This document shows, piece by piece, positions 1 through 64,000 of a stretch of 64,000 bases of DNA. Position 1 is the first letter of the stretch, and each line of letters opens with the position of its first letter. The notes beneath the pieces are model-generated. The model had not been told where the DNA came from and did no database searches. It was given only the letters and a program-made list of their open reading frames with translations. Source of the DNA: Geopsychrobacter electrodiphilus DSM 16401 (GTDB lineage Bacteria > Desulfobacterota > Desulfuromonadia > Desulfuromonadales > Geopsychrobacteraceae); the NCBI RefSeq assembly GCF_000384395.1, contig NZ_ARWE01000001.1, forward strand, positions 310,001 through 374,000, given 5' to 3'. The position numbers were made by a program, and so were the translations under genes.

Positions 1-138
1 GGCCTGCGCCAGAGTTCGCAACAGCTCCTGGCTGTCGCCGGTGCCGTCAATCGTAATCTGATTTTGTGCGGCGGCGGGCATTGCGAGTGTAAGAAGAAGT
101 CCTATCATCAATAACCCGTGAAACACTGATTGTCGCAT
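1..138 (-). CDS. secreted substrate-binding-type protein (N-terminal part, runs off the window)
   Basis: Only the first 46 codons are inside the window. They show a clear Sec signal peptide (MRQSVFHG, a hydrophobic LLMIGLLLTLAM core, then an AAA|Q cleavage region). The mature start, ITIDGTGDSQELLRTLA, resembles the start of periplasmic phosphate-type solute-binding domains. The ATG at 138 has a GGAGG five bases upstream. It lies 62 bases downstream of the sensor kinase at 201-1427 on the same strand, so the two may be cotranscribed. The signal peptide is secure. The binding-protein assignment is a weak inference from a short stretch. Confidence 0.6.
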   Translation of the reverse strand, partial: MRQSVFHGLLMIGLLLTLAMPAAAQNQITIDGTGDSQELLRTLAQA

Positions 139-200
139 GCTGACCTCCGATGTTTAAGTTCGAACGACAAATCTTCTGTGAAAATGAGACCGTCGATAAT

Positions 201-1427
201 TTACGCTGGTGACTGCACCCTCATTGGAACGACCAGAGGGAGGGTCAAGGTAAAGGTGGTCCCTTTGCCGACTTCACTGGTCACTTTGAGCTCCCCACCA
301 TGATTTTTGACGATGTCATAGGAGATGGTCATCCCCAACCCGGCCCCTTTGCCGATCTCTCTGGTGGTGAAGAACGGCTCAAAAATCCGTTTAAGGTTGT
401 CTGCCGGGATGCCGCAACCGGTGTCGGCGACCGCAATATAGATTTGTTCGCCGTCACACCAGGTCTTGATTCTGATTTCGCCTTGTTTCTCAATTGCTTG
501 AGCAGCGTTAAGTAGCAGATTGCCGAACACCTGGCTGAGTTGGTGAGGGTAGCAGGAGAGGTGGGGCAGTTCGCCGAAGTCACGTTGAATAAGGGCCTTG
601 TTTTTGATCCCGTTCCAGACCAGATTGATGGTGGTCTCCAGGCAGCGGTTGATGTCGGTAGGCTCGCGGTCGTTTACATCTCGCCGGGCAAGATCCTTGA
701 GGCCATCCACAATTCTCCGGATCTGATCAGTTCCCTCCAGAGATGCGGCGATGAGTTTCTGTCCCTCCGTCAACAGGTCATCGATTTTATGCATTTTACC
801 TGATACGGCAGCTGGGTCGCGGGCCTCATCAGTCGCCTGTTCCGCTATCACCTTCTCCTGAATGCCCGGCTGCCCGAGAACCTTGCAGAAATATGTGTTC
901 AGGGTGGACAGATTACTTTTGATAAAGCCGAGCGGGTTGTTGATTTCGCGGGCCACCCCGGCTGACAGCTGGCTGGTCGAGGCCATTTTGTCCTGGTGGC
1001 GGATCATTGCCAGGGATGTCTGGAGGTCATTAAGTGTCTGGCTGGCTCGCAGCATATAGCGCAACCGGTAGCCGAGCATAATTAAGTTGAAAGGTTTGGT
1101 GGTAAAGTCAGTGGCCCCGGCCTCATAGGCACGTTGAGCGGAGTCCACATCGTCCAGACCGGTGATAATCATCACCGGGACGTGTTCGCCGGCGGGTCGT
1201 TTCCGCAAGGCACGGCAGGCATCAAAGCCGTTCATGACCGGCATCATGGCATCCAACAGCACAGCTTGTGGCTGTACCTGGTCAAAGACTTCTAGCGCGG
1301 CTTCGCCGTTTTCAGCTTCGGCAATGATGAACCCCTCTTCCTGTAAAAACATGCACACCATCACCCGGATGGACGCATCGTCATCCACCACCAGAATCAG
1401 AGGACTTTTTTTTTCAGCGCCGGCCAA
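201..1427 (-). CDS. response regulator-histidine kinase hybrid with degenerate H box
   Basis: 408 aa. An N-terminal receiver domain (residues about 9-125) has the acidic pocket DDD, phosphoacceptor D59 in LLDAMMP and K111 in TTKPF. A linker leads to a dimerisation region (about 140-250) and a HATPase_c domain with N box ([10 protein letters not shown]), G1 (DTGCGIP), F (FEPFF) and G2 (GAGLGM). The H box reads GVAREINNP: the usual phosphoacceptor His is Arg160 (codon CGC; His would be CAC). The ATP-binding half is otherwise intact. The start is TTG at 1427, with GAGGAG seven bases upstream. No membrane segment is seen, so it is probably cytosolic. The gene order suggests cotranscription with the secreted protein at 1-138. 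Autophosphorylation in the usual way is not expected. Confidence 0.9.
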
Positions 1428-1565
1428 TGTTCGCTCCTCATAAAAATGCCAATGGCGTTTTGCTTTTACAAATTCTCAGGAACAACGCCTTAATCCTGTA
1501 TTATTAGCATGGTTTTATGTCAATAGCGATTATGTAATGTTTGCTTTTGTGAGATTTGAAATAAA

Positions 1566-1594
1566 TTGACTTGCCGCGACCGCTGTGATAGTTG
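1566..1594 (+). promoter_or_regulatory. possible sigma-70 promoter of the aminotransferase leader
   Basis: TTGACT at 1566-1571 is followed by a weak -10, either GATAGT (1587-1592, 15-base spacer) or TAGTTG (1589-1594, 17-base spacer). A start near 1600 would give a short 5' end before the leader-peptide ribosome site GAGG at 1617. The -10 match is poor, so confidence is modest. Confidence 0.4.
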
Positions 1595-1628
1595 AGGCGG
1601 AGAGTTTTTAATCCGTGAGGAATACTGA

Positions 1629-1700
1629 ATGATCTTGGCAGCGGCGGCAACAGAGGCGACCATGGCGGCAATCGACCGCCGGAGACTGTCTACAGCCTAA
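1629..1700 (+). CDS. alanine-rich leader peptide (putative attenuator)
   Basis: A 23-codon reading frame starts at ATG 1629, eight bases after GAGG (1617-1620), and ends at TAA 1698. Its product, MILAAAATEATMAAIDRRRL followed by STA, has 8 alanines in 23 residues, including four consecutive Ala codons at 1638-1649. It ends 36 bases before a strong terminator hairpin that lies just ahead of an aminotransferase gene. Arrangement and codon content match amino-acid leader peptides that act by ribosome stalling. Alanine as the sensed amino acid is inferred. Ala codons are common in GC-rich DNA, so chance is not excluded. Confidence 0.6.
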   Translation: MILAAAATEATMAAIDRRRLSTA

Positions 1701-1766
1701 GCCGTTGTGAATCACAATTGAGCAGTTTTTATCAGGCCATGGACAGTCACTGTTCATGGCTTTTTA
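1684..1766 (+). terminator. attenuator: antiterminator strand and intrinsic terminator
   Basis: The terminator is a 12-bp near-perfect hairpin at 1736-1760 (arms GCCATGGACAGT and ACTGTTCATGGC) followed by TTTTT at 1761-1765. It stands only 27 bases before the aminotransferase ATG. Upstream, 1684-1692 (GACTGTCTA) can pair over nine bases with 1740-1748 (TGGACAGTC), and 1695-1697 with 1735-1737, which would destroy the terminator stem. A further hairpin, GGCGG/CCGCC (1664-1668/1676-1680), overlaps the leader-peptide coding region. These mutually exclusive pairings are the layout of a translation-coupled attenuator. The terminator itself is certain; the regulatory switch is inferred. Confidence 0.7.
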
Positions 1767-1792
1767 GCATCCGGAGATTCAGGAGAGAGACT

Positions 1793-3133
1793 ATGCGTAA
1801 CAATATCGTGCACATCGGGGCTGGCGAGTTAATCTACGAAATCCGCGCGATCGTCGAGATCGCAGAAAAGATGAACCGCCTGGGGATCAAAACCAATATG
1901 GAAAATATTGGCGATCCGATCGCCAAGGGGGAAAAAATCCCGCAGTGGATGAAGAAGATCGTTGCCGATCTGGCGATGCAGGACTGTTCTTACGGGTATT
2001 GCGCGACCAAGGGTCTGCTCGGCACACGCCAATTTCTGGCTGATTTGACCAACGCCCGCGGCAAGGCGCAGATCACCCCGGAGGATATCATCTTTTTCAA
2101 CGGTCTGGGCGACGCGATTCAAAAGGTCTACGGCCTGTTGAGTCGTGAGGCGCGGGTCATTGGACCGTCCCCCACCTATTCGACCCACTCTTCGGCGGAG
2201 GGCGCACATGCAGGGCAGAAGCCTGTGACTTATCGACTGAATCCGGATAACAACTGGTATCCTGATCTCGATGATCTGCGCCTGTCGGTGCAATACAATC
2301 CCGCCATCTCCGGGGTTCTGATCATCAATCCGGATAACCCGACGGGAGCTGTGTACCCGGAGCGGATTCTCAAGGAGATCATCGCTATCTGTACGGAGTA
2401 TGATCTGTTCCTGATCTGTGATGAGATCTATCACAACATTGTGTTTAACGGCGAAAGCACCAAACCGATCTCAGACCTGATTGGTGACCTGCCGGCGATC
2501 TCGATGAAGGGGATCAGCAAGGAACTCCCCTGGCCTGGATCACGCTGCGGCTGGATCGAAGTTTACAATGCCGATAAAGACCCGGTTTTTGCCAAGTATA
2601 TCCAGAGTATTCTGAACTCGAAGATGGTCGAGGTCTGTTCGACGACGCTGCCGCAAAAAGCGATCCCGAAGATTCTCAGCCACCCGGAGTACCCGCTATA
2701 TCTGGAGACGCGTCGCCTGCGCTACGAGAAATATTCAAATATCGCCTATGATATGTTGAAGCAGGTGCCCGGGCTTAAGGTGAATCGCACCAATGGTGCC
2801 TTCTACATGAGCGTCGTGTTCAAGGCGGGTCTCTTGAACAATCAGCAGTCGCTGCCGATTGAGAATGCTGATGTGCGAGCACTGGTCGATGGCTTGATCA
2901 ATGTCCCGGGCGTCAGCCATGATAAGCGCTTTGTCTATTATCTGCTGGCCTCGACCGGTATTTGCGTGGTGCCGATTTCGTCTTTTTGTACCGATGAACG
3001 TGGTTTCCGTGTGACCCTGTTAGAGATGGACGAAAAGGAATTTACCAAAGTGTTCAAGACTCTGGCCAGGGCGGTCGGTGATTATCTTTCTTCCGGCGAG
3101 CGGCGTGCGGCAGACGCAAAAATGGTAGACTGA
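1793..3133 (+). CDS. PLP-dependent aminotransferase class I/II (probable alanine-forming)
   Basis: 446 aa. A fold-type I aminotransferase: substrate/PLP motif IINPDNPTG, Asp in FLICDEIYHNIVF, PLP-binding Lys in SMKGISKELPWPG, and the following Arg in GSRCGW. The start at ATG 1793 has AGGAGAG nine bases upstream. An in-frame ATG further upstream at 1739 falls inside the terminator hairpin and is rejected. The next gene (glutamate-cysteine ligase) begins four bases after the stop, so the two form an operon. Substrate cannot be read from sequence alone. The alanine-rich leader peptide and terminator just upstream suggest the product or substrate is alanine, probably as an alanine or valine-pyruvate type transaminase. 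Confidence 0.85.
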   Translation: MRNNIVHIGAGELIYEIRAIVEIAEKMNRLGIKTNMENIGDPIAKGEKIPQWMKKIVADLAMQDCSYGYCATKGLLGTRQFLADLTNARGKAQITPEDIIFFNGLGDAIQKVYGLLSREARVIGPSPTYSTHSSAEGAHAGQKPVTYRLNPDNNWYPDLDDLRLSVQYNPAISGVLIINPDNPTGAVYPERILKEIIAICTEYDLFLICDEIYHNIVFNGESTKPISDLIGDLPAISMKGISKELPWPGSRCGWIEVYNADKDPVFAKYIQSILNSKMVEVCSTTLPQKAIPKILSHPEYPLYLETRRLRYEKYSNIAYDMLKQVPGLKVNRTNGAFYMSVVFKAGLLNNQQSLPIENADVRALVDGLINVPGVSHDKRFVYYLLASTGICVVPISSFCTDERGFRVTLLEMDEKEFTKVFKTLARAVGDYLSSGERRAADAKMVD

Positions 3134-3137
3134 CCGC

Positions 3138-4499
3138 ATGAGAAATTTTGCTGCCAATCAACTGATCTCTTCTCGTGACGACCTGCTCGCTTACCTGCGC
3201 TCTGGGGCGCGTCCCCGTGAAGACTGGGGGATCGGCCTGGAGACAGAAAAGCTGGTAATCGACGCTGGAACCGGCGAAGCGGCAAGTTATGGGCAGATTC
3301 GTGAGCTTCTGACCCAGCTTGATGGGACGGCAGGCTGGCAGGGGATCTATGATGATGAAGCCCTGATCGGCCTGCAGGGGAAGCGCTCCTCGGTGACGCT
3401 TGAGCCAGGGGGGCAGCTCGAGCTCTCGGGTCGGCTCTGTTGCGATATGCACTGTAACAAACGCGATCTGGCGCGTTACACCGCGCAGATCAATGAGGTT
3501 GCGCCGCGTCTGGGGCTTGCCATTCTTGGTTTTGGGATTCAGCCCTTCACCCCTTTGCCACAGATCGAGTGGCTACCGAAAAAGCGCTATGCCATCATGG
3601 GTCCCTATATGCTCAAGACCGGTGACATGGGGCAGCGGATGATGAAGCAGACCGCCGGGACTCAGGTCAATCTCGATTATCTGGATGAGGCGGATTGCGT
3701 GCGCAAGCTGCGGCTGCTGCAGTGGCTCGCTCCGGTCTTCTATGCCTTGTTTGCAAACTCCCCGTTACTGGACGGGGTCGAATGCGGCTATCTGTCGGTA
3801 CGCGGCGAGATCTGGTCACGCACCGATAATGATCGCTGCGGACTGATTCCGGCCTTTATGGAGAAGGGCGGATCCCTCGATGACTATGTCGCCTATGCCC
3901 TGCAGACGCCGCTCTATTTTTTGCAGCGGGGGGCAAGACTGGTCGATATGACCGATCGACGGATCAGCTTCGCCGATTTCCTTGAACAGGGCGCGAAGGG
4001 AGAGGTTGCCTGTTTGGGTGACTGGGATGTCCATCTCTCGACCCTGTTCCCTGAGGTTCGTTTACGCCCTCAGCTTGAACTGCGGACTCCTGACAGTCTG
4101 CCTCCAGATTTTGCGCTCGCGGTCGCGAGTCTGGTCAAGGGTCTTTTTTATGATGACCTGGCTCTTCAGCATGCTGAAGCTCTTATAGAGGATCTGAATT
4201 TAACCCGGAGACAGGAGCTTTATCGGGAATCCTGGCGGATCGGATTGAAAGCCCGTTTTGGTGAGGCAACTCTGCTGGAACTGGCGCGTGAACTCGTTGC
4301 GTTGGCCCGACAGGGGTTGGCCCGCCAATATCTTCAGGGGTACAACGCGGATGATGAATCCTGTTTCCTTGACCCGCTGGAACCAATTTTAAGGTCGGGG
4401 GAAACCCTGGCCGAGCTCGTTTTGGCGGGATGGCATGGCAGCCGGCAGCAGAAGTTGAAGCATCTGCAGCATTTCTGCGGCTATGCGTTTAAAGCCTGA
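3138..4499 (+). CDS. gshA: glutamate-cysteine ligase, plant/alphaproteobacterial type
   Basis: 453 aa. It belongs to the GCS2-like family that ligates glutamate and cysteine with ATP to form gamma-glutamylcysteine, the first step of glutathione synthesis. The N-terminal GIGLETEKLVID motif and the MLKTGDMGQRMMKQTAGTQVN region are characteristic. Length suits the family (about 430-460 aa). It begins four bases after the aminotransferase stop, so it should share the attenuated transcript. No glutathione synthetase (gshB) lies in the window, so whether the end product is gamma-Glu-Cys or glutathione is open. Confidence 0.88.
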   Translation: MRNFAANQLISSRDDLLAYLRSGARPREDWGIGLETEKLVIDAGTGEAASYGQIRELLTQLDGTAGWQGIYDDEALIGLQGKRSSVTLEPGGQLELSGRLCCDMHCNKRDLARYTAQINEVAPRLGLAILGFGIQPFTPLPQIEWLPKKRYAIMGPYMLKTGDMGQRMMKQTAGTQVNLDYLDEADCVRKLRLLQWLAPVFYALFANSPLLDGVECGYLSVRGEIWSRTDNDRCGLIPAFMEKGGSLDDYVAYALQTPLYFLQRGARLVDMTDRRISFADFLEQGAKGEVACLGDWDVHLSTLFPEVRLRPQLELRTPDSLPPDFALAVASLVKGLFYDDLALQHAEALIEDLNLTRRQELYRESWRIGLKARFGEATLLELARELVALARQGLARQYLQGYNADDESCFLDPLEPILRSGETLAELVLAGWHGSRQQKLKHLQHFCGYAFKA

Positions 4500-4647
4500 G
4501 CCTAACCAGGAGACTGCACAGATGAGCAGTCCTTCTATGTTGATATGGACTCAGATTTTTGTGCGGGACTCCCTGTGAGAAAAAGCCGGCGCAACCCTGT
4601 ATCCCCCCTTGTCTTTTCGACGCGTTCCTGTTTCAATGTCAGCTCTC

Positions 4648-4688
4648 GACCGGGCGGAAATCCCTGACCCGGCGTTCTTTTTTCTTCT
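4648..4688 (+). terminator. intrinsic terminator between gshA and tkt
   Basis: A CCGGG/CCCGG stem (4650-4654/4668-4672) with a 13-base loop is followed by a run of Ts at 4675-4688. It most likely ends the aminotransferase-gshA transcript. Only about 50 bases separate it from the tkt start codon, so a promoter for tkt must overlap it or lie upstream. Confidence 0.7.
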
Positions 4689-4739
4689 TATGAAGTGATA
4701 AGAGTCGTTCGAACGCAGCCGCCCAACAAAGGAGTTTTC

Positions 4740-6731
4740 ATGCTGCCGAAAGAATTTACTGCCCCCATCGTCAAAGAATCGATCAATACCATTCGCTTGC
4801 TGGCGGCTGATGCCGTTGAAAAGGCCAACTCCGGCCATCCCGGAACGCCCATGGAAGCGGCCCCGATCGCCTACCTGCTGTTTAACCGTCATCTGCGACA
4901 TAATCCGGCCAATCCGAACTGGGCCGGGCGTGATCGGTTTGTGCTCTCGTGCGGACATGCGTCAGCCCTGATCTACAGTATGCTGCATCTGAGCGGTTAC
5001 GATCTGTCGCTGGATGATCTGCGGAATTTTCGTCAAGCAGGGAGCAAGACCCCAGGGCATCCCGAGTTCGGACATACACCCGGCGTCGAGACAACTACGG
5101 GTCCTCTGGGTCAGGGGGTGGCCGTGGCCGTCGGGATGGCAATGGGGGCGCAATTTCTGGCGCAACAGGTCGATGTTGAGCTGTTTGATTACCGAACCTG
5201 GGTGATCTGCAGTGACGGCGATCTGATGGAAGGGGTGTCGTCTGAGGCTTCTTCACTGGCAGGCCACCTGAAACTCGGCAATCTTAATTATATCTACCTG
5301 GACAACAAGATCACCATCGAAGGGGATACCTCTCTGGCTTTCAGCGAAGATGTCGGCACACGCTATCTGGCCTATGGCTGGCATGTGCAGCGGGTCGAAG
5401 GGGAGAATCTGGCCGAGATCGATACTGCGATGGAGCGTGCCAAAAATGACTCCCGTCCGTCACTGATCATCGCCCGTACGCATATCGGGATCGGGGCGCC
5501 AAACAAGCATGATAGCCACGAAGCCCACGGTGCACCCCTGGGCGCCGATGAACTGGCACTGACCAAACTGGCCTATGGCCGGGATCCCAAAGAGTGTTTC
5601 GTGGTGCCGGAGGGCGTGGCCGAGCATATGCGCGGTTCGCTGGCGCGTGGCGCTGAGGAGGAGGCCGTCTGGAACAAACAACTGACCCTGAAAAAATCGA
5701 TTCCGGCGGTCGCTGCCTGGCTGGACGTCGCCGATGGCGAACTGCCGGCAGGCTGGGGGACTGAATTGCCGGTCTTTACTCCTGCGGATGGCGCCAAGGC
5801 GACCCGCCAAGTCAGCGGAGCCGTGATTCAGGCTCTTGCCAAAAAGATACCGTTGCTGCTCGGCGGGTCGGCCGATCTGGCGCCGTCGAACAATACCGAA
5901 ATCAAAGGTGCTACATCCTGGCTCCCTGGGAAAAGTGGCCGAAATATCCACTACGGCATTCGTGAGCATGCCATGGGTTCGATCATGAATGGTTTAACCC
6001 ACACACCCGGGATCATCCCGTTTGCCGGGACCTTTTTTGTGTTTGCCGACTATATGCGCCCCCCAATCCGTCTGGCGGCGATGATGGGACTGGCTCCGAT
6101 CTACGTCATGACTCACGACTCTATCGGTCTGGGGGAGGATGGCCCGACCCATCAGCCGGTGGAGCATCTGGCCAGTTTGCGGGCGATGCCGAACCTGACC
6201 GTGATCCGTCCGGCCGACGCCAACGAGACTGTCGAAGCCTGGAAGGCGGCGATCGCCAATCGTAAGGGGCCGACCATGCTGGTCCTGACCCGGCAGGGGC
6301 TGCCCACTGTTGATCGCGCGGTTTATGGTGCGGCCAGCGGTCTGCAACAAGGCGGCTACGTGCTGGCGGCGGAAGAGGGCGAACTACAGATGATTTTGAT
6401 CGCCACCGGCTCCGAAGTCCAGCATGCAATGGCAGCACGCGCAGCCCTGCAGGCCGATGGGATCGGGACGCGTGTCGTCTCGCTGCCCAGCTGGGAGCTT
6501 TTCGAGACCCAGGCGCAGGCCTATCGTGATGCGGTGCTGCCGCCAGCCTGTACAAAGCGGGTGGCGATGGAAGCCGCATCAACCTTCGGCTGGGAACGCT
6601 ATATCGGTTGCGCCGGCACTGTGATCGGGATGACCAGCTATGGGGCGAGCGCCCCCGCGGGCGAGTTGATGGTGAGGTTTGGTTTTACCGCAGAGCATAT
6701 GATATCAGAGGCCAAAGCGCTTCTCGGCTGA
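4740..6731 (+). CDS. tkt: transketolase
   Basis: 663 aa, full length. A thiamine-diphosphate enzyme of the non-oxidative pentose phosphate pathway that moves two-carbon units between ketose and aldose phosphates. The N-terminal [20 protein letters not shown] motif, the ThDP/metal motif [14 protein letters not shown], the pyrimidine-domain [14 protein letters not shown] and the C-terminal ATGSEVQHA domain are all present. The start at ATG 4740 has AAAGGAG six bases upstream; an in-frame upstream codon at 4695 lacks such a site. The gene stands alone between two terminators. Confidence 0.96.
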
Positions 6732-6751
6732 GAGGTCGCCAAAAGACAGTA

Positions 6752-6788
6752 GCAAAAAGGGTGGCCCATCACGGACCGCCCTTTTTGC
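6752..6788 (+). terminator. intrinsic terminator after tkt
   Basis: A long inverted repeat GCAAAAAGGG...CCCTTTTTGC with an inner GG/CC step. The A and T tracts on either side make it usable in both directions. It lies 20 bases beyond the tkt stop. Confidence 0.85.
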
Positions 6789-7014
6789 GTTTGATCTAAC
6801 GTTTAAGGCACCCTTAAATTTTGTTCCTGATGCCGATATAACCATTTGGGGTTCCGGTTTGTCAGGTGCTGGGTGGACTGGGTTTCGTTTTGGGCTGATT
6901 TTGAAATTAGACCCAAAAAAACAGTCAACCGATGTTGGCAAGGACCTTATTTTGACGGCACTAGCGTGTTGTGATATCAGACCTTGAGGTCCAACGGCCA
7001 ACAGGAGTCAGCGC

Positions 7015-7524
7015 ATGGAGATAAAAGAGTTTTGCCGCAACCTTGATCGGTTGCTTGCCAGTCGTGATCTGCTAGGAGCAGGGTTGGCCCTTGCTGTGAA
7101 AGCGATCGGCCAGGGCCTGAACGTCAGCACGGGGGAGATTGCCCTGCTGCTGGCGGATGAAAAGGCCGAGGCCTTGCACTTTCTCTGGCCACGTGGCCTA
7201 CAGAATTCGGGAACCATCCCTTTCTCCAGTAAGGAATCTCTGGCCGCTCGGACCTATCGGGAGTTGGAGCCTGTGATGAATAACAATTTTTCCGTCACCC
7301 GCCATACTTCAATTTTTGAAGTGTTTCCGTTAAAAGAACAGTATGGACAGGCCCTGCCGATTCAAAAGATTCTCAGTGTTCCGATTCGAAATCGGGAGCG
7401 TTGTCTCGGAGTCTTACAAGTCTGTCGCAAGGCCGCCAGCCACGCCGAAGCGGGCCCGGATTTCACCCGCGAGCAACTTTTGGGTGCGGGACTGATCGCC
7501 CGGACGCTCATGCGTCATCTATAG
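7015..7524 (+). CDS. GAF-domain protein
   Basis: 169 aa, almost entirely one GAF-like sensory domain: an N-terminal helix, TGEIALLLADEKAEALHFLWP, a core with SKESLAARTYRELEPVMNNN, and the closing strand KILSVPIRNRERCLGVLQVCRK. GAF domains bind small ligands such as cyclic nucleotides or act as redox sensors. No output domain is attached, so it probably works with a partner protein. ATG 7015 is preceded by AGGAG. The ligand cannot be inferred. The following 215 bases up to the Sel1 gene hold no convincing gene. Confidence 0.75.
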   Translation: MEIKEFCRNLDRLLASRDLLGAGLALAVKAIGQGLNVSTGEIALLLADEKAEALHFLWPRGLQNSGTIPFSSKESLAARTYRELEPVMNNNFSVTRHTSIFEVFPLKEQYGQALPIQKILSVPIRNRERCLGVLQVCRKAASHAEAGPDFTREQLLGAGLIARTLMRHL

Positions 7525-7739
7525 GGGGGATGGATAAGGAAAAAGAGGCAAAAGCCTGCGTTGATAGGTTATACTTTACCCGAGGTAATTCACGGAATGC
7601 GGAAGGTTCAGCGCCTTGGGCTAAAACCCGCGAACTCCCTGAAGAGATCGCCGGGCTTGGCTTTACAGTCGGGTGTCCGTTTCGCCGTTGTGATGGATGA
7701 TTATAAGACAAAGTGTTCTTTTGAGGGGAAGTAATAGTT

Positions 7740-8840
7740 ATGAGTGGAATGGCGCAATCTCACTATCGTCTAGGCATGAACTATTATCATGGCAAGGGGG
7801 TTGATCGAAGTTATTCTGAAGCCCGGAAATGGTTTCGATTAGCCGCTCAGGAGGACTATCCGCGGGCTTATTTCATGTTGGGACGAATGGCCGACACGGG
7901 AAAGGGCTGTGAGCAGAATCCTGAAGAAGCGGTCTTCTGGTACCGTAAGGCAGCCGATAAAAATTACGCGCGTGCACAAAATCAATTAGGGCAGGCTTAT
8001 TTCAGGGGACGTGGTGTTGAGCCGAGTTATAATGAAGCCCTCAGATATTTCAGGCTCGCGGCTGCCCAGGGTTTTTCGGATGCGCAGTACAATCTTGGTC
8101 TGATGCACGCCAAAGGGCATGGGGTGCCCAAGGATTTTTCAGAAGCCAAACGCTGGTGGAGCAAGGCAGCTGAACAGGGAAACCCCAAGGTTCAGTTTAC
8201 TCTTGGGCACATGTATCTGGTAGGTAAGGGGGTCAAGCGTAATTATGGCAAAGCCCGGCAATGGTTCCGTCAGGCTGCAGACCAGAATTTTCCAACCGCC
8301 CAATATCATCTGGGCCTCATGTATGCGCGTGGTACCGGAGTACTACAAAATTTCACCGAAGCGTATAAATGGCTACAGAAGGCTGCCGAACAGGATTATG
8401 TCGATGCTCAATACAGCCTCGGGAGTATCCTGGCCCGTGGAAACGATGAAATCCGAGATCCTGGCAAGGCCTTGGTCTGGTATCTGAAAGCCGCAGAACA
8501 CAGCCACTTGAAGTCCATGGTTGCTGCAGGCCAATTGTACGCCAAGGGGTTGGGTGTTGCCTCTGACCTTAATGAAGCGCATCGCTGGTGGATGACCGCC
8601 GCTGACGCCGGGAATCCAGATGCTCAGTTCAATCTCGGGGTGATGTACATCAACGGCAAGGGTGTCGCACGCGATTATATGAAAGCTCGCAAGTGGTGGA
8701 CGCGAGCCGCAGATCAGGGTCATACCAAGGCACAATATTGTTTGGGAATCATGTATTCAACCGGTACAGGAGTTGAGCAGGACGTTGATGAAGCGATGAA
8801 ATGGAAAGAGGCAGCTGAACTTTGGGAGACTCTTGAATAA
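7740..8840 (+). CDS. Sel1-like repeat protein, ten tandem repeats
   Basis: 366 aa made almost wholly of ten consecutive 36-residue Sel1-like (TPR-related) repeats. Each follows the pattern xAQxxLGxMYxxGxGVxxDxxxAxxWxxKAAxQGx. Repeat seven is the most divergent (ARGNDEIRDPG). There is no signal peptide or membrane segment, so a cytosolic protein-protein interaction scaffold is expected. The start at ATG 7740 follows GAGGGGAAG. A companion enzyme domain is absent and the neighbours give no pathway hint, so the partner is unknown. Confidence 0.9.
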   Translation: MSGMAQSHYRLGMNYYHGKGVDRSYSEARKWFRLAAQEDYPRAYFMLGRMADTGKGCEQNPEEAVFWYRKAADKNYARAQNQLGQAYFRGRGVEPSYNEALRYFRLAAAQGFSDAQYNLGLMHAKGHGVPKDFSEAKRWWSKAAEQGNPKVQFTLGHMYLVGKGVKRNYGKARQWFRQAADQNFPTAQYHLGLMYARGTGVLQNFTEAYKWLQKAAEQDYVDAQYSLGSILARGNDEIRDPGKALVWYLKAAEHSHLKSMVAAGQLYAKGLGVASDLNEAHRWWMTAADAGNPDAQFNLGVMYINGKGVARDYMKARKWWTRAADQGHTKAQYCLGIMYSTGTGVEQDVDEAMKWKEAAELWETLE

Positions 8841-8894
8841 AGTCTTTCCAGAAATGACGCTGATGACAGGTTTTTGTTTCAGTTAAAAAACAAA

Positions 8895-8926
8895 AAGGGC
8901 TTACAGCTTTTTGTCTGTAAGCCCTT
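8895..8926 (-). terminator. intrinsic terminator of tRNA-Asn
   Basis: A 12-bp perfect stem AAGGGCTTACAG/CTGTAAGCCCTT. On the minus strand it is followed by TTTGTTTTTT. It starts eight bases beyond the 3' CCA of the tRNA. Confidence 0.9.
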
Positions 8927-8933
8927 GAATTAT

Positions 8934-9009
8934 TGGCTCCCTTTGCAAGACTCGAACTTGCGACAAGGTGATTAACAGTCACCTGCTCTACCAACTGAGC
9001 TAAAAGGGA
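8934..9009 (-). tRNA. tRNA-Asn (anticodon GTT)
   Basis: 76 bases read on the minus strand, starting TCCCTTTTAGCTCAGTTGG and ending with encoded CCA. The acceptor stem TCCCTTT/AAAGGGA, the D arm, the anticodon stem GGTGA/TCACC with loop CTGTTAA (anticodon GTT), and a T arm with GTTCGAGTC are all intact. The discriminator base is G. It has its own promoter and terminator. Confidence 0.97.
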
Positions 9010-9029
9010 ATAGCGTGTTGCGGGTTCGG

Positions 9030-9058
9030 AATATATGGGATTGGACGCCCGCTGTCAA
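9030..9058 (-). promoter_or_regulatory. sigma-70 promoter of tRNA-Asn
   Basis: On the minus strand, consensus TTGACA (9053-9058) is followed after 17 bases by TATATT (9030-9035), about 20 bases upstream of the mature tRNA 5' end. It begins 17 bases past the mglA stop, so some read-through from mglBA into the tRNA is possible. Confidence 0.85.
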
Positions 9059-9075
9059 GTATTTTCAGGCCGATT

Positions 9076-9663
9076 TCAGCTACCTTTTTTAAGGTCAATC
9101 AGGACCAGTTTGGCGACTGCTTTGAGGGTTTCAAAGGTCCCTTCTCCGGAGGAAGCGCAGGCTTCAAGGTCGGGCACCCCGTTGGGGTTGAGCAGGTCAC
9201 GAAGCTCTTCTACAGGGGTGCAATTTGGGAGGTCCCGTTTGTTGTATTGAATAACAAATGGAAGTTTTTCGAGCTGAAATCCTTGTTCCTCAAGATTGTC
9301 CTTGAGATTTTCCATACTTTCTATATTGGCATCTAATCGTTCTTCTTGAGAGTCTGCAACAAACACCACACCATCAACCCCTTTCAGGATCAATTTGCGT
9401 GAGGCGTCGTAAAATACCTGCCCCGGCACCGTATAGAGGTGAAAGCGGGTTTTGAAACCACGAATTTCACCCAGGGCCAGAGGCAAAAAGTCAAAGAACA
9501 GGGTCCGCTCGGTTTCAGTCGCAAGGGAGATCATCTTCCCCTTGGCGTCTTGAGCAGTCTTGTTGTAGATATACTGCAGGTTGGTCGTCTTGCCGCAGAG
9601 ACCAGGGCCGTAATAGACGATTTTGCAGTTAATCTCGCGTGAAGCGTAGTTTATGAAGGACAT
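9076..9663 (-). CDS. mglA: MglA-family small GTPase
   Basis: 195 aa Ras-like GTPase that sets cell polarity and motility direction in myxobacteria and relatives. The P-loop GPGLCGKTT, the PM3 motif TVPGQ (Thr where Ras proteins have Asp, typical of MglA) and the NKRD guanine-specificity motif are all present. It follows the roadblock protein gene by 17 bases, the usual mglB-mglA pair in which MglB is the GTPase-activating partner. No effector genes are adjacent. Identification is firm; the process it controls here is unknown. Confidence 0.93.
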
Positions 9664-9680
9664 AAGTTATTAAACCTCGA

Positions 9681-10178
9681 TCAGTTAAAGAGGTTGTCTA
9701 TATCGTCGTCGGTAATTTCGGCAAATGGACTGTCGACGCCGGGGGATGCAGCGTGAATCTCTGTTTTCCTGACCAGTTCAGCGAAGACATTTTCAAGATC
9801 AATGCTGGCTTTTTTGACCCGCAGTCGAACGAGACCCAGTGAACTGCGTTCATCGAAGATGACAACCAGAATGACACGCCCGCCGATGATGGAGATATGG
9901 AGATTGTCCTTCTCTCCCTCGTGAAACAGGATCGAGAATTCCTTCTCGCCAATCAGTTTGGCCAGTCCCCCGGTTGCTGCAATGTTGCCAGCCGTCAATG
10001 ACGCCAGGCTTGTCGTGTCGAGATGCTCTGTTTCGCCGGCGGCAGCGATAAGCTGTCCGTTTTTGTCGACCAAAAAGATAACTTTTGAGTTCGACTCCCG
10101 GAGAAGTTTTTCGATGAGCACCATGATGCGCTTGTATTCCTCGTCATACATGACCAGGGATGATTGTGGCCCAAGCAT
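9681..10178 (-). CDS. mglB: MglB-type roadblock/LC7 protein (GTPase-activating partner)
   Basis: 165 aa with a single roadblock/LC7 domain: the core includes SNSKVIFLVDKNGQLIAAAG, the GNIAATGGLAKLIGEKEF helix and the ILVVIFDERSSLGLVRLRVK strand. The C-terminal tail is acidic and ends FAEITDDDIDNLFN. In this family MglB dimers bind MglA-GTP and stimulate hydrolysis. ATG 10178 has GGAG upstream. It is the first gene of the two-gene mglBA unit. Confidence 0.9.
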   Translation of the reverse strand: MLGPQSSLVMYDEEYKRIMVLIEKLLRESNSKVIFLVDKNGQLIAAAGETEHLDTTSLASLTAGNIAATGGLAKLIGEKEFSILFHEGEKDNLHISIIGGRVILVVIFDERSSLGLVRLRVKKASIDLENVFAELVRKTEIHAASPGVDSPFAEITDDDIDNLFN

Positions 10179-10392
10179 CGGAGTCTCCTTGTGGAATTAT
10201 TGAAATACCATTGCACTGTATAACACTCTGACTCAAAAGAATTCAAGGCTTTTCGCCAAGTTGGCTTGCGCTCCCATGGAGAAAAACGACAAATGCTTAC
10301 ACTCCAACAGGGCCAGAGTTGACTTGAATTGCTGAAAACTCTATCTTCACGGAGCTACTTTAATGCTGTTGTGGCGATGAGCCCGGGAGAAA

Positions 10393-11493
10393 TTGTATCT
10401 AATGTCGCCAAATTATGAATTGCCTCTGGGTTTGCGACGCTGGCACCAGCACGTAGACGAGCCTGTCGATGAGCAGCGTGAGGGGTATGACCTTGCGTTG
10501 CTCGAAGATTGTGAAAATGCCTATCGGTTTACGGCGCTTGTCAGCTCAACTAAAATTCAGCCTCTGGTTCGTGCTTTTTCTCGCTATCTGGCAGGAGAAG
10601 CATTTTTTATTCTTGAATACTATCCTGAGGATTCCTTGATCCAACGCACTTCAGAGACTGATGACCGTCCGGTTCCTGAAGTTTTTTACTCCCCCTACAT
10701 GCCGACCGCCGAGATTATCGGCATGGTCCAGCCTTTCTTTGAGCGTCTGGTGCACGATGGTTTTGTCGGATTCGGCCTGGCTAACAACCGTCAGGGGCTG
10801 GAGATGTTTTTCTCTGAAGAGAAAGTCCTGACCTTCTTCACGGATAACCATCTAAGGCTATGCAATTTTTTTCAGCGTCAGGGCCTGCCATTTAGCCCCG
10901 ATCTGGTTTTGCCTGCCGATTTTGGCCATGATCATGTCTCCTTGCTCGGTCTGCCCAAACAGGATCTACCAGAATCTATGGCTCAACTGCACGCCGATGA
11001 CCTCGATTCCGTAAACTTCTGTCAGCAGCTTATCGATCTGCTCGATATGTACCCGGTCGAAGAGGGGATCTCTTTCTTTTTGACGCGTAAGGAACAGGAT
11101 GAAGTGGCTCGTCTCATTGGAGCAGAAGCGCGATTTGATGAGATGGGAGAGGTCGAGTTTGGCAGTCTGTTGCTGAACTGGAGCGACTTTGTTGTTGAGT
11201 GTGAAGAAGGATTTGATGGGGATCTTGAGGAATACCGTCTGGGGCTTAAGGTCCGAGACTTGATTCAGTTTGTACTCGAGGGTGTTGCCGGCGAATTGGC
11301 CGAGAAAATTTCCCGAATTCTCGAAGAACCTGATGGGAACTTCCGCCGTATTCTGGTTGACCGCCGTAAGCGTATCGACAGCCCCGATTCAGGTGATGCC
11401 CGCCAGGAACCCTTCTGGTACCAAGGTGTTGTCCGGCAGCAGGGGGTGGAGCTGCGTCGCGACTTGATTCGTAGCGGCTGGTTTGCGCGTTAA
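10393..11493 (+). CDS. conserved-looking protein of unknown function, upstream of mqnB
   Basis: About 366 aa, rich in acidic residues, without signal peptide or membrane segment. I recognise no domain. The N-terminal third (YELPLGLRRWHQHVDEP) and the basic C-terminus (RRILVDRRKRIDSPD and RRDLIRSGWFAR) are distinctive. A GGGAGA site at 10384-10389 suits either a TTG at 10393 or the ATG at 10402 (MSPNYELPLG), neither with ideal spacing. It ends seven bases before the mqnB ATG, so it is the first gene of an mqnB-mqnD unit. This may tie it to menaquinone synthesis or merely to expression with it. Confidence 0.7.
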   Translation: MYLMSPNYELPLGLRRWHQHVDEPVDEQREGYDLALLEDCENAYRFTALVSSTKIQPLVRAFSRYLAGEAFFILEYYPEDSLIQRTSETDDRPVPEVFYSPYMPTAEIIGMVQPFFERLVHDGFVGFGLANNRQGLEMFFSEEKVLTFFTDNHLRLCNFFQRQGLPFSPDLVLPADFGHDHVSLLGLPKQDLPESMAQLHADDLDSVNFCQQLIDLLDMYPVEEGISFFLTRKEQDEVARLIGAEARFDEMGEVEFGSLLLNWSDFVVECEEGFDGDLEEYRLGLKVRDLIQFVLEGVAGELAEKISRILEEPDGNFRRILVDRRKRIDSPDSGDARQEPFWYQGVVRQQGVELRRDLIRSGWFAR

Positions 11494-11500
11494 CCCGATA

Positions 11501-12250
11501 ATGATCTGTCTGCTGGCGGCGACCCCTCATGAAACGGCGCTCTTGCGCCAGCAACTCCCCTTGTCGCCCGATCCACTTCTGCCTGGGCGCAGTTTTTCCT
11601 GCCACTTCTGTGAAGTTAAAATTCTGTTAGTACATACCGGTATCGGCGCGGTTTCAGCTGCGTTTAATTTGACCCGCCTGCTGGAACGCATCGCGCCACA
11701 AGCATTGATCGTCTTCGGTTGTGGTGGCAGTTATCCAACCAGTGGGCTCCAGAATGGCGATCTGGCATTGGCGACATCTGAACTCTTCGGAGATCTGGGG
11801 ACTGCCAGTGAAGGGGGCTTTGTACCGCTTGCCGAACTGGGGATTTCTGCGCAACCGGGGGCACCCAAACTTTTTGAACAGCTGCTTTTTCTGAACGATA
11901 AATACTACACAGCTGCTCTTGCCTGCTTACGTGAGGCACCAGAGCTGAGTCAGTTCAAAATCAGCCTGGGGCCGTTTGTTACGGTGAATACGGTGAGTGG
12001 CACCGAAGTGCTCTGTCGCGAGCTGGAAGCCCGAAGTGGTGGTCTCTGCGAGAATATGGAAGGTGCTGCCCTGGCTCAGGTGGCGAGGGAATATTCCATC
12101 CCACTGCTTGAGGTGCGAGGGATATCAAATCCCTGTGGCACCCGCGATCGTTCCTGCTGGGATCTGCCCGCCGGTATGGCCAGCGCCCAGCGCGCCGTTT
12201 TGCGCCTGTTGAAGGATCTACCTGAATTGAGGAAGCGCGCATGCAGTTGA
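11501..12250 (+). CDS. mqnB: futalosine hydrolase
   Basis: 249 aa nucleosidase of the MTAN/PNP fold that removes hypoxanthine from futalosine to give dehypoxanthine futalosine. It starts MICLLAATPHE, with glycine-rich FGCGGSYPTSGL and the nucleoside-binding NMEGAAL and VRGISN motifs near the C-terminus. ATG 11501 matches the family N-terminus; a TTG 18 bases upstream overlaps the previous gene and is less likely. Its 3' end overlaps mqnD by 10 bases, indicating coupling. Confidence 0.85.
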   Translation: MICLLAATPHETALLRQQLPLSPDPLLPGRSFSCHFCEVKILLVHTGIGAVSAAFNLTRLLERIAPQALIVFGCGGSYPTSGLQNGDLALATSELFGDLGTASEGGFVPLAELGISAQPGAPKLFEQLLFLNDKYYTAALACLREAPELSQFKISLGPFVTVNTVSGTEVLCRELEARSGGLCENMEGAALAQVAREYSIPLLEVRGISNPCGTRDRSCWDLPAGMASAQRAVLRLLKDLPELRKRACS

Positions 12251-13065
12251 CTCTCGGCTATTCCCCCTGTCCGAACGATACTTTTATTTTTCATGCCTTG
12301 AGTCATGGTCTGGTTGAGGCCCCTTTCCGCCTGCAGGTACGGCATGAAGATGTTGAAACCCTCAATCAGCTGGCGCGGCAATCGATGCTGGATTTGACCA
12401 AAATCAGCTATCACGCCTTCGGACATCTGCGCGACCAATATTGTTTATTGCGAGCCGGCGGGGCCCTGGGCCGTGGTTGCGGACCCCTGGTGGTGGCGAA
12501 ACGACCGATGGAGATGCGTGAACTGGTGGATCAGACGATCGCCATCCCGGGGGAGTTGACGACCGCCAATCTGTTGTTGCAGCTCCACGGGGAGGGCTAT
12601 CGTAAACTGAAGGTGATGTCGTTTGAGCAGATCATGTCGGCTGTCGCTCTGGGTGAAGTCGCCGCCGGTGTCATTATTCACGAATCGCGGTTTACTTTTG
12701 CCGAGCAGGGGTTGGTCAAGCTGCTTGACTTGGGGGACTGGTGGGAACAGGAGACCGGTCATCCGATCCCGCTCGGGGGGATTCTGGCGAAACGAAATCT
12801 GGGAAAAGCGCTGATCAACGCGGTCGATGATGCCATTGGTCGGAGTCTGGATTACGCCTGGGCTCATCCTCGGCAGGCTACCGCGTATATCTGCGCCCAT
12901 GCCCAGGAGATGGATGAAGCGGTGATGCGCCAACATATTGAGCTCTACGTGAATCAGTACTCGCGCGATCTGGGTGATGCCGGCGTTGCCGCCGTCGAAG
13001 ATCTCTTTGCCCGCGCCGAAAAGCGTGGGCTGATTCCTGGGAGCAGTCAGGCTCTCTTTGTCTGA
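12241..13065 (+). CDS. mqnD: 1,4-dihydroxy-6-naphthoate synthase
   Basis: 274 aa. It cleaves cyclic dehypoxanthine futalosine to 1,4-dihydroxy-6-naphthoate, the last ring-forming step of futalosine menaquinone synthesis. The fold is a periplasmic-binding-protein-like two-lobed enzyme. Diagnostic segments are LGYSPCPNDTFIFHAL at the N-terminus, DLTKISYHAFGH, and VIIHESRFTF. It overlaps mqnB and ends 21 bases before a strong terminator, so it closes the operon. Confidence 0.93.
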   Translation: MQLTLGYSPCPNDTFIFHALSHGLVEAPFRLQVRHEDVETLNQLARQSMLDLTKISYHAFGHLRDQYCLLRAGGALGRGCGPLVVAKRPMEMRELVDQTIAIPGELTTANLLLQLHGEGYRKLKVMSFEQIMSAVALGEVAAGVIIHESRFTFAEQGLVKLLDLGDWWEQETGHPIPLGGILAKRNLGKALINAVDDAIGRSLDYAWAHPRQATAYICAHAQEMDEAVMRQHIELYVNQYSRDLGDAGVAAVEDLFARAEKRGLIPGSSQALFV

Positions 13066-13085
13066 CTATCATGCAGTTTGAATTT

Positions 13086-13122
13086 AAAAAGGCCGTCTCC
13101 TTTGCAAAGGAGGCGGCCTTTT
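13086..13122 (+). terminator. intrinsic terminator after mqnD, shared with serA
   Basis: A 16-bp stem AAAAGGCCGTCTCCTT/AAAGGAGGCGGCCTTTT with loop TGC, flanked by A and T tracts. It lies between convergent mqnD and serA and can serve both. Confidence 0.9.
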
Positions 13123-13146
13123 CGACTTTTATAAGATAAACCTGAA

Positions 13147-14739
13147 TCAGGCTTTTAATTTCACCGCTTTGATGTATTTGGCGTCGATCGCCGTATAGAT
13201 CTTTTGCAGGGTTGCCTCGTCAGCCGGGGAGTCGATCGAGAAGACGACCATCGCTTCGCCGGCCTTTTCGCGGCGTCCGAGGCTCATGTTGCCGATATTG
13301 ACTCCGGCGTCGCCGAGGATGGTGCCGATCTTCCCGAGGGCGCCGGGACGGTCGGCGTAGGTCATCACCAGCATGTGCGCTTCGGGGCGGAAATCGATAT
13401 CGAAGTTGCGCATCTTGACGATCTTCGGCGTTCCCTCAAACAGGGTACCGGAGACGGTGCGCGAACCTTCTGCGCTCTCCAGGGTCAGTGTGATCAGGTT
13501 GGAGAACGATTCAGTTTCCGTCGAACGAATCTCTTCGACGGCGATCCCCATGTTGTGCGCCACCAGGTTGGCGTTGACCAGATTAACCTCCTGCTCGGTG
13601 CAATGATTGAGCAGCGCGGCCAGGCCACTGACCGTCAGCGGTGCACAGTCGAACCGTGCCAGCTTGCCGTGATAGGTGAAGGTGATCTTGTTCGGGTTGG
13701 GCGGCGCAAGCTGTGAGATAAAGTCGCCGATGGTGCTGATCAGTCCGATGAAGGGTTTCATCTGGTCCATCAGGTCCGGGTCGAAACGCGGAATGTTCAG
13801 CGCATTCTCAAGCGGCAGACCATCCAGATAGCTGATAATTTCTCTACTGACGTCGACCGCGACATTTTTCTGCGCCTCAAAGGTGTTGGCGCCCAGATGC
13901 GGGGTGACCACCATATTGGGATGGCCGATTAACTGCTTCAGGGTTTCGGTGTCTGGTGGCTCCTTACTCCAGACATCGAAGGCTGCACCTATGACCTTGC
14001 CGCTGTTTAAGGCCTCAAGGGTTGCCTCCTCTTCAAAGATGCCACCACGGGCGCAGTTGATGATGATGACGCCGTCCTGCATTTTGGCAAAATGCCTGGC
14101 CGTGATCATCCCTCTGGTTTCTTCGTTGAGCGGTGTGTGTACGGTAATCACGTCGGCGAAACGTACGATATCGTCCAGCGGCACCAGCTTCACACCGAAA
14201 TCTTCGGCACGTTTTTCTGCAATGTAGGGGTCGCAGGCGATGACTTCCATCTCGAACGCCTTGGCGCGTCGCGCCACCCGGCCTCCAACCTTGCCTAGCC
14301 CGATGATCCCGAGTGTGCGGCCTTTCAGTTCATGCCCGGTGAAGGGGGCGCGATTCCAGGCGCCACTCTTGAGGTCGGCGTTGGCCACCGGGATGTTGCG
14401 GCACAGGCTGAGTAACAGGGCCATGGTATGCTCGGCCGCTGAATTGGTATTCCCGAGTGGCGCGTTGACGACGATAATGCCACGTTTGCTGGCCGCTGCG
14501 ACGTCGACATTGTCAATGCCGACTCCGGCGCGGGCGATCATTTTCAAATTGGTTGCGTGATCCAGCAGCGCTTCGTCAACGGTGGTGCCGCTACGGGTAA
14601 TGATCGCCTCGTAGGCTCCGATGGTATCATGAAGTTGCGCCTTGGAAAGGCCGAGCTTCTTGTCCAGCTCTACGCGAGGGTCCTCGAGAAGCAGCGCCAG
14701 TCCGTTCTCTGAAATTTCATCTGTCACCAGTACTTTCAT
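13147..14739 (-). CDS. serA: D-3-phosphoglycerate dehydrogenase
   Basis: 530 aa, the long form. First step of serine synthesis: NAD-dependent oxidation of 3-phosphoglycerate. Substrate domain MKVLVTDEISENGL; NAD-binding Rossmann motif LGIIGLGKVGGRVARRA; catalytic RARGG-type INCARGGIFEE and His in TPHLGANT; then an intervening ASB domain (about 320-450) and a C-terminal ACT domain (MLVMTYADRPGALGKIG) that usually mediates serine feedback. ATG 14739 is preferred over 14763, because AAAGG stands seven bases upstream and the family begins MKVLVTD. A consensus promoter lies just upstream. Confidence 0.96.
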   Translation of the reverse strand: MKVLVTDEISENGLALLLEDPRVELDKKLGLSKAQLHDTIGAYEAIITRSGTTVDEALLDHATNLKMIARAGVGIDNVDVAAASKRGIIVVNAPLGNTNSAAEHTMALLLSLCRNIPVANADLKSGAWNRAPFTGHELKGRTLGIIGLGKVGGRVARRAKAFEMEVIACDPYIAEKRAEDFGVKLVPLDDIVRFADVITVHTPLNEETRGMITARHFAKMQDGVIIINCARGGIFEEEATLEALNSGKVIGAAFDVWSKEPPDTETLKQLIGHPNMVVTPHLGANTFEAQKNVAVDVSREIISYLDGLPLENALNIPRFDPDLMDQMKPFIGLISTIGDFISQLAPPNPNKITFTYHGKLARFDCAPLTVSGLAALLNHCTEQEVNLVNANLVAHNMGIAVEEIRSTETESFSNLITLTLESAEGSRTVSGTLFEGTPKIVKMRNFDIDFRPEAHMLVMTYADRPGALGKIGTILGDAGVNIGNMSLGRREKAGEAMVVFSIDSPADEATLQKIYTAIDAKYIKAVKLKA

Positions 14740-14790
14740 CTTTGTACCTTTCATGTCTGCCACTGCCTGGCGGGGAATTTAAAGAGGGGG

Positions 14791-14819
14791 ATTTTATGCC
14801 CAACGGCCACGGCTGTCAA
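14791..14819 (-). promoter_or_regulatory. sigma-70 promoter of serA
   Basis: Minus-strand TTGACA (14814-14819) and TAAAAT (14791-14796) are separated by 17 bases, about 50 bases upstream of the serA ATG. Confidence 0.8.
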
Positions 14820-14929
14820 CGTTCCGCTCGCGTCGAGGAGGCTGGATTGATCTTAAAAGATGGAAAATAGCGGGGAATATGCTTTACTCTGTGTCAATCA
14901 CTCAAATTAAAGGCAAGGATTAAATCACG

Positions 14930-15337
14930 ATGGCAATTATGATCTGGAATGAAAAATACAGTGTTGGCGTTACAGAATTGGATGAACAGCATAAGTCCCT
15001 GATCCATATGATCAATGAAATGCACTACGCCATGAATAATGATAAGGGCCAGGAAGCGATCACCTCAATCATTGAGCAGATGTTCGCCTATATGGAACTC
15101 CATTTCTCAACCGAAGAGGGCTACATGCAACAGTTCGGCTATCTTGGGTTGTTGGCGCATCAAAAATCACATGAGGAGTTCCGTAGCAAAGCCAGGGATC
15201 TTCGCGAACGCGTCAGCGCCGGGGAGTTTGTCCTGTCATTTGAAATCCTTCAGTTTCTCTCCGACTGGCTACAGAATCACATCCTGGTCTCCGATATGAA
15301 GTACACCTCCCTCTTTGCCGAAAAAGGGCTGCGTTGA
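14930..15337 (+). CDS. bacteriohemerythrin (single-domain oxygen-binding protein)
   Basis: 135 aa four-helix hemerythrin domain. The di-iron ligands are visible in order: His in LDEQHKSL, His and Glu in ELHFSTEEGYM, two His in LLAHQKSHEEF, and His plus Asp in LQNHILVSDMKY. It binds O2 reversibly and in anaerobes is thought to store or sense oxygen. ATG 14930 follows AAGGATTAAATCACG. Stand-alone gene, ending directly against the convergent zinc-ribbon gene. Confidence 0.94.
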   Translation: MAIMIWNEKYSVGVTELDEQHKSLIHMINEMHYAMNNDKGQEAITSIIEQMFAYMELHFSTEEGYMQQFGYLGLLAHQKSHEEFRSKARDLRERVSAGEFVLSFEILQFLSDWLQNHILVSDMKYTSLFAEKGLR

Positions 15338-15838
15338 TCAGTACGATTTACGAAAAATCGTTTTGTGGCACGAGGGACAGGGGGGGATGCGCACGGTCGC
15401 TTTGAGGCGCAGCTCCTTACCGCAGTCCTTGCAGGTCAGGGTGCCGGGACTGGTGACCTCGCCGGTGTGAAACTCAAGGACCTTTTCTGAGCGATCTGCG
15501 ATATCCCCCAGAAAATCGGCAGTTGAAGTGAGCAGCTTGGCCAGGCCACTTTGAACGCCGGCCGCTAAACGGTGGGGCTCCGCTGCCGCAATGACCGTGT
15601 CGCGCGACTGTTTGAGCTTGCGACCGACCTCGGTGAGGTCACGGCGTAGATAGGCCCCAGCTTTTTCGGCTTGTTCACGGGTATATTCACCCCCAGACGC
15701 AATTTCATCCCCCGCTTTTTTTAACGCTTCATCGATGCTTTTGCGTCCTTCCTGTAAAAGCTCAGCGGCGCGGTCAGCAATCTTTTGATAAAGACGAACG
15801 TCCTCGTTCTCTTCGGGATTTTGTTTTTGCTCAGTCAT
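15338..15838 (-). CDS. zinc-ribbon protein of the YbeL/DUF1451 family
   Basis: 166 aa. A helical, charged N-terminal part (YQKIADRAAELLQEGRKSID...GEYTREQAEKAGAYLRRDL) is followed by a C-terminal zinc ribbon with CxxC pairs in TLTCKDCGKEL and PPCPSCHKTIFRKS. The order helical region, HTGEVTSPGTLTC, ribbon parallels E. coli YbeL. ATG 15838 has AGGAG nine bases upstream; an open extension up to 15991 looks non-coding. Function is unknown in the family. The stop is adjacent to the stop of the bacteriohemerythrin gene. Confidence 0.85.
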   Translation of the reverse strand: MTEQKQNPEENEDVRLYQKIADRAAELLQEGRKSIDEALKKAGDEIASGGEYTREQAEKAGAYLRRDLTEVGRKLKQSRDTVIAAAEPHRLAAGVQSGLAKLLTSTADFLGDIADRSEKVLEFHTGEVTSPGTLTCKDCGKELRLKATVRIPPCPSCHKTIFRKSY

Positions 15839-16021
15839 TGATTGTCGCTCCTGTGAAGAATTGTCGGTTGTTGTTATGCTTCTTGGAATTGTAGCAGACG
15901 AATGAATAAATTTCTTGCAAAGCCACCCGGGATTTAACGAAAACCGCGCTTCTGTCTTGTGTGACCGCGACCGATCTTTTAGACTCGTCAAAATTTAAAT
16001 TCATTCCCGCGTGGAGAGACC

Positions 16022-16252
16022 ATGGAAATCGACCTGACACAATTGAGCCATCTGATCTATAAACGGACCGATAAAATTGAAGCGATTGTCGCCGGTAGCG
16101 GTTATTTGCCGCGTACCGTTATCGGTGTCGGCACCTACCTGCTCGACAACGAGGGCAATCTCGACCTGCTGACCGCTAAACAGCAGGTTACCTTTGAAAA
16201 ATTCCTCAAGCCGCTGCTCGAAGCGGCCGCCAGCAAGGCCGGGCGTGTCTGA
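16022..16252 (+). CDS. small protein of unknown function
   Basis: 76 aa, starting MEIDLTQLSHLIYKRTDKIE. The central part (GSGYLPRTVIGVGTYLLDNEGNLDLLTAKQ) alternates strand-like and helix-like segments. There is no signal peptide, cysteine pair or membrane segment. A GGAGAG site lies six bases upstream. No family recognised. It appears monocistronic, and coding potential is supported by good codon structure through to a C-terminal amphipathic helix. Confidence 0.6.
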   Translation: MEIDLTQLSHLIYKRTDKIEAIVAGSGYLPRTVIGVGTYLLDNEGNLDLLTAKQQVTFEKFLKPLLEAAASKAGRV

Positions 16253-16392
16253 CAAAATGGGGGAAAATCCACTAGGACTATAGCTGAACCATCTCGATTG
16301 AAGTGCAGATCCTGACCAGCTGTGTTCGGATTTGCAGTGGGTGCTTACCCGGCCCGTTACCCAATACTCACTTGGTCAGAGTGCCACCACAA

Positions 16393-16965
16393 ATGCTCTA
16401 TTCACCCTCATTATCCACGACCCTCGCCAGCAGCTGCTCCGTCCTCAAGCTCTTTGTGATCCCGGTTGGCGGCGGCATTCCGGCCGGGGTGCTCCTGGCC
16501 CGGGGGCAGGGGTTGGCTTGGCCGCTTATGGCCCTGATCTACCTGATTTCGGACGTGATCCTCGCCCTGATCTTCGAGCCTCTGTTGCGCCTGGGGAGTC
16601 GCTGGGGGAACAAAAATCGACTCGGCGCCCGCATCGGTGCTGTCTTCAAGCAGGCCACCGCGAGAAGTGTCGCCCATTTCAATGGCACCGGGGCCGGACC
16701 GTTGGCCCTGATCATGATCGCCTTCGGCGTCGACCCGATGACCGGTCGCGCCTCGGCCCTGGCCGCGGGGCACGGTTTCGTTGTCGGCTGGATGATCGCC
16801 ATCGCCGGGGATATGCTCTATTTCAGCGTGATCGCCGTCTCCACCCTGCGCCTGAACACCTATATTCACGATCCCAACACAACGATGCTGATCATCCTCG
16901 CCGCGATGTTCCTGATGCCGGTCGCAGTTCGCGCACTTAAGGTGCGGCTTGCAAGAGTGACATAG
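16393..16965 (+). CDS. integral membrane protein of unknown function
   Basis: About 190 aa. Hydrophobic segments at KLFVIPVGGGIPAGVLLARG, GLAWPLMALIYLISDVILAL, ALIMIAFGVD, GFVVGWMIAIAGDMLYFSVI and MLIILAAMFLMPVAVRAL suggest four or five membrane spans. A conserved-looking acidic/glycine motif, ISDVILALIFEPLLRLG, precedes a basic cytosolic loop. No Shine-Dalgarno site fits the ATG at 16393; GTG codons at 16381 and 16303 are alternatives, so the N-terminus is uncertain. A terminator follows at 17002. Possibly a small exporter-like protein, but I do not recognise a named family. Confidence 0.65.
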   Translation: MLYSPSLSTTLASSCSVLKLFVIPVGGGIPAGVLLARGQGLAWPLMALIYLISDVILALIFEPLLRLGSRWGNKNRLGARIGAVFKQATARSVAHFNGTGAGPLALIMIAFGVDPMTGRASALAAGHGFVVGWMIAIAGDMLYFSVIAVSTLRLNTYIHDPNTTMLIILAAMFLMPVAVRALKVRLARVT

Positions 16966-17001
16966 AGTTCGCAGGGGATTACCTACCTCTCTCGCAGTCT
17001 G

Positions 17002-17025
17002 AGCCAGCATCTCGCTGGCTTTTTG
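17002..17025 (+). terminator. intrinsic terminator after the membrane protein gene
   Basis: AGCCAGC/GCTGGCT stem (17002-17008/17014-17020) with a five-base loop and TTTTT. Confidence 0.75.
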
Positions 17026-17310
17026 GTTAGGTTCCTTGCCTGTTCTGTGCCGCGACGATTCTGATGGCTCGGTTATGGATTGACGGTTCGGTGCGGGGCT
17101 GATGAGAAAGATGATTACAAAGACTACCGTCATACCGGCTTAGATCCTGGCTGGCGGCTTTTTGTTTTTTGGACCATGGGGGGATGAAGGAGGAGTTTTT
17201 CCAAGCGATATCTTTTTTCCCCACGCCTTCGGTTTCAGAAAAAGGCCGGCAGAAAGCTACCTAAAGAAAATTCCTTAAAGCAACAAAGTAACAGCGTCCC
17301 CCCTGTTTCA
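17026..17310. other. spacer between terminator and ilvD end, no gene seen
   Basis: The gap between the membrane-protein gene and ilvD is 345 bases including the terminator. The remainder has short T-rich stretches and a weak GGCTGGCGGCTTTTTG hairpin near 17145-17165, but no supported gene. Confidence 0.6.
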
Positions 17311-19014
17311 CTAACTGGTCACTGCCCCGCGTGACGCCGAAGACACCAGGCGTGCATATTTGGCCAGTACCCCGCGTAAATAGCGGGGCGCGGGCGCCAG
17401 CCAGGTACTGCGCCGGCGTTTGATCTCGTCTGCAGTTACCAGCAGGTTAAGCTCCTCATTCTCCAGATTGATCTCGATCCGATCCCCTTCTGTAACCAGT
17501 GCCAGCACCCCTCCGACCTGTGCCTCCGGGGCAATGTGGCCGATCATGATGCCGTGGGTGCCGCCGGAGAAACGCCCGTCGGTGATCAATGCCACGCTGT
17601 TGCCAAGCCCCGCGCCCATCAGCGCTGCCGAGGGGGCCAGCATCTCCCGCATCCCGGGGCCGCCTTGCGGACCTTCATAGCGAATGACAATCACATCGCC
17701 CGGCAGAATTTTCCCGCTCAGAATCGCTGCCAGCGCGTCCTCCTCGCGTTCGAAGACGCGGGCCGGACCGGTGCTGGTCGAAAGCGCCTTGCCGCTCTGC
17801 TTGAGGACGCAGCCTTCAGCCGCCAGATTACCGTGCAGAATGCGGATATGTCTTCCCGCCGGGGCATAGGGCTTATCCGGAGGGAAGACGACATCCTGAC
17901 CGCTCGGCAGGTTGGGAACCTCCTTGAGGTTTTCGGCGACGGTTTTGCCGCTGACGGTCAGGCAATCTCCATGCAGGTAGCCGGCGTCAAACAGCAGCTT
18001 CATCACCATCGGGACGCCACCCAGCGGATGCAGGTCATTCATCAGGTAGCGGCCGAAGGGTTTGAAGTTGCCGAGCAGCGGCACGTTTTTGGTGATCGCC
18101 GCGATGTCGCTGAGGGTCAGATCGACCGCTGCCTCTCTGGCCAGCGCCAGCAGGTGCAGCACCGCGTTGGTCGAGCCCCCCAGCGCCCAGGCCAGGGTCA
18201 GGGCATTCTCGAAGGCCCTGCGCGTCATGATATCGCGGGCCGTCAGACCCGATTCGAGTAAGCCGAAGAGTGCGGCCACGCTGCGCGCCGCATCCCCGCG
18301 TTTATCGACTGAGATGCAATTGTTGGCATCGACCGCCATATTGGAAGAGGACCCGGGCACACTCATGCCAAGCGCTTCGATGGCGGCGGCCATGGTGTTG
18401 GCGGTGTACATGCCACCGCAGGAGCCGGCACCGGGACAGGCGTGGCATTCGATGGCGTGCAGTTGCCGGTCATCGATTTTGCCTGCGGCATGGGCGCCGA
18501 TTCCTTCAAAGGCGCTGACGATATTCAGGTCCTGATCAGCGTGGCGACCAGGTAGGATGCTGCCGCCGTAGAGGGTCAGGCCGATCAGATTATTCCGCGC
18601 GATCGGCATCAGTGCCGCGGGAATAGTTTTGTCGCAGCCGCTGAGGGTCAGTACCGCGTCGACCCGGTATCCTTCGGTCATCACCTCGATGGCATCGGCA
18701 ATCACTTCGCGGCTGACCAGCGAGTATTTCATCGCTTCGGTCCCCATTGAGATGCCGTCGGAGACTACCGGCGTGCCGAAGATGATCGCCTTGCCGCCGG
18801 CCGCTTCGATTTCGGCCTGCAGCAGATCACCCAGCTCTCGGATCTGGTCGTTGCAGGGGGTGCCGTTGGTGTAGGGAACTGCCAGCGCGATCAGTGGTTT
18901 GTCAAAGTCGGCATCCGTAAAGCGGACCGCCCGCAACATGGTGCGCGCCGCCGTACGTTCGACCCAGTTATCGCCGTCCCGCTTACCGGTGATTTCGCTG
19001 CTGCGTCGCTTCAT
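17311..19014 (-). CDS. ilvD: dihydroxy-acid dehydratase
   Basis: 567 aa, full length. Dehydrates 2,3-dihydroxy-isovalerate and -methylvalerate in valine, leucine and isoleucine synthesis. Fe-S ligand cysteines are in NGTPCND, LSGCDKTIPA and GAGSCGGMYTANTMA. C-terminal signatures are RYEGPQGGPGM and ITDGRFSGGTHG. ATG 19014 has GGAGG five bases upstream. No other ilv genes are adjacent. Transcribed away from the promoter and aptamer region at 19.2-19.4 kb. Confidence 0.96.
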   Translation of the reverse strand: MKRRSSEITGKRDGDNWVERTAARTMLRAVRFTDADFDKPLIALAVPYTNGTPCNDQIRELGDLLQAEIEAAGGKAIIFGTPVVSDGISMGTEAMKYSLVSREVIADAIEVMTEGYRVDAVLTLSGCDKTIPAALMPIARNNLIGLTLYGGSILPGRHADQDLNIVSAFEGIGAHAAGKIDDRQLHAIECHACPGAGSCGGMYTANTMAAAIEALGMSVPGSSSNMAVDANNCISVDKRGDAARSVAALFGLLESGLTARDIMTRRAFENALTLAWALGGSTNAVLHLLALAREAAVDLTLSDIAAITKNVPLLGNFKPFGRYLMNDLHPLGGVPMVMKLLFDAGYLHGDCLTVSGKTVAENLKEVPNLPSGQDVVFPPDKPYAPAGRHIRILHGNLAAEGCVLKQSGKALSTSTGPARVFEREEDALAAILSGKILPGDVIVIRYEGPQGGPGMREMLAPSAALMGAGLGNSVALITDGRFSGGTHGIMIGHIAPEAQVGGVLALVTEGDRIEINLENEELNLLVTADEIKRRRSTWLAPAPRYLRGVLAKYARLVSSASRGAVTS

Positions 19015-19202
19015 CGCTGCCTCCGCTATGTTTTCGGACCGCTTTCCTCCGGGGAGGGGAGAACGGATACCTCCTAGTTAAATCTTAGCATGCGGGTAAT
19101 TTATAGCGGTAGTGGACGAAGTTTAGATGGGAACGGGGAGGGCACATCGTTGGCAGTCAGAAAAAGAGCGACCACTTTGGCTACCGGGTTGTCCAGGTTT
19201 GA

Positions 19203-19251
19203 CCCCTATGGGTTTCGATTCCCTCTGGGTTTTTATGTATACCCTCAGGGG
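19203..19251 (+). repeat. three short CCC-N3-GGG palindromes next to a promoter
   Basis: CCCTATGGG, CCCTCTGGG and CCCTCAGGG, each followed by TTT, are centred at 19208, 19225 and 19246. The last ends three bases before a -35 hexamer. The spacing (17 and 21) is close to two helical turns. Could be operator half-sites for an unknown regulator of the transcript at 19.29 kb or of the divergent ilvD. Confidence 0.45.
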
Positions 19252-19253
19252 TT

Positions 19254-19281
19254 TTGATAAATTTAGTTGAATAAATATAAT
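19254..19281 (+). promoter_or_regulatory. sigma-70 promoter in front of the GEMM-like leader
   Basis: TTGATA (19254-19259), a 16-base spacer, and consensus TATAAT (19276-19281) in an AT-rich patch. Transcription would start near 19288, about 60 bases before the aptamer. Confidence 0.7.
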
Positions 19282-19346
19282 TTCAGACGTCGATTGCTTT
19301 TCCGATTCTCAGTGTTAATCATCTAAAAAAATAGGAAGAAATTAGC

Positions 19347-19440
19347 AATATCTCGACAAAGCTAACCCTCTATTAAGGGGGACAGAAAGCCACGGATCTT
19401 CATTGTGAAGATGGCCGATCTGCCGAAGGATTTTCATCCT
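19347..19440 (+). promoter_or_regulatory. GEMM-I-like cyclic dinucleotide riboswitch (cGAMP-type candidate)
   Basis: The conserved GEMM-I core is visible: 5' ACAAAGCTAACC, a CCCT/AGGG hairpin, then GGACAGAAAGCCACGG, a second hairpin ATCTTC/GAAGAT with loop ATTGT, and GGCCGATCTGCCGAAGG. A P1 stem forms between 19347-19353 and 19428-19434 with one mismatch. The base aligned to G20 of the V. cholerae Vc2 aptamer is A (ACAA for ACAG), the change known to favour cGAMP (GEMM-Ib). The 3' P1 strand also forms AAGGAT/ATCCTT (19426-19440), a competing hairpin, though without a U-run. The alignment was done by eye. Confidence 0.6.
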
Positions 19441-20188
19441 TATGGTTTGCTCGATGGGCAATGTTCGCACCCAGACACTACAGGGCTTTCCTGCAGATGA
19501 GATGAAACAACTGATTAACAAAATACCTTGAGTATGTCAGTTGCAATCGAGTTAAGGAACGGTGTCGGGCGATTTATCTCTTGCTTACCCGGCACTGTTT
19601 CAGCTGCGTGGCTAGTTATCCTTACCGATGTTCCAGCCAACGGCTCAGGCTCTCGATAGAGATCGGAATCATTCTGTAGTTGTCGCCAAAATCACCGGCC
19701 TGTCGCTTAAAACGATTATTCGTGTTGTCGTTACTTGCCTGGCTGTTTTGATTGTTGAAAATATCTATCTGTCCACACCCAGAGAAACCAGAAAGGGGGC
19801 AGGATTGAACGGACCATTTATTATCACTCTAGGCTCTGGGTTGATCCCCCTTTTTAGGGGAGATTTTCTAACAGTCTCCTCAGGAGCAAGCATGAATAAG
19901 TTTCAAGAGACTTCATGCTGTCACGGAGCATAATCTGACCAAAGTAAGTTATGATAACAAGGAAGGCAAACCTGTCGTTGTCTGACATAAAGTATCGAAG
20001 AGAGAGGTCAATGATCTCAATCAGCGTACCCAAAGCCCTTCATAATCCACACGTGGTATTCCATGAGTCCGAAACTTCCGGGTCATTCCTGCCCGTATAG
20101 CCTTCCATTTGTTACGGAGGCATCAAGGTGTGAGTTTGCCCGATTTGCGCTCTCTTTAGAGGAGTCCTTTCACCACATGGAGGTCATT
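19441..20188. other. long leader or gene-poor region between aptamer and cytochrome gene
   Basis: About 750 bases without a convincing gene. A 101-codon frame at 19628-19933 has one hydrophobic stretch but no ribosome site and irregular composition. Hairpins include GTGTCGGG/CCCGGCAC near 19562-19596 and TCCCC/GGGGA with a T-rich tail near 19843-19866. It could be an unusually long 5' leader of the cytochrome gene, or hold a decayed gene. Confidence 0.4.
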
Positions 20189-20566
20189 ATGTTCAATCTT
20201 CGTTTTACCGCCTGTCTTGCGCTTGTATTTTTCAGCCTTTTTCTGGGGGCGTGCAGCAAAAAGGAGGCAGGTCAGAAAGAAACAGGAACAGCCAAAGTAA
20301 CGGAGTCCACAGAAACAGGGAGCAATCAGCGAGGGCAAGAAGTCTATGATGGGGTTTGTCACTCCTGCCATAGCACCGGAGTCGCCGGCGCTCCAAAACT
20401 TGGCGATAAAGCCGCCTGGAGTGGACGAATCGCTAAGGGCGTAGATGCTCTGGTGCAGAGCGCTCTAAACGGCAAAGGGAGTATGCCACCCAAAGGTGGA
20501 GAACGTACTTTAAATGAGGCTGAAATCAGGGCGGCGGTTAATTATATGGTTGATCAGGCCCGCTAA
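20189..20566 (+). CDS. monoheme cytochrome c lipoprotein (c5-like)
   Basis: 125 aa. A lipoprotein signal peptide ends in the lipobox LFLGAC. A low-complexity KETGTAKVTESTETGS linker follows, then one class I cytochrome c domain with heme motif CHSCH, the GVAGAPKLGDKAAW segment typical of cytochrome c5, and a Met ligand in KGSMPPKGG. Expected to be anchored at the outer face of a membrane and to carry electrons. The start at ATG 20189 has GGAGG six bases upstream; a longer open frame from 20063 is rejected. The nearest upstream promoter found is at 19254, with a GEMM-like aptamer between. Confidence 0.9.
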   Translation: MFNLRFTACLALVFFSLFLGACSKKEAGQKETGTAKVTESTETGSNQRGQEVYDGVCHSCHSTGVAGAPKLGDKAAWSGRIAKGVDALVQSALNGKGSMPPKGGERTLNEAEIRAAVNYMVDQAR

Positions 20567-20680
20567 TTGCCAACATCATCACCGGCCTTATGAAGCCAGC
20601 GTCACATTTCAGTTCTGACCGGTACCCGGCAGGTCGTCTTTCTCAGGGAATGACTGCTTAGAGGGCTTAAGGACTTTCGC

Positions 20681-20704
20681 CAGGTTATCAGAACCTCTTT
20701 TTTC
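20681..20704 (+). terminator. weak intrinsic terminator after the cytochrome gene
   Basis: AGGTT/AACCT stem followed by CTCTTTTTT, 115 bases beyond the stop. The stem is short. Confidence 0.45.
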
Positions 20705-20758
20705 GATAAAAAATTGTCGGAAGGATTAAGACAAAAGAATCAAAGGCGGGTGGAGTTG

Positions 20759-20796
20759 AAAATGGGGCAGATCTAGATTGATCTCACCCCATTTTT
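20759..20796. terminator. bidirectional terminator-like hairpin
   Basis: AAAATGGGG/CCCCATTTT outer stem with inner AGATC/GATCT and loop TAGATT. T tracts occur on both strands. It sits between the cytochrome gene and the convergent zinc-ribbon gene. Confidence 0.7.
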
Positions 20797-21005
20797 AATG
20801 CTCTTCATGTTGCTTAAGCGCGTAGTTTGTGCCGACCTTGAGGTCTCCAGCTACAATCGCAAGCTTGGCGGTCTCTCTCCGGTAGGCGTCCGCTGCCGTC
20901 TCTGTTTAGCTCTCAAAAATCGTGGAACTTTTATCGGCAAACGAAGCGGTTATTCCAGGCTGAATGCGAATCAGACTCCGCCGGAATCAAGACCGAAGCT
21001 CTGAA
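20797..21005. other. spacer with a possible gene remnant on the minus strand
   Basis: No complete gene. On the minus strand, 36 codons from 20905 down to a TAA at 20795 read TETAADAYRRETAKLAIVAG and continue to KQHEEH. They have protein-like composition but no start or ribosome site, and stop inside the hairpin at 20759-20796. This may be the tail of a decayed gene or chance. Confidence 0.25.
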
Positions 21006-21176
21006 CTAAGCGGCAGCCGTCTGCAGCTGCACAGGCTTGTTGATGACATTCACCTGACCAAGCTTGTTGGTCCAGATGGTTCCACAGTCGCTACACTCGA
21101 TAATTCCTTCGGCGAAGCCGTCGGAATGCAGATCAACTTCATTATGGTTATGATGGTTGCATGTTGGACAGTTCAT
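21006..21176 (-). CDS. small zinc-ribbon protein
   Basis: 56 aa. Two CxxC pairs (MNCPTCNHHNHNE and IECSDCGTIW) form a zinc ribbon; the tail is QVNVINKPVQLQTAAA. ATG 21176 has GGAG eight bases upstream. A His-rich loop lies between the knuckles. Probably a nucleic-acid or protein-binding micro-protein; the specific role is unknown. Confidence 0.7.
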   Translation of the reverse strand: MNCPTCNHHNHNEVDLHSDGFAEGIIECSDCGTIWTNKLGQVNVINKPVQLQTAAA

Positions 21177-21410
21177 AAAATTTACTCCAGTCAAATATGG
21201 TTTAAAATACTAGAAATGGTCTAGATAGTATGCAGTATACACTTCTGCACGATTGATGCAAGCGAAAAAATGGATATAAAACAGTAAGTTATCTCTATAT
21301 GTGTTTTACCTGTTAGACTGCTGGTTTATTAATGCGCCGAGAGGGAGAGTCCCAGTTTTTCTTGGCGGACCTAAATCCCTGGTATACCCACGTAAAGACC
21401 AGGTGTGCGC
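21177..21410. other. upstream region of the zinc-ribbon gene, nothing further identified
   Basis: AT-rich near 21180-21300, compatible with promoter sequence for the minus-strand gene. No gene or clear regulatory motif found. Together with the structured repeat that follows, this makes a gene-free gap of 572 bases up to 21748. Confidence 0.5.
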
Positions 21411-21502
21411 AAAAACAGGCAGAAGCTTTAACCCAAGCTTTAACTTCCTGTTTTTACAGGGGACCGTCTTTTTCTTGATGCGAAGACGATAGAATGTCCC
21501 CT
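21411..21502. repeat. compound inverted-repeat element
   Basis: Two hairpins lie back to back. The first is AAAAACAGG/CCTGTTTTT (21411-21419/21447-21455), enclosing a direct repeat of AAGCTTTAAC. The second has nested arms AGGGGAC+CGTCTT (21458-21470) and AAGACG...GTCCCCT (21483-21502). It looks like a REP/MITE-type palindromic unit, with no gene inside. The remaining 246 bases to sbcD hold nothing recognised. Confidence 0.5.
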
Positions 21503-21748
21503 TGGACACGCGACAGTTGATTGTTCTGCCCGCAAACGAGCAGTTTTACTAACTAAAGAGGTTCTGAGCAGGAAATTCAAGTCGCACGGTAAAAGCAATT
21601 ATCGATTTCTCCTCGCAAAATCCATAAAACACCCTTATTGTTTCCCTATTGTTCTTAATTACACCACCCATGAAGCGGTTTTGAGAACAGATCCGGGATG
21701 CCTCCTGCCTTGGGATGACGCATCCGCTGAGCAATGAGAAGGTGAACC

Positions 21749-22993
21749 ATGCGCTTTATTCATACCTCCGATATCCACCTCGGCAAGACCTACCGTAACT
21801 CGCCCGGCGAAGCCGAACGCTATCAGGATTTCTTCGCCTGCCTGGCCGGCATTGTCACCGATGCGGTCAACGAACAGGTCGATTTTGTGCTGATCGGCGG
21901 CGACCTCTTTCACGTCGGGCAGATCTTGCCGAAAACCTTCGCCAGAACCATCGAAACCCTGCAGCCGCTTAAGGACGCCGGTATCCCCTGTATCGCCATC
22001 GAAGGGAATCACGACTGGATCCATCGCCGTGACAGCATTAGTTGGATGGAGGCGCTCTCCGAAATGGGCTATATCCGGCTGCTGCGTCCGGAGCGGACCA
22101 CTGACGGCGGCTACCGCTTTGCTCCTTTCGACAGCGAAACCGGCAGCGGCGGACATGTGGTCATCGGCGGGCTCAATATATACGGTCTCGGCTACATCGG
22201 CGCCCAGGCCGGCAGCCACGTCGAACGGATCTGCGCGGCGGTTACCACCGAGAACAACCTGCTGCTCTTTCATGTCGGTATCTGGAGCTATTCGCCGGTC
22301 GAAATCGGCAACATGAAGCTCGAAGAAGCGCACCCCCTGGCGGAAAAGTTCGGATATGTCGCGCTGGGTCATGGCCACAAGCCCTACGTCATCGAAACCC
22401 CTGAAGGGCGATCCTACGCCTGGAATCCCGGAGCGCCTGAACGGGTCAACTTCGGCGAACAGAAGTATGACAAGGGCTATTGTTTTGTCACATTTGATGG
22501 GGCTGAGTATCAGGTTGAACGGCGCGCTACTCACCCGCGGCCGATGCTGGTTGAAACGATTAATCTCGAGGGGGCCGAGAGCGCCGAAGTCGCGTTGCAG
22601 AGCTTTGTTGTTCAACTGCGTGAAAAACTTCCAGCGCTTGAGGATGACCGCGCTCCGTTGCTCGAATTGAAACTGACCGGCCGGACAGGGTTCCACCCCT
22701 TTGAGTTGGGGCGTGAACGGCTGCAGTATGCGGTTGAAGAGATTCAGCCCGCTTTACACCTTGAACTTAAAAATCAACTTTCGTTGATCAGCCGCAGCAC
22801 AGAAGCGGAGAATTCCCGGAAAAGTCTGGCTGAAATTGAGCAGGATGTGTTGCAGGGGTTGATCGGGGCGAACAGCGACTATCAGGGGCGTGAGGAGGAG
22901 TTGATCCGTCTGGCCATCTGCCTGAGGGATGCGGCCCAGCAGGGCGACCTCGACGGCGATGATCTGTTGGCGTTGCTGGACGGGGAGGCCTGA
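21749..22993 (+). CDS. sbcD: SbcD/Mre11-type DNA repair exonuclease
   Basis: 414 aa metallophosphoesterase. Metal-binding motifs in order: SDIHLGK, GGDLFH, EGNHDW, FHVGIWS, and GHGHKPY. The N-terminal catalytic domain (1-280) is followed by a capping domain and a C-terminal tail rich in Glu and Gln that probably contacts the ATPase. ATG 21749 has AGAAGG upstream. The partner ATPase gene begins three bases after the stop. The complex is expected to trim DNA ends and hairpins. Confidence 0.9.
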   Translation: MRFIHTSDIHLGKTYRNSPGEAERYQDFFACLAGIVTDAVNEQVDFVLIGGDLFHVGQILPKTFARTIETLQPLKDAGIPCIAIEGNHDWIHRRDSISWMEALSEMGYIRLLRPERTTDGGYRFAPFDSETGSGGHVVIGGLNIYGLGYIGAQAGSHVERICAAVTTENNLLLFHVGIWSYSPVEIGNMKLEEAHPLAEKFGYVALGHGHKPYVIETPEGRSYAWNPGAPERVNFGEQKYDKGYCFVTFDGAEYQVERRATHPRPMLVETINLEGAESAEVALQSFVVQLREKLPALEDDRAPLLELKLTGRTGFHPFELGRERLQYAVEEIQPALHLELKNQLSLISRSTEAENSRKSLAEIEQDVLQGLIGANSDYQGREEELIRLAICLRDAAQQGDLDGDDLLALLDGEA

Positions 22994-22996
22994 GGC

Positions 22997-25459
22997 GTGC
23001 GGATTCTTTCGATCCAGCTTAAAAACATCAAGTCACATACCGAGACCAGCCTCGACTTTTCGGCCGGAATCAATGTGCTCTCCGGGCCGAACGGCATCGG
23101 CAAAAGTACGATCTTTGAGGCGATCGGTTACGCCATGTTCGGGGTCGATGCCCAGAGTTTTGTCGGTAATATTGAGCGCTTTATCCGCATCGGCGCAAAA
23201 AAAGGCGAAGTGAGCATCAGCTTCGAGTCCTGCGCGGGGGAGCTTTTTCGCGTCAGCCGCAGCGTCGGGACAGCATCAAAGTGGTTACTGGCCCGGGAGG
23301 TCGGCGGGGCTTTTGAGGTCGAAGAACATAAGGATGCTCGCGAGACTGAGACTCGGCTCAAAGGGCTGCTTGGCCTTGAGAAGAATGGACGCTCACTGGC
23401 CGAACAGTTTGAATTGGTCATCGGTCCTTTCCAACATGATTTTCTCGGCCCCTTTGTCATCAAACAGCCGGCCAAACGCCGCGACAGGTTTGATGAGATC
23501 CTCGGGATCGATGCCTGGCGTACCACCTTCACGCGGACCAATGAACTTCTCAAGGCGATAAAGGCGAGGGTCGATGTGCTGCAGAGTGCGATAGGACCGC
23601 TTAAGGATCAGGTGGCGTCGCTGCCGGAAAAGCGCGCCGAACAGCAGCAGATTCAACTTAACCGGCAACAGACTCAGACACGTCTTGCCAGCTCTCAGCA
23701 GCAATTGAAAAACCTTGAGACCCAACTGACCGACGTCGACAGGTATGAGCAATCTCTGAAGTCTCAGGCGGTTGAAATTGAGACCTTAAAAGGGCGTATT
23801 GTCAACGGCACGGAGAAGATCGGCGAACAGAAGCGCTTACTCGGTGAAGCCGAAAAGGCCGCCCGGGTTATCGTGGAGACCACCGCAGGTAAGCTGGCTT
23901 TTGAGCAGGCGGAAACCCGGTTGGCCCAATTGCGTGAGCAGTCCAAATTACAGCGCCAGCTTGAGCAACAACTGGCTGCTCTCGACAAGCAGATCGGTTC
24001 TGTCTCCGGGCGGTTTGCCGCTGAATCTGCCGCTATTGTGCAGACCCGTGACGAACTTAATGCGGAAGAACAGAATCTGGCCGAAACCAGAAAACTCCTG
24101 GCCATTGATCAAGCGCTGCAGCAAGGCGCCGATCGCCTGCCCGAACTTCGTACTGCGATTGATGGTTTGCGCAAACAACTCGGTCAACTGGAGGGGCGGC
24201 GTGCCGGTCTTGAAGAGGGGAGCGAGAAGCTCGCCGCCGGAGTCTGCCCGTTCTTTCAGGAACCCTGCCTCAATATTGCCGAAAACCCGCCACAGGATGT
24301 CTTCTCCGCTAAGTTTGTCGAGCTGGCTGATCAGCGCCAACTGCTGAATGTCGAACTCAAAAAACTCGAAAGCGATGAGGAGATCGCCCGTAAAGCCAGC
24401 GATCAGGTCAAGGAGATTGAGGTCGGGATCAAGAGTCTGGATCAGCAGGGGGCAAGGCTCTTGACCAGGCGCAAAATAAATGAGGACAAAGCCCAGGGCC
24501 TGCAAGTCCTGCAGGCTGAACAAGTCGCTCTGCAAACCCAGTTGGTTGAAAAACAGCAGGCGTTGCGGACATACAGCAGTCTTCAGGCTGATATTGAGGC
24601 GGCGGAAGTGCAGAAACAAGAACATCAACCGGCCCGCGATCTTTACGTAGCGCACCTGAAACTGGCTGAGGAATTGGAGCAACGGACCACGGATCTCCAC
24701 AAATTTGAACAGCTTTTCATCAAGCTGCAGGCGGATCTGCGTGCTAAAGAGCATGCTTATACCCAGGCAGAAAAGGGCTATGACGCCGATCGGCACCAGG
24801 AGTTGCGGCGTCAAAAAGATGCGCTGGGGCTTGAAGTCGGTGCGCTCGGGCAACAGGTAAAAGGCATTGAGGCCGACCTGACGCGACTGGCAAGGGAAAT
24901 AGATAAACTTAAACAGCTTGAACAGGAGATTGCGGCCAAGCAGCTTGAGATCAAGGCCTATGCTGAGAAGGATGAGCTGGTCAAGTTTCTGCGCCACCGG
25001 GTCTTTCGCAACGTTTCGGCGGCGCTCTCCGAACGATTTCGCGAAGAGATCAGCCTGCGGGCCGACAAGATTTACCGCACCATTTCTGAAACCGATGAAG
25101 AACTCTACTGGGGGGAGAACTACCAGATCGTCCTGCGGGATATGGCCGACGGCGAGATCCGTGAGCGGGTCAATGACCAGCTCTCCGGCGGGCAGACCAT
25201 GAGTGCGGTCGTCGCCCTGCGGCTGGCGATGCTGCAGACCATCGGCGCGCGCATCGCCTTTTTCGATGAACCGACCAGCAATCTCGATGCCACCCGACGC
25301 GAGAACCTGGCGCGCGCCTTTCGCTCAATCGACGTCGGCAAAGAGGAGGTCACCGAGCATTGGTACGACCAACTCTTTCTGATCAGTCACGATGTGGCTT
25401 TTACTGAAGTGACCGATCAGATTATCCACCTCGAGGAGAGGTTGTCCTCCGCATCTTAA
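22997..25459 (+). CDS. sbcC: SbcC/Rad50-type ATPase with atypical hook
   Basis: 820 aa, starting at GTG 22997. Walker A GPNGIGKST (30-38), Q-loop region GPFQHDFLGPF, about 500 residues of coiled coil, and at the C-terminus the ABC signature LSGGQTM, Walker B IAFFDEP and the H-loop SHDVAF. The midpoint of the coil, where Rad50 zinc hooks carry CxxC, instead has C417-PFFQEP-C424, a CX6C arrangement. It is shorter than E. coli SbcC (1048 aa). Translationally coupled to sbcD. Confidence 0.9.
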   Translation: MRILSIQLKNIKSHTETSLDFSAGINVLSGPNGIGKSTIFEAIGYAMFGVDAQSFVGNIERFIRIGAKKGEVSISFESCAGELFRVSRSVGTASKWLLAREVGGAFEVEEHKDARETETRLKGLLGLEKNGRSLAEQFELVIGPFQHDFLGPFVIKQPAKRRDRFDEILGIDAWRTTFTRTNELLKAIKARVDVLQSAIGPLKDQVASLPEKRAEQQQIQLNRQQTQTRLASSQQQLKNLETQLTDVDRYEQSLKSQAVEIETLKGRIVNGTEKIGEQKRLLGEAEKAARVIVETTAGKLAFEQAETRLAQLREQSKLQRQLEQQLAALDKQIGSVSGRFAAESAAIVQTRDELNAEEQNLAETRKLLAIDQALQQGADRLPELRTAIDGLRKQLGQLEGRRAGLEEGSEKLAAGVCPFFQEPCLNIAENPPQDVFSAKFVELADQRQLLNVELKKLESDEEIARKASDQVKEIEVGIKSLDQQGARLLTRRKINEDKAQGLQVLQAEQVALQTQLVEKQQALRTYSSLQADIEAAEVQKQEHQPARDLYVAHLKLAEELEQRTTDLHKFEQLFIKLQADLRAKEHAYTQAEKGYDADRHQELRRQKDALGLEVGALGQQVKGIEADLTRLAREIDKLKQLEQEIAAKQLEIKAYAEKDELVKFLRHRVFRNVSAALSERFREEISLRADKIYRTISETDEELYWGENYQIVLRDMADGEIRERVNDQLSGGQTMSAVVALRLAMLQTIGARIAFFDEPTSNLDATRRENLARAFRSIDVGKEEVTEHWYDQLFLISHDVAFTEVTDQIIHLEERLSSAS

Positions 25460-25753
25460 CCACAGAATTACCTCACTTCTCCCCTTGCGCGTGCCCGGAG
25501 TTGCTGGTTAAATTGCCCTTAAACTTTGGGGAATTAACCCTAGTTGAACCTGAACTTTTCTTCCTGATTAGACTTTTAAAAGGATGTAAGCTTTTTTATC
25601 TCAGGAACTTAATCGGACATCTGGTGAGTGGTAAAGTTTCAGCTGCTTTACTGTCGGATATTGTTGATTGGGACGTTTCACTTGAGAGCATTTTCGAAAC
25701 TTACGCTTTTTGTGGGGGACTGCGGTTACAGCATTAAGTTTTTTGGGGGTGAG

Positions 25754-27190
25754 ATGACGAACAAGTTTGGCGACGATTACTCCGCGTTTTCCAAGATAGG
25801 TCGACGTAAGACTGAGCAGCTCAGCGTTCCTGGCCTGGATATCTCCGTACTGCGCAATGCTCCGCCATTACTGACCCCGAAATGCATGTTCCTGGTGCTG
25901 GGGGGCGCAATATTTATTACCGACATTATTATCATGATTTTGCTGGCCTATGTACCCGTCACGTCGGTTGTCCTGGAGGCCTTGCTCGATGCGACAACCC
26001 TGTTGCTTGTTTTTTCGCCCGCCTTTTATTTCATACAGTATCGTCCATTGCAGGCTTACTTTAATGATCGTAAAAAAATTGTTGAGAAGCTGTTTCACAG
26101 TGAAGAACGGCTCACTTTAGCACTTAATGCTGTTAATGACGGTCTCTGGGATTGGAATGTGCTGAGCGGTGAAGTCTATATGAGTAGCCGATCCTCGACC
26201 ATGTTGGGTTTTCAGCCCGGTGAGCTTGGCGACAAAATGGAGGACTGGGGAGCACGATTGCACCCTGAGGATCGTGAGGAGGTTGATCGTCTGCTCAAGG
26301 AGCATCTCGAAGGAGGTAACACCTATTATCGTGCAGTGCATCGCCTGCAACACAAGGATGGCGATTATCTCTGGGTATTGGCCCGCGGCCAAGTCGTAGC
26401 GCGCAGTGCTGATACATGGCCATTACGCATGATCGGAACTTTTACCGATATCACCTTACGCAAGCAGGCTGAAGAAGCTCTGCGTCGCAGTGAAGCGGAC
26501 ATTCGTAACCTGTCTCGCAAGCTGATGAACAAATCGGAGAATGAAAAAAAGCACCTCGCTCAAGATCTGCACGATGAGTTCGGCCAGGTGCTCTGTGCCT
26601 TTCAGTTGGGCGTCGAAATGCTGCGGGATCACAACTACGGGCCACCAGATCAGTACCAGGCACAGTGCGACCGCCTGCTCTCTCTGGTAGAGCGGCTCGA
26701 AGTTGATCTGCGTCACATGTGTGATCATCTGCGCCCGGTGATTCTGGATGATCTTGGATTGGTCTCAGCACTTAAGTGGCATTTGGAGCAGTTTGCCAAT
26801 CGGCACCCGGAGGTAGAAACAAGCTTCTGCGGTACTGAGCAGAAAATATCCATGTCACATGAGAAAGAGATCGCCTGCTACCGTATCTGCCAGGAGGCCC
26901 TCAACAATGTCGCCAAGCATGCTGAAGCCAGTTTGGTTGACGTTGAGTTGCAACTTGACGAAGGACTGCTACGGCTTTCAATTCGCGACAACGGGGTTGG
27001 TTTCGATGGAGATGAGGTCCGGTGTACTCAGGATGGCTGGGGCCTGGGTCTGTTAGGCATGCGTGAGCGTGCCGCTGCCGTTGGAGGGGATATGCACATC
27101 GAGAGCACTCAAGGGCAAGGCACGCTGATTGAGGTCACCCTTTCGCTCGAAGAGACGGAGAAGTACCTGGATGAGGAGGTCTGTGCGTGA
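25754..27190 (+). CDS. membrane-anchored PAS sensor histidine kinase (NarX/DegS type)
   Basis: 478 aa. Two N-terminal membrane segments (about 40-95: CMFLVLGGAIFITDIIIMIL and LLDATTLLLVFSPAFYF) with a very short periplasmic loop. Then a PAS_3 domain (about 120-240: LNAVNDGLWDWN to GTFTDITLRKQAEE), a HisKA_3 domain with phosphoacceptor His273 in AQDLHDEFGQ, and HATPase_c (YRICQEALNNVAKHA, DNGVGFD, GLGLLGMRERA). ATG 25754 follows GGGGGTG. Its 3' end overlaps the response regulator by four bases. The signal is unknown. The 294 bases upstream contain no gene. Confidence 0.93.
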   Translation: MTNKFGDDYSAFSKIGRRKTEQLSVPGLDISVLRNAPPLLTPKCMFLVLGGAIFITDIIIMILLAYVPVTSVVLEALLDATTLLLVFSPAFYFIQYRPLQAYFNDRKKIVEKLFHSEERLTLALNAVNDGLWDWNVLSGEVYMSSRSSTMLGFQPGELGDKMEDWGARLHPEDREEVDRLLKEHLEGGNTYYRAVHRLQHKDGDYLWVLARGQVVARSADTWPLRMIGTFTDITLRKQAEEALRRSEADIRNLSRKLMNKSENEKKHLAQDLHDEFGQVLCAFQLGVEMLRDHNYGPPDQYQAQCDRLLSLVERLEVDLRHMCDHLRPVILDDLGLVSALKWHLEQFANRHPEVETSFCGTEQKISMSHEKEIACYRICQEALNNVAKHAEASLVDVELQLDEGLLRLSIRDNGVGFDGDEVRCTQDGWGLGLLGMRERAAAVGGDMHIESTQGQGTLIEVTLSLEETEKYLDEEVCA

Positions 27191-27858
27191 GTGAAATTAG
27201 AGTTGCGCTGGCTGATGACCATGCTTTGATGCGCGAAGGGTTGATATTGCTGCTACAGAGCCAGACAGACATGGTTGTTGTAGGACAGGCGAGTGACGGA
27301 GTCGAAGCCCTGGAGCTGGCGCGTAGCCTGAAGCCCGCAGTGCTGTTGCTGGATATCGGCATGCCCCGTATGAACGGTCTGGAAACCCTCGAACTGATCC
27401 GTCAGGCAGTCCCCGCTACCGCGGTGGTGGTTTTGTCCCGCTATGAAAAAGAGGCCTATGTTCATCAAGCCCTGAAGGCGGGTGCGCTGGGCTATGTGGT
27501 CAAGGGCGCACCGAGTGCCGATATGTTGGCAGCGGTACGGGCCGCCGCAAAGGGCCAGTTCTACCTGAGTTCGCAAGTCCAGGCCTCGGTCATTGGCCGT
27601 TATGTGGAAGGTTTCCGCAATGCAACTCGGACTGGTGATCAACTTGAAAATCTGTCAGAGCGGGAACAGCAGGTGTTCCATCTGATCGTCAAAGGAAACA
27701 GCAGCCATCAGATCGCCGATATCCTCTGTATCAGTTCCAAAACCGTTGACAAACACCGCGCCAATATCGGGCGCAAGATCGGCACCGATAACCCTGTGCA
27801 GATGGTGCAGTATGCGTTACGCACCGGACTGCTCGCTTCCGACTTCTGGGAAGAATAA
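27187..27858 (+). CDS. NarL/FixJ-family response regulator
   Basis: 223 aa, starting at GTG 27187 inside the end of the kinase gene. Receiver domain (1-120): ADDHALMREG, phosphoacceptor Asp in LLLDIGMPRMNG, Lys in YVVKGAPS. The C-terminal LuxR-type helix-turn-helix (about 155-215) includes LSEREQQVFHLIVKGNSSHQ and SSKTVDKHRANI. It is the DNA-binding partner of the kinase at 25754. The downstream multicopper oxidase gene is an obvious but unproven target. Confidence 0.95.
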   Translation: MSEIRVALADDHALMREGLILLLQSQTDMVVVGQASDGVEALELARSLKPAVLLLDIGMPRMNGLETLELIRQAVPATAVVVLSRYEKEAYVHQALKAGALGYVVKGAPSADMLAAVRAAAKGQFYLSSQVQASVIGRYVEGFRNATRTGDQLENLSEREQQVFHLIVKGNSSHQIADILCISSKTVDKHRANIGRKIGTDNPVQMVQYALRTGLLASDFWEE

Positions 27859-28038
27859 GCCTGTTCACTTAAAGGTTTTTCTCGTGGTCGTATCAACCAT
27901 AGCCCTTTCCTGCCCTGCGACTTGTTCTTAATAAAAGTAGCAAATCCCTCCCCCTGATTTCTCCATATGCTCATTGCTGACCTAAGAGGTTACATATACT
28001 GTTAGTCCTACAGATTATGTGCTCTTTTTGTTACAGCG

Positions 28039-28199
28039 GACTCATAAAAAGTCAGGCCTTTCGTATGAAATGCCTGGAAAGCCAAAGGTCTTCATGGGGG
28101 AGATAGCTGGGCTACAGGGGTCAAACAGGCCGACGGGACTTCTACTCCCATCCTTAAAAATCTGTCGCAATCGAGCACCGGTAGTGAAGGAGGTAACAT
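28039..28199 (+). promoter_or_regulatory. GEMM-I-like riboswitch leader of the multicopper oxidase gene
   Basis: The 341-base gap after the response regulator holds a GEMM-like fold. P1 is GACTC/GGGTC (28039-28043/28118-28122). A hairpin follows: CAGGC-TTTC/GAAA-GCCTG (28053-28076, loop GTAT). The conserved joint GGAAAGCC comes next, then a second arm GGTCTTC/GGGGAGAT and the closing AGCTGGGCTAC. Between the aptamer and the AAGGAGG site, a GGGA/TCCC hairpin (28135-28149) may be part of the expression platform; no U-run is present. The 5' ligand-contact segment (ATAAAAAGTCAGG) departs from consensus, so ligand type is uncertain. A weak promoter, TTGCTG-15-TATACT, lies at 27974-28000. Confidence 0.5.
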
Positions 28200-30557
28200 A
28201 TGTTTTATAGGAACAGGCAACCAGGTTTTCAAGGGTTGATGGCAATTGTTTTTGTCCTGTGCGGAATTGCCACCACCGTGTTGTCGGCGCCGCTGCCGGG
28301 GGGGACGCTTGATCCGCTGACGATCCCCAAGTATGTCACGCCGCTGGTGATTCCACCTGAAATGCCCAAAAGCGCAGATGTTAATGTGCCGGTCGCGGAT
28401 TATAATATTGCGGTCCGCCAGTTTCAGCAGCAGATTCTTCCCGGGCTGCTGCCTCCCACCACAGTGTGGAGTTATGGCCGAGCTGAAGATGTTATCCCGT
28501 TAGGCTTCGTTGCCCCGGTGCCGCTGACCAGTAACATTTCTTTCAACTATCCCGCATTCACCATTGAGACCCAGTCAAAACCCGACACCACAACGCCGAC
28601 CAAGATCCGTTGGATTAATGATCTGGTCTATCCGGCAGGTCACCCAAATGCCGGCAACTATTTGCCACACCTTCTGACCAACACTGTTGATCAGACCCTG
28701 CATTGGGCTAATCCTGCGCAGGATGTTTGTCGTGCCGGGACGCCAATCAAGCGGACCGATTGTGCAACCAATAATCCATTGCCCTACACTGGACCAGTGC
28801 CAATTGTTACCCATGTTCATGGCTCTCACGTCAATCAGGAGTCGGACGGCTACCCCGAAGCCTGGTGGCTGCCGGGCGCTCCCGGTACCAAAGGAATTCC
28901 AGCCACCTACGCTGAGCACGGCACTCTGTACACTCAATATCTTGACACTGCCAACCCCGTCAACAACGTGCCAGGCTCGGCCTTCTATGCCTACGAAAAT
29001 GATCAGCCTGCAACCACCCTCTGGTATCATGACCATTCTCTGGGAATGACCAGACTTAATGTTTATGCCGGCCCTGCAGGCTTCTACCTGATCCGTGGGG
29101 GTGCCTATGATGGCGCCGTTGATGGGACAACAATGCCAACAAATGTGTCTGCAGTCCTGCCCGGTCCTGCACCTGCCGGTCTTGGTGACCCGAACTTTGA
29201 CGCGGCCTATCGGGCAAGTATCCGCGAGGTGCCGATTGTTATTCAGGATCGCTCCTTCAACCTCGACGGCTCGCTTTTTTACCCCGGCACTCGGGCCTTT
29301 TTTGACGGCTACACCGGGCCGACCGTTCCAAACTCGGATATAGCGCCGATCTGGAACCCTGAAGCCTTCTTCAACACCATGGTCGTCAACGGCACCACCT
29401 GGCCGACCTATACTGTTGCACCTGAGCGTTATCGTTTCCGTCTGCTCAACGGCAGCAACTCACGCTTCCTTAACCTGAGCATGTTCGAAGTGATCAAGCC
29501 TGGCGGCAAGACGCAGGGCAAGAAAAAGGTTAAAGCAGATAAGACCGGAGTGGAGGTTCCCTTCTACCAGATCGGGGCTGACCAGGGTTCCCTGCCTCAG
29601 GTCGTCATGATTTCCACCGGCTTTGCGACTCCCTTGCCAGGCGACGGGACAATGCCATTGGTCCTGACCGCAGTTCCCGCCGCCCAGCAGGCGTTATTGA
29701 TGACTCCTGCCGAGCGTGCTGACGTAATTGTTGATTTCAGTGCCTTTGTGCCTGGTACCATCATCCGGATGTACAATACCGCACCCGATGCGCCTTTCGG
29801 CGGATTCCCGGATGTGCCGGCCGATCCTTCGACTACTGGCCAGGTCATGGAGTTTGTCGTTGGTCCGGCACCGCTTGATCCTGCGACCGGTCTCGCGAGG
29901 ATCGACCCCAGCACCCCGGTTCAGAATCTGCGCCTCAACGCCGAACCGTCCAGTCTAAATCTGGGGACAACTGCCAAAAATGGTTCGCGTCAGGTCTCGC
30001 TTAATGAGGCTGGTTCCCATCAGGTTTGTGTGGCGATCAGTCCGCAAGGGACAATCACTGTGCTCGCCAGTTTCCCGACGGCCGATCCGAACATCGTTAC
30101 AACCTGTGCAGCGCTGGGTGGCGTGGAGATGGGCCCCAAAGAGGCCTTACTGGGGACTGTCGGGGTGACCGGTGGTGTTGCTTCCGGAATCCCACTGTCC
30201 TGGATGTCGCCAATCACAGAAAATCCACAGCTCGGTGCTGAGGAGACCTGGGAAATTTACAACTTTACGGTCGATGGCCATCCGATCCACCTCCACCTGG
30301 TGCGTTTCCAGGTAGAGGGACGTCAATTGCTCGATCCGCTGACCATGCAACCGGTTGGTACCATGACGCCAGCGACGCCTTCCGAGGCGGGCTGGAAGGA
30401 TACGGTTCTTGCTTATCCAGGTGAGGTAACACGGATTCGGGCAACCTTCGACAAAGAGGGCCTGTATGTTTGGCATTGCCACATTGTTGAACACGAAGAC
30501 AATGAGATGATGCGACCTTACTACGTTGGACCGCTCGCTAACTCACCGGTACCGTAA
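28200..30557 (+). CDS. periplasmic multicopper oxidase
   Basis: 785 aa. A signal peptide (to about residue 30, cleavage after VLSA) is followed by three cupredoxin domains of the CotA/bilirubin-oxidase type. Copper motifs: THVHGSHV, WYHDHSLGMTRLN, the C-terminal HPIHLHL, and HCHIVEHEDNEMM, supplying type 1, 2 and 3 ligands. A good AAGGAGG site precedes ATG 28200. Long for the family because of insertions around residues 430-450 (GGKTQGKKKVKADK) and 580-650. Related proteins in metal-reducing bacteria (OmpB/OmpC class) are secreted and used in metal oxide respiration; a role here in metal oxidation or reduction is inferred. Confidence 0.9.
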   Translation: MFYRNRQPGFQGLMAIVFVLCGIATTVLSAPLPGGTLDPLTIPKYVTPLVIPPEMPKSADVNVPVADYNIAVRQFQQQILPGLLPPTTVWSYGRAEDVIPLGFVAPVPLTSNISFNYPAFTIETQSKPDTTTPTKIRWINDLVYPAGHPNAGNYLPHLLTNTVDQTLHWANPAQDVCRAGTPIKRTDCATNNPLPYTGPVPIVTHVHGSHVNQESDGYPEAWWLPGAPGTKGIPATYAEHGTLYTQYLDTANPVNNVPGSAFYAYENDQPATTLWYHDHSLGMTRLNVYAGPAGFYLIRGGAYDGAVDGTTMPTNVSAVLPGPAPAGLGDPNFDAAYRASIREVPIVIQDRSFNLDGSLFYPGTRAFFDGYTGPTVPNSDIAPIWNPEAFFNTMVVNGTTWPTYTVAPERYRFRLLNGSNSRFLNLSMFEVIKPGGKTQGKKKVKADKTGVEVPFYQIGADQGSLPQVVMISTGFATPLPGDGTMPLVLTAVPAAQQALLMTPAERADVIVDFSAFVPGTIIRMYNTAPDAPFGGFPDVPADPSTTGQVMEFVVGPAPLDPATGLARIDPSTPVQNLRLNAEPSSLNLGTTAKNGSRQVSLNEAGSHQVCVAISPQGTITVLASFPTADPNIVTTCAALGGVEMGPKEALLGTVGVTGGVASGIPLSWMSPITENPQLGAEETWEIYNFTVDGHPIHLHLVRFQVEGRQLLDPLTMQPVGTMTPATPSEAGWKDTVLAYPGEVTRIRATFDKEGLYVWHCHIVEHEDNEMMRPYYVGPLANSPVP

Positions 30558-30642
30558 TCTGATAACCTGTGGGCAGGTCGGGACTCGCCGGCCTGCCCAT
30601 GGTGAGTTATTTACCACTGGCATGGAAGAGGAAATTTGGAAT

Positions 30643-31314
30643 ATGCGAATCAGACTGTTGTTGACTGCTGCGCTTGTTATTGTCCTTCCGTTTAACCTGC
30701 TGGCCGAGGATTTCGTGCTTAAGGATGCGATGGACAAGATTAATTATAGTGTCGGCCACCAGATCGGGGGAGATTTTAAAGATCAAGGCGTAGATATGCG
30801 CTCAGATGCTCTGCTGCAGGGGATTCGGGACGCGATTCAGAGTAATAAACCACCGATGACCCAGGGGGAGATGCGTCAGGTCCTGCTCGATTTGAAAAAG
30901 ATGGTTATCGAGGGAGAAAAGGCCAAACAGGAGAAATACCGCGGCGAGGGGCGAGACTTCCTTAAGGCGAACGCTGCGAAGGAGGGTATCATCAGCCTGC
31001 CGAGTGGTCTTCAGTATAAGGTGCTGCAGGTGGGGACCGGGCCGGTCCCGACTGCCGGGGACAGCGTTAAGGTAAATTACCTGGGAACCCGTCTGGATGG
31101 GCGGGAATTCGATAGTACTTCACGCCGGGGCGGCCCGGAGGTCATTTCTTTGAGCAAGGTGATTCCTGGTTGGAAAGAGGCCCTGACTCTGATGCCGGTC
31201 GGATCGAAATGGCAGCTGTTTATTCCGGCAGACCTCGCTTATGGTGAGCGTGGCCCATTGGCAGAACAAACGGTTATTTTTGAAGTAGAACTGCTGGCTA
31301 TTGATAAAAGCTGA
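30643..31314 (+). CDS. FKBP-type peptidyl-prolyl isomerase (Mip/FkpA-like), exported
   Basis: 223 aa. Signal peptide MRIRLLLTAALVIVLPFNLLA, then an N-terminal helical dimerisation domain (about 22-115, DAMDKINYSVGHQIGGDF) and a C-terminal FKBP domain (VKVNYLGTRLDGREFDST, VIPGWKEALTLMPVGSKW, FIPADLAYG). Catalyses proline isomerisation during folding in the periplasm. ATG 30643 places the signal peptide at the N-terminus; the in-frame ATG at 30622 is an alternative. It lies 85 bases after the multicopper oxidase, so it may help fold that product, and is followed by a strong terminator. Confidence 0.92.
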   Translation: MRIRLLLTAALVIVLPFNLLAEDFVLKDAMDKINYSVGHQIGGDFKDQGVDMRSDALLQGIRDAIQSNKPPMTQGEMRQVLLDLKKMVIEGEKAKQEKYRGEGRDFLKANAAKEGIISLPSGLQYKVLQVGTGPVPTAGDSVKVNYLGTRLDGREFDSTSRRGGPEVISLSKVIPGWKEALTLMPVGSKWQLFIPADLAYGERGPLAEQTVIFEVELLAIDKS

Positions 31315-31382
31315 GATGTTGACAGCCTGCTCTTTGTGTCTGTTTTCATCCCAGAACCGATCCAGAATCAGATCCTGTCCCG

Positions 31383-31421
31383 ATCCGCGGCGTTAGTAAG
31401 TAATAGCGCCGCGGATTTTTT
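31383..31421 (+). terminator. strong intrinsic terminator
   Basis: A perfect 10-bp stem ATCCGCGGCG/CGCCGCGGAT with a 14-base loop and TTTTTT. Ends the multicopper oxidase-FKBP unit. Confidence 0.92.
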
Positions 31422-31542
31422 AGAGTAATCCTGATGGCCGTCTGCGGTGTCAGAGAAAGCGCTAGCCGGGAAATCCGGTTCGCAGCAGTTTACTGGTGCT
31501 GACGGTAGTTATAGTGTCCGTTAGTGGGTTTCCATCCATGAA

Positions 31543-32103
31543 TTAACTCTGCCGCTTCCACAACAGATCATCCCGACCCTCATCATTGCACAGTCGCGCC
31601 CAGACAAAAAACAGGTCTGAAAGCCGGTTAAGGTAGAGCAGGCAACGCGGTTCGACGGCTTCGGTCTGCTGGAGCTTGACCACTTCACGTTCGGTGCGGC
31701 GGGTCACGGTGCGCGCCAGATGAAAAAGAGCCGAAGCTTTGCTGCCGCCGGGGAGAATAAAACTTTTGGCCGGTTGGATATTTTTGTTGCTCTCCTGCAG
31801 CCAGTCTTCCAGTTGTTTGATTTGCTGATCACCCAGTCCCCAGCCGTCAATCTTGGCTTTTGCGGCCGGTGGCGTGGCCAGTTCACTGCCGAGATCAAAC
31901 AGCTGGTTCTGGATCCGGCAGATTTTTTCAAACAGCCCATCCGGTAACTCTTCGCAGCGGATCAATCCAACCACTGAATTGAGTTCATCGACCGTGCCGT
32001 AGGCGCAGACGCGCGCTGAGCATTTGGCGACGCGGCTGCCGTCGACCAGGCTGGTTTGTCCTTTATCTCCGCCGCCGGTGGTGATGCGATCTAGTATTGG
32101 CAT
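31543..32103 (-). CDS. cob(I)alamin adenosyltransferase, PduO type
   Basis: 186 aa. Transfers adenosyl from ATP to cob(I)alamin to make coenzyme B12. The N-terminal ATP-binding motif TTGGGDKGQTSLVDGSRV and the trimer-core helices with RTVTRRTEREV and YLNRLSDLFFVWAR are diagnostic. ATG 32103 has AAGGAGG eight bases upstream. A single gene with no cobalamin genes or B12 riboswitch nearby. Confidence 0.93.
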   Translation of the reverse strand: MPILDRITTGGGDKGQTSLVDGSRVAKCSARVCAYGTVDELNSVVGLIRCEELPDGLFEKICRIQNQLFDLGSELATPPAAKAKIDGWGLGDQQIKQLEDWLQESNKNIQPAKSFILPGGSKASALFHLARTVTRRTEREVVKLQQTEAVEPRCLLYLNRLSDLFFVWARLCNDEGRDDLLWKRQS

Positions 32104-32264
32104 TGTTTGTCCTCCTTATTTTTATATGGGTATCATTTTGACATAGATTGAACAAAATCGTCAGGGGCCAGAGTGCAACCTCAATGATTCTCCTTTTTGT
32201 TTTGATTTTAAATGCTAATACCCACTCTTGCACAGTGGCGTTTCGCAAGGGTATAGTCTGCCCT

Positions 32265-33185
32265 ATGGAAAAAGCACTTCACCTTGAAAATTTGAACAAG
32301 GCATTTGGTGGCGTCCCCGCTGTCAAGAACTTGAGTTTCGATATCGAGCAGGGCGAAATCTTCGGCCTGCTCGGGCCGAATGGCGCGGGCAAGAGTACCA
32401 CCATCAATATGGTTTCCGGGATCACGCGGCTCGATTCAGGCCGGATTACAGCTTTTGGCTGTGATAACCACAGTCAGTATCGTCAGACCCGACGGATGCT
32501 CGGCGTGGTTCATCAGGAGATCGTCATCGATAACTTCTTCACCGTCGATCAGGCGTTACGCCTGCACGCCGGATATTACGGGGTTAAGGACGACCCCAAG
32601 TGGCGTCAGGAGTTGATCAATCGACTGGGGCTGGGACCACATCTGGACAAAGTAATGTTGAAACTTTCAGGCGGCATGAAGCGGCGCTTCATGATCGCCA
32701 AGGCGCTGATTCACCGGCCCCGACTCCTGATCCTCGATGAGCCGACCGCAGGGGTTGATGTCGAGCTGCGCCACAGCCTGTGGGAGTTCGTGCGTGAGAT
32801 CAATAATAACGGTACCACCATCCTGCTGACGACCCATTACCTCGAAGAAGCCGAGCAAATGTGTGGCCGGATTGCGATTATGAATCATGGTGAACTGGTG
32901 GCGCTGGAGCCGACACACGATCTGGTCCGACGCTTGTCGCGCCGTACCCTGAAACTCTGGCTGGAGCGACCGCTGGCCTCGATTCCGCCGGAACTAGAAG
33001 CCTATCATCCGCGGCTCGAAGGGGATAACCGCCAGTTGATCCTCTGTCTGCCGAATGATCAGGGCGTTGGAGATCTTCTGCACCGCCTCTCTGCCTTGCA
33101 TCTGGGAATCAATGATTTTGAGACCGAGCAGAGTGGGCTCGAAGAGGTTTTTCTGCAGCTGACCGGGGAAGGGACGCGGCCATGA
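32265..33185 (+). CDS. ABC transporter ATP-binding protein (YadG-like)
   Basis: 306 aa. Walker A GPNGAGKST, Q-loop VVHQEIV, signature LSGGMKRR, Walker B LLILDEP, and H-loop TTHYLEEAEQM, followed by a C-terminal regulatory extension usual in ABC-2 exporters. ATG 32265 gives the family N-terminus (MEKALHLENLNKAFGG); the ribosome site is weak. It overlaps the permease gene by four bases. E. coli YadG/YadH is the closest named pair I recognise; the substrate is unknown. Confidence 0.92.
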   Translation: MEKALHLENLNKAFGGVPAVKNLSFDIEQGEIFGLLGPNGAGKSTTINMVSGITRLDSGRITAFGCDNHSQYRQTRRMLGVVHQEIVIDNFFTVDQALRLHAGYYGVKDDPKWRQELINRLGLGPHLDKVMLKLSGGMKRRFMIAKALIHRPRLLILDEPTAGVDVELRHSLWEFVREINNNGTTILLTTHYLEEAEQMCGRIAIMNHGELVALEPTHDLVRRLSRRTLKLWLERPLASIPPELEAYHPRLEGDNRQLILCLPNDQGVGDLLHRLSALHLGINDFETEQSGLEEVFLQLTGEGTRP

Positions 33186-33973
33186 GCATCGGCAACGGAC
33201 AGGGGACGTTTCTGCCCTGGCTCCCCTTTTTTACGCTGCTGCGCAAGGAAATCCTGCGCTTCTGGCGGGTTTCATCCCAAACCCTGTTGACACCGATCAT
33301 CACCGCCTCGCTCTATCTATTTATCTTCGGCGCGACCCTGGGTCAGCGGATCCATGTGATCGAAGGGTTCAGCTATGCCCAGTTCGTTATCCCGGGTCTG
33401 GTTCTGATGGGGGTGATCAACAATTCGTTCGCCAATTGTTCGTCGTCACTCTTCATGTCACGTTATCTTGGCGGAATTGTCGATCTGCTGGTAACGCCGG
33501 TTTCTCCCTCACAATTCATCCTGGCCTATACCCTGGCGGCGATGCTGCGCGGTGCACTGGTGGGGATGGTGACCTGGCTGATCTCAACGATGTTTGCGAC
33601 GCTGCCATGGACCTCACCCTTGCTGGCGATATTGATGGCGATGCTGGCGAGCTTTATGTTCGCCCAGTTCGGGTTGATCGCAGCCCTCTATGCCAAAAAC
33701 TTCGATACCTTGTCGATGTTTACCAACTTTCTGCTCCTGCCGCTCATCTATCTGGGGGGCGTTTTTTATCCAATTTCAATTCTCCCCGCACCTTGGGGCG
33801 GTCTGTCGCATCTAAATCCGCTTTTTTATCTGATCGACGGTTTTCGTCATGCCATTCTCGGCGTGGGAGATATCAGCTTTGCCCTCGCCTTCGGGGTTAG
33901 TGGTCTGTTGGCGACTGCCCTGTTTATCTGGGCTGCCTGGTTGATTGGCAGCGGGAAAAGCTTGAGAAGCTGA
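33182..33973 (+). CDS. ABC-2 type transporter permease (YadH-like)
   Basis: 263 aa with six predicted membrane spans. ABC-2 permease features include LRKEILRFWRVSSQTLLTPI at the N-terminus, FSYAQFVIPGLVLMGVINN, and LPLIYLGGVFYPISILP near the C-terminus. Partner of the ATPase just upstream (4-base overlap). Probably exports a lipid, polysaccharide or drug-like substrate. It is followed 33 bases later by the TGA-containing redox gene, so the four genes to hslO may share a transcript. Confidence 0.92.
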   Translation: MSIGNGQGTFLPWLPFFTLLRKEILRFWRVSSQTLLTPIITASLYLFIFGATLGQRIHVIEGFSYAQFVIPGLVLMGVINNSFANCSSSLFMSRYLGGIVDLLVTPVSPSQFILAYTLAAMLRGALVGMVTWLISTMFATLPWTSPLLAILMAMLASFMFAQFGLIAALYAKNFDTLSMFTNFLLLPLIYLGGVFYPISILPAPWGGLSHLNPLFYLIDGFRHAILGVGDISFALAFGVSGLLATALFIWAAWLIGSGKSLRS

Positions 33974-34006
33974 CCCCCTGATTGTTTATCGGAGGAGATT
34001 GCGCAA

Positions 34007-34288
34007 ATGTTGACATCCGATTCCGCAAAGAAATATCGCGAATTTTACGATCAAGTGCGCGCCGATACTGCCCTGGATGATGAGACGACGATCATTGTCG
34101 GACTTGCTGCCGCGATGGCAGCGGGCTGTGAACCCTGAATGGAACATTACCTTGGCGTTGCCAGGGCGAAGGGGATCAGCGAAGCAAAAATCAGTGCGGT
34201 GCAGGGGATAGCGATGGCAGTCTGCGCTGGCAAGGTCAATGCCCAGATGCGACGGGTCGAAGCGAATATCATAAAAGTTAACGATTAA
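34007..34288 (+). CDS. AhpD-like (carboxymuconolactone decarboxylase family) selenoprotein, CxxU
   Basis: 93 codons starting at ATG 34007 (GGAGGAG upstream), with an in-frame TGA at codon 44 (34136-34138). Read through, the product continues 49 more residues to TAA 34286. The motif is GCEP-U-MEHYLGVARAKGIS, matching the Cys-x-x-Cys...His redox motif of small AhpD-like proteins with Sec for the second Cys. A stem CCTTGGC/GCCAGGG (34150-34166) with loop GTT, G first, begins 11 bases after the TGA and puts the loop 18 bases away, as bacterial SECIS elements require. Both halves are in one frame, flanked by yadH-like and hslO with tight spacing. Alternative: a Cys-to-stop pseudogene. Confidence 0.75.
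34150..34166 (+). promoter_or_regulatory. SECIS-like hairpin after the in-frame TGA
   Basis: A seven-base-pair stem CCTTGGC/GCCAGGG (one G-U pair) with triloop GTT. Loop distance from TGA is 18 bases, and G is the first loop base, consistent with bacterial SelB-binding hairpins. Confidence 0.6.
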
Positions 34289-34300
34289 CGATGGAGAACT

Positions 34301-35167
34301 ATGCAGGAACATCTGGTACGTGTGGTTACTGAAGACGGGTTGTTTCGTGCCTCCGCTGCCGATACAACCCAATTGGTCAAAGAGATCTGTCGGCGTCAGC
34401 AGGTGGATTTGACTGCCAAAGTGGCACTGGGCCGTCTGTTGACCGGTGCGGCACTGATGAGCAGTCTGCTGAAAGGACGACAGCGTCTGGCGCTGGTGGT
34501 TGAAGGGAATGGTCCGTTGGGTCGGTTGATGGTCGAGACCGATGCGAAAGGGGGGATTCGCGGGAAAGTCCAAAATCCGCTGGCCGGGCTGCCTCCGCGC
34601 AATGGTCGCTTTGATGTTGCCGGTGCCGTGGGGCGGGCCGGGTTTCTGCATGTGATCAAGGATCTCGGTTTAAAAGAACCATATCGCAGTATGGTGCAGC
34701 TACAGACCAGCGAGATCGGTGACGATCTTGCCTGGTATCTGACCCATTCCGAGCAGGTTCCCTCCTGTGTCGCACTCGGTGTTGAGTTGGATGCCCAAGG
34801 AGAAATCGCCGCGGCGGGTGGGTTTATGGTACAGGCATTACCGCCGGGGGATCAGCTCTCAATTGATCGGCTTGTGGACCATTTGCACGGATTTCCCCCG
34901 ACGACCAGTCTGCTGCGCCAGGGGGTCGAGCCGACCGCGATTCTTCATAAGGTCCTGGATGGGCAGTCGTTTTCCGTTCTGCAACGCAGTGAACTTGTGT
35001 TTAACTGTCCCTGTAGCCGCGAGACGATCGCCGATGTCCTGGCAGGATTGGGGGCCGTTGAGCTGGATGCGATGATCCAGGAGCAGGGTGGTGGTGAAGT
35101 GATCTGTGATTATTGTCGGGAGGTCTATCGTTATAACCGGACACAACTGGAAGAGTTGCGTGGCTGA
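34301..35167 (+). CDS. hslO: Hsp33 redox-regulated chaperone
   Basis: 288 aa. A cytosolic holdase activated by oxidation. The zinc-binding cysteines form the expected CxC and CxxC pairs, FNCPCSRE and ICDYCREVY, near the C-terminus. The N-terminal domain has the family segments ALGRLLTGAALMSSLLKG and LMVETDAKGGIRGKV. It begins 12 bases after the putative selenoprotein, so the two are likely coexpressed and share an oxidative-stress theme. Confidence 0.95.
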   Translation: MQEHLVRVVTEDGLFRASAADTTQLVKEICRRQQVDLTAKVALGRLLTGAALMSSLLKGRQRLALVVEGNGPLGRLMVETDAKGGIRGKVQNPLAGLPPRNGRFDVAGAVGRAGFLHVIKDLGLKEPYRSMVQLQTSEIGDDLAWYLTHSEQVPSCVALGVELDAQGEIAAAGGFMVQALPPGDQLSIDRLVDHLHGFPPTTSLLRQGVEPTAILHKVLDGQSFSVLQRSELVFNCPCSRETIADVLAGLGAVELDAMIQEQGGGEVICDYCREVYRYNRTQLEELRG

Positions 35168-35491
35168 CCGCAAACTCCGCGACCAACATTAACAAGTTGT
35201 TTACCCGGAAAAGAGACAAACAGTGTTTGACGATAGCAGCGCCTCGGCGTTGGTCTGCGAAACAGACTGATTGTATACCTTAATAGTCCTCATTGAACTT
35301 CAAAATCCTTGTAAAATCATGGCTTAAGCAAGAACTCTGAATCATGGTTATTGCATACAGTATACTGTATTTTTCCCTTGACTTGTTGGGGGGATTATCC
35401 TAATTTTCGTGACGCTGTGGCGTTCGCGCCGAGGGTCCATCTCTGTCTGGTGAATCTCTGTCTATTGTAAGTTTTTGAAGGAGCGGGTTTT
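35168..35491 (+). promoter_or_regulatory. nuo operon control region with palindromic operator
   Basis: 324 bases with no gene. A sigma-70 promoter, TTGACT (35378-35383), 17 bases, TAATTT (35401-35406), stands about 85 bases before nuoA. Eight bases upstream of its -35 is a perfect 16-base palindrome ATACAGTATACTGTAT (35355-35370), well placed to bind a dimeric regulator. A smaller hairpin GGTCTG/CAGACT lies at about 35255-35272. The identity of the regulator is not visible. Confidence 0.6.
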
Positions 35492-35848
35492 ATGCTTGAG
35501 AGCTATCTGCCGATTCTCGTCCTGATCGGAATCGCCTTTGCTTTTGCACTTGCGGTGGTTGTTCTGTCGCGGCTGGTCGGGCCAAACAAGCCGAATGACA
35601 TTAAACTGGCTCCCTATGAGTGCGGGATGCCGCTTATCGGTACGGCCCAGGATCGGTTCTCGATCAAGTTTTATATCATTGCGATGCTCTTTATCCTGTT
35701 TGATATTGAAGCAGTCTTCCTTTATCCCTGGGCGGTCATGTATAAGCGTTTGGGGATTTTTGGGTTTGTCGAGATGGGAGTGTTTATTATTATCCTCCTG
35801 GTCGGCTTCGCTTATGTGTGGAAAAAAGGAGCTCTGGAATGGGAATAG
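35492..35848 (+). CDS. nuoA: NADH-quinone oxidoreductase subunit A
   Basis: 118 aa with three membrane spans; small membrane subunit of complex I at the junction with the peripheral arm. It contains the conserved loop [24 protein letters not shown] and the acidic [13 protein letters not shown] helix. Preceded by GAAGGAG. First gene of the 14-gene operon; overlaps nuoB by ten bases. Confidence 0.96.
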
Positions 35849-36354
35849 AGCAGTCAAAAACTCTTGGAAGTGGCTTTGTAACCACGAGCCTCGATAAATT
35901 GGTGAACTGGTCACGGGCCAAGTCTATGTGGCCGATGACTTTCGGTCTGGCCTGCTGTGCCATCGAGATGATGGCCACCGGTGCTGCCCGTTTTGACCTC
36001 GACCGCATGGGGATTCTGTTTCGTGCCTCACCGCGTCAGGCCGACGTCATCATCATTGCCGGGACTGTCACCAAAAAAATGATGCCGGTCATCAAGACGG
36101 TTTATGAGCAGATGCCAGAGCCTCGTTATGTTATCGCTATGGGGGCTTGCGCCTCATCGGGCGGGATTTTTGACACCTACAGCGTGGTGCAGGGTGTTGA
36201 TGAGTTTCTGCCGGTTGATGTGTATATTCCCGGTTGCCCGCCAAGACCAGAGGGGCTGCTCTATGGTCTGATGAAGTTGCAAGAGAAGATCATGAAGGAA
36301 CGCAACAGCTTCGGTAACGCGATCGGCGTTGGTGAGATTGTTAACGAGGCCTGA
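35839..36354 (+). CDS. nuoB: NADH-quinone oxidoreductase subunit B
   Basis: 171 aa. Carries the terminal [4Fe-4S] cluster N2 next to the quinone site: Cys residues in [20 protein letters not shown] and IPGCPPRPE. The start at ATG 35839 has AAAGGAG seven bases upstream, overlapping nuoA. Ends 34 bases before nuoC. Confidence 0.97.
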
Positions 36355-36388
36355 AGAGAGCCCGTCAACACGGGGACAGGAAGAAACG

Positions 36389-36868
36389 ATGAGTAAACAA
36401 GTTGTTGAGAAACTCAAGGAGCATTTTAGCACTCTGGTGCTTGGTGACGTCGAGTATCGTGGTGAGACGACTGTTACGGTAGAGCGGAGCGAGATCGTGA
36501 AGATCTGCACCTTTCTGCGTGATGACTGTGGTTACAATTTCCTCAGCGATCTTTGTGGGGTCGATTATCTCGGCCGCACCCCGCGCTTCGAGGTGGTTTA
36601 CAACATGTATAACCTCACCGACAAGACGCGCTTGCGGGTGAAAGTTCTGGTTCGGGAAGAGAGCCCCAGTGTTGATACCGTTTCGGGGGTCTGGTCGACC
36701 GCGAACTGGCATGAGCGTGAGTGCTGGGACCTGATGGGCATTACCTTCAAAGGGCATCCCGACATGCGGCGTATCCTGATGCCGGCCGATTGGGTGGGTT
36801 TCCCGCTGCGCAAGGATTATCCGTTACAGGGCCCCGATCGCGAGCCCTATCAGGGTCGACTCTCCTGA
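36389..36868 (+). CDS. nuoC: NADH-quinone oxidoreductase subunit C
   Basis: 159 aa, the 30-kDa subunit as a separate gene (fused to NuoD in enterobacteria). Signature: ERECWDLMGITFKGHPDMRRILMPADW followed by PLRKDYPLQG, noted here in two parts (ERECWDLMGI and HPDMRRILMP). The start at 36389 follows ACAGGAAG. Structural subunit of the connecting module. Confidence 0.95.
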   Translation: MSKQVVEKLKEHFSTLVLGDVEYRGETTVTVERSEIVKICTFLRDDCGYNFLSDLCGVDYLGRTPRFEVVYNMYNLTDKTRLRVKVLVREESPSVDTVSGVWSTANWHERECWDLMGITFKGHPDMRRILMPADWVGFPLRKDYPLQGPDREPYQGRLS

Positions 36869-36913
36869 AAAATACTGACTTTAAATTTATTCCTTTAACG
36901 GAAGAGGCATAAA

Positions 36914-38089
36914 ATGGCAACCGAAACGATGACCATCAATATGGGACCTCAGCACCCGTCGACCCATGGCGTGCTGCAGCTGATCCTGGAACTCGATGGC
37001 GAAGTTGTTGTTAAGGCAACGCCACATATCGGTTTTTTGCACCGGGGCACCGAAAAGTTGTCCGAGCATCGTACCTACCATCAGGTAATTCCGCTGACCG
37101 ATCGTCTCGATTATCTGGCGCCGATGAGCAATAACCTCGGTTATGTTCTGGCTGTCGAAAAGCTACTGGGGATCACGGATCTCATTCCTGAACGCGCCAA
37201 TAATATCCGCGTGATCATGGCTGAATTAACTCGGCTCAAGAGTCACCTGGTCTGGTTGGCCACCCACGCCCTCGATATCGGTGCGATGACGGTTTTTCTC
37301 TACTGCTTCCGCGAACGCGAAGAAATAGTCGATATCTATGAAAAGGTTTCCGGCGCTCGGATGACCTCGAACTATTTCCGCGTGGGGGGGCTCTCAGAGG
37401 ATCTGCCCGCCGGGATTGAAGGAATCATTCGGAAATTTGCTGAGGATATGACCGGCCACCTTGAGACCTATGAAGGTCTTTTGACCGGCAATAAAATCTG
37501 GCAGAAGCGGACTATGGATGTTGGTGTGATTAACGGTCAGGATGCGATTGATATCGGTCTGTCTGGCGCCGCCCTGCGGGGTTCAGGTGTTGACTGGGAT
37601 CTGCGACGCGACGCGCCCTATTGTAACTATGCTGAATATGACTTTGAAGTGCCGGTTCGCACCGAAGGTGATGTCTTCGCGCGTTACAAGGTTCGTCTTG
37701 ATGAAATGCGTCAGTCAGTTCGCATTATCTTGCAGGGTCTTGACAAGCTGAAGCCCGGTCCGGTCCTTGCGGATTGCCCGCAGATTTGTCTGCCGCCCAA
37801 AAAAGACGTCGTCAACACCATCGAAGGTTTGATTCATCACTTCAAGATTGTCTCTGAGGGTTTCAAGCCGGAAGCGGGTGAAGTTTACGTGGGGATTGAG
37901 GCGCCAAAAGGTGAACTGGGGTACTACATCGTTTCGGATGGTTCAACCCACCCTTACCGAATGAAAATTCGGCCACCGTCCTTTGTCAATCTGCAGGCCC
38001 TGCCGCAGATGGTCCAAGGTTCGCTGATTGCCGACGTTATCGCCACCATCGGGACCCTCGATATCGTGCTCGGGGAAATCGACCGCTAA
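36914..38089 (+). CDS. nuoD: NADH-quinone oxidoreductase subunit D
   Basis: 391 aa, the 49-kDa subunit that forms the quinone-binding cavity with NuoB. It is recognised by MGPQHPSTHGVLQLILELDG, IGFLHRGTEKLSEHRTY with the quinone-site His, and the C-terminal IRPPSFVNLQALP. GGAAGAGG precedes the ATG. Full length for the separate-subunit form. Confidence 0.97.
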   Translation: MATETMTINMGPQHPSTHGVLQLILELDGEVVVKATPHIGFLHRGTEKLSEHRTYHQVIPLTDRLDYLAPMSNNLGYVLAVEKLLGITDLIPERANNIRVIMAELTRLKSHLVWLATHALDIGAMTVFLYCFREREEIVDIYEKVSGARMTSNYFRVGGLSEDLPAGIEGIIRKFAEDMTGHLETYEGLLTGNKIWQKRTMDVGVINGQDAIDIGLSGAALRGSGVDWDLRRDAPYCNYAEYDFEVPVRTEGDVFARYKVRLDEMRQSVRIILQGLDKLKPGPVLADCPQICLPPKKDVVNTIEGLIHHFKIVSEGFKPEAGEVYVGIEAPKGELGYYIVSDGSTHPYRMKIRPPSFVNLQALPQMVQGSLIADVIATIGTLDIVLGEIDR

Positions 38090-38121
38090 CTCTCATGGGA
38101 GAGAAGGTGAATGAGGAAGCT

Positions 38122-38619
38122 ATGACTGAAACTGCTCAGCAGGAAACAGTTGAAGAGATCGACCTGACGGCGGCCAATCGCGTCATCGACAAGTATATCG
38201 ACATGCATGGTTCGCTGATGCCAGTTCTGCAGGGCATTCAGGAAGCGTACGGATATATTCCTGAGGAGACGGTGCATCTGACGGCTGAACGTCTGAATGT
38301 CTATGCTAGCCAGATTTATGGTGTGTTGACATTTTATGCCCAGTTTCACCTGCAGCCTCGCGGTAAATATATAGTGCGCGTTTGTATGGGGACGGCTTGC
38401 CACGTCAAAGGGGCGGGCCGGATTGCTGAAACACTGAAGGACCGCCTCGGTATCGAGCATGCCGAGACCACAGAAGATGTCAAGTTTACCGCTGAGTATG
38501 TTGCTTGCATCGGTGCCTGCGGTATGGCTCCGGTCATTATGGTCAACGATGCAACCTACGGCAGTTTGACCGTCCAGAAGATGGACGATGTCATCAAAAA
38601 ATACCAGGCAATGGACTGA
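38122..38619 (+). CDS. nuoE: NADH-quinone oxidoreductase subunit E
   Basis: 165 aa, the 24-kDa subunit with one [2Fe-2S] cluster: Cys pairs in RVCMGTACHVKGA and ACIGACGMAPV. ATG 38122 with GAGGA upstream is chosen over ATG 38095, which lacks a ribosome site. Part of the NADH-oxidising module. Confidence 0.95.
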   Translation: MTETAQQETVEEIDLTAANRVIDKYIDMHGSLMPVLQGIQEAYGYIPEETVHLTAERLNVYASQIYGVLTFYAQFHLQPRGKYIVRVCMGTACHVKGAGRIAETLKDRLGIEHAETTEDVKFTAEYVACIGACGMAPVIMVNDATYGSLTVQKMDDVIKKYQAMD

Positions 38620-38658
38620 AGGGTTCCCCTGACTTTGTTCAGGCATTGAGGAAGATTT

Positions 38659-40443
38659 ATGGCCGAGAATGCTGAAAAGCTAAAAATTCTGATCTGTACG
38701 GGAACCGGTGGCCTCGCCTCCGGTGCTGCTGCTGTCGGCGATGCCTTTAAGGCTGAGTTCGAAAAACAGGGTGTTGAAGCCAGTGTCGGTAAGCGTTGCG
38801 AAGTCGTCGGCACCGGATGCCGCGGTTTGTGCGCCAATGACGTGCTGGTCGATGTTTGCGTCCCGGGGCAAGAACCCGTGACCTACGATTTTGTGACGCC
38901 GGAACTGGTGCCGCAGATTGTTGCCGAGCATATCCTTGCCCATGAACCGGTCGCAAAGAAGGTGGCCGGTCCCTATTACCATAAGTTCCTCGAGAAGCAG
39001 CAGCGCGTCATCTTTTCGCGTTGCGGAACCATTGATGCCGAAAGCATTGAGGACTTTATCTCTCATCGTGGGTTCACCGGTGTCAAAAAAGCGGTCACCA
39101 TGTCGCAGGATGAAGTCATCGAAGAGGTCAAGAAATCCGGTCTGCGTGGACGCGGGGGCGGTGGCTTCCCGACCGGCGTCAAGTGGTCCTTTGCCAAGGG
39201 GTCTCCTGGCAGCGAAAAATACCTGATCTGCAATGCCGACGAGGGTGATCCAGGCGCTTTCATGGACCGCTCTGTTCTCGAAGGTGATCCCTATGGTCTC
39301 ATTGAAGGGATGATGATCGGTGCATACGCTATCGGTTGTACGTTTGCTTATGTCTATGTGCGCGCCGAATATCCGCTGGCGATCAAACGTTTACAGATGG
39401 CTATCGACACCTGCTACGAGCTCGGTTATCTAGGTGAGAAGAATGTTCTTGGTTTCCCGCGTCCGCTCGATATGCGGATCAAGGCCGGTGCCGGCGCCTT
39501 TGTTTGCGGTGAAGAGACTGCCCTTATGGCGTCGATTGAGGGAGAACGCGGCATGTCGCGTCCCCGTCCTCCATTCCCTGCGGTTCGTGGTCTCTGGGGC
39601 AAGCCGACCAATATTAATAACGTTGAAACCTTCGCCAACGTCTCCTACATATTCTACAACGGTGCCGACTGGTATAGCTCGATCGGGACCGAAGGGACCA
39701 AAGGAACCAAGATTTTTGCCCTGACCGGCAAAGTGAAGCATACCGGTCTGGTCGAGGTCCCGGCTGGGACCACGATGAAAGAAGTCATTTACGATGTCTG
39801 CGGTGGTATTCTCAATAATCGCAAATTCAAGGCGGTACAGGCTGGTGGCCCTTCTGGTGGTTGTTTGCCGACCGAAGCGCTGGACGCCATCGTTGACTAC
39901 GATTCGCTGATCAAGGCTGGCGCCATGATGGGTTCCGGTGGTCTGGTTGTCATGGACGAAACCACCTGCATGGTTGATATCGCACGTTTCTTTCTTAACT
40001 TCACACGCGCCGAATCTTGTGGCAAATGTATCCCCTGTCGCATCGGTCTGAAGATCATGCTCGAGATTCTTGAGCGGATTACTCAGGGTAACGGACGTGA
40101 AGGCGATCTCGAACTGCTCGAAGATATGGCGTATGACATCAAAAAGAGTTCGCTTTGTGGACTAGGGCAGACAGCACCGAATCCGGTTCTGTCAACTCTC
40201 CGTTACTTTCGACATGAGTATGAGGCTCATATCAAAACCGGCGAGTGCCCATCGCACTCCTGTAAGCCTCTGCTTCACTTTGAAGTCATCGAAGATGCAT
40301 GTAAGAAGTGTGGTATGTGTCCCAAGGTTTGCCCGGTTGGTGCGATCACTTGGGAAAAAGGCACAGTGGCGTTCATCGATAAGGATATCTGTACCGAGTG
40401 TACATCCTGCTACGATGCCTGCCGCTTCATGGCAATTAAATAG
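38659..40443 (+). CDS. nuoF: NADH-quinone oxidoreductase subunit F with ferredoxin extensions
   Basis: 594 aa, much longer than the usual 430-450 aa. The N-terminal 110 residues are a thioredoxin-like [2Fe-2S] domain (ICTGTGGLASG, GTGCRGLC). The middle is the 51-kDa NADH/FMN module: GRGGGGFPTGVKWSF, NADEGDPGAFMDR, and the [4Fe-4S] motif ESCGKCIPCRIG with SLCGLGQTAPNP. The C-terminal 60 residues hold two [4Fe-4S] motifs, CKKCGMCPKVCP and CTECTSCYDACR. This architecture resembles NADP/NAD-dependent [FeFe] hydrogenase diaphorase subunits and could allow exchange with ferredoxin-like partners. Confidence 0.95.
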   Translation: MAENAEKLKILICTGTGGLASGAAAVGDAFKAEFEKQGVEASVGKRCEVVGTGCRGLCANDVLVDVCVPGQEPVTYDFVTPELVPQIVAEHILAHEPVAKKVAGPYYHKFLEKQQRVIFSRCGTIDAESIEDFISHRGFTGVKKAVTMSQDEVIEEVKKSGLRGRGGGGFPTGVKWSFAKGSPGSEKYLICNADEGDPGAFMDRSVLEGDPYGLIEGMMIGAYAIGCTFAYVYVRAEYPLAIKRLQMAIDTCYELGYLGEKNVLGFPRPLDMRIKAGAGAFVCGEETALMASIEGERGMSRPRPPFPAVRGLWGKPTNINNVETFANVSYIFYNGADWYSSIGTEGTKGTKIFALTGKVKHTGLVEVPAGTTMKEVIYDVCGGILNNRKFKAVQAGGPSGGCLPTEALDAIVDYDSLIKAGAMMGSGGLVVMDETTCMVDIARFFLNFTRAESCGKCIPCRIGLKIMLEILERITQGNGREGDLELLEDMAYDIKKSSLCGLGQTAPNPVLSTLRYFRHEYEAHIKTGECPSHSCKPLLHFEVIEDACKKCGMCPKVCPVGAITWEKGTVAFIDKDICTECTSCYDACRFMAIK

Positions 40444-40480
40444 GCGACCCGACAGGGTTACGATTTAATAAGAGGTCACA

Positions 40481-42952
40481 ATGGTTAACCTGACGATTGA
40501 CGGTAAAGAGGTCAAGGTAAGCAAAACCGCCACGATTTATGAGGCGGCGAAAGAGGCTGGAATTTATATTCCGGTTCTCTGCTACGCCAAGAAACTTCTC
40601 CCTTACGGCGCATGCCGCGTTTGTCTGGTCGAAGTCGAGCAGATGAAAGGGCGCTTGATCCCCTCCTGCACGACCCCGGTCACCGCGGGGATGGTTGTGA
40701 CCACCATGTCGGATGAAATCCGCAAGGTGCGCAAAACTGTTCTTGAATTCCTGCTGGTGAATCACGTGGTTGACTGCCCTGTGTGTGACAAGGCAGGTGA
40801 ATGTGATTTACAGGATCTCTCTTACGAATACGAGGTGGTGACCAACCGCTTTGCCGGTGAGAAATTTGACCTGCCCAAGGATGAGATTAATCCTCTTATC
40901 GAACGCAACATGAACCGCTGCGTGCTGTGCGGAAAGTGTGTTCGTGTATGTGATGAAGTCGTCGGCTATGGTTCTTATTCGTTTATTAATCGTGGTTTTG
41001 AAACCAAAATAGCCACCGCGTTTGATCGCGGTCTAAATTGCGAGTTTTGTGGTCAGTGCGTTTCCTTATGCCCGGTTGGTGCCATTCTCCCACGTCCATT
41101 TAAATTCAAGGCGCGGCCCTGGCAGCTTAAGGAAGTTAATTCGGTTTGTGGGTACTGTGGCAACGGCTGCACGGTGACCTTTGGGACCAAAGACAACGAA
41201 GTCCAGACTATTCGGTTTAATGATAAAACCGGAGTAAATGACGGTAATCTCTGTATCCGTGGTCGTTTCGGCGCTACCTACGTCAACAGCGACCAGCGTC
41301 TCACCAGCCCGTTGATTCGTAAAGATGGTGAATTGGTTGAAGCCAGCTGGGAAGAAGCACTTGAGAAGGTCACTGAAGGGTTGCGGAGCGCTGGTAGTTC
41401 CGCAGGCATTATCAGTGGTGCGCGATTGACCAATGAAGAGCTTTTCCTGCTAAAAAATCTGGCCAAAGCTGTTGGTACCGGCAACCTCGATCACTCTGGC
41501 GGAGAATGCTATAAAGGTGTGACCGAAGGTTTGCATGAGACGCTTGGTCTCCAGGCCTCGACTGCAACATTCCCTCAGGTTGAGAAGGCAAACGCCATTC
41601 TGGCCATCCGCAACGATTTCTACGAGACCCACCCGGTTTTCGGGATGGTCGTTAATCAGGCCGTCAAGCGCAACAATGCACATTTGACCGTTATTGGCGA
41701 CAAGCAGGGGAAACTGACCCGCATGCCCCATGCGCGGAATCTGCAACACAAGCCGGGGCTTGAAGTTAATATCCTGAACGCCATGTGCCGTTTCTTGCTC
41801 GACGAAAAATTGGCCAAAACTGATGGCCTTCAGGGTGTGGAGGAACTGCAGGAAGCCTTGGCTGATTATGCGGTTGATGCAGTTACTGCAGCCGCTGGTG
41901 TTAGTGCCGACGCGATCAAACAGAGCGCCAAAGAATTGGTTTCGGCTGAAAACGCTGCGATCCTGCTCGCCTATGGGCTCCCTTATACGGCCTACAGCCG
42001 CGAACTGGGCCTGGCGGCGGCCAACCTCGCGCTTTTGACGGGAATTGCCGGTCGCTCAGGTTCGGGTCTTTACCTCTGCGGTGAGAAGAGCAACAGCCAG
42101 GGTGCAATCGATCAGCAGATTCTGCCTGCTGCCGGTGCGCTCGGCGTGTCGGGAATGTTGAAGTCGGCTAGCGAAGGGAAGCTTAAGGCTCTCTATGTCA
42201 CCGGTGAGGATATGCTGGTTTCTTATCCGGATAAGGGTCTGGTTGAAAAAGCTCTAGACAAAACCCCCTTCGTGGTCGTGCAGGATCTTTTTCTCAGCGA
42301 AACTGCAAGCAAGGCGGATGTGGTTCTTCCTGCAGCCAGTTTTGCCGAGAAGTCCGGTACGTTTACTAATGCCGAACGGCGCATTCAGCGCTTGCACCCG
42401 GGGATTAAATCTCCTGGCCAGGCAAAAACAGATTTTGCTATCTTTCAGGCCCTGTTGACTGGGTTCGGAGCTGCTGTGCCTGCGACTGAAGCCGCCGCTT
42501 TTATGGCTTTGGCTGCAACAACGCCTGGCTATGAAATGGTCGGTCTCGAGATGATCGGCGATCAGGGTTATGTCTGGGGCGGGGAGACCCTTGTGCCGGA
42601 GATCAGAAATCTGGTTGCGGTCACGGGCGGCAAGGCACTTGAAGCTAAATATCAGCTGGTTGTTGGTAGTGCTCTTTATCACAGCGGAACGACCAGTGTG
42701 CATGCGAAGGGTCCGATGTCCGTGGTCTCTGAACCCTATATTGAATTTGGTCGTGAGGATGCTGCCGAGCTTAAGATTGTTGATGGCCAGCAGGTTAAAC
42801 TTAAGGCCGCTGGCGGGGAAATCTCGGCCAAGGCCAAGGTTGATCGGCGCCTGCCGAAAGGGGTACTGTTTGCACCCTATCACTTCGGTTCGCTCAAGTT
42901 GAATCGTATTTATAACGGCCAGGCTTCAATTGCCGTAGAAATAAGTAAATAA
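40481..42952 (+). CDS. nuoG: NADH-quinone oxidoreductase subunit G
   Basis: 823 aa. N-terminal [2Fe-2S] (PYGACRVCLVEVE), His-ligated cluster region (HVVDCPVCDKAGECDLQ), two [4Fe-4S] motifs (CVLCGKCVRVCD, CEFCGQCVSLCP), then a fourth cluster (CGYCGNGCTVTFG) leading into a molybdopterin-oxidoreductase-like domain that has lost catalytic function in complex I. The C-terminus ends YHFGSLKLNRIYNGQASIAV. The ferredoxin-type cluster (CEFCGQC) follows the arrangement of hydrogenase-like NuoG. Confidence 0.95.
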   Translation: MVNLTIDGKEVKVSKTATIYEAAKEAGIYIPVLCYAKKLLPYGACRVCLVEVEQMKGRLIPSCTTPVTAGMVVTTMSDEIRKVRKTVLEFLLVNHVVDCPVCDKAGECDLQDLSYEYEVVTNRFAGEKFDLPKDEINPLIERNMNRCVLCGKCVRVCDEVVGYGSYSFINRGFETKIATAFDRGLNCEFCGQCVSLCPVGAILPRPFKFKARPWQLKEVNSVCGYCGNGCTVTFGTKDNEVQTIRFNDKTGVNDGNLCIRGRFGATYVNSDQRLTSPLIRKDGELVEASWEEALEKVTEGLRSAGSSAGIISGARLTNEELFLLKNLAKAVGTGNLDHSGGECYKGVTEGLHETLGLQASTATFPQVEKANAILAIRNDFYETHPVFGMVVNQAVKRNNAHLTVIGDKQGKLTRMPHARNLQHKPGLEVNILNAMCRFLLDEKLAKTDGLQGVEELQEALADYAVDAVTAAAGVSADAIKQSAKELVSAENAAILLAYGLPYTAYSRELGLAAANLALLTGIAGRSGSGLYLCGEKSNSQGAIDQQILPAAGALGVSGMLKSASEGKLKALYVTGEDMLVSYPDKGLVEKALDKTPFVVVQDLFLSETASKADVVLPAASFAEKSGTFTNAERRIQRLHPGIKSPGQAKTDFAIFQALLTGFGAAVPATEAAAFMALAATTPGYEMVGLEMIGDQGYVWGGETLVPEIRNLVAVTGGKALEAKYQLVVGSALYHSGTTSVHAKGPMSVVSEPYIEFGREDAAELKIVDGQQVKLKAAGGEISAKAKVDRRLPKGVLFAPYHFGSLKLNRIYNGQASIAVEISK

Positions 42953-43022
42953 ACGAATCTGGAATTGCGGGCATGCCCGCAGTAACGGCACATCGCCAAA
43001 AACGTTAAGAAAGAGGATGGTC

Positions 43023-44087
43023 ATGACGCCAGTAGTATTGAGCCTCTCAAACGCCCCGGCACTCTGGGCAGCCGCCATGTTGGTGAAGATCATCGTCGCC
43101 TTCAGCGTGCTGATGGGCATCGTAGCCTATGCGACCTGGGTCGAGCGGAAAGTAATCGGCCGGATGCAGACCCGTCTCGGACCTACAATGACCGGTTACA
43201 AAGGGTTGCTGCAACCGATCGCTGACGGGATCAAGCTTTTCTTCAAGGAAGATATCATTCCGAATGAAGCATCGAAGTTTGCATTCATGTTAGCACCGAT
43301 GATGATCCTTGCTCCGGCGCTGATCTCAATGGCGGTTATCCCCTTCGGCAGTGATTATCATCTCACTTTTGGAGGCGTGACATACCTGATCCCACTGCAG
43401 ATCACCGATCTGAACATCGGGATTCTCTTTATCCTTGCGATGGCTGGTCTGGGTGTTTATGGCATCGTGCTGGCGGGATTGGCCTCAAACAGCAAATATT
43501 CGTTGATTGGCGGTATTCGTGCTTCAGCCCAGATGATCTCATACGAACTGGCCGCGGGCCTTTCGATCGTAGCCATCTTCATGCTCTCTGAAACCCTGAG
43601 CCTGAGCGGGATTGTTACGGCCCAACAGGGAGTTCTCTGGGGGATCAAGGCCCTGCCGAGCTGGATGCACAACTGGTATATTTTCAGCCAGCCGCTGGCC
43701 TTCGGGCTCTTTGTTGTCGGGTCCATGGCTGAGATCAACCGGACACCATTCGACTTGCCGGAGGCGGAGACTGAACTTGTTTCCGGTTTCTGTACGGAAT
43801 ACTCATCGATGAAGTACGCCCTCTTCTTCATGGCTGAATATGCCAACATGGTCACGATCGGTGCCATTGCTACCACCCTGTTTCTGGGTGGTTGGGATGG
43901 ACCTTTTCTGGGTTGGATCAACTTCCTGATCAAAGTGTTCGGCTTCATGTTCTTCTTTATCTGGGTGCGTGCAACCTTTCCCCGTCTGCGCTACGACCAG
44001 TTGATGCAGATGGGCTGGAAAGTGATGATTCCCCTGGCGCTCGGGAACATCGTTGTAACTGCAGTTGCGATCCTGCTCTGGCAGTAA
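43023..44087 (+). CDS. nuoH: NADH-quinone oxidoreductase subunit H
   Basis: 354 aa, eight membrane spans; links the quinone site to the proton-pumping arm. Signatures YATWVERKVIGRMQTRLGP, GIKLFFKEDIIP and EINRTPFDLPEAE-type segments are present. ATG 43023 is six bases after AAGAGG; the ATG at 43017 overlaps that site and is rejected. Confidence 0.97.
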   Translation: MTPVVLSLSNAPALWAAAMLVKIIVAFSVLMGIVAYATWVERKVIGRMQTRLGPTMTGYKGLLQPIADGIKLFFKEDIIPNEASKFAFMLAPMMILAPALISMAVIPFGSDYHLTFGGVTYLIPLQITDLNIGILFILAMAGLGVYGIVLAGLASNSKYSLIGGIRASAQMISYELAAGLSIVAIFMLSETLSLSGIVTAQQGVLWGIKALPSWMHNWYIFSQPLAFGLFVVGSMAEINRTPFDLPEAETELVSGFCTEYSSMKYALFFMAEYANMVTIGAIATTLFLGGWDGPFLGWINFLIKVFGFMFFFIWVRATFPRLRYDQLMQMGWKVMIPLALGNIVVTAVAILLWQ

Positions 44088-44112
44088 CCCTTTTTAAAAG
44101 GCGAGGATAGAT

Positions 44113-44508
44113 ATGTTTAAAGAGTTTGCCAAAGGGCTAAGTATTACACTCAAGCACCTGCTTCCGGGGCACAGTACGACCGTTGATTACCCGAAGCAGA
44201 AGCTTACCATGTCTCCGAGATTTCGAGGCCTCCACCGTTTGGTGCCGACCCAGACCCGTGAGAAATGTGTTGCCTGTTACCTATGCCCTACTGTTTGTCC
44301 GGCCAAGTGTATCACCGTTGAATCGGCGGAAAACGAGAAGGGCGAGAAGTATCCCAAAGTTTACAAAATTGATCTGCTACGCTGCATTTTTTGCGGATAC
44401 TGCGTGGAAGCATGCCCGGTAGAGGCCATTGAGATGTCCGACAAGTATGAGTTGGCCAACTACAAACGGGAAGATTTTATTTTCGACAAAGAACGTCTTC
44501 TCAAATAA
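44113..44508 (+). CDS. nuoI: NADH-quinone oxidoreductase subunit I
   Basis: 131 aa ferredoxin-like subunit with two [4Fe-4S] clusters: CVACYLCPTVCPAKC and CIFCGYCVEACPVEA. Passes electrons from NuoG to NuoB. The N-terminal amphipathic helix (FKEFAKGLSITLKHLL) anchors it to NuoH. Confidence 0.97.
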   Translation: MFKEFAKGLSITLKHLLPGHSTTVDYPKQKLTMSPRFRGLHRLVPTQTREKCVACYLCPTVCPAKCITVESAENEKGEKYPKVYKIDLLRCIFCGYCVEACPVEAIEMSDKYELANYKREDFIFDKERLLK

Positions 44509-44522
44509 GGAGCTGGCGCATC

Positions 44523-45026
44523 ATGTTATCGATACTTTTCTACCTTTTCGCGGTGGTCGCGATATTTTCTGCATTTTATGTGACCAAGGCGCGTAGTCCA
44601 GTCAACAGTGCGCTGTGTCTGGTCACAACTTTTATCTGCTTCGCCGTGCTCTACATCACACTGGATGCCCCCTTCATGGCCGCAATCCAGATAATGGTCT
44701 ATGCCGGTGCGATCATGGTGTTGATAGTGTTTGTCATCATGCTCCTCAACCTTGGGACTGCAGTAAAAAAGCGTTACACTCACGGGTTAGCCTGGGGCGG
44801 AGCACTATCTATTTTGATGTTGTTCATCACCAACTTATTTATCCGGCGTGGAGTACCTACTGGCAAAGTTGGCGAGATAACGACTCAGACGATTCATAAT
44901 TATGGTCATACCGAGTTGATCGGTAGGGCGATGTTTACTGATTTCCTGCTTCCGTTTGAAATCGCCTCCATTCTGCTTCTGGTCGCGATTGTCGGGGCGG
45001 TTATTCTGTCGAAACGTGAAGTCTAA
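44523..45026 (+). CDS. nuoJ: NADH-quinone oxidoreductase subunit J
   Basis: 167 aa with five membrane spans. The conserved third helix reads AAIQIMVYAGAIMVLIVFVI. AAGGAG lies upstream of ATG 44523, 14 bases after the nuoI stop. Confidence 0.95.
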   Translation: MLSILFYLFAVVAIFSAFYVTKARSPVNSALCLVTTFICFAVLYITLDAPFMAAIQIMVYAGAIMVLIVFVIMLLNLGTAVKKRYTHGLAWGGALSILMLFITNLFIRRGVPTGKVGEITTQTIHNYGHTELIGRAMFTDFLLPFEIASILLLVAIVGAVILSKREV

Positions 45027-45053
45027 GCGCAATGGATTCGGGGAGCTAAACCA

Positions 45054-45356
45054 ATGATCACCGTATATCACTATCTGATTTTGAGTGCGATCATCTTCTC
45101 TATCGGGACCTTCGGGGTGCTGACAAGAAAGAACGCCATTGTTATTTTCATGTGCATTGAATTGATGCTCAATTCGGTCAATCTGACCTTTATCGCACTG
45201 TCGCGTCATTTGCAGAACATGGACGGTCAGATCTTTGTCTTCTTTGTTATGACCGTTGCTGCGGCAGAAGCTGCGGTCGGGTTGGCATTGATGATCGCAT
45301 TTTACCGCAACCGTGGGTCGATCGATTCGGACGACTTCAACATGTTGAAATGGTAA
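45054..45356 (+). CDS. nuoK: NADH-quinone oxidoreductase subunit K
   Basis: 100 aa, three membrane spans. Glutamates in [12 protein letters not shown] and [13 protein letters not shown] are the conserved proton-path residues of this subunit. Confidence 0.96.
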
Positions 45357-45398
45357 TTGATTCCCGCTCTACGGGTTTTTAAGCAATAGGAGAGTTTG

Positions 45399-47393
45399 AT
45401 GTACGACTATCTGTGGCTCATCCCATTCTTCCCGCTCGTCGGGTTCGTATTTAACGGACTCCTCGGCAAGAAGATCAGGAACGAGGCGATTATCGGTGGT
45501 ATCAGTACCCTGATGATCTTCCTGTCCTTTCTGGTCTCCTGTGGCAACTTTTACACGCTGCTGCACGATTCCGAAAAGGTTCACCAACAGGTCATCGCGT
45601 CCTGGATGTCCGTCGGCAACCTGCAGATTGATTGGGGTTTCCTGCTCGATCCGCTCTCGGCGCTGATGATCATGGTCGTCACCGGAGTTGGCACACTGAT
45701 CCATCTCTATTCGATCGGTTACATGCACGGAGAAACCGGGTTTTACCGTTTCTTCGCTTACCTCAACCTCTTCTGTTTCTCTATGCTGATGCTGGTGCTG
45801 GGTAACAATGTGCTGGTGATGTTCGTCGGTTGGGAGGGAGTAGGCCTCTGCTCCTATCTGTTGATCGGCTACTACTTTGAAAAGAAGAGTGCCGGTGATG
45901 CCGCCAAGAAAGCCTTTGTCGTTAACCGGATAGGTGACTTCGGCTTTCTGTGTGGTCTGCTGACCCTTTTCTGGACCCTCGGGAGCAAAGGTGTCTGGAC
46001 GGTCAACTTTGTAGACATTGCGGAGAATGCTCACCTGCTTCAAACCGGTGGTGTTGTTGTTACTGTTGTGACCCTGGCTTTCTTCCTTGGCGCTACGGGC
46101 AAGTCTGCTCAGATCCCGCTCTTTACCTGGTTGCCTGACGCCATGGAAGGCCCGACCCCGGTCTCGGCGCTCATTCATGCAGCGACCATGGTCACTGCCG
46201 GTGTCTACATGATCGCGCGGTTGAACGGTCTTTTCTCCATGGCGCCTGACACCATGATGACCATCGCTGTAGTTGGCGCAGCAACTGCACTCTTCGCCGC
46301 CACGATTGGTCTGGCTCAGAACGATATCAAGCGGGTCCTCGCATATTCCACGGTCTCTCAACTTGGCTATATGTTTCTTGCCATGGGTGTCGGTGCCTAT
46401 ACCGCCGGGATCTTTCATCTCATGACCCATGCTTTCTTCAAGGCCTGCCTGTTCTTAGGTTCCGGTTCGGTCATTCATGGGATGCATCACGGCTACCATC
46501 ACGCTCATCTGCATGACGATCCACAGGACATGCGGAACATGGGTGGTTTGCGTAAGAAGATGCCGATTACTTTTATCACTTTTTTGATTTCAACCATTGC
46601 GATCTCCGGTATTCCGTTCTTTTCGGGGTTCTTCTCTAAGGATGACATCCTCTGGTGGTCGTTCGCAGGTGAACGTGGACACTGGATGTTGTGGCTGGTC
46701 GGTGCGGTTGCAGCCCTTATGACAGCCTTCTATATGTTCCGTCTTGTCTTCATGACCTTCTTCGGTGAGCAACGTACTGACCCACGGGCCAAAGACCATA
46801 TCCCGGAATCGGGTCTGACAATCACCATCCCGCTAATGATTCTCGCCGCCCTGGCAGCAGCTGGGGGCTTCTTAGGTGTTCCCCATGCCCTGAGCGGCTT
46901 GTTCGGGCACATGCCGAACTACCTTGAGAATTTCCTCGCCCCGGTCTTCGAGCATTCTCAAGTCCTTAACGGGATCGAGATCAAACCGGAACTCGCGCAC
47001 TCCAAGGCGCTGGAATTTGGCATGATGAGCGTTTCTGTTGGGCTCGCAACGGTCGGCATTCTGGGCGCCTGGTTTATGTACATCAAAAATCCAGGCTTGC
47101 CAGCACGCTTTGTTGCCAGCTTCCCAGGTCTTTGGCGTGCCGTGTTCAACAAATGGTATATCGATGAACTCTACGATGCCGTCTTCGTCAATAACTGCAA
47201 GCGGATCGGCACCTTCCTTTGGAAAGGTTTCGATGTCATCGTTGTTGACGGTATTGTCAATGGCACCGCCTGGGTCGTCAAAGGGATTGGATCGGGCTTG
47301 CGTTATACCCAGTCAGGTTTCCTGCAAAATTATATGATGAGCATGGTTGTTGGTGTTGTTGTGATCGTCGGTTATTACATCCTCGGTAAATAA
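45399..47393 (+). CDS. nuoL: NADH-quinone oxidoreductase subunit L
   Basis: 664 aa antiporter-like proton-pumping subunit. Conserved Glu in FVGWEGVGLCSYLLIGYY, Lys in HAATMVTAGVYMIAR, and the His-rich GSGSVIHGMHHGYHH segment. The C-terminal long lateral helix region ends YYILGK. The start at ATG 45399 has AGGAGAG upstream; a TTG three bases earlier is less likely. Confidence 0.96.
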   Translation: MYDYLWLIPFFPLVGFVFNGLLGKKIRNEAIIGGISTLMIFLSFLVSCGNFYTLLHDSEKVHQQVIASWMSVGNLQIDWGFLLDPLSALMIMVVTGVGTLIHLYSIGYMHGETGFYRFFAYLNLFCFSMLMLVLGNNVLVMFVGWEGVGLCSYLLIGYYFEKKSAGDAAKKAFVVNRIGDFGFLCGLLTLFWTLGSKGVWTVNFVDIAENAHLLQTGGVVVTVVTLAFFLGATGKSAQIPLFTWLPDAMEGPTPVSALIHAATMVTAGVYMIARLNGLFSMAPDTMMTIAVVGAATALFAATIGLAQNDIKRVLAYSTVSQLGYMFLAMGVGAYTAGIFHLMTHAFFKACLFLGSGSVIHGMHHGYHHAHLHDDPQDMRNMGGLRKKMPITFITFLISTIAISGIPFFSGFFSKDDILWWSFAGERGHWMLWLVGAVAALMTAFYMFRLVFMTFFGEQRTDPRAKDHIPESGLTITIPLMILAALAAAGGFLGVPHALSGLFGHMPNYLENFLAPVFEHSQVLNGIEIKPELAHSKALEFGMMSVSVGLATVGILGAWFMYIKNPGLPARFVASFPGLWRAVFNKWYIDELYDAVFVNNCKRIGTFLWKGFDVIVVDGIVNGTAWVVKGIGSGLRYTQSGFLQNYMMSMVVGVVVIVGYYILGK

Positions 47394-47437
47394 GGTTCGG
47401 CAGCGAACTTAGATAGAGCAACAAGGAGCGTTTCCAC

Positions 47438-48997
47438 ATGGCCCATAATCTACTTAGTTTGATTACCTTCTTTCCGCTGCTGGGGATGTTGATACTTCTC
47501 TTCATCCCGCGCGACAACGAAGGGATGCTGAAAAGCTTTGCCCTGGCAGTAACACTGATCACATTTCTGATCAGTTTGCCGCTGGCTTTCGATGATGTTT
47601 TTGCCGCTTCAGGTGCGATGCAGTATCGTGAATTTCACGAGTGGATCAGCATCGGTAGCTTCTTTAAGATGAACTACAACATCGGCATCGACGGAATCAG
47701 TTTATGGCTGGTGATGTTGACTACCTTCATCATGCCGATCGCAACACTTTCAACCTGGAATGCTGTCGACAAAAACGTCAAGGGCTTCATGGCGCTGCTG
47801 CTGCTGCTTGAAACCGCAATGCTCGGTGCTTTCGTCTCTCTCGACCTCTTCCTGTTCTACGTGTTCTGGGAATTGATGCTGATCCCGATGTACTTCATGA
47901 TCGGTATCTGGGGTGGTAAGAACCGTATCTACGCCGCGGTCAAGTTCTTCATCTTCACCGCCGTAGGTTCACTGCTGATGCTGGTCGCGATCATCTATAT
48001 TTATTATTATGCGGTCAGTTCTGGTGCTCCGATGGAAGGCTTCGGTATCCAGGAGTTTTACAATCTGGGGATTCCCGTCAATGCACAGCATTGGTTGTTC
48101 CTGGCTTTTGCCGTCAGCTTCGCCATCAAGGTGCCGATGTTTCCGCTTCATACCTGGTTGCCTGATGCCCATACCGAGGCCCCGACCGCCGGTTCAGTTA
48201 TTCTGGCCGCGATCATGCTGAAAATGGGGACCTATGGCTTTGTCCGTTTTGCCATCCCCCTCTTTCCTGGGGCAGTGCAAACCTTTTTACCTTATCTGGC
48301 ATTACTGGCCGTCATCGGGATTATCTACGGCTCGCTGGTCGCGATGATGCAGGACGATGTCAAAAAACTGGTGGCCTACTCTTCAGTTGCTCACCTTGGA
48401 TTCGTCATGCTCGGGATCTTTGCTCTCAACCTGCAAGGACTTTCGGGCGGCATTATTCAGATGGTAAATCACGGTATCTCAACCGGCGCGCTCTTCCTTA
48501 TTGTCGGGTTCATTTACGAGCGCCGTCACACCCGTCAGATCTCCGAGTTTGGTGGGCTGGCCCACAAGATGCCGATCTTTGCCACAATTTTCATGATCAT
48601 TACCTTCTCCTCCATCGGCCTGCCAGGCACCAACGGTTTTGTCGGCGAGTTCCTCGCCCTGGTCGGGGCTTTCGAGAGTGGCTTGCGCTGGTACGCGGTT
48701 GCTGCGACAACCGGGGTAATCTTGGCCGCAGTCTATATGCTTTGGATGTTTCAGCGCGTCATGTTCGGCAAAATTACGAACCCTGCAAATGAAAAACTTA
48801 AAGATCTCTCTATCCGCGAAATCGTGTTGATGGTGCCCTTATTGATTTTTGTCTTCTGGATTGGTGTTTACCCCAATACCTTCTTGTCGAAGATGAATCC
48901 GGCGATTGAGCAACTTCTGATTCAGGTCAAGTCGAAGCAGGTGGCAGTGGTTGAACCAGTTCAGCCGGTGATCGCTCAGACTCTTGTATTGAAATAA
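47438..48997 (+). CDS. nuoM: NADH-quinone oxidoreductase subunit M
   Basis: 519 aa antiporter-like subunit with about 14 membrane spans. Conserved Glu in FYVFWELMLIPMYFMIGIWG and Lys in AFAVSFAIKVPMFPLHTWLP are intact. CAAGGAG precedes the ATG. Confidence 0.97.
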   Translation: MAHNLLSLITFFPLLGMLILLFIPRDNEGMLKSFALAVTLITFLISLPLAFDDVFAASGAMQYREFHEWISIGSFFKMNYNIGIDGISLWLVMLTTFIMPIATLSTWNAVDKNVKGFMALLLLLETAMLGAFVSLDLFLFYVFWELMLIPMYFMIGIWGGKNRIYAAVKFFIFTAVGSLLMLVAIIYIYYYAVSSGAPMEGFGIQEFYNLGIPVNAQHWLFLAFAVSFAIKVPMFPLHTWLPDAHTEAPTAGSVILAAIMLKMGTYGFVRFAIPLFPGAVQTFLPYLALLAVIGIIYGSLVAMMQDDVKKLVAYSSVAHLGFVMLGIFALNLQGLSGGIIQMVNHGISTGALFLIVGFIYERRHTRQISEFGGLAHKMPIFATIFMIITFSSIGLPGTNGFVGEFLALVGAFESGLRWYAVAATTGVILAAVYMLWMFQRVMFGKITNPANEKLKDLSIREIVLMVPLLIFVFWIGVYPNTFLSKMNPAIEQLLIQVKSKQVAVVEPVQPVIAQTLVLK

Positions 48998-49034
48998 TTA
49001 CGGCTGAAACTTTAGGTTCCAAAAGGAGCTTTCG

Positions 49035-50495
49035 ATGGAAAATCTGGTTCAAATCGCTACGCAGAACGTGAACATGGCAGCAATTATGCCGTCAGTTGTC
49101 CTCTGCTGCTTTGGTATGCTGCTGCTGCTGGTCTCGGTCTTTTCAAAACGTGGACGGACCTCCCATATTGCCTGGATGAGTATTGTTGCTCTTGTGATCA
49201 CGGCAATAGTGACGGCTTCAGCCTGGAATCACCCCCAGGCAGGTTTTGCTGGCAGCGTAGTACTCGATAACTTCGCTATCTTCTTCAGCATGATCTTTAT
49301 TATTGCCGCGGTATTGACGATCCTGATATCGGATGGGTACCTGCATCGTGAAGGTTATCCGGTGGGTGAATATTACCCGCTGATCCTTTTCTGTACGGCA
49401 GGCGCGATGTGGATGGCTTCAGGCACAGATCTGATGACAATCTTCCTTGGTCTTGAAGTTATGTCAGTTTCGCTTTACGTGCTTGCAGGCTTTTTCCGAG
49501 GAGATGTCCGCTCCAACGAAGCGGGTCTTAAATATTTCTTTCTGGGTGCCTTCTCCACCGGCTTTTTACTCTACGGTGTCGCTCTGCTTTACGGTGTTTC
49601 CGGTTCCACCAAGATAGCGGTTATTGCGCAACACATCAGTGAAATGCCAGCAATTATTGATAATCCGATGCTCATTGCAGGCTCTATCTTGCTGCTGGTC
49701 GGGTTTCTGTTCAAGATTGGTGCTGCCCCTTTCCACATGTGGGCTCCCGACGTCTACCAGGGTGCCCCGACTCCGATAACCGCCTTCATGAGTGCGGGTC
49801 CCAAGGCTGCTGCTTTTGCGGCCCTGCTGAGGATTTCGATCATCGCGCTCAGCAGCATTCAACCAGATATCTCTGCACTCTTTTGGCTTCTTGCCGTGTT
49901 GACGATGATCGTCGGGAACTTTATTGCTCTCAGCCAGACCAATATTAAACGGATGCTGGCCTACTCATCAATCGCTCACGCAGGATATGCCTTGGTTGGT
50001 CTCGTCGCCTGGAATCAGATTGGACTATCGGCGATTCTGTTTTACATGCTGGTATACACTTTCATGAACATCGGAGCCTTTGCGGTGTTGGTCCTTGCCG
50101 GTAAAAAAGGTGAAGAGAATCTTACCCTTGAAGGCTTTTCCGGCTTTGGCTATAAACGTCCATTCCTCGGTGTCGCTCTGTGTATCTTCCTTTTTGCCTT
50201 GATGGGACTCCCGCCAACAGCCGGCTTCACAGCTAAGTTTTTCGTATTTGCCGGTGCTCTTAAGGCAGGCTATGTCTGGTTGGCAGTCATTGGTGTCATG
50301 AACTCCGCGGTGTCTCTCTATTACTATCTGCGGGTTATCGTCTATATGTACTTTCGTGAGCCGAAAGAAGACTTTGCCTGGGTTAGCATTGAACTTCCCG
50401 CGACCATCTCGATTATTCTGGCGCTCGCCGGGGTTTTTATCCTTGGGATTTTCCCGGGTTCGATAATGGAACTCGCCAAACTCGCCGGGTTCTGA
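49035..50495 (+). CDS. nuoN: NADH-quinone oxidoreductase subunit N
   Basis: 486 aa antiporter-like subunit. Conserved LGLEVMSVSLYVLAGFFR and FKIGAAPFHMWAPDVYQGAP motifs. AAAAGGAG upstream. Last gene of the operon, followed 20 bases later by a strong terminator. This completes nuoA to nuoN with C and D separate. Confidence 0.96.
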   Translation: MENLVQIATQNVNMAAIMPSVVLCCFGMLLLLVSVFSKRGRTSHIAWMSIVALVITAIVTASAWNHPQAGFAGSVVLDNFAIFFSMIFIIAAVLTILISDGYLHREGYPVGEYYPLILFCTAGAMWMASGTDLMTIFLGLEVMSVSLYVLAGFFRGDVRSNEAGLKYFFLGAFSTGFLLYGVALLYGVSGSTKIAVIAQHISEMPAIIDNPMLIAGSILLLVGFLFKIGAAPFHMWAPDVYQGAPTPITAFMSAGPKAAAFAALLRISIIALSSIQPDISALFWLLAVLTMIVGNFIALSQTNIKRMLAYSSIAHAGYALVGLVAWNQIGLSAILFYMLVYTFMNIGAFAVLVLAGKKGEENLTLEGFSGFGYKRPFLGVALCIFLFALMGLPPTAGFTAKFFVFAGALKAGYVWLAVIGVMNSAVSLYYYLRVIVYMYFREPKEDFAWVSIELPATISIILALAGVFILGIFPGSIMELAKLAGF

Positions 50496-50515
50496 TCTCC
50501 CGCAGCAAAATGCTC

Positions 50516-50552
50516 AAGGGCCCTTCGGTGACAATCGGAGGGCCCTTTTTTG
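50516..50552 (+). terminator. intrinsic terminator of the nuo operon
   Basis: AAGGGCCCTTCGG pairs with CGGAGGGCCCTT around a short loop, followed by TTTTTT. Confidence 0.92.
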
Positions 50553-50586
50553 TGGGTTGCCTGATGGAATCAGCTATGATGTGGCA

Positions 50587-51936
50587 ATGAACCTGACGAA
50601 ATTCACCACCAGTCTGTACTCTCGCAAGGAACTTCTATTTATCCCATCTCCTTTTGATGGGCGTCTTGAGTTAGCCGCACTCACTGATTGGGTCTGCAAG
50701 AGGGGAGGCCCGGCGTTACAATTCAAGCAGGTTGCAGGTTCAGAAGTTGAGTTGGTAACCAATCTTTTCGGTACCGAATCGAGAATGGCTACCGCGCTCG
50801 GTCATTGTCAACTTGCGGACTTTGGTGATTGTCTGAAAAAGTTTCTTAAGGATGCGGGTACCGGAGATTCTGCCTCGCGCCTTGATTTTTTAAGCGTGGA
50901 AGAGACCAATACCGATGTTCTTGGCGGTATGCTCGGTCGACTGAATTTAGATTTTCTACCGAAAATTCGGTTCTGGCCCGAAGAGCAGCGGAGTTTTTTT
51001 ACGCTCGCTGTGGTCATCACTCAAGATGCCGAAACTGCCGCGCAAAATTACGGACTCTACCGTATCGGAATCGTTGGAGACCGGCAGCTGACGCTCAACG
51101 TCCTGCCAGGCTCTGGCGGGGCTGCACATCTAGCGCAGTGGCAAGAACAACATCAAAAGATGCCAGTCGCCATTTTATTGGGAGCAGATCCCGGCTTGAT
51201 TTTTTCTGCGGCAGCCAGCTTGCCACCAAGGTGTGACGAAGCTCATTTTAGTGCCTGGCTTCAAGGCCATCCGGCCAATTTTACCGACTGCCAGACCGTG
51301 CCGCTACAATGTCCAGCGTCTTTTCAGATACTGATCGAGGGCTGGGTTGATACTGAAAAAAACATCAACGAAGGGCCATTCGGATGCTATACCGGTCGGT
51401 ATGGTGGCGGAAATGATTGTCCCATAATCGACGTTTCAGCGGTTTTTGCTGTCGATAAACCGCTCATTCCCCTGACCCTTGCCGGTCCACTCCCGATGGA
51501 AGACAGTTGGCTGGCCAGGGCGAATCTTGAACTTATCCGCGCACGATTGGGCATTGATTTTCCTACTATCACTTCAATTGCAATGCCATTGGAGGCGGCC
51601 TTTTATGGGCTTTATTTTGTAAAAGTCAATGATGCCCAAATTTCGGTATCTGAAGTTGCAGATCAATTACGCAGCTTTGATTACCTGAAAGGGCTCAAGA
51701 TGCTGGTTTTACTTGAACCAGAGGAAATCCTTGCCGGCACGTTATGGCGGCAGCAGCTGCGAAAAATTCCGGCGCGCCGAATCTGGCAAAACAGGGCGGC
51801 AGACCTGGAGAATCTGCTTGCCCTACAGGCTCCACAGCTGCGGCATGCTCCAGGACTTGCGGAATCACTGCTGCGAAGACTTGAACTGGCGGGTATCCAG
51901 CGGGATGAACTTTGTGGGGGGAAGGTTATTATATGA
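50587..51936 (+). CDS. UbiD-family prFMN-dependent decarboxylase (probable menaquinone MqnL/M type)
   Basis: 449 aa. The UbiD signature EGPFGCYTGRYG and the following PLPMEDSWLARANLE region are present. UbiD enzymes need prenylated FMN made by a UbiX-type partner, and such a gene lies at 56139. Being in the same cluster as mqnP, mqnE and mqnC suggests it removes the carboxyl group from prenylated dihydroxynaphthoate in the futalosine pathway. ATG 50587 is chosen; the upstream codon at 50557 lies against the nuo terminator. The recQ start overlaps the stop (ATGA). Confidence 0.8.
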   Translation: MNLTKFTTSLYSRKELLFIPSPFDGRLELAALTDWVCKRGGPALQFKQVAGSEVELVTNLFGTESRMATALGHCQLADFGDCLKKFLKDAGTGDSASRLDFLSVEETNTDVLGGMLGRLNLDFLPKIRFWPEEQRSFFTLAVVITQDAETAAQNYGLYRIGIVGDRQLTLNVLPGSGGAAHLAQWQEQHQKMPVAILLGADPGLIFSAAASLPPRCDEAHFSAWLQGHPANFTDCQTVPLQCPASFQILIEGWVDTEKNINEGPFGCYTGRYGGGNDCPIIDVSAVFAVDKPLIPLTLAGPLPMEDSWLARANLELIRARLGIDFPTITSIAMPLEAAFYGLYFVKVNDAQISVSEVADQLRSFDYLKGLKMLVLLEPEEILAGTLWRQQLRKIPARRIWQNRAADLENLLALQAPQLRHAPGLAESLLRRLELAGIQRDELCGGKVII

Positions 51937-53741
51937 ATGTTATAGAACAGGATGCACTGAATCTGCTGCAAAAGGTTTTTGGCTATCAACAATTTCGCGA
52001 GCACCAGTTAGATATCATTGCGCAGGTTGTCGCCGGTGGTGATGCGTTTGTCCTGATGCCAACCGGTGGCGGAAAGTCCCTCTGTTACCAGATCCCGGCC
52101 CTGATGCGCAAAGGGGTCGGGATCGTGGTTTCACCCCTGATCTCACTGATGAAGGATCAGGTCGATGCACTCTGTGCCAACGGGGTGCGTGCGGCCTGTT
52201 ACAATTCATCCCTGTCCGCCAACGAGGCCAATCAGGTCTTGGCACGACTCCACGCCGACGAACTCGACCTCCTCTATGTCGCGCCTGAGCGGCTCCTGAG
52301 CGAGTCCTTTCTCGAGCGTCTTGCTTCCCTTGAAATCGCGTTGTTTGCGATCGATGAGGCCCATTGTGTTTCACAGTGGGGGCATGATTTTCGGCCGGAA
52401 TATATCCAGCTCGGCAAGTTACAGCATTTCTTCCCTAGTGTACCGCGGATCGCTTTGACCGCTACCGCTGAAAAACAGACCCGACTGGACATCTTGCAAC
52501 GGCTTCATCTCGAACGGCCGCTGCAGATCGTGGCGGGATTCGATCGACCGAATATCCGCTACACGGTGATGGATAAACAGCGACCCTATGAGCAGCTCAA
52601 ACAATTTCTTTCCGGACGCCGGGATGAGGCTGGCATTGTCTACGCGTTAAGTCGCAAACGGGTCGAGGAGATCTCCGCTCGCCTGCAGGAAGATGGTTGC
52701 CGGGCAGCGGCCTATCATGCAGGATTGAGTGCGGATGACCGGCGCCGCACGCAGGACGCATTCCTGCGTGATGATCTGCAGATTGTGGTCGCTACCGTGG
52801 CCTTCGGCATGGGGATCGACAAACCGAATGTGCGGTTTGTCGTGCATTATGACCTGCCGAAAAATGTTGAAAGTTATTATCAGGAGACCGGTCGTGCCGG
52901 GCGAGACGGCCTGCCCGCCGAGGCCCTGCTGCTGTTCGGTTATGGCGATATTGCGGTAGTGCGTGGCCTGATCGAAAAAAGCGATAATCAGGATCAGACA
53001 AGGATCGAACTTCAAAAGCTCAATGCGATGGTCTCTTTCGCCGAAGCGGGCTCCTGTCGGCGCAGGGCCCTGCTTGGTTATTTTGGAGAACCGATGGCCT
53101 CGGATTGCGGAAATTGCGATATCTGCCTCGATCCACCAGAGACCTACGCCGCAACTGAAGATGCGCGCAAGGCGCTCTCCTGTGTCTATCGGGTTGGTCA
53201 GCGCTTCGGCATCGGCCATGTCATCGACGTGCTGCGCGGTGCCAAGACAGAGCGTATCTTCAGCCTGCGGCACGAACAACTTTCAACCTGGGGGATTGGT
53301 AAGGAGCAGGGTCAGGAGCATTGGAGCCACCTGTTGCGCCAACTGATCCACCTTGGTTATCTTGAGCAGGATATCGGGAATTATTCGGTGCTTAAACTGA
53401 CCGAAAGTGCACGGCCATTGTTGCGGGGAGAAATCGAACTGCAGCTGAGCCGACCGCGCGTAAAGGCCGAGCGTAAGAAGAAACCGGCGCGTAAGATTGT
53501 CGGGCTCGAATATGATGAGCAACTTTTTCAACTGCTACGCGCCCGGCGCAAAAAGATCGCTGACCGCGACGGAGTTCCACCCTACGTGGTTTTCGGCGAT
53601 GCCAGCCTCGCCGAAATGGCCGCCAGTTTGCCGACCAGCGACTCAGACCTGCTAGGGATCAATGGCGTTGGACAAACGAAACTGGAACGCTATGGCAGCG
53701 AATTTATCACCGAAATCATCGGCTATATGAGTCGTTCTTAA
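51933..53741 (+). CDS. recQ: ATP-dependent DNA helicase RecQ
   Basis: 602 aa, the standard bacterial length. Helicase motif I TGGGKSLCYQIPAL, DEAH box in FAIDEAHCVSQWGHDF, motif VI QETGRAGRDG. Zinc-binding RecQ-Ct cysteines (GSCRRRALLGYFGEP, SDCGNCDIC), a winged helix, and a C-terminal HRDC domain (PPYVVFGDASLAEMA). ATGA overlap with the decarboxylase gene indicates cotranslation. Role in 3'-5' unwinding and recombination repair. Confidence 0.96.
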   Translation: MNVIEQDALNLLQKVFGYQQFREHQLDIIAQVVAGGDAFVLMPTGGGKSLCYQIPALMRKGVGIVVSPLISLMKDQVDALCANGVRAACYNSSLSANEANQVLARLHADELDLLYVAPERLLSESFLERLASLEIALFAIDEAHCVSQWGHDFRPEYIQLGKLQHFFPSVPRIALTATAEKQTRLDILQRLHLERPLQIVAGFDRPNIRYTVMDKQRPYEQLKQFLSGRRDEAGIVYALSRKRVEEISARLQEDGCRAAAYHAGLSADDRRRTQDAFLRDDLQIVVATVAFGMGIDKPNVRFVVHYDLPKNVESYYQETGRAGRDGLPAEALLLFGYGDIAVVRGLIEKSDNQDQTRIELQKLNAMVSFAEAGSCRRRALLGYFGEPMASDCGNCDICLDPPETYAATEDARKALSCVYRVGQRFGIGHVIDVLRGAKTERIFSLRHEQLSTWGIGKEQGQEHWSHLLRQLIHLGYLEQDIGNYSVLKLTESARPLLRGEIELQLSRPRVKAERKKKPARKIVGLEYDEQLFQLLRARRKKIADRDGVPPYVVFGDASLAEMAASLPTSDSDLLGINGVGQTKLERYGSEFITEIIGYMSRS

Positions 53742-53767
53742 AGGCCTGAGGCGTGAGGAAGGAAAAT

Positions 53768-54583
53768 ATGAAAATTGTGTCATTCAACGTCAATGGACTG
53801 CGTGCCCGCTTTCATCAGCTGCAGGCGCTCATCGATAAGCACCAGCCTGATATTATCGGTCTGCAGGAGATCAAGGTGAACGACCCCGACTTCCCTCTGG
53901 ATGTGATCGGTGACCTGGGTTATCAGGTCGTCTTTCACGGTCAAAAAACCCACTATGGCGTGGCATTGATGTCAAAGATTACACCGGAGCAGGTGCAAAA
54001 AGGTTTTGCCGGAGAGGAGGCAGATCATCAGCGCCGGGTTGTCCTCGCCAGATATCCGCTGAGTGACGGCCGCCAGTTGCGGGTGGTGAACGGCTACTTT
54101 CCTCAAGGAGAGAGCCGCGAACATCCAACCAAGTTTCCAGATAAACGGAAGTTTTACGCCAACCTGCAAAACTGGCTTGAAACCCAGGCCGATCCTCAGG
54201 ATCTATTGGTGGTAATGGGAGATCTGAATATTTCTCCCGAAGATCTGGATATCGGCATCGGGGACGACAACGCCAAACGCTGGTTGCGCACCGGCAAGTG
54301 TAGCTTTCTCCCCGAAGAACGGCAGTGGCTGCAGGGACTCAAGGACTGGGGTTTGATCGACAGCTTCCGAGAACGAAATCCTGCTATCGATGATCGTTTC
54401 AGCTGGTTTGACTACCGTTCACGCGGTTTCGAAGCTGAACCCAAGCGCGGCCTGCGGATCGATCTGATCATGGCAACGGCCCCCCTGATGGAAAAGTGCA
54501 GAGCCACAGGCATCGATTATGAATTACGTGGGATGGAGAGACCCTCGGATCATTGCCCGATCTGGGCGGAATTTGATCTGTAG
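53768..54583 (+). CDS. xthA: exodeoxyribonuclease III / AP endonuclease
   Basis: 271 aa. Catalytic residues: N in [12 protein letters not shown] in LQEIKV, D and N in [11 protein letters not shown] in RIDLIMAT, and DH in [11 protein letters not shown]. Cuts abasic sites and digests 3' ends in base excision repair. ATG 53768 follows GAAGGA. Located 26 bases after recQ, so probably in the same transcript. Confidence 0.96.
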
Positions 54584-54683
54584 CTAAAAATACGGTGACT
54601 CAAACGGTTGCTGCAGATTTCAAAGGCCGCAAGTTTCTTGACTCCCGATCGCCTAGCTGGAGGGCAAGAGACACTGTATACGC

Positions 54684-55136
54684 TCAAAACAGGCTGCGGC
54701 CGGTCAGGGTCAGGAGGGCAACCAGGCTGTAGCGGGCAGTCTTCCCCAGGGCGACAAAGAGCACAAAAGTGTCAAAGCGGTGTTTCAAACTTCCAGCTAC
54801 CAGGCACAAAGGATCGCCAACGACCGGCAACCAGGAAAAGAGGAGCGCCCATTTACCGTAGATTTGAAACCAGTGCCGGGCTTTCTGCTGTGCCTCAACG
54901 CTGATTCGCAGCAATTTTTCGATCAACCAGCGGCTTCCCCCGAGTCCGATCAGATAGCTGCTAACAGCACCGAGGCTGTTGCCGACACTGGCCACCAGAA
55001 TTACCGTGAAAGGTGAACTCCCTTTAAGCAGCAGCGCGATCAGCAACCATTCAGAGCCAAGAGGCAGCAGGGTCGAAGCACAGAAGCTGAGCAGAAAGAG
55101 CGAAAGCAGGTCATGTTGGGTGAGAATCTCGGGCAT
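54684..55136 (-). CDS. YqaA-like membrane protein (small DedA relative)
   Basis: 150 aa with about four hydrophobic segments. The segments FCASTLLPLGSEWLLIALLL, ASVGNSLGAVSSYLIG and FSWLPVVGDPLCLVAG parallel E. coli YqaA closely. DedA-type proteins are implicated in lipid translocation; YqaA itself is uncharacterised. Minus strand, convergent with xthA and divergent from mqnP. The ribosome site is weak. Confidence 0.85.
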   Translation of the reverse strand: MPEILTQHDLLSLFLLSFCASTLLPLGSEWLLIALLLKGSSPFTVILVASVGNSLGAVSSYLIGLGGSRWLIEKLLRISVEAQQKARHWFQIYGKWALLFSWLPVVGDPLCLVAGSLKHRFDTFVLFVALGKTARYSLVALLTLTGRSLF

Positions 55137-55245
55137 CGCCGGACTATAACAGGCGCGTTGTCTCGAGGGAAGGCGCAACTCTTGCCGCCTGAAGCTGACC
55201 GGTGTAGAGTGTCGTTTTGGCCGAAAAGAAGACTCAGGATATCTG

Positions 55246-56133
55246 ATGCAGAGAGTCATGATTCGCGAACAACTTTTTGAAAAAATCCGCGCCCTGCTGG
55301 AGATGATCAAGTTCTCCCACACCATCTTCGCCTTCCCCTTCGCCCTGTTTGGGGTGGTGCTCGCCTGCCTCGCAGGTGGCGCTCTCCCCGGTTTCGCGCA
55401 GGTCTTCTGGATCTGTGTGGCGATGGTCGGTGCCCGCAGCGGCGCCATGGGTTTGAACCGTCTCATCGATGCAAAAATTGATGCGGACAACCCACGCACT
55501 GCCGAACGTCATATTCCGGCCGGTAAGGTCACACGCGCTGAGGCCTGGCTGTTTATTCTCGGTTCACTGACAATCTTTTTGTTGGCAGCCTGGATGCTCA
55601 ACCCGCTCTGTTTCAGCCTGGCGCCGGTGGCGATTGGACTTTTTGTCCTCTATGCCTACTGCAAGCGTTTCAGTCACTTTGCTCACCTTGTGCTTGGCCT
55701 CTGCCTGGCCGCCGCTCCCGTCGGGGCCTATATTGCGCTGCGCGGCAGTCTGGGCTGGCCGATCGTGGCGCTGGCGCTGGCGGTGCTCTTCTGGGTCGCC
55801 GGATTTGATATCTTTTATGCCTTGCAGGACTACGAGTTTGACGTCGCGCGCGGACTGCACTCAATCCCGTCGCGTCTGGGACTTGAAAAGTCTTTCCTTC
55901 TGGTGCGGATCTTTCACGGGCTGATGCTGCTTTTCCTGTTGCTGGTATTGCCAGGCAGCGGCCTCGGCTGGATCTATTTTTCCGGGGTACTTGTGGTTGC
56001 CGGCCTGCTCCTTTATGAGCACAGTCTGGTCAGCCCGGATGATCTGTCGCAGCTGGATGCGGCCTTTTTTAATATGAATGGCTATATCAGCGTGACGATC
56101 TTCCTTTTCGCCTTAGTGGATGCGGTGGTTTGA
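55246..56133 (+). CDS. mqnP: UbiA-family prenyltransferase (MqnP-like)
   Basis: 295 aa with eight or nine membrane spans. Asp-rich motifs NRLIDAKIDADNPRT and YALQDYEFDVARG bind the Mg-polyprenyl diphosphate. In this context it should prenylate 1,4-dihydroxy-6-naphthoate. Two starts are possible (55246 or 55258). It heads a run of mqnP-ubiX-mqnE-mqnC-hisC-mutY with overlaps or gaps of at most 11 bases. Confidence 0.88.
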   Translation: MQRVMIREQLFEKIRALLEMIKFSHTIFAFPFALFGVVLACLAGGALPGFAQVFWICVAMVGARSGAMGLNRLIDAKIDADNPRTAERHIPAGKVTRAEAWLFILGSLTIFLLAAWMLNPLCFSLAPVAIGLFVLYAYCKRFSHFAHLVLGLCLAAAPVGAYIALRGSLGWPIVALALAVLFWVAGFDIFYALQDYEFDVARGLHSIPSRLGLEKSFLLVRIFHGLMLLFLLLVLPGSGLGWIYFSGVLVVAGLLLYEHSLVSPDDLSQLDAAFFNMNGYISVTIFLFALVDAVV

Positions 56134-56138
56134 ACAGG

Positions 56139-56735
56139 ATGCAAAGAATAGTCGTCGGCATAACCGGAGCGTCCGGTTCTATTTACGGTCTGCGCCTCAT
56201 CGAAGAGTTGCTCCACGCGCAGAAAGAAGTGAGTCTGCTACTGACAGATGCCGGACGTCAGGTGCTGGCGTTTGAGACCGGATTGCAGCTCGACGTCGAT
56301 CCCGCCCTTTGTGCCAAGCAGTTTCTTCTGCATTATGGTGCGGTGGGCCATTTACAGAATTATCGGATGGACGACTTTTTCGCCCCGATCGCCAGTGGTT
56401 CTTCCGCCCCTGATGCAGTTGTCATCTGTCCCTGTTCGATGGGGACCCTCGGCCGCCTCGCCGCCGGGCTTTCTGACAACCTGCTCGAACGGGTCGCCGA
56501 TGTGGCACTCAAGGAGCAGAAGAAGCTGCTGCTGGTCCCGCGTGAAACCCCTTTCAACCAGCTCCATCTGCAGAACCTGTTGCGGGTCTCTCAGGCGGGG
56601 GGGCAGATTCTCCCAGCGATGCCGGCCTTTTATCAGAAACCCCAATCTGTCGAGGAGCTGATCGATTTTGTGATCGGGAAGATTCTGGATCAACTCGGGA
56701 TTGAACACGCGCTCTTTACGCGCTGGGGCGATTAA
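56139..56735 (+). CDS. ubiX: flavin prenyltransferase, UbiX family
   Basis: 198 aa. FMN-binding GITGASGSIYGLRL, CPCSMGTLGRLAAGLSDNLL and the VPRETPFN motif are diagnostic. Makes prenyl-FMN, the cofactor of UbiD-type decarboxylases such as the product at 50587. ATG 56139 gives the standard N-terminus MQRIVVGITG; the upstream TTG at 56130 overlaps mqnP. Confidence 0.93.
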   Translation: MQRIVVGITGASGSIYGLRLIEELLHAQKEVSLLLTDAGRQVLAFETGLQLDVDPALCAKQFLLHYGAVGHLQNYRMDDFFAPIASGSSAPDAVVICPCSMGTLGRLAAGLSDNLLERVADVALKEQKKLLLVPRETPFNQLHLQNLLRVSQAGGQILPAMPAFYQKPQSVEELIDFVIGKILDQLGIEHALFTRWGD

Positions 56736-56745
56736 ATAAGGTTAG

Positions 56746-57816
56746 ATGAAGATGTTGTTTAAAACGATTAAAGAAAAAGTCGCATCCAATACCCGCATCA
56801 GCGACGCTGAAGCCCTGGCGCTGTTTGAGTCGCGCGAGCTGCTGGCGATCGGTGAACTGGCGGCTGAGGCCAATCAGCGCAAGAACGGCGATAAGGTCTA
56901 TTTCAACGTCAACCGACATATCAATTACACCAATCTGTGCGTCAATCGCTGTAAGTTCTGCGCCTTCTCCAAAGAAGCTGATGACCCTGGGGTTTACACC
57001 CTGGCACTGGAGCAGATTGCCGAAAAAGCCCGTGAGGCCTCTAGCGCCGGGGCGACGGAGATTCACACCGTCGGTGGGCTACATCCTGACCTGCCGTTTG
57101 AGTTTTATCTGCAGATGCTGCGCAGCATCAAACAGGTTGATCCCCGTCTGCATATCAAGGGCTTTACCGCGGTTGAGATCGATTATTTTTCCCGGCTTTC
57201 AGGTTTGAGTATCGAGGACGTGATCGCAGCGCTTAAGTCCGCCGGACTCGGCTCGCTGCCGGGGGGCGGGGCCGAAATCCTCGGGCAACAGGTGCGGGAC
57301 CAGATCTGTCCCGAAAAGATCAGCGGCGCACGCTGGCTGGAGGTGACCGAAAAGGTGCATGCGGCCGGTCTGCGCAGCAACGCCACCATGCTCTTCGGGC
57401 ACCTCGAAGGCTACCACGACCGAGTCGAGCACCTGCACCTGCTGCGTGAACTGCAGGACAAGACCGGTGGGTTTCAAACCTTCATTCCCCTCGCCTTTCA
57501 GCCGGATAATACCCGAGTGCCCGGGGCTAAAGGGGTCGGCGGGGTCGATGCCTTAAAGACTCTGGCGATCAGTCGGCTCTATCTGGATAACTTCCAGCAT
57601 ATCAAAGCCTACTGGGTGATGCTGGGGCTGAAAATCGCCCAGACCTCCCTCTGTTTCGGGGTCAATGATCTCGATGGCACGGTGGTCGAAGAGCAGATCG
57701 GTCATGACGCCGGCGCTGATTCGCCACAGGCGCTCGGGAAGGAGCAGATCCAGTTACTCATCCGCGAGGCGGGGAGGGTGCCGGTCGAGCGCGATACCCT
57801 GTACAATGAATTATGA
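56746..57816 (+). CDS. mqnE: aminodeoxyfutalosine synthase
   Basis: 356 aa radical SAM enzyme joining SAM-derived adenosyl and 3-enolpyruvylbenzoate. Cluster motif CVNRCKFCAF (CX3CX2C), the GGLHPDLPFEFY and SLPGGGAEIL segments, and FQTFIPLAFQPDNT. It begins ten bases after ubiX and overlaps mqnC by four bases. The radical SAM pair E then C is typical of futalosine operons. Confidence 0.93.
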   Translation: MKMLFKTIKEKVASNTRISDAEALALFESRELLAIGELAAEANQRKNGDKVYFNVNRHINYTNLCVNRCKFCAFSKEADDPGVYTLALEQIAEKAREASSAGATEIHTVGGLHPDLPFEFYLQMLRSIKQVDPRLHIKGFTAVEIDYFSRLSGLSIEDVIAALKSAGLGSLPGGGAEILGQQVRDQICPEKISGARWLEVTEKVHAAGLRSNATMLFGHLEGYHDRVEHLHLLRELQDKTGGFQTFIPLAFQPDNTRVPGAKGVGGVDALKTLAISRLYLDNFQHIKAYWVMLGLKIAQTSLCFGVNDLDGTVVEEQIGHDAGADSPQALGKEQIQLLIREAGRVPVERDTLYNEL

Positions 57817-58883
57817 TTGAAAATATCCAGCATATTCTCGCAAGCGATGAGCCCCTCAGCCGGGACCAGGCCCTCTGGTTGTTGACCGAGGCCGACCTGT
57901 TGCAGCTCGGCCGACTGGCGGATGAGGTCCGGCGGCGCAAGCATCCCGGTAACCGGGTCAGTTTCGTTGTCGATCGCAACGTCAACTACAGCAACGTCTG
58001 TGAATCGAAGTGCAAGTTCTGCGCGTTTTACTGTGACGCCGAGTCGGAAAAAGCCTATCTGCTCGATTACGCCACGATCTTCGCCAAGGTCCAGGAGCTG
58101 GCCGATCTGGGTGGGACCCAACTGCTGATGCAGGGCGGCCTGCACCCGAGCTTGAAGATCGAATGGTTCGAGGAGTTATTCCGTCAGTTGCGCCAGCAGT
58201 TCCCGCAGGTGCAGATTCATTCGCTCTCGGCCGCGGAAATCTGTCATATTGCCAAACTCTCGGGCCTGACCATGTCGGAGGCCCTCAGGCGCTTGCAGGT
58301 CGCCGGGCTTAAATCCCTGCCAGGCGCCGGAGCCGAGGTGCTGGTCGATGAAGTCCGTCAGCGCATTTCGCCCAACAAGATCGGCTGGCAGGAGTGGGGT
58401 GAGGTGATGGAAGCGGCGCACGCGTTAGGGATGCGCTCTACTGCGACCATGATGTTCGGGAGTTGCGAAACCCCGGTCGATATCGTCGAGCATCTGTTCC
58501 GGATCCGTGCAATTCAAGCAAAAACCGGAGGTTTTACCGCCTTCATCCCCTGGACTTTTCAACCGCACAACACTGAACTGGGTGGAAAAACCACGAGCGG
58601 TGTCGACTACCTTAAGGTGCTGGCGCTCTCGCGGATTGTGCTCGATAATATCGATAATATCCAGGCCAGTTGGGTGACTCAGGGGGCCAACATGGCGCAG
58701 GTGGCACTCTTTTTCGGCGCTAACGATCTTGGCGGAACTATGCTTGAAGAGAACGTGGTCGCTGCCGCCGGCATCTCCTTCCGCATGTCGCAGGAAGAGA
58801 TCATTGATCTGGCCCAAAGCGCCGGATTTATTCCGGTCAGGCGAACGACCGAATACGAAATTTTAGAGGAATACTTAAAATGA
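57813..58883 (+). CDS. mqnC: cyclic dehypoxanthinyl futalosine synthase
   Basis: 356 aa radical SAM enzyme that cyclises dehypoxanthine futalosine. Cluster motif [38 protein letters not shown] and [13 protein letters not shown]. Similar in length and fold to MqnE next to it, and distinguished by the CAFYC and WTFQP signatures. Overlaps both neighbours by four bases (ATGA). Confidence 0.94.
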
Positions 58884-59932
58884 CGACCCTGCGTAAAAAT
58901 ATCGCTGAGATGGCCGCTTATGTTCCGGGGATGCAACCCGAGAATGAAGCTGAGTGGGTCAAACTGAATACCAATGAAAATCCCTACCCGCCTTCACCCG
59001 ACGTTGCCAAGGCGATTCTGGCCGAGGTCGGGAAGGACGGTGCCAATTTACGTAAATACCCGGATGCCAGGAGCAAAAAAGCGCGCGAAATTGCAGCCCG
59101 ATTGTTTAAGGTTGATCCTGCCTGGGTGATCATGGCCAACGGTTCAGACGAACTGTTGAACAACCTGATCCGCGCCTTCGTCGGTGAAGGGGAGAGGATG
59201 GCCTTTGTGCATCCTTCCTACAGCTATTATGCCACTCTGTCAGATATTCAGGGGGCGCAGATTGATCAGTTTGGTCTGGATGACGATTTTCGACTGGTCG
59301 ATTTTCCTGAGCGTTACTCGGGGAAACTCCTCTTTCTGACCAGCCCTAATGCGCCACTCGGCTTCCGTTTCCCCAATGACTATATCCGCAAGCTGGCCGG
59401 GCGTTGTGACGGGGTGCTGGTGGTGGATGAAGCCTATTCCGATTTTGCCGATGGCAGCGCGATGGATCTGGTTGAGCAGTGTGACAACCTAATCGTCACC
59501 CGCACCCTTTCCAAAAGTTATTCGCTGGCTGGGATGCGACTTGGCCTGGCGGTTGCGCGTCCCGAGGTGATTGCGGCGCTGGATAAGATCCGGGATCATT
59601 ACCACCTGGATCGGCTGGCGCTGGTGGCAGCGGAAGCTGCGTTGCTGGATCAGGATTGGCTGGTCGAAAATCTGGTCAAGATCCGCAAAACCCGCGAATG
59701 GTTCAGCAGCCAGCTGCGGGAGCTCGGCTATCGGGTTATTCCGTCACAGGCCAACTTCATTTTTGTTACGCCACCCGATCTCGATGCCGAGCGGGTCTAT
59801 CAGGGCCTCTTTGAACGTCAGATCCTGGTTCGTTACTTTACCGAGCCCTTGCTTAAACACGGCCTGCGCATTTCGATCGGCACCCGTGAAGAGATGGAAA
59901 CAACCCTTAAGGCGATGACAGAGATTGGCTGA
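58880..59932 (+). CDS. hisC: histidinol-phosphate aminotransferase
   Basis: 350 aa PLP enzyme. N-terminal [14 protein letters not shown] lysine in [14 protein letters not shown], and substrate-binding segment near the C-terminus ([12 protein letters not shown]). The usual NPNNPTG loop reads SPNAPLGF, a common variant. Translationally coupled to mqnC though it belongs to histidine synthesis. No other his genes are present. Confidence 0.9.
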
Positions 59933-61016
59933 ACGGCGGTTTGAGCAGGGTGAGGTCGCCACGCGTCTGCTCGCCTGGTACGGGCGTGCCGGTCGCAGCC
60001 TCCCCTGGCGTCAGACGCGCGATCCTTACCGTATCTGGCTTGCAGAAATCATGCTGCAACAGACCACCGTCGCGGCCGTGATCGGTTACTTCCGACTCTT
60101 TTTGGAAAAATTCCCGACCCTTGAAGCGCTGGCTGCCGCCCCCCTGGAAGAGGTTATCGATCTCTGGGCGGGGCTCGGCTACTATGCGCGTGCGCGTAAC
60201 CTGCACGCTACAGCGCAAAAGTTGATTGCACAGGGGGGGCATTTCCCGGTCAGTGTCGCGGAGCTGATGCAGTTGCCAGGGATAGGCCGTTCGACGGCAG
60301 GGGCAATTTCGGCACTCGCCTTTGACCAGCCGGCGCCGATTCTGGATGCCAATGTGCGGCGGATTCTCTGTCGCTTGTTTGCCTTGCAGAAGATGCCGCG
60401 GTCTGTTCAGGCAGAAAAGCAGCTCTGGGTCTGGGCTGAAACCCTGACCCCGCAACTGCGGATTCATGATTACACCCAGGCGATTATGGATCTGGGGGCG
60501 ACTATCTGTCTGCCACGCAGACCGCGCTGCACCGAATGCCCGCTTGAAACGCTGTGTGAGGCGCGGCGCCTGAACCTGGTTGATCAGCTGCCGCTGAAGA
60601 AATTGAAGCAGCCGATTCCCCTGCGGCATGAATTGGCGCTACTGCTGGTCAGCGATGGCAAGGCGCTGGTACGCCGTCGCCCGACCAAAGGACTTCTCGG
60701 AGGCCTTTGGGAGTTTCCCGGTCTCGAAGTGGCCGAGACAGATCCGGTTGAGCAGATTCATCGCTACTGTGCCGGTGGTTATTCGGTGCGTGGTATAAGT
60801 CTGCTCGGGCAGGCGCGCCACACCTACAGCCATTTTCGGCTTGAGATCGACTTTTATCGTGTCGAGCTTGAACCTGAAGGGGCTGTGGCTGAGCAGGCAG
60901 ACCATTCTGGCCAGTGGTTGCCGCTGGCCGCTCTCATGCAACTCCCCCTGCACGGGGCACATAAAAAATTGCTGACGCTGATTACTGCGTCGAAAAAATC
61001 TTCCAGCATCAACTGA
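59925..61016 (+). CDS. mutY: A/G-specific adenine DNA glycosylase
   Basis: 363 aa. HhH-GPD core with [13 protein letters not shown] (catalytic Glu), [12 protein letters not shown] hairpin, catalytic Asp in LDANVRRIL, then the [4Fe-4S] loop with C-x6-C-x2-C-x5-C ([17 protein letters not shown]). The C-terminal NUDIX-like domain ([26 protein letters not shown]) recognises 8-oxoG. Starts at TTG 59925, overlapping hisC by eight bases. Confidence 0.95.
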
Positions 61017-61028
61017 ATTGGATTCCGC

Positions 61029-62147
61029 ATGCCCTTGCCACAAATACTGACCCGTACCGCCGAAGTCGAAGAGTTGGCTGCCGAACTTTCGACTTTTCCT
61101 CAGATAGCTGTCGATCTTGAAGCCGATTCGATGCATCACTATCAGGAGAAGGTCTGCCTGCTTCAATTTACTGCCGGTGAGCAGACGATTTTGCTCGATC
61201 CGCTGGATGGCGCAGACCTTTCCAGTCTGCGTCCGGTGCTGGCGAACCCCGGCATCCGTAAACTGTTTCATGCCGCCGATTATGATATCCGTTGTCTGGC
61301 CCGGGATTTTTCTATTCAGATTTACGGGCTGTTCGACACCATGATCTCCAGCCAGTTCCTGGGGGAGGCGAAGTTCGGTCTGGCCGACGTGCTGGGGAAG
61401 TATTTCGGCCTTGAGGTCGACAAGAAGTATCAACGTGCTGACTGGACCATCCGTCCCATCAGCCCGGAGATGGTCAGGTACGCGGCTGGTGATACGCGGT
61501 ATCTGGCGGATCTGGTCGTGATTCTGGAGGAAAAACTTCACGCCATGGGGCGGCGAGATTGGGTCGCTGAGGAGTTTGCCCTTCTGGAAAAAGCACGTTT
61601 TGCCGAGCCGAACGGGCTGCTTTGCCTGCGGGTCAAGGGTGCCGGCAAGTTGACCAGGCGTCAACTCGGTCTGCTCGAAGAGTTGCTTCAGTGGCGCAAT
61701 GCCGAGGCTCAGCGTCGCGATCTGCCCCATTTTAAGGTGTTGGGTACAGCGAGCCTGCTACACCTTGCAACCCAGGCTCCGAGTTCGGTCCGGGGACTGG
61801 TCGCGATTGAAGGGATTTCACCGCGGCTGGTTGAACGCTACGGTAAGGCTCTGATGCAAGCCGTCGAACAGGGGGTAGGGCTGGATGAGGCTGACCTGCC
61901 AGCTTTCCCCCGGGTCGAACGCCGTGAAAAGGACCCCGCCGCCGACAAGCGGTTTCTGCAGCTCAAGGATTGGCGTAAAAAAACCGCTGCACAGCTGGCT
62001 CTTGATCCCGGCGTCCTGATCAATAACGCGACCCTCGAGCAGGTCGCCCGCGCCAACCCGCAGAGCAGAGCGGAGCTGGAGGGTTTGGGTGCTCTGAAAA
62101 ACTGGCAGCTGCGTGAACTGGGTACGGGGATGTTGCAGGCTCTCTAA
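61029..62147 (+). CDS. rnd: ribonuclease D
   Basis: 372 aa DEDDy 3'-5' exoribonuclease. Exo motifs VDLEADSMHH, HAADYDIRCLARDF and YAAGDTRYLADL supply the catalytic acids and Tyr. HRDC domains follow, for tRNA and RNA binding (KDWRKKTAAQLALDP). It lies 12 bases after mutY, in the same direction; its last four bases overlap the convergent fumC. Confidence 0.94.
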   Translation: MPLPQILTRTAEVEELAAELSTFPQIAVDLEADSMHHYQEKVCLLQFTAGEQTILLDPLDGADLSSLRPVLANPGIRKLFHAADYDIRCLARDFSIQIYGLFDTMISSQFLGEAKFGLADVLGKYFGLEVDKKYQRADWTIRPISPEMVRYAAGDTRYLADLVVILEEKLHAMGRRDWVAEEFALLEKARFAEPNGLLCLRVKGAGKLTRRQLGLLEELLQWRNAEAQRRDLPHFKVLGTASLLHLATQAPSSVRGLVAIEGISPRLVERYGKALMQAVEQGVGLDEADLPAFPRVERREKDPAADKRFLQLKDWRKKTAAQLALDPGVLINNATLEQVARANPQSRAELEGLGALKNWQLRELGTGMLQAL

Positions 62148-63520
62148 ATCATCTGCTTCGGGTCCAGCAGCCGATTCAGCTCCTCTGCCGGCAAGGTCTG
62201 TTCGGCCGTCAACAGCTCACGAATGGTCTTCCCTTCCTGGTAGGCCTGTTTGGCCAGGTCGGCGGCGCGATCGTAGCCGATGACGGGAGCGAGCGAGGTC
62301 ACCAGGGCCAGACTTTGCTCCACCAGCTCAGCACAGCGTTTATGGTCAGCCTTCAATCCGGCCAGACAGCGGTCACCGAACAAAGTGATCGCGCGACTTA
62401 AGAGTTCAATACTCTCCAGCATCGCCGCCGCCATCAGCGGCATCATCGTATTCAGTTCGAAATAGCCTCCCAGGCCACAGAGGGTGATGCTGGCATCGTT
62501 GCCGATCACCCGCGCGCAGACCTGGATCAGGCTCTCGGCCATCACCGGGTTGACCTTCCCCGGCATGATCGAGCTCCCCGGCTGCACCGCAGGCAATTGT
62601 AACTCTCCATAACCACAGCGTGGACCGCTTCCGAGCAGGCGGATATCGTTGGCAATTTTCGACAGGCTGACGGCGCAGGACTTGAGTGAGCCACTTACCG
62701 CCACCAGCGCATCACGGGCGGCCTGAGCCTCAAAGTGATTGAGCGCTTCGCGAAATGGCAGACGTGTCTCCGTGGCGATTCGGCCGATGGTGCGTGCCGC
62801 GAATTCGGCGTGGGTGTTAATCCCGGTCCCGACCGCGGTTCCGCCCAGCGGCAGCTCGTAAAGGCCGGTTGATTCACAGGCCAGGCGTTCTTGAGCGAGT
62901 TTAATCTGACGCGCATAGCCGCTGAACACCTGGCCAAAAGTGATCGGGGTGGCATCCTGCAGATGGGTCCGGCCAATCTTGATGACGCTGGTAAATTCTG
63001 CCGATTTTGCCGTCAACTGCGTCTCCAGCTGCTGTAAGGCCGGGAACAACTTCTCCTGAAGCTGCTGCGCGCAGGCGATATGGATGGCGCTGGGGAAGAC
63101 ATCGTTGCTTGACTGTCCCAGGTTGACTTCATCGTTGGGGTGGAGCGGACGTGCCGATTTGTGGTTCAGCAGTTGGCTGGCGCGGTGGGCGATCACCTCG
63201 TTAGCGTTCATGTTACTGCTGGTTCCTGAGCCGGTCTGATAAATATCAACCGGGAACTGACAGTCGTGCATCCCCTTGAGGATTTCGGCAGCGGCCTGAG
63301 AAATAGCGGATGCCCGCGTCGCTTCGAGCAGCCCGAGCTCGGCATTCACCAGCGCCGCCTGCTGTTTAATCAGCGTCAGGGCGTACAGCAGGGGGCGAGG
63401 TAACGGCTGGCCTGAAATCGGGAAATTTTCAACGGCGCGCGCAGTCTGGGCTCCGTAAAGTGCATCGGTCGGCACCTGCATGGTGCCGAGGCTGTCCTTT
63501 TCAATACGTGTCTTGCTCAT
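62144..63520 (-). CDS. fumC: class II fumarate hydratase
   Basis: 458 aa. Interconverts fumarate and malate in the TCA cycle. Family motifs GSGTSSNMNANEVIAHRA, KIGRTHLQDATPITFGQ and GSSIMPGKVNPVMAES are present, and length is standard. ATG 63520 has AGAGAGG five bases upstream; an open extension to 63637 is not supported. Confidence 0.97.
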   Translation of the reverse strand: MSKTRIEKDSLGTMQVPTDALYGAQTARAVENFPISGQPLPRPLLYALTLIKQQAALVNAELGLLEATRASAISQAAAEILKGMHDCQFPVDIYQTGSGTSSNMNANEVIAHRASQLLNHKSARPLHPNDEVNLGQSSNDVFPSAIHIACAQQLQEKLFPALQQLETQLTAKSAEFTSVIKIGRTHLQDATPITFGQVFSGYARQIKLAQERLACESTGLYELPLGGTAVGTGINTHAEFAARTIGRIATETRLPFREALNHFEAQAARDALVAVSGSLKSCAVSLSKIANDIRLLGSGPRCGYGELQLPAVQPGSSIMPGKVNPVMAESLIQVCARVIGNDASITLCGLGGYFELNTMMPLMAAAMLESIELLSRAITLFGDRCLAGLKADHKRCAELVEQSLALVTSLAPVIGYDRAADLAKQAYQEGKTIRELLTAEQTLPAEELNRLLDPKQMI

Positions 63521-63631
63521 GGTAACCTCTCTGTTAAGGATGACCTTCGCGGTCAGATTCAAGCATACCAACCCCTCCAGTGCTGTCAATCGCGCTTTCT
63601 TTGTCCGTGGGCATCGGCTAGAATGCCGGCC

Positions 63632-64000
63632 ATGCAAACTCTCGCTCTGGTTTTGATCCTCTTTTCAGCGCTGATGCACGCCCTGTGGAATCTGCTGGTC
63701 AAGCAGAGCCGTGACAAGACGGTGTTCATCTGGTGGATGTTCGTTTGCGCCTTTATCCTGATGAATTTTCTGATGCTCCTGCCGGGGCGGCCCTTTCCGC
63801 CCATGTCCCCCCGCTATCTGCTGCTGGCCGGGAGTGCGGCTGCCTGCTTTGTGCTCTATCACTGGTTTACCGGCAAGGCCTACCGCGAGGGGGACCTGTC
63901 GATGACCTATCCCCTGGCCCAGACCTCGATGCTTTACGTGCCGATCTGGGGGGTGCTGCTTTTGGGTGAGAGACTTTCCCTGCCCGGCATTCTGGGGATT
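63632..64000 (+). CDS. EamA/DMT-family transporter (N-terminal part, runs off the window)
   Basis: 123 codons inside the window. Hydrophobic helices MQTLALVLILFSALMHALWN, KTVFIWWMFVCAFILMNFLM and AGSAAACFVLYHWFTGKAY, then SMTYPLAQTSMLYVPIWGVLLLGE, shown here as PLAQTSMLYVPIWGVLLLGE, which is typical of EamA transporters. Divergent from fumC. Substrate unknown. An ATG nine bases earlier (63623) is an alternative start. Confidence 0.85.
   Translation, partial: MQTLALVLILFSALMHALWNLLVKQSRDKTVFIWWMFVCAFILMNFLMLLPGRPFPPMSPRYLLLAGSAAACFVLYHWFTGKAYREGDLSMTYPLAQTSMLYVPIWGVLLLGERLSLPGILGI

Follow-up and report, generated by a model that had tools for sequence, protein, structure and literature searches.

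A predicted small selenoprotein gene of the CMD/AhpD-like type, cmdU, in Geopsychrobacter electrodiphilus and its neighborhoods in related bacteria

Under the standard code, a short reading frame of Geopsychrobacter electrodiphilus DSM 16401 is cut at a TGA lying in the middle of what otherwise reads as one small protein. Does this gene, here called cmdU, encode a selenoprotein, or is it a broken gene or a pair of overlapping ones, and what might its product do? We present here an analysis of the locus and its relatives. The window is the whole stretch of DNA analyzed, 64,000 nucleotides of contig NZ_ARWE01000001.1 (positions 310,001 to 374,000), and positions are those of the window unless a genome position is given. 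The result is a further selenoprotein subfamily, well supported, whose members would be cut short by standard-code translation; it is nearly fixed for selenocysteine (Sec) among the loci found and has an unusually clear dual-coding SECIS element.

The frame and its in-frame TGA

The cmdU frame opens with ATG at 34007, runs for 93 codons, and closes with a TAA ending at 34288. Its single in-frame TGA gives the motif Cys41-Glu-Pro-Sec44-Met-Glu-His47-Tyr48, and the peptide around it reads GCEP-U-MEHYLGVAR. The original prediction, made from the DNA letters alone, had described one 93-codon frame with a lone TGA at 34136 and the motif GCEP-Sec-MEH, as is read directly from the sequence; the open reading frame calls agree with it that the standard code splits the frame there. 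The features of the locus are as follows.

32148..33973, + strand: ABC exporter (ATPase 32148-33185, ABC-2 type permease 33182-33973)
33991..33997, + strand: Shine-Dalgarno-like GGAGGAG, 9 nt 5′ of the cmdU ATG
34007..34288, + strand: predicted CMD/AhpD-like selenoprotein gene (cmdU), 93 aa; Pfam CMD 4.2e-10
34136..34138, + strand: in-frame TGA, predicted to be decoded as selenocysteine (Sec44); family-wide TGA, Cys in distant homologues
34150..34166, + strand: predicted bacterial SECIS hairpin, 7-pair stem CCTTGGC/GCCAGGG, loop GTT
34301..35167, + strand: hsp33 (hslO); NF001033 278.6 bits (cut-off 244), PF01430

A Shine-Dalgarno sequence had been placed ahead of the ATG, where GGAGGAG lies, and the neighbors had been named as an exporter and Hsp33; HMM searches upheld both identities (for the exporter, ABC_tran 112.8 bits, ABC2_membrane 125.6 bits, and NF011648 252.3 bits). 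The permease gene ends 33 nt before cmdU, and hsp33 starts 12 nt past the cmdU stop. Given the permease end at 33973 and the hsp33 start at 34301, the ABC ATPase, permease, cmdU, and hsp33 genes look like one predicted transcription unit. Promoter and terminator consensus scans around cmdU scored at shuffle level. The window also contains a multicopper-oxidase-type frame (Cu-oxidase_2; 28200-30557), a PduO-type cobalamin adenosyltransferase gene (31543-32103, − strand), and, from 35492 onward past hsp33, the gene for NADH dehydrogenase subunit A, the first of an apparent nuo operon.

Homologues were sought in 60 genomes, that of G. electrodiphilus included. A protein match was found in 27; the matched place contains a single TGA in 26 of them, and the remaining match, a remote homologue, has no stop. 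Removing remote or unrelated loci (L027 and L036) and nine exact copies from the 51 loci collected left 40 nonredundant loci, from Desulfuromonadales plus single MAGs titled Neomarinimicrobiota, Phycisphaerae, and Thermoanaerobaculia. TGA occupies the same codon in 38 of the 40, the window's own included. The two others have TTA (Leu; L045, 1597-1599) and CGA (Arg; L060, 4016-4018), each with an intact hairpin, a pattern of TGA replaced and SECIS kept that may reflect recent loss or assembly error. The L045 gene sits in genome G134, and G135 of the same genus (g53) has TGA (L134).

A profile of the family matched 51 of the 136 genomes of the order, which by our reading of the matches comprise 45 free-standing cmdU genes, 5 long-frame relatives, and 1 fragment (in G033), and 37 of 395 genomes of the phylum. 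One homologue (L135; G129:C229:1448-1861, − strand) lies in two pieces about 140 nt apart, through an insertion or an assembly fault. Homologues with Cys at the TGA position, the search for which had been proposed as a check, were found: L111 (CYPC, 97 bits), L112 (CPAC), L113 (CRHC), and L114 (CKHC) are free-standing and stand at larger distance, and L126 (CEPC) has a longer frame.

Two readings would do without selenocysteine. The first, in which an ordinary nonsense mutation broke the gene, agrees with the standard code's stop at TGA and with one relative (L136, the G033 fragment) that looks frameshifted. Yet the same codon is TGA in nearly every locus, both sides of it are conserved, and the hairpin covaries as described below; the scattered stops named beforehand as the mark of a pseudogene are absent from the homologues, which have one TGA in one place. 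We consider a pseudogene exceedingly improbable. The second reading has a 43-residue peptide ending at the TGA and a restart at the overlapping TGAATG that yields a 49-residue protein, and in the window an ATG does directly follow the TGA, an overlap that often couples translation. However, ATG follows the TGA in only 20 of the 40 loci, and 7 of the 40 have at this place a codon that would be an unusual start (ATC, ACN, or GCG). The CMD match, moreover, covers residues 6-75, across the TGA, in keeping with the earlier remark that both halves keep family-like sequence, and a stem-loop is conserved at SECIS distance. Two separate genes are thus very improbable.

The hairpin and the selenocysteine machinery

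Bacterial SECIS elements are stem-loops that closely follow the UGA and have a G in the loop. In cmdU, the stem arms (34150-34156 and 34160-34166) enclose the loop GTT at 34157-34159, 11 bases separating the TGA from the stem and 18 from the loop. A seven-pair stem with this loop, 18 bases after the TGA, had been predicted, and that figure is correct for the distance to the loop. From the window sequence alone, RNAfold returned exactly this 7-pair hairpin at -10.5 kcal/mol. That stability is ordinary for a sequence of this composition (z -0.69; 41 of 200 shuffles did as well), and an Rfam search of 33000-36000 gave no match up to E 1, so the hairpin alone is weak evidence and the comparative evidence carries the SECIS case.

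Synonymous constraint was assessed by setting codon choice in each column against the family's codon usage in the rest of the gene (77 columns, 300 simulations). The largest excesses fell on codons +6, +9, +8, +4, and +5 after the TGA (ranks 1-5 of 77, each reached in 0/300 simulations); columns +19, -29, and +14 likewise gave 0/300, with far smaller excess. Codon +7 (Val), whose third position supplies the last base of the loop, varies freely (GTT 10, GTC 11, GTG 18, GTA 1). Pairing along the 7-pair stem reaches 99.6% over 39 distinct rows. A second set of 53 TGA-bearing rows omitted L008 (a copy), L045, and L060 and added 16 rows, L135 not fitting the search pattern; in it, 99.2% of 371 cells are paired, with two-sided changes in 5 of the 7 pairs. 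Sliding the partner by 1-3 columns left at most 61.7% paired, and shuffles equaled the observed covariation in 0/500 cases on pairs, cells, and score and in 1/500 on pair types. In L021, where Gly is changed to Ser, a G-C pair of the stem becomes A-U, and in L109, the stem is rebuilt with different residues around a GGG loop. Selection on the stem-loop as a SECIS element is strongly supported by these comparisons; the claimed fit to bacterial SECIS rules agrees with synonymous constraint and covariation, the single-sequence fold not being significant.

The genome of G. electrodiphilus (G000), one contig of 4.24 Mb, encodes a tRNA-Sec (66.4 bits; Rfam cut-off 47) and carries selA (543.5 bits), selB (359.3 bits), and selD (343.7 bits) as neighbors at 1185320-1189634. 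Each of selA, selB, selC, and selD thereby scores above its cut-off, a check that had been suggested with the original prediction. The selD gene (G000:C1:1188717-1189634, + strand) has one in-frame TGA of its own, so SelD itself is probably a selenoprotein. Elsewhere, yedF (L149 8078-8662; G000:C1:2640077-2640661, + strand; TIGR03527, 190.1 bits) ends 9 nt before the tRNA-Sec gene (2640671-2640762), forming a tight yedF-selC pair. No selA was found in 3 of the 45 order genomes with cmdU (G015, G002, and G008), all draft assemblies.

The TGA is read here as selenocysteine because of its conservation at one codon, the selection on the SECIS hairpin, the Cys homologues, and the Sec machinery. On this comparative sequence evidence, 34007-34288 is almost certainly a genuine small selenoprotein gene, and its assignment together with a SelB/SECIS insertion mechanism is very probable. 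In this mechanism, the hairpin 11 nt downstream, itself within the coding sequence, would direct SelB with Sec-tRNA to decode the UGA at 34136 as Sec44.

Neighborhoods and possible functions

The ABC permease and hsp33 genes flank cmdU in all 23 carrier genomes of the window's family (f1). In two other families, cmdU lies directly upstream of selA (f12, 15/15 carriers; f17, 3/3 carriers), with 55-114 nt between the two matches in these 18 of the order's 45 carrier genomes. Where selA-linked loci reach far enough, selB and selD come after selA, and one (L055) has yedF upstream of cmdU. The remaining 4 of 45 carriers (two in f3, one each in f6 and f10) have neither main neighborhood in the stretches examined. 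The exporter/Hsp33 neighborhood is a trait of the window's family, not of the whole protein family. Other neighbors include MscL (L142), a thioesterase domain (L141), and Usp (L060), with a Nudix-like protein (L047) and a patatin-like protein (L145) below cut-off; neighbor proteins without a Pfam family occur at L009, L139, L057, L059, and L049, as does one of the two neighbors at L142 and one of the two at L060. A protein tree, built on few columns with L025, L026, and L060 left out and weak at many of its branch points, places the selA-linked members together (94/93); on it, the hsp33 linkage requires two changes.

The phylum sample also supplied ten Sec-bearing loci from outside the order (L137-L146, 6.8-15 kb each), and four of these adjoin hgcAB (three loci) or arsM (two loci). 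In L137 and L143, hgcA-hgcB lies directly 5′ of cmdU; in L138, arsM is 5′ and hgcA-hgcB 3′ on the same strand; and L144 has the order arsR-arsM-cmdU-acr3. A weak partial ArsM match in L143 (35%) was not counted. The same ars cluster of L144 has another CMD gene past acr3, this one of the Cys type (CIPC motif; 5967-6227, − strand). The other six loci have no mercury or arsenic gene in the stretches examined (tblastn, 1e-6). In methylators, arsM, acr3, and ArsR genes have been described near hgcAB (PMC7438021), and the terms AhpD and carboxymuconolactone are absent from the available text of that paper.

The G. electrodiphilus genome carries hgcA (G000:C1:1681215-1682192, − strand; 423.6 bits, cut-off 275), which makes the organism a predicted mercury methylator; its five ArsM matches are weak, none over cut-off. 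Across genomes, hgcA occurs in 31/42 selA-bearing order genomes with cmdU versus 27/72 without (Fisher 2e-4), in 31/45 versus 32/91 when all 136 order genomes are counted, and in 10/12 versus 117/395 in the phylum sample (hypergeometric 1.4e-4). We do not claim a co-occurrence of hgcA and cmdU, since the signal faded once stratified by family (P 0.065).

How these neighborhoods bear on function can be read in several ways. One is that, in the selA-linked families, cmdU serves as a selenium-sensing leader, Sec insertion at its UGA and SECIS adjusting translation of selA-selB-selD. In Escherichia coli, a SECIS-like element before selAB regulates it. The place of cmdU directly before selA in 18/18 carriers of two families, the selB and selD genes that follow, and the yedF gene of L055 are consistent with such a role. 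Against it, the window's own locus falls outside its scope, selA being 0.84 Mb away, and the protein itself is conserved, which makes cmdU more than a leader. A leader function is unlikely.

Alternatively, the neighborhoods may be historical, selenoprotein genes having moved together with selA-selB in one transfer unit and the remaining neighbors being incidental. An available passage of PMC1794560 describes fdhA flanking selA-selB-selC and reads the arrangement as a horizontal-transfer unit, and the selA-linked members of cmdU form one group in the tree, so their linkage may be a single event. The retention of cmdU beside selA throughout both families argues otherwise, as do fusions of the domain to two kinds of methyltransferase. 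We treat a purely historical origin as possible, if not the favored reading.

In a third reading, cmdU would serve organometal(loid) methylation as a dedicated Sec accessory and would, in addition, have become part of the selenocysteine operon. Next to hgcAB or arsM, its Cys-Sec pair would hold or reduce mercury or arsenic; at the head of selA-selB-selD, its UGA and SECIS would allow the whole Sec machinery to be tuned by the supply of selenium. Such a dedicated role is likewise unlikely.

The simplest account has a small Cys-Sec redox domain joining methyltransferases and redox systems, either as a neighbor or by fusion. The product, predicted to be one helical domain of the CMD fold in which Cys41-x-x-Sec44 might pair as a selenenylsulfide, might act as a selenol/thiol partner (a reductant or soft-metal(loid) handler) of co-expressed systems, which by lineage would be methyltransferases (fused, or arsM- or hgcAB-linked), the Sec-synthesis operon, or Hsp33 with the exporter. 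This partner role, drawn from the neighbors only, is tentative: neighbors differ between lineages, and the four order genomes with neither main neighborhood also weigh on it, as do the six loci outside the order that lack a mercury or arsenic gene in the stretches examined, the absence of an ArsM match over cut-off in G. electrodiphilus, and the faded hgcA signal. The selABD, hgcAB, and arsM links offer testable leads to accessory proteins of mercury and arsenic methylation and to bacterial tuning of Sec synthesis; should they be historical only, cmdU remains a tidy annotation correction.

Fold and comparison with known relatives

With its TGA read as Cys, the read-through protein matches Pfam CMD (PF02627) at 39.9 bits (cut-off 23). 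The AlphaFold model is all-helical, with four helices (mean pLDDT 90.1, pTM 0.71). Foldseek against the PDB gave the CMD proteins 3bey, 1vke/1p8c, and RclX (7y4r) as the best matches (lowest E 1.1e-3), with AhpD lower in the ranking, and VIA-align ranked 3bey first (Z 11.4; 86 residues aligned, 3.0 Å) and RclX 7y4r next (Z 10.7). For a helical model, a Z of 11.4 may reflect a common arrangement only and needs a sequence match alongside; the family profile matches 3bey at 1.1e-7, with CxxU aligned on CxxC.

AhpD-type peroxidases have peroxidase or disulfide-reductase activity with their partners, and Hsp33 is a redox-activated chaperone. An AhpD-like peroxidase in which the Cys-Sec pair and a catalytic His reduce hydroperoxides would fit the shared superfamily and predicted fold, RclX among the closest folds, and the apparent operon with Hsp33. 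In five printed PDB alignments (four different proteins), however, the motif is CxxCxxxH, the His lying four past the second Cys, and the cmdU product lacks this motif: Tyr48 stands at the AhpD His position (+4), and His47 at +3 is replaced by Tyr in a few family members. The fused relatives in the printed alignment have no His at +3 or +4. A peroxidase is accordingly somewhat doubtful. On the modeled structure and sequence motifs, fold and redox pair fit AhpD and the His does not. The original prediction of an AhpD-like CxxU selenoprotein therefore stands for fold, superfamily, and CxxU, with Tyr48 at the AhpD His position; its family motif CxxC...H is kept in Cys-x-x-Sec and in the presence of a His, which comes one residue too early.

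CxxU selenoproteins of the CMD or AhpD kind are already in surveys, so the kind is known: CMD-like and AhpD-like 2 selenoproteins were found in the Sargasso Sea and GOS surveys (PMC1088965, PMC2398784, and PMC13188914, as far as their available passages go). As described there, these proteins (table entry MBW1767730.1) combine Pfam CMD (PF02627) with CxxU as cmdU does, a likeness by description only and not by sequence. The survey passages on them mention no selA, hgcAB, arsM, or hsp33 neighborhood, and among the matches listed, none linked a selenoprotein of the CMD/AhpD kind with selA, hgcAB, or arsM; the novelty of these cmdU links is unproven. The distant AhpD homologue of Geobacter, GSU3128 (NF041047), is likewise described in the passage available as a small AhpD-type protein with CxxU (PMC13188914), but cmdU scores only 19.3 bits against that model (cut-off 110).

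No NCBIfam model claims the cmdU protein in an NCBIfam search. The nearest are NF041537 ArsM_AhpD_UU (63.0 bits, cut-off 510) and NF045649 MduS (58.6 bits, cut-off 380), both matched over their AhpD domain, which is at the C-terminal side and has CxxU at the same place as in cmdU. The fused relatives themselves score 643.0 bits (MduS) and 523.8 bits (ArsM_AhpD_UU). Of the five long-frame relatives in the order, the two scanned (L129 and L130) are MduS and not ArsM fusions; among the long-frame relatives scanned, only L119, from outside the order, is ArsM_AhpD_UU.

AhpD of Mycobacterium tuberculosis (1gu9/1knc), TM1620 (1vke/1p8c), the MTH protein O27018 (3bey), and RclX (7y4r) have their fold in common with cmdU, and the CxxC of 3bey, 7y4r, 1vke, 2ouw, and 1p8c aligns with its CxxU. 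In contrast to AhpD, TM1620, O27018, and RclX, cmdU has Sec for the second Cys and Tyr at the His position. Unlike ArsM_AhpD_UU and MduS, from which it also differs in the stem-loop letters past the TGA, cmdU is a free-standing 93-residue domain without a methyltransferase.
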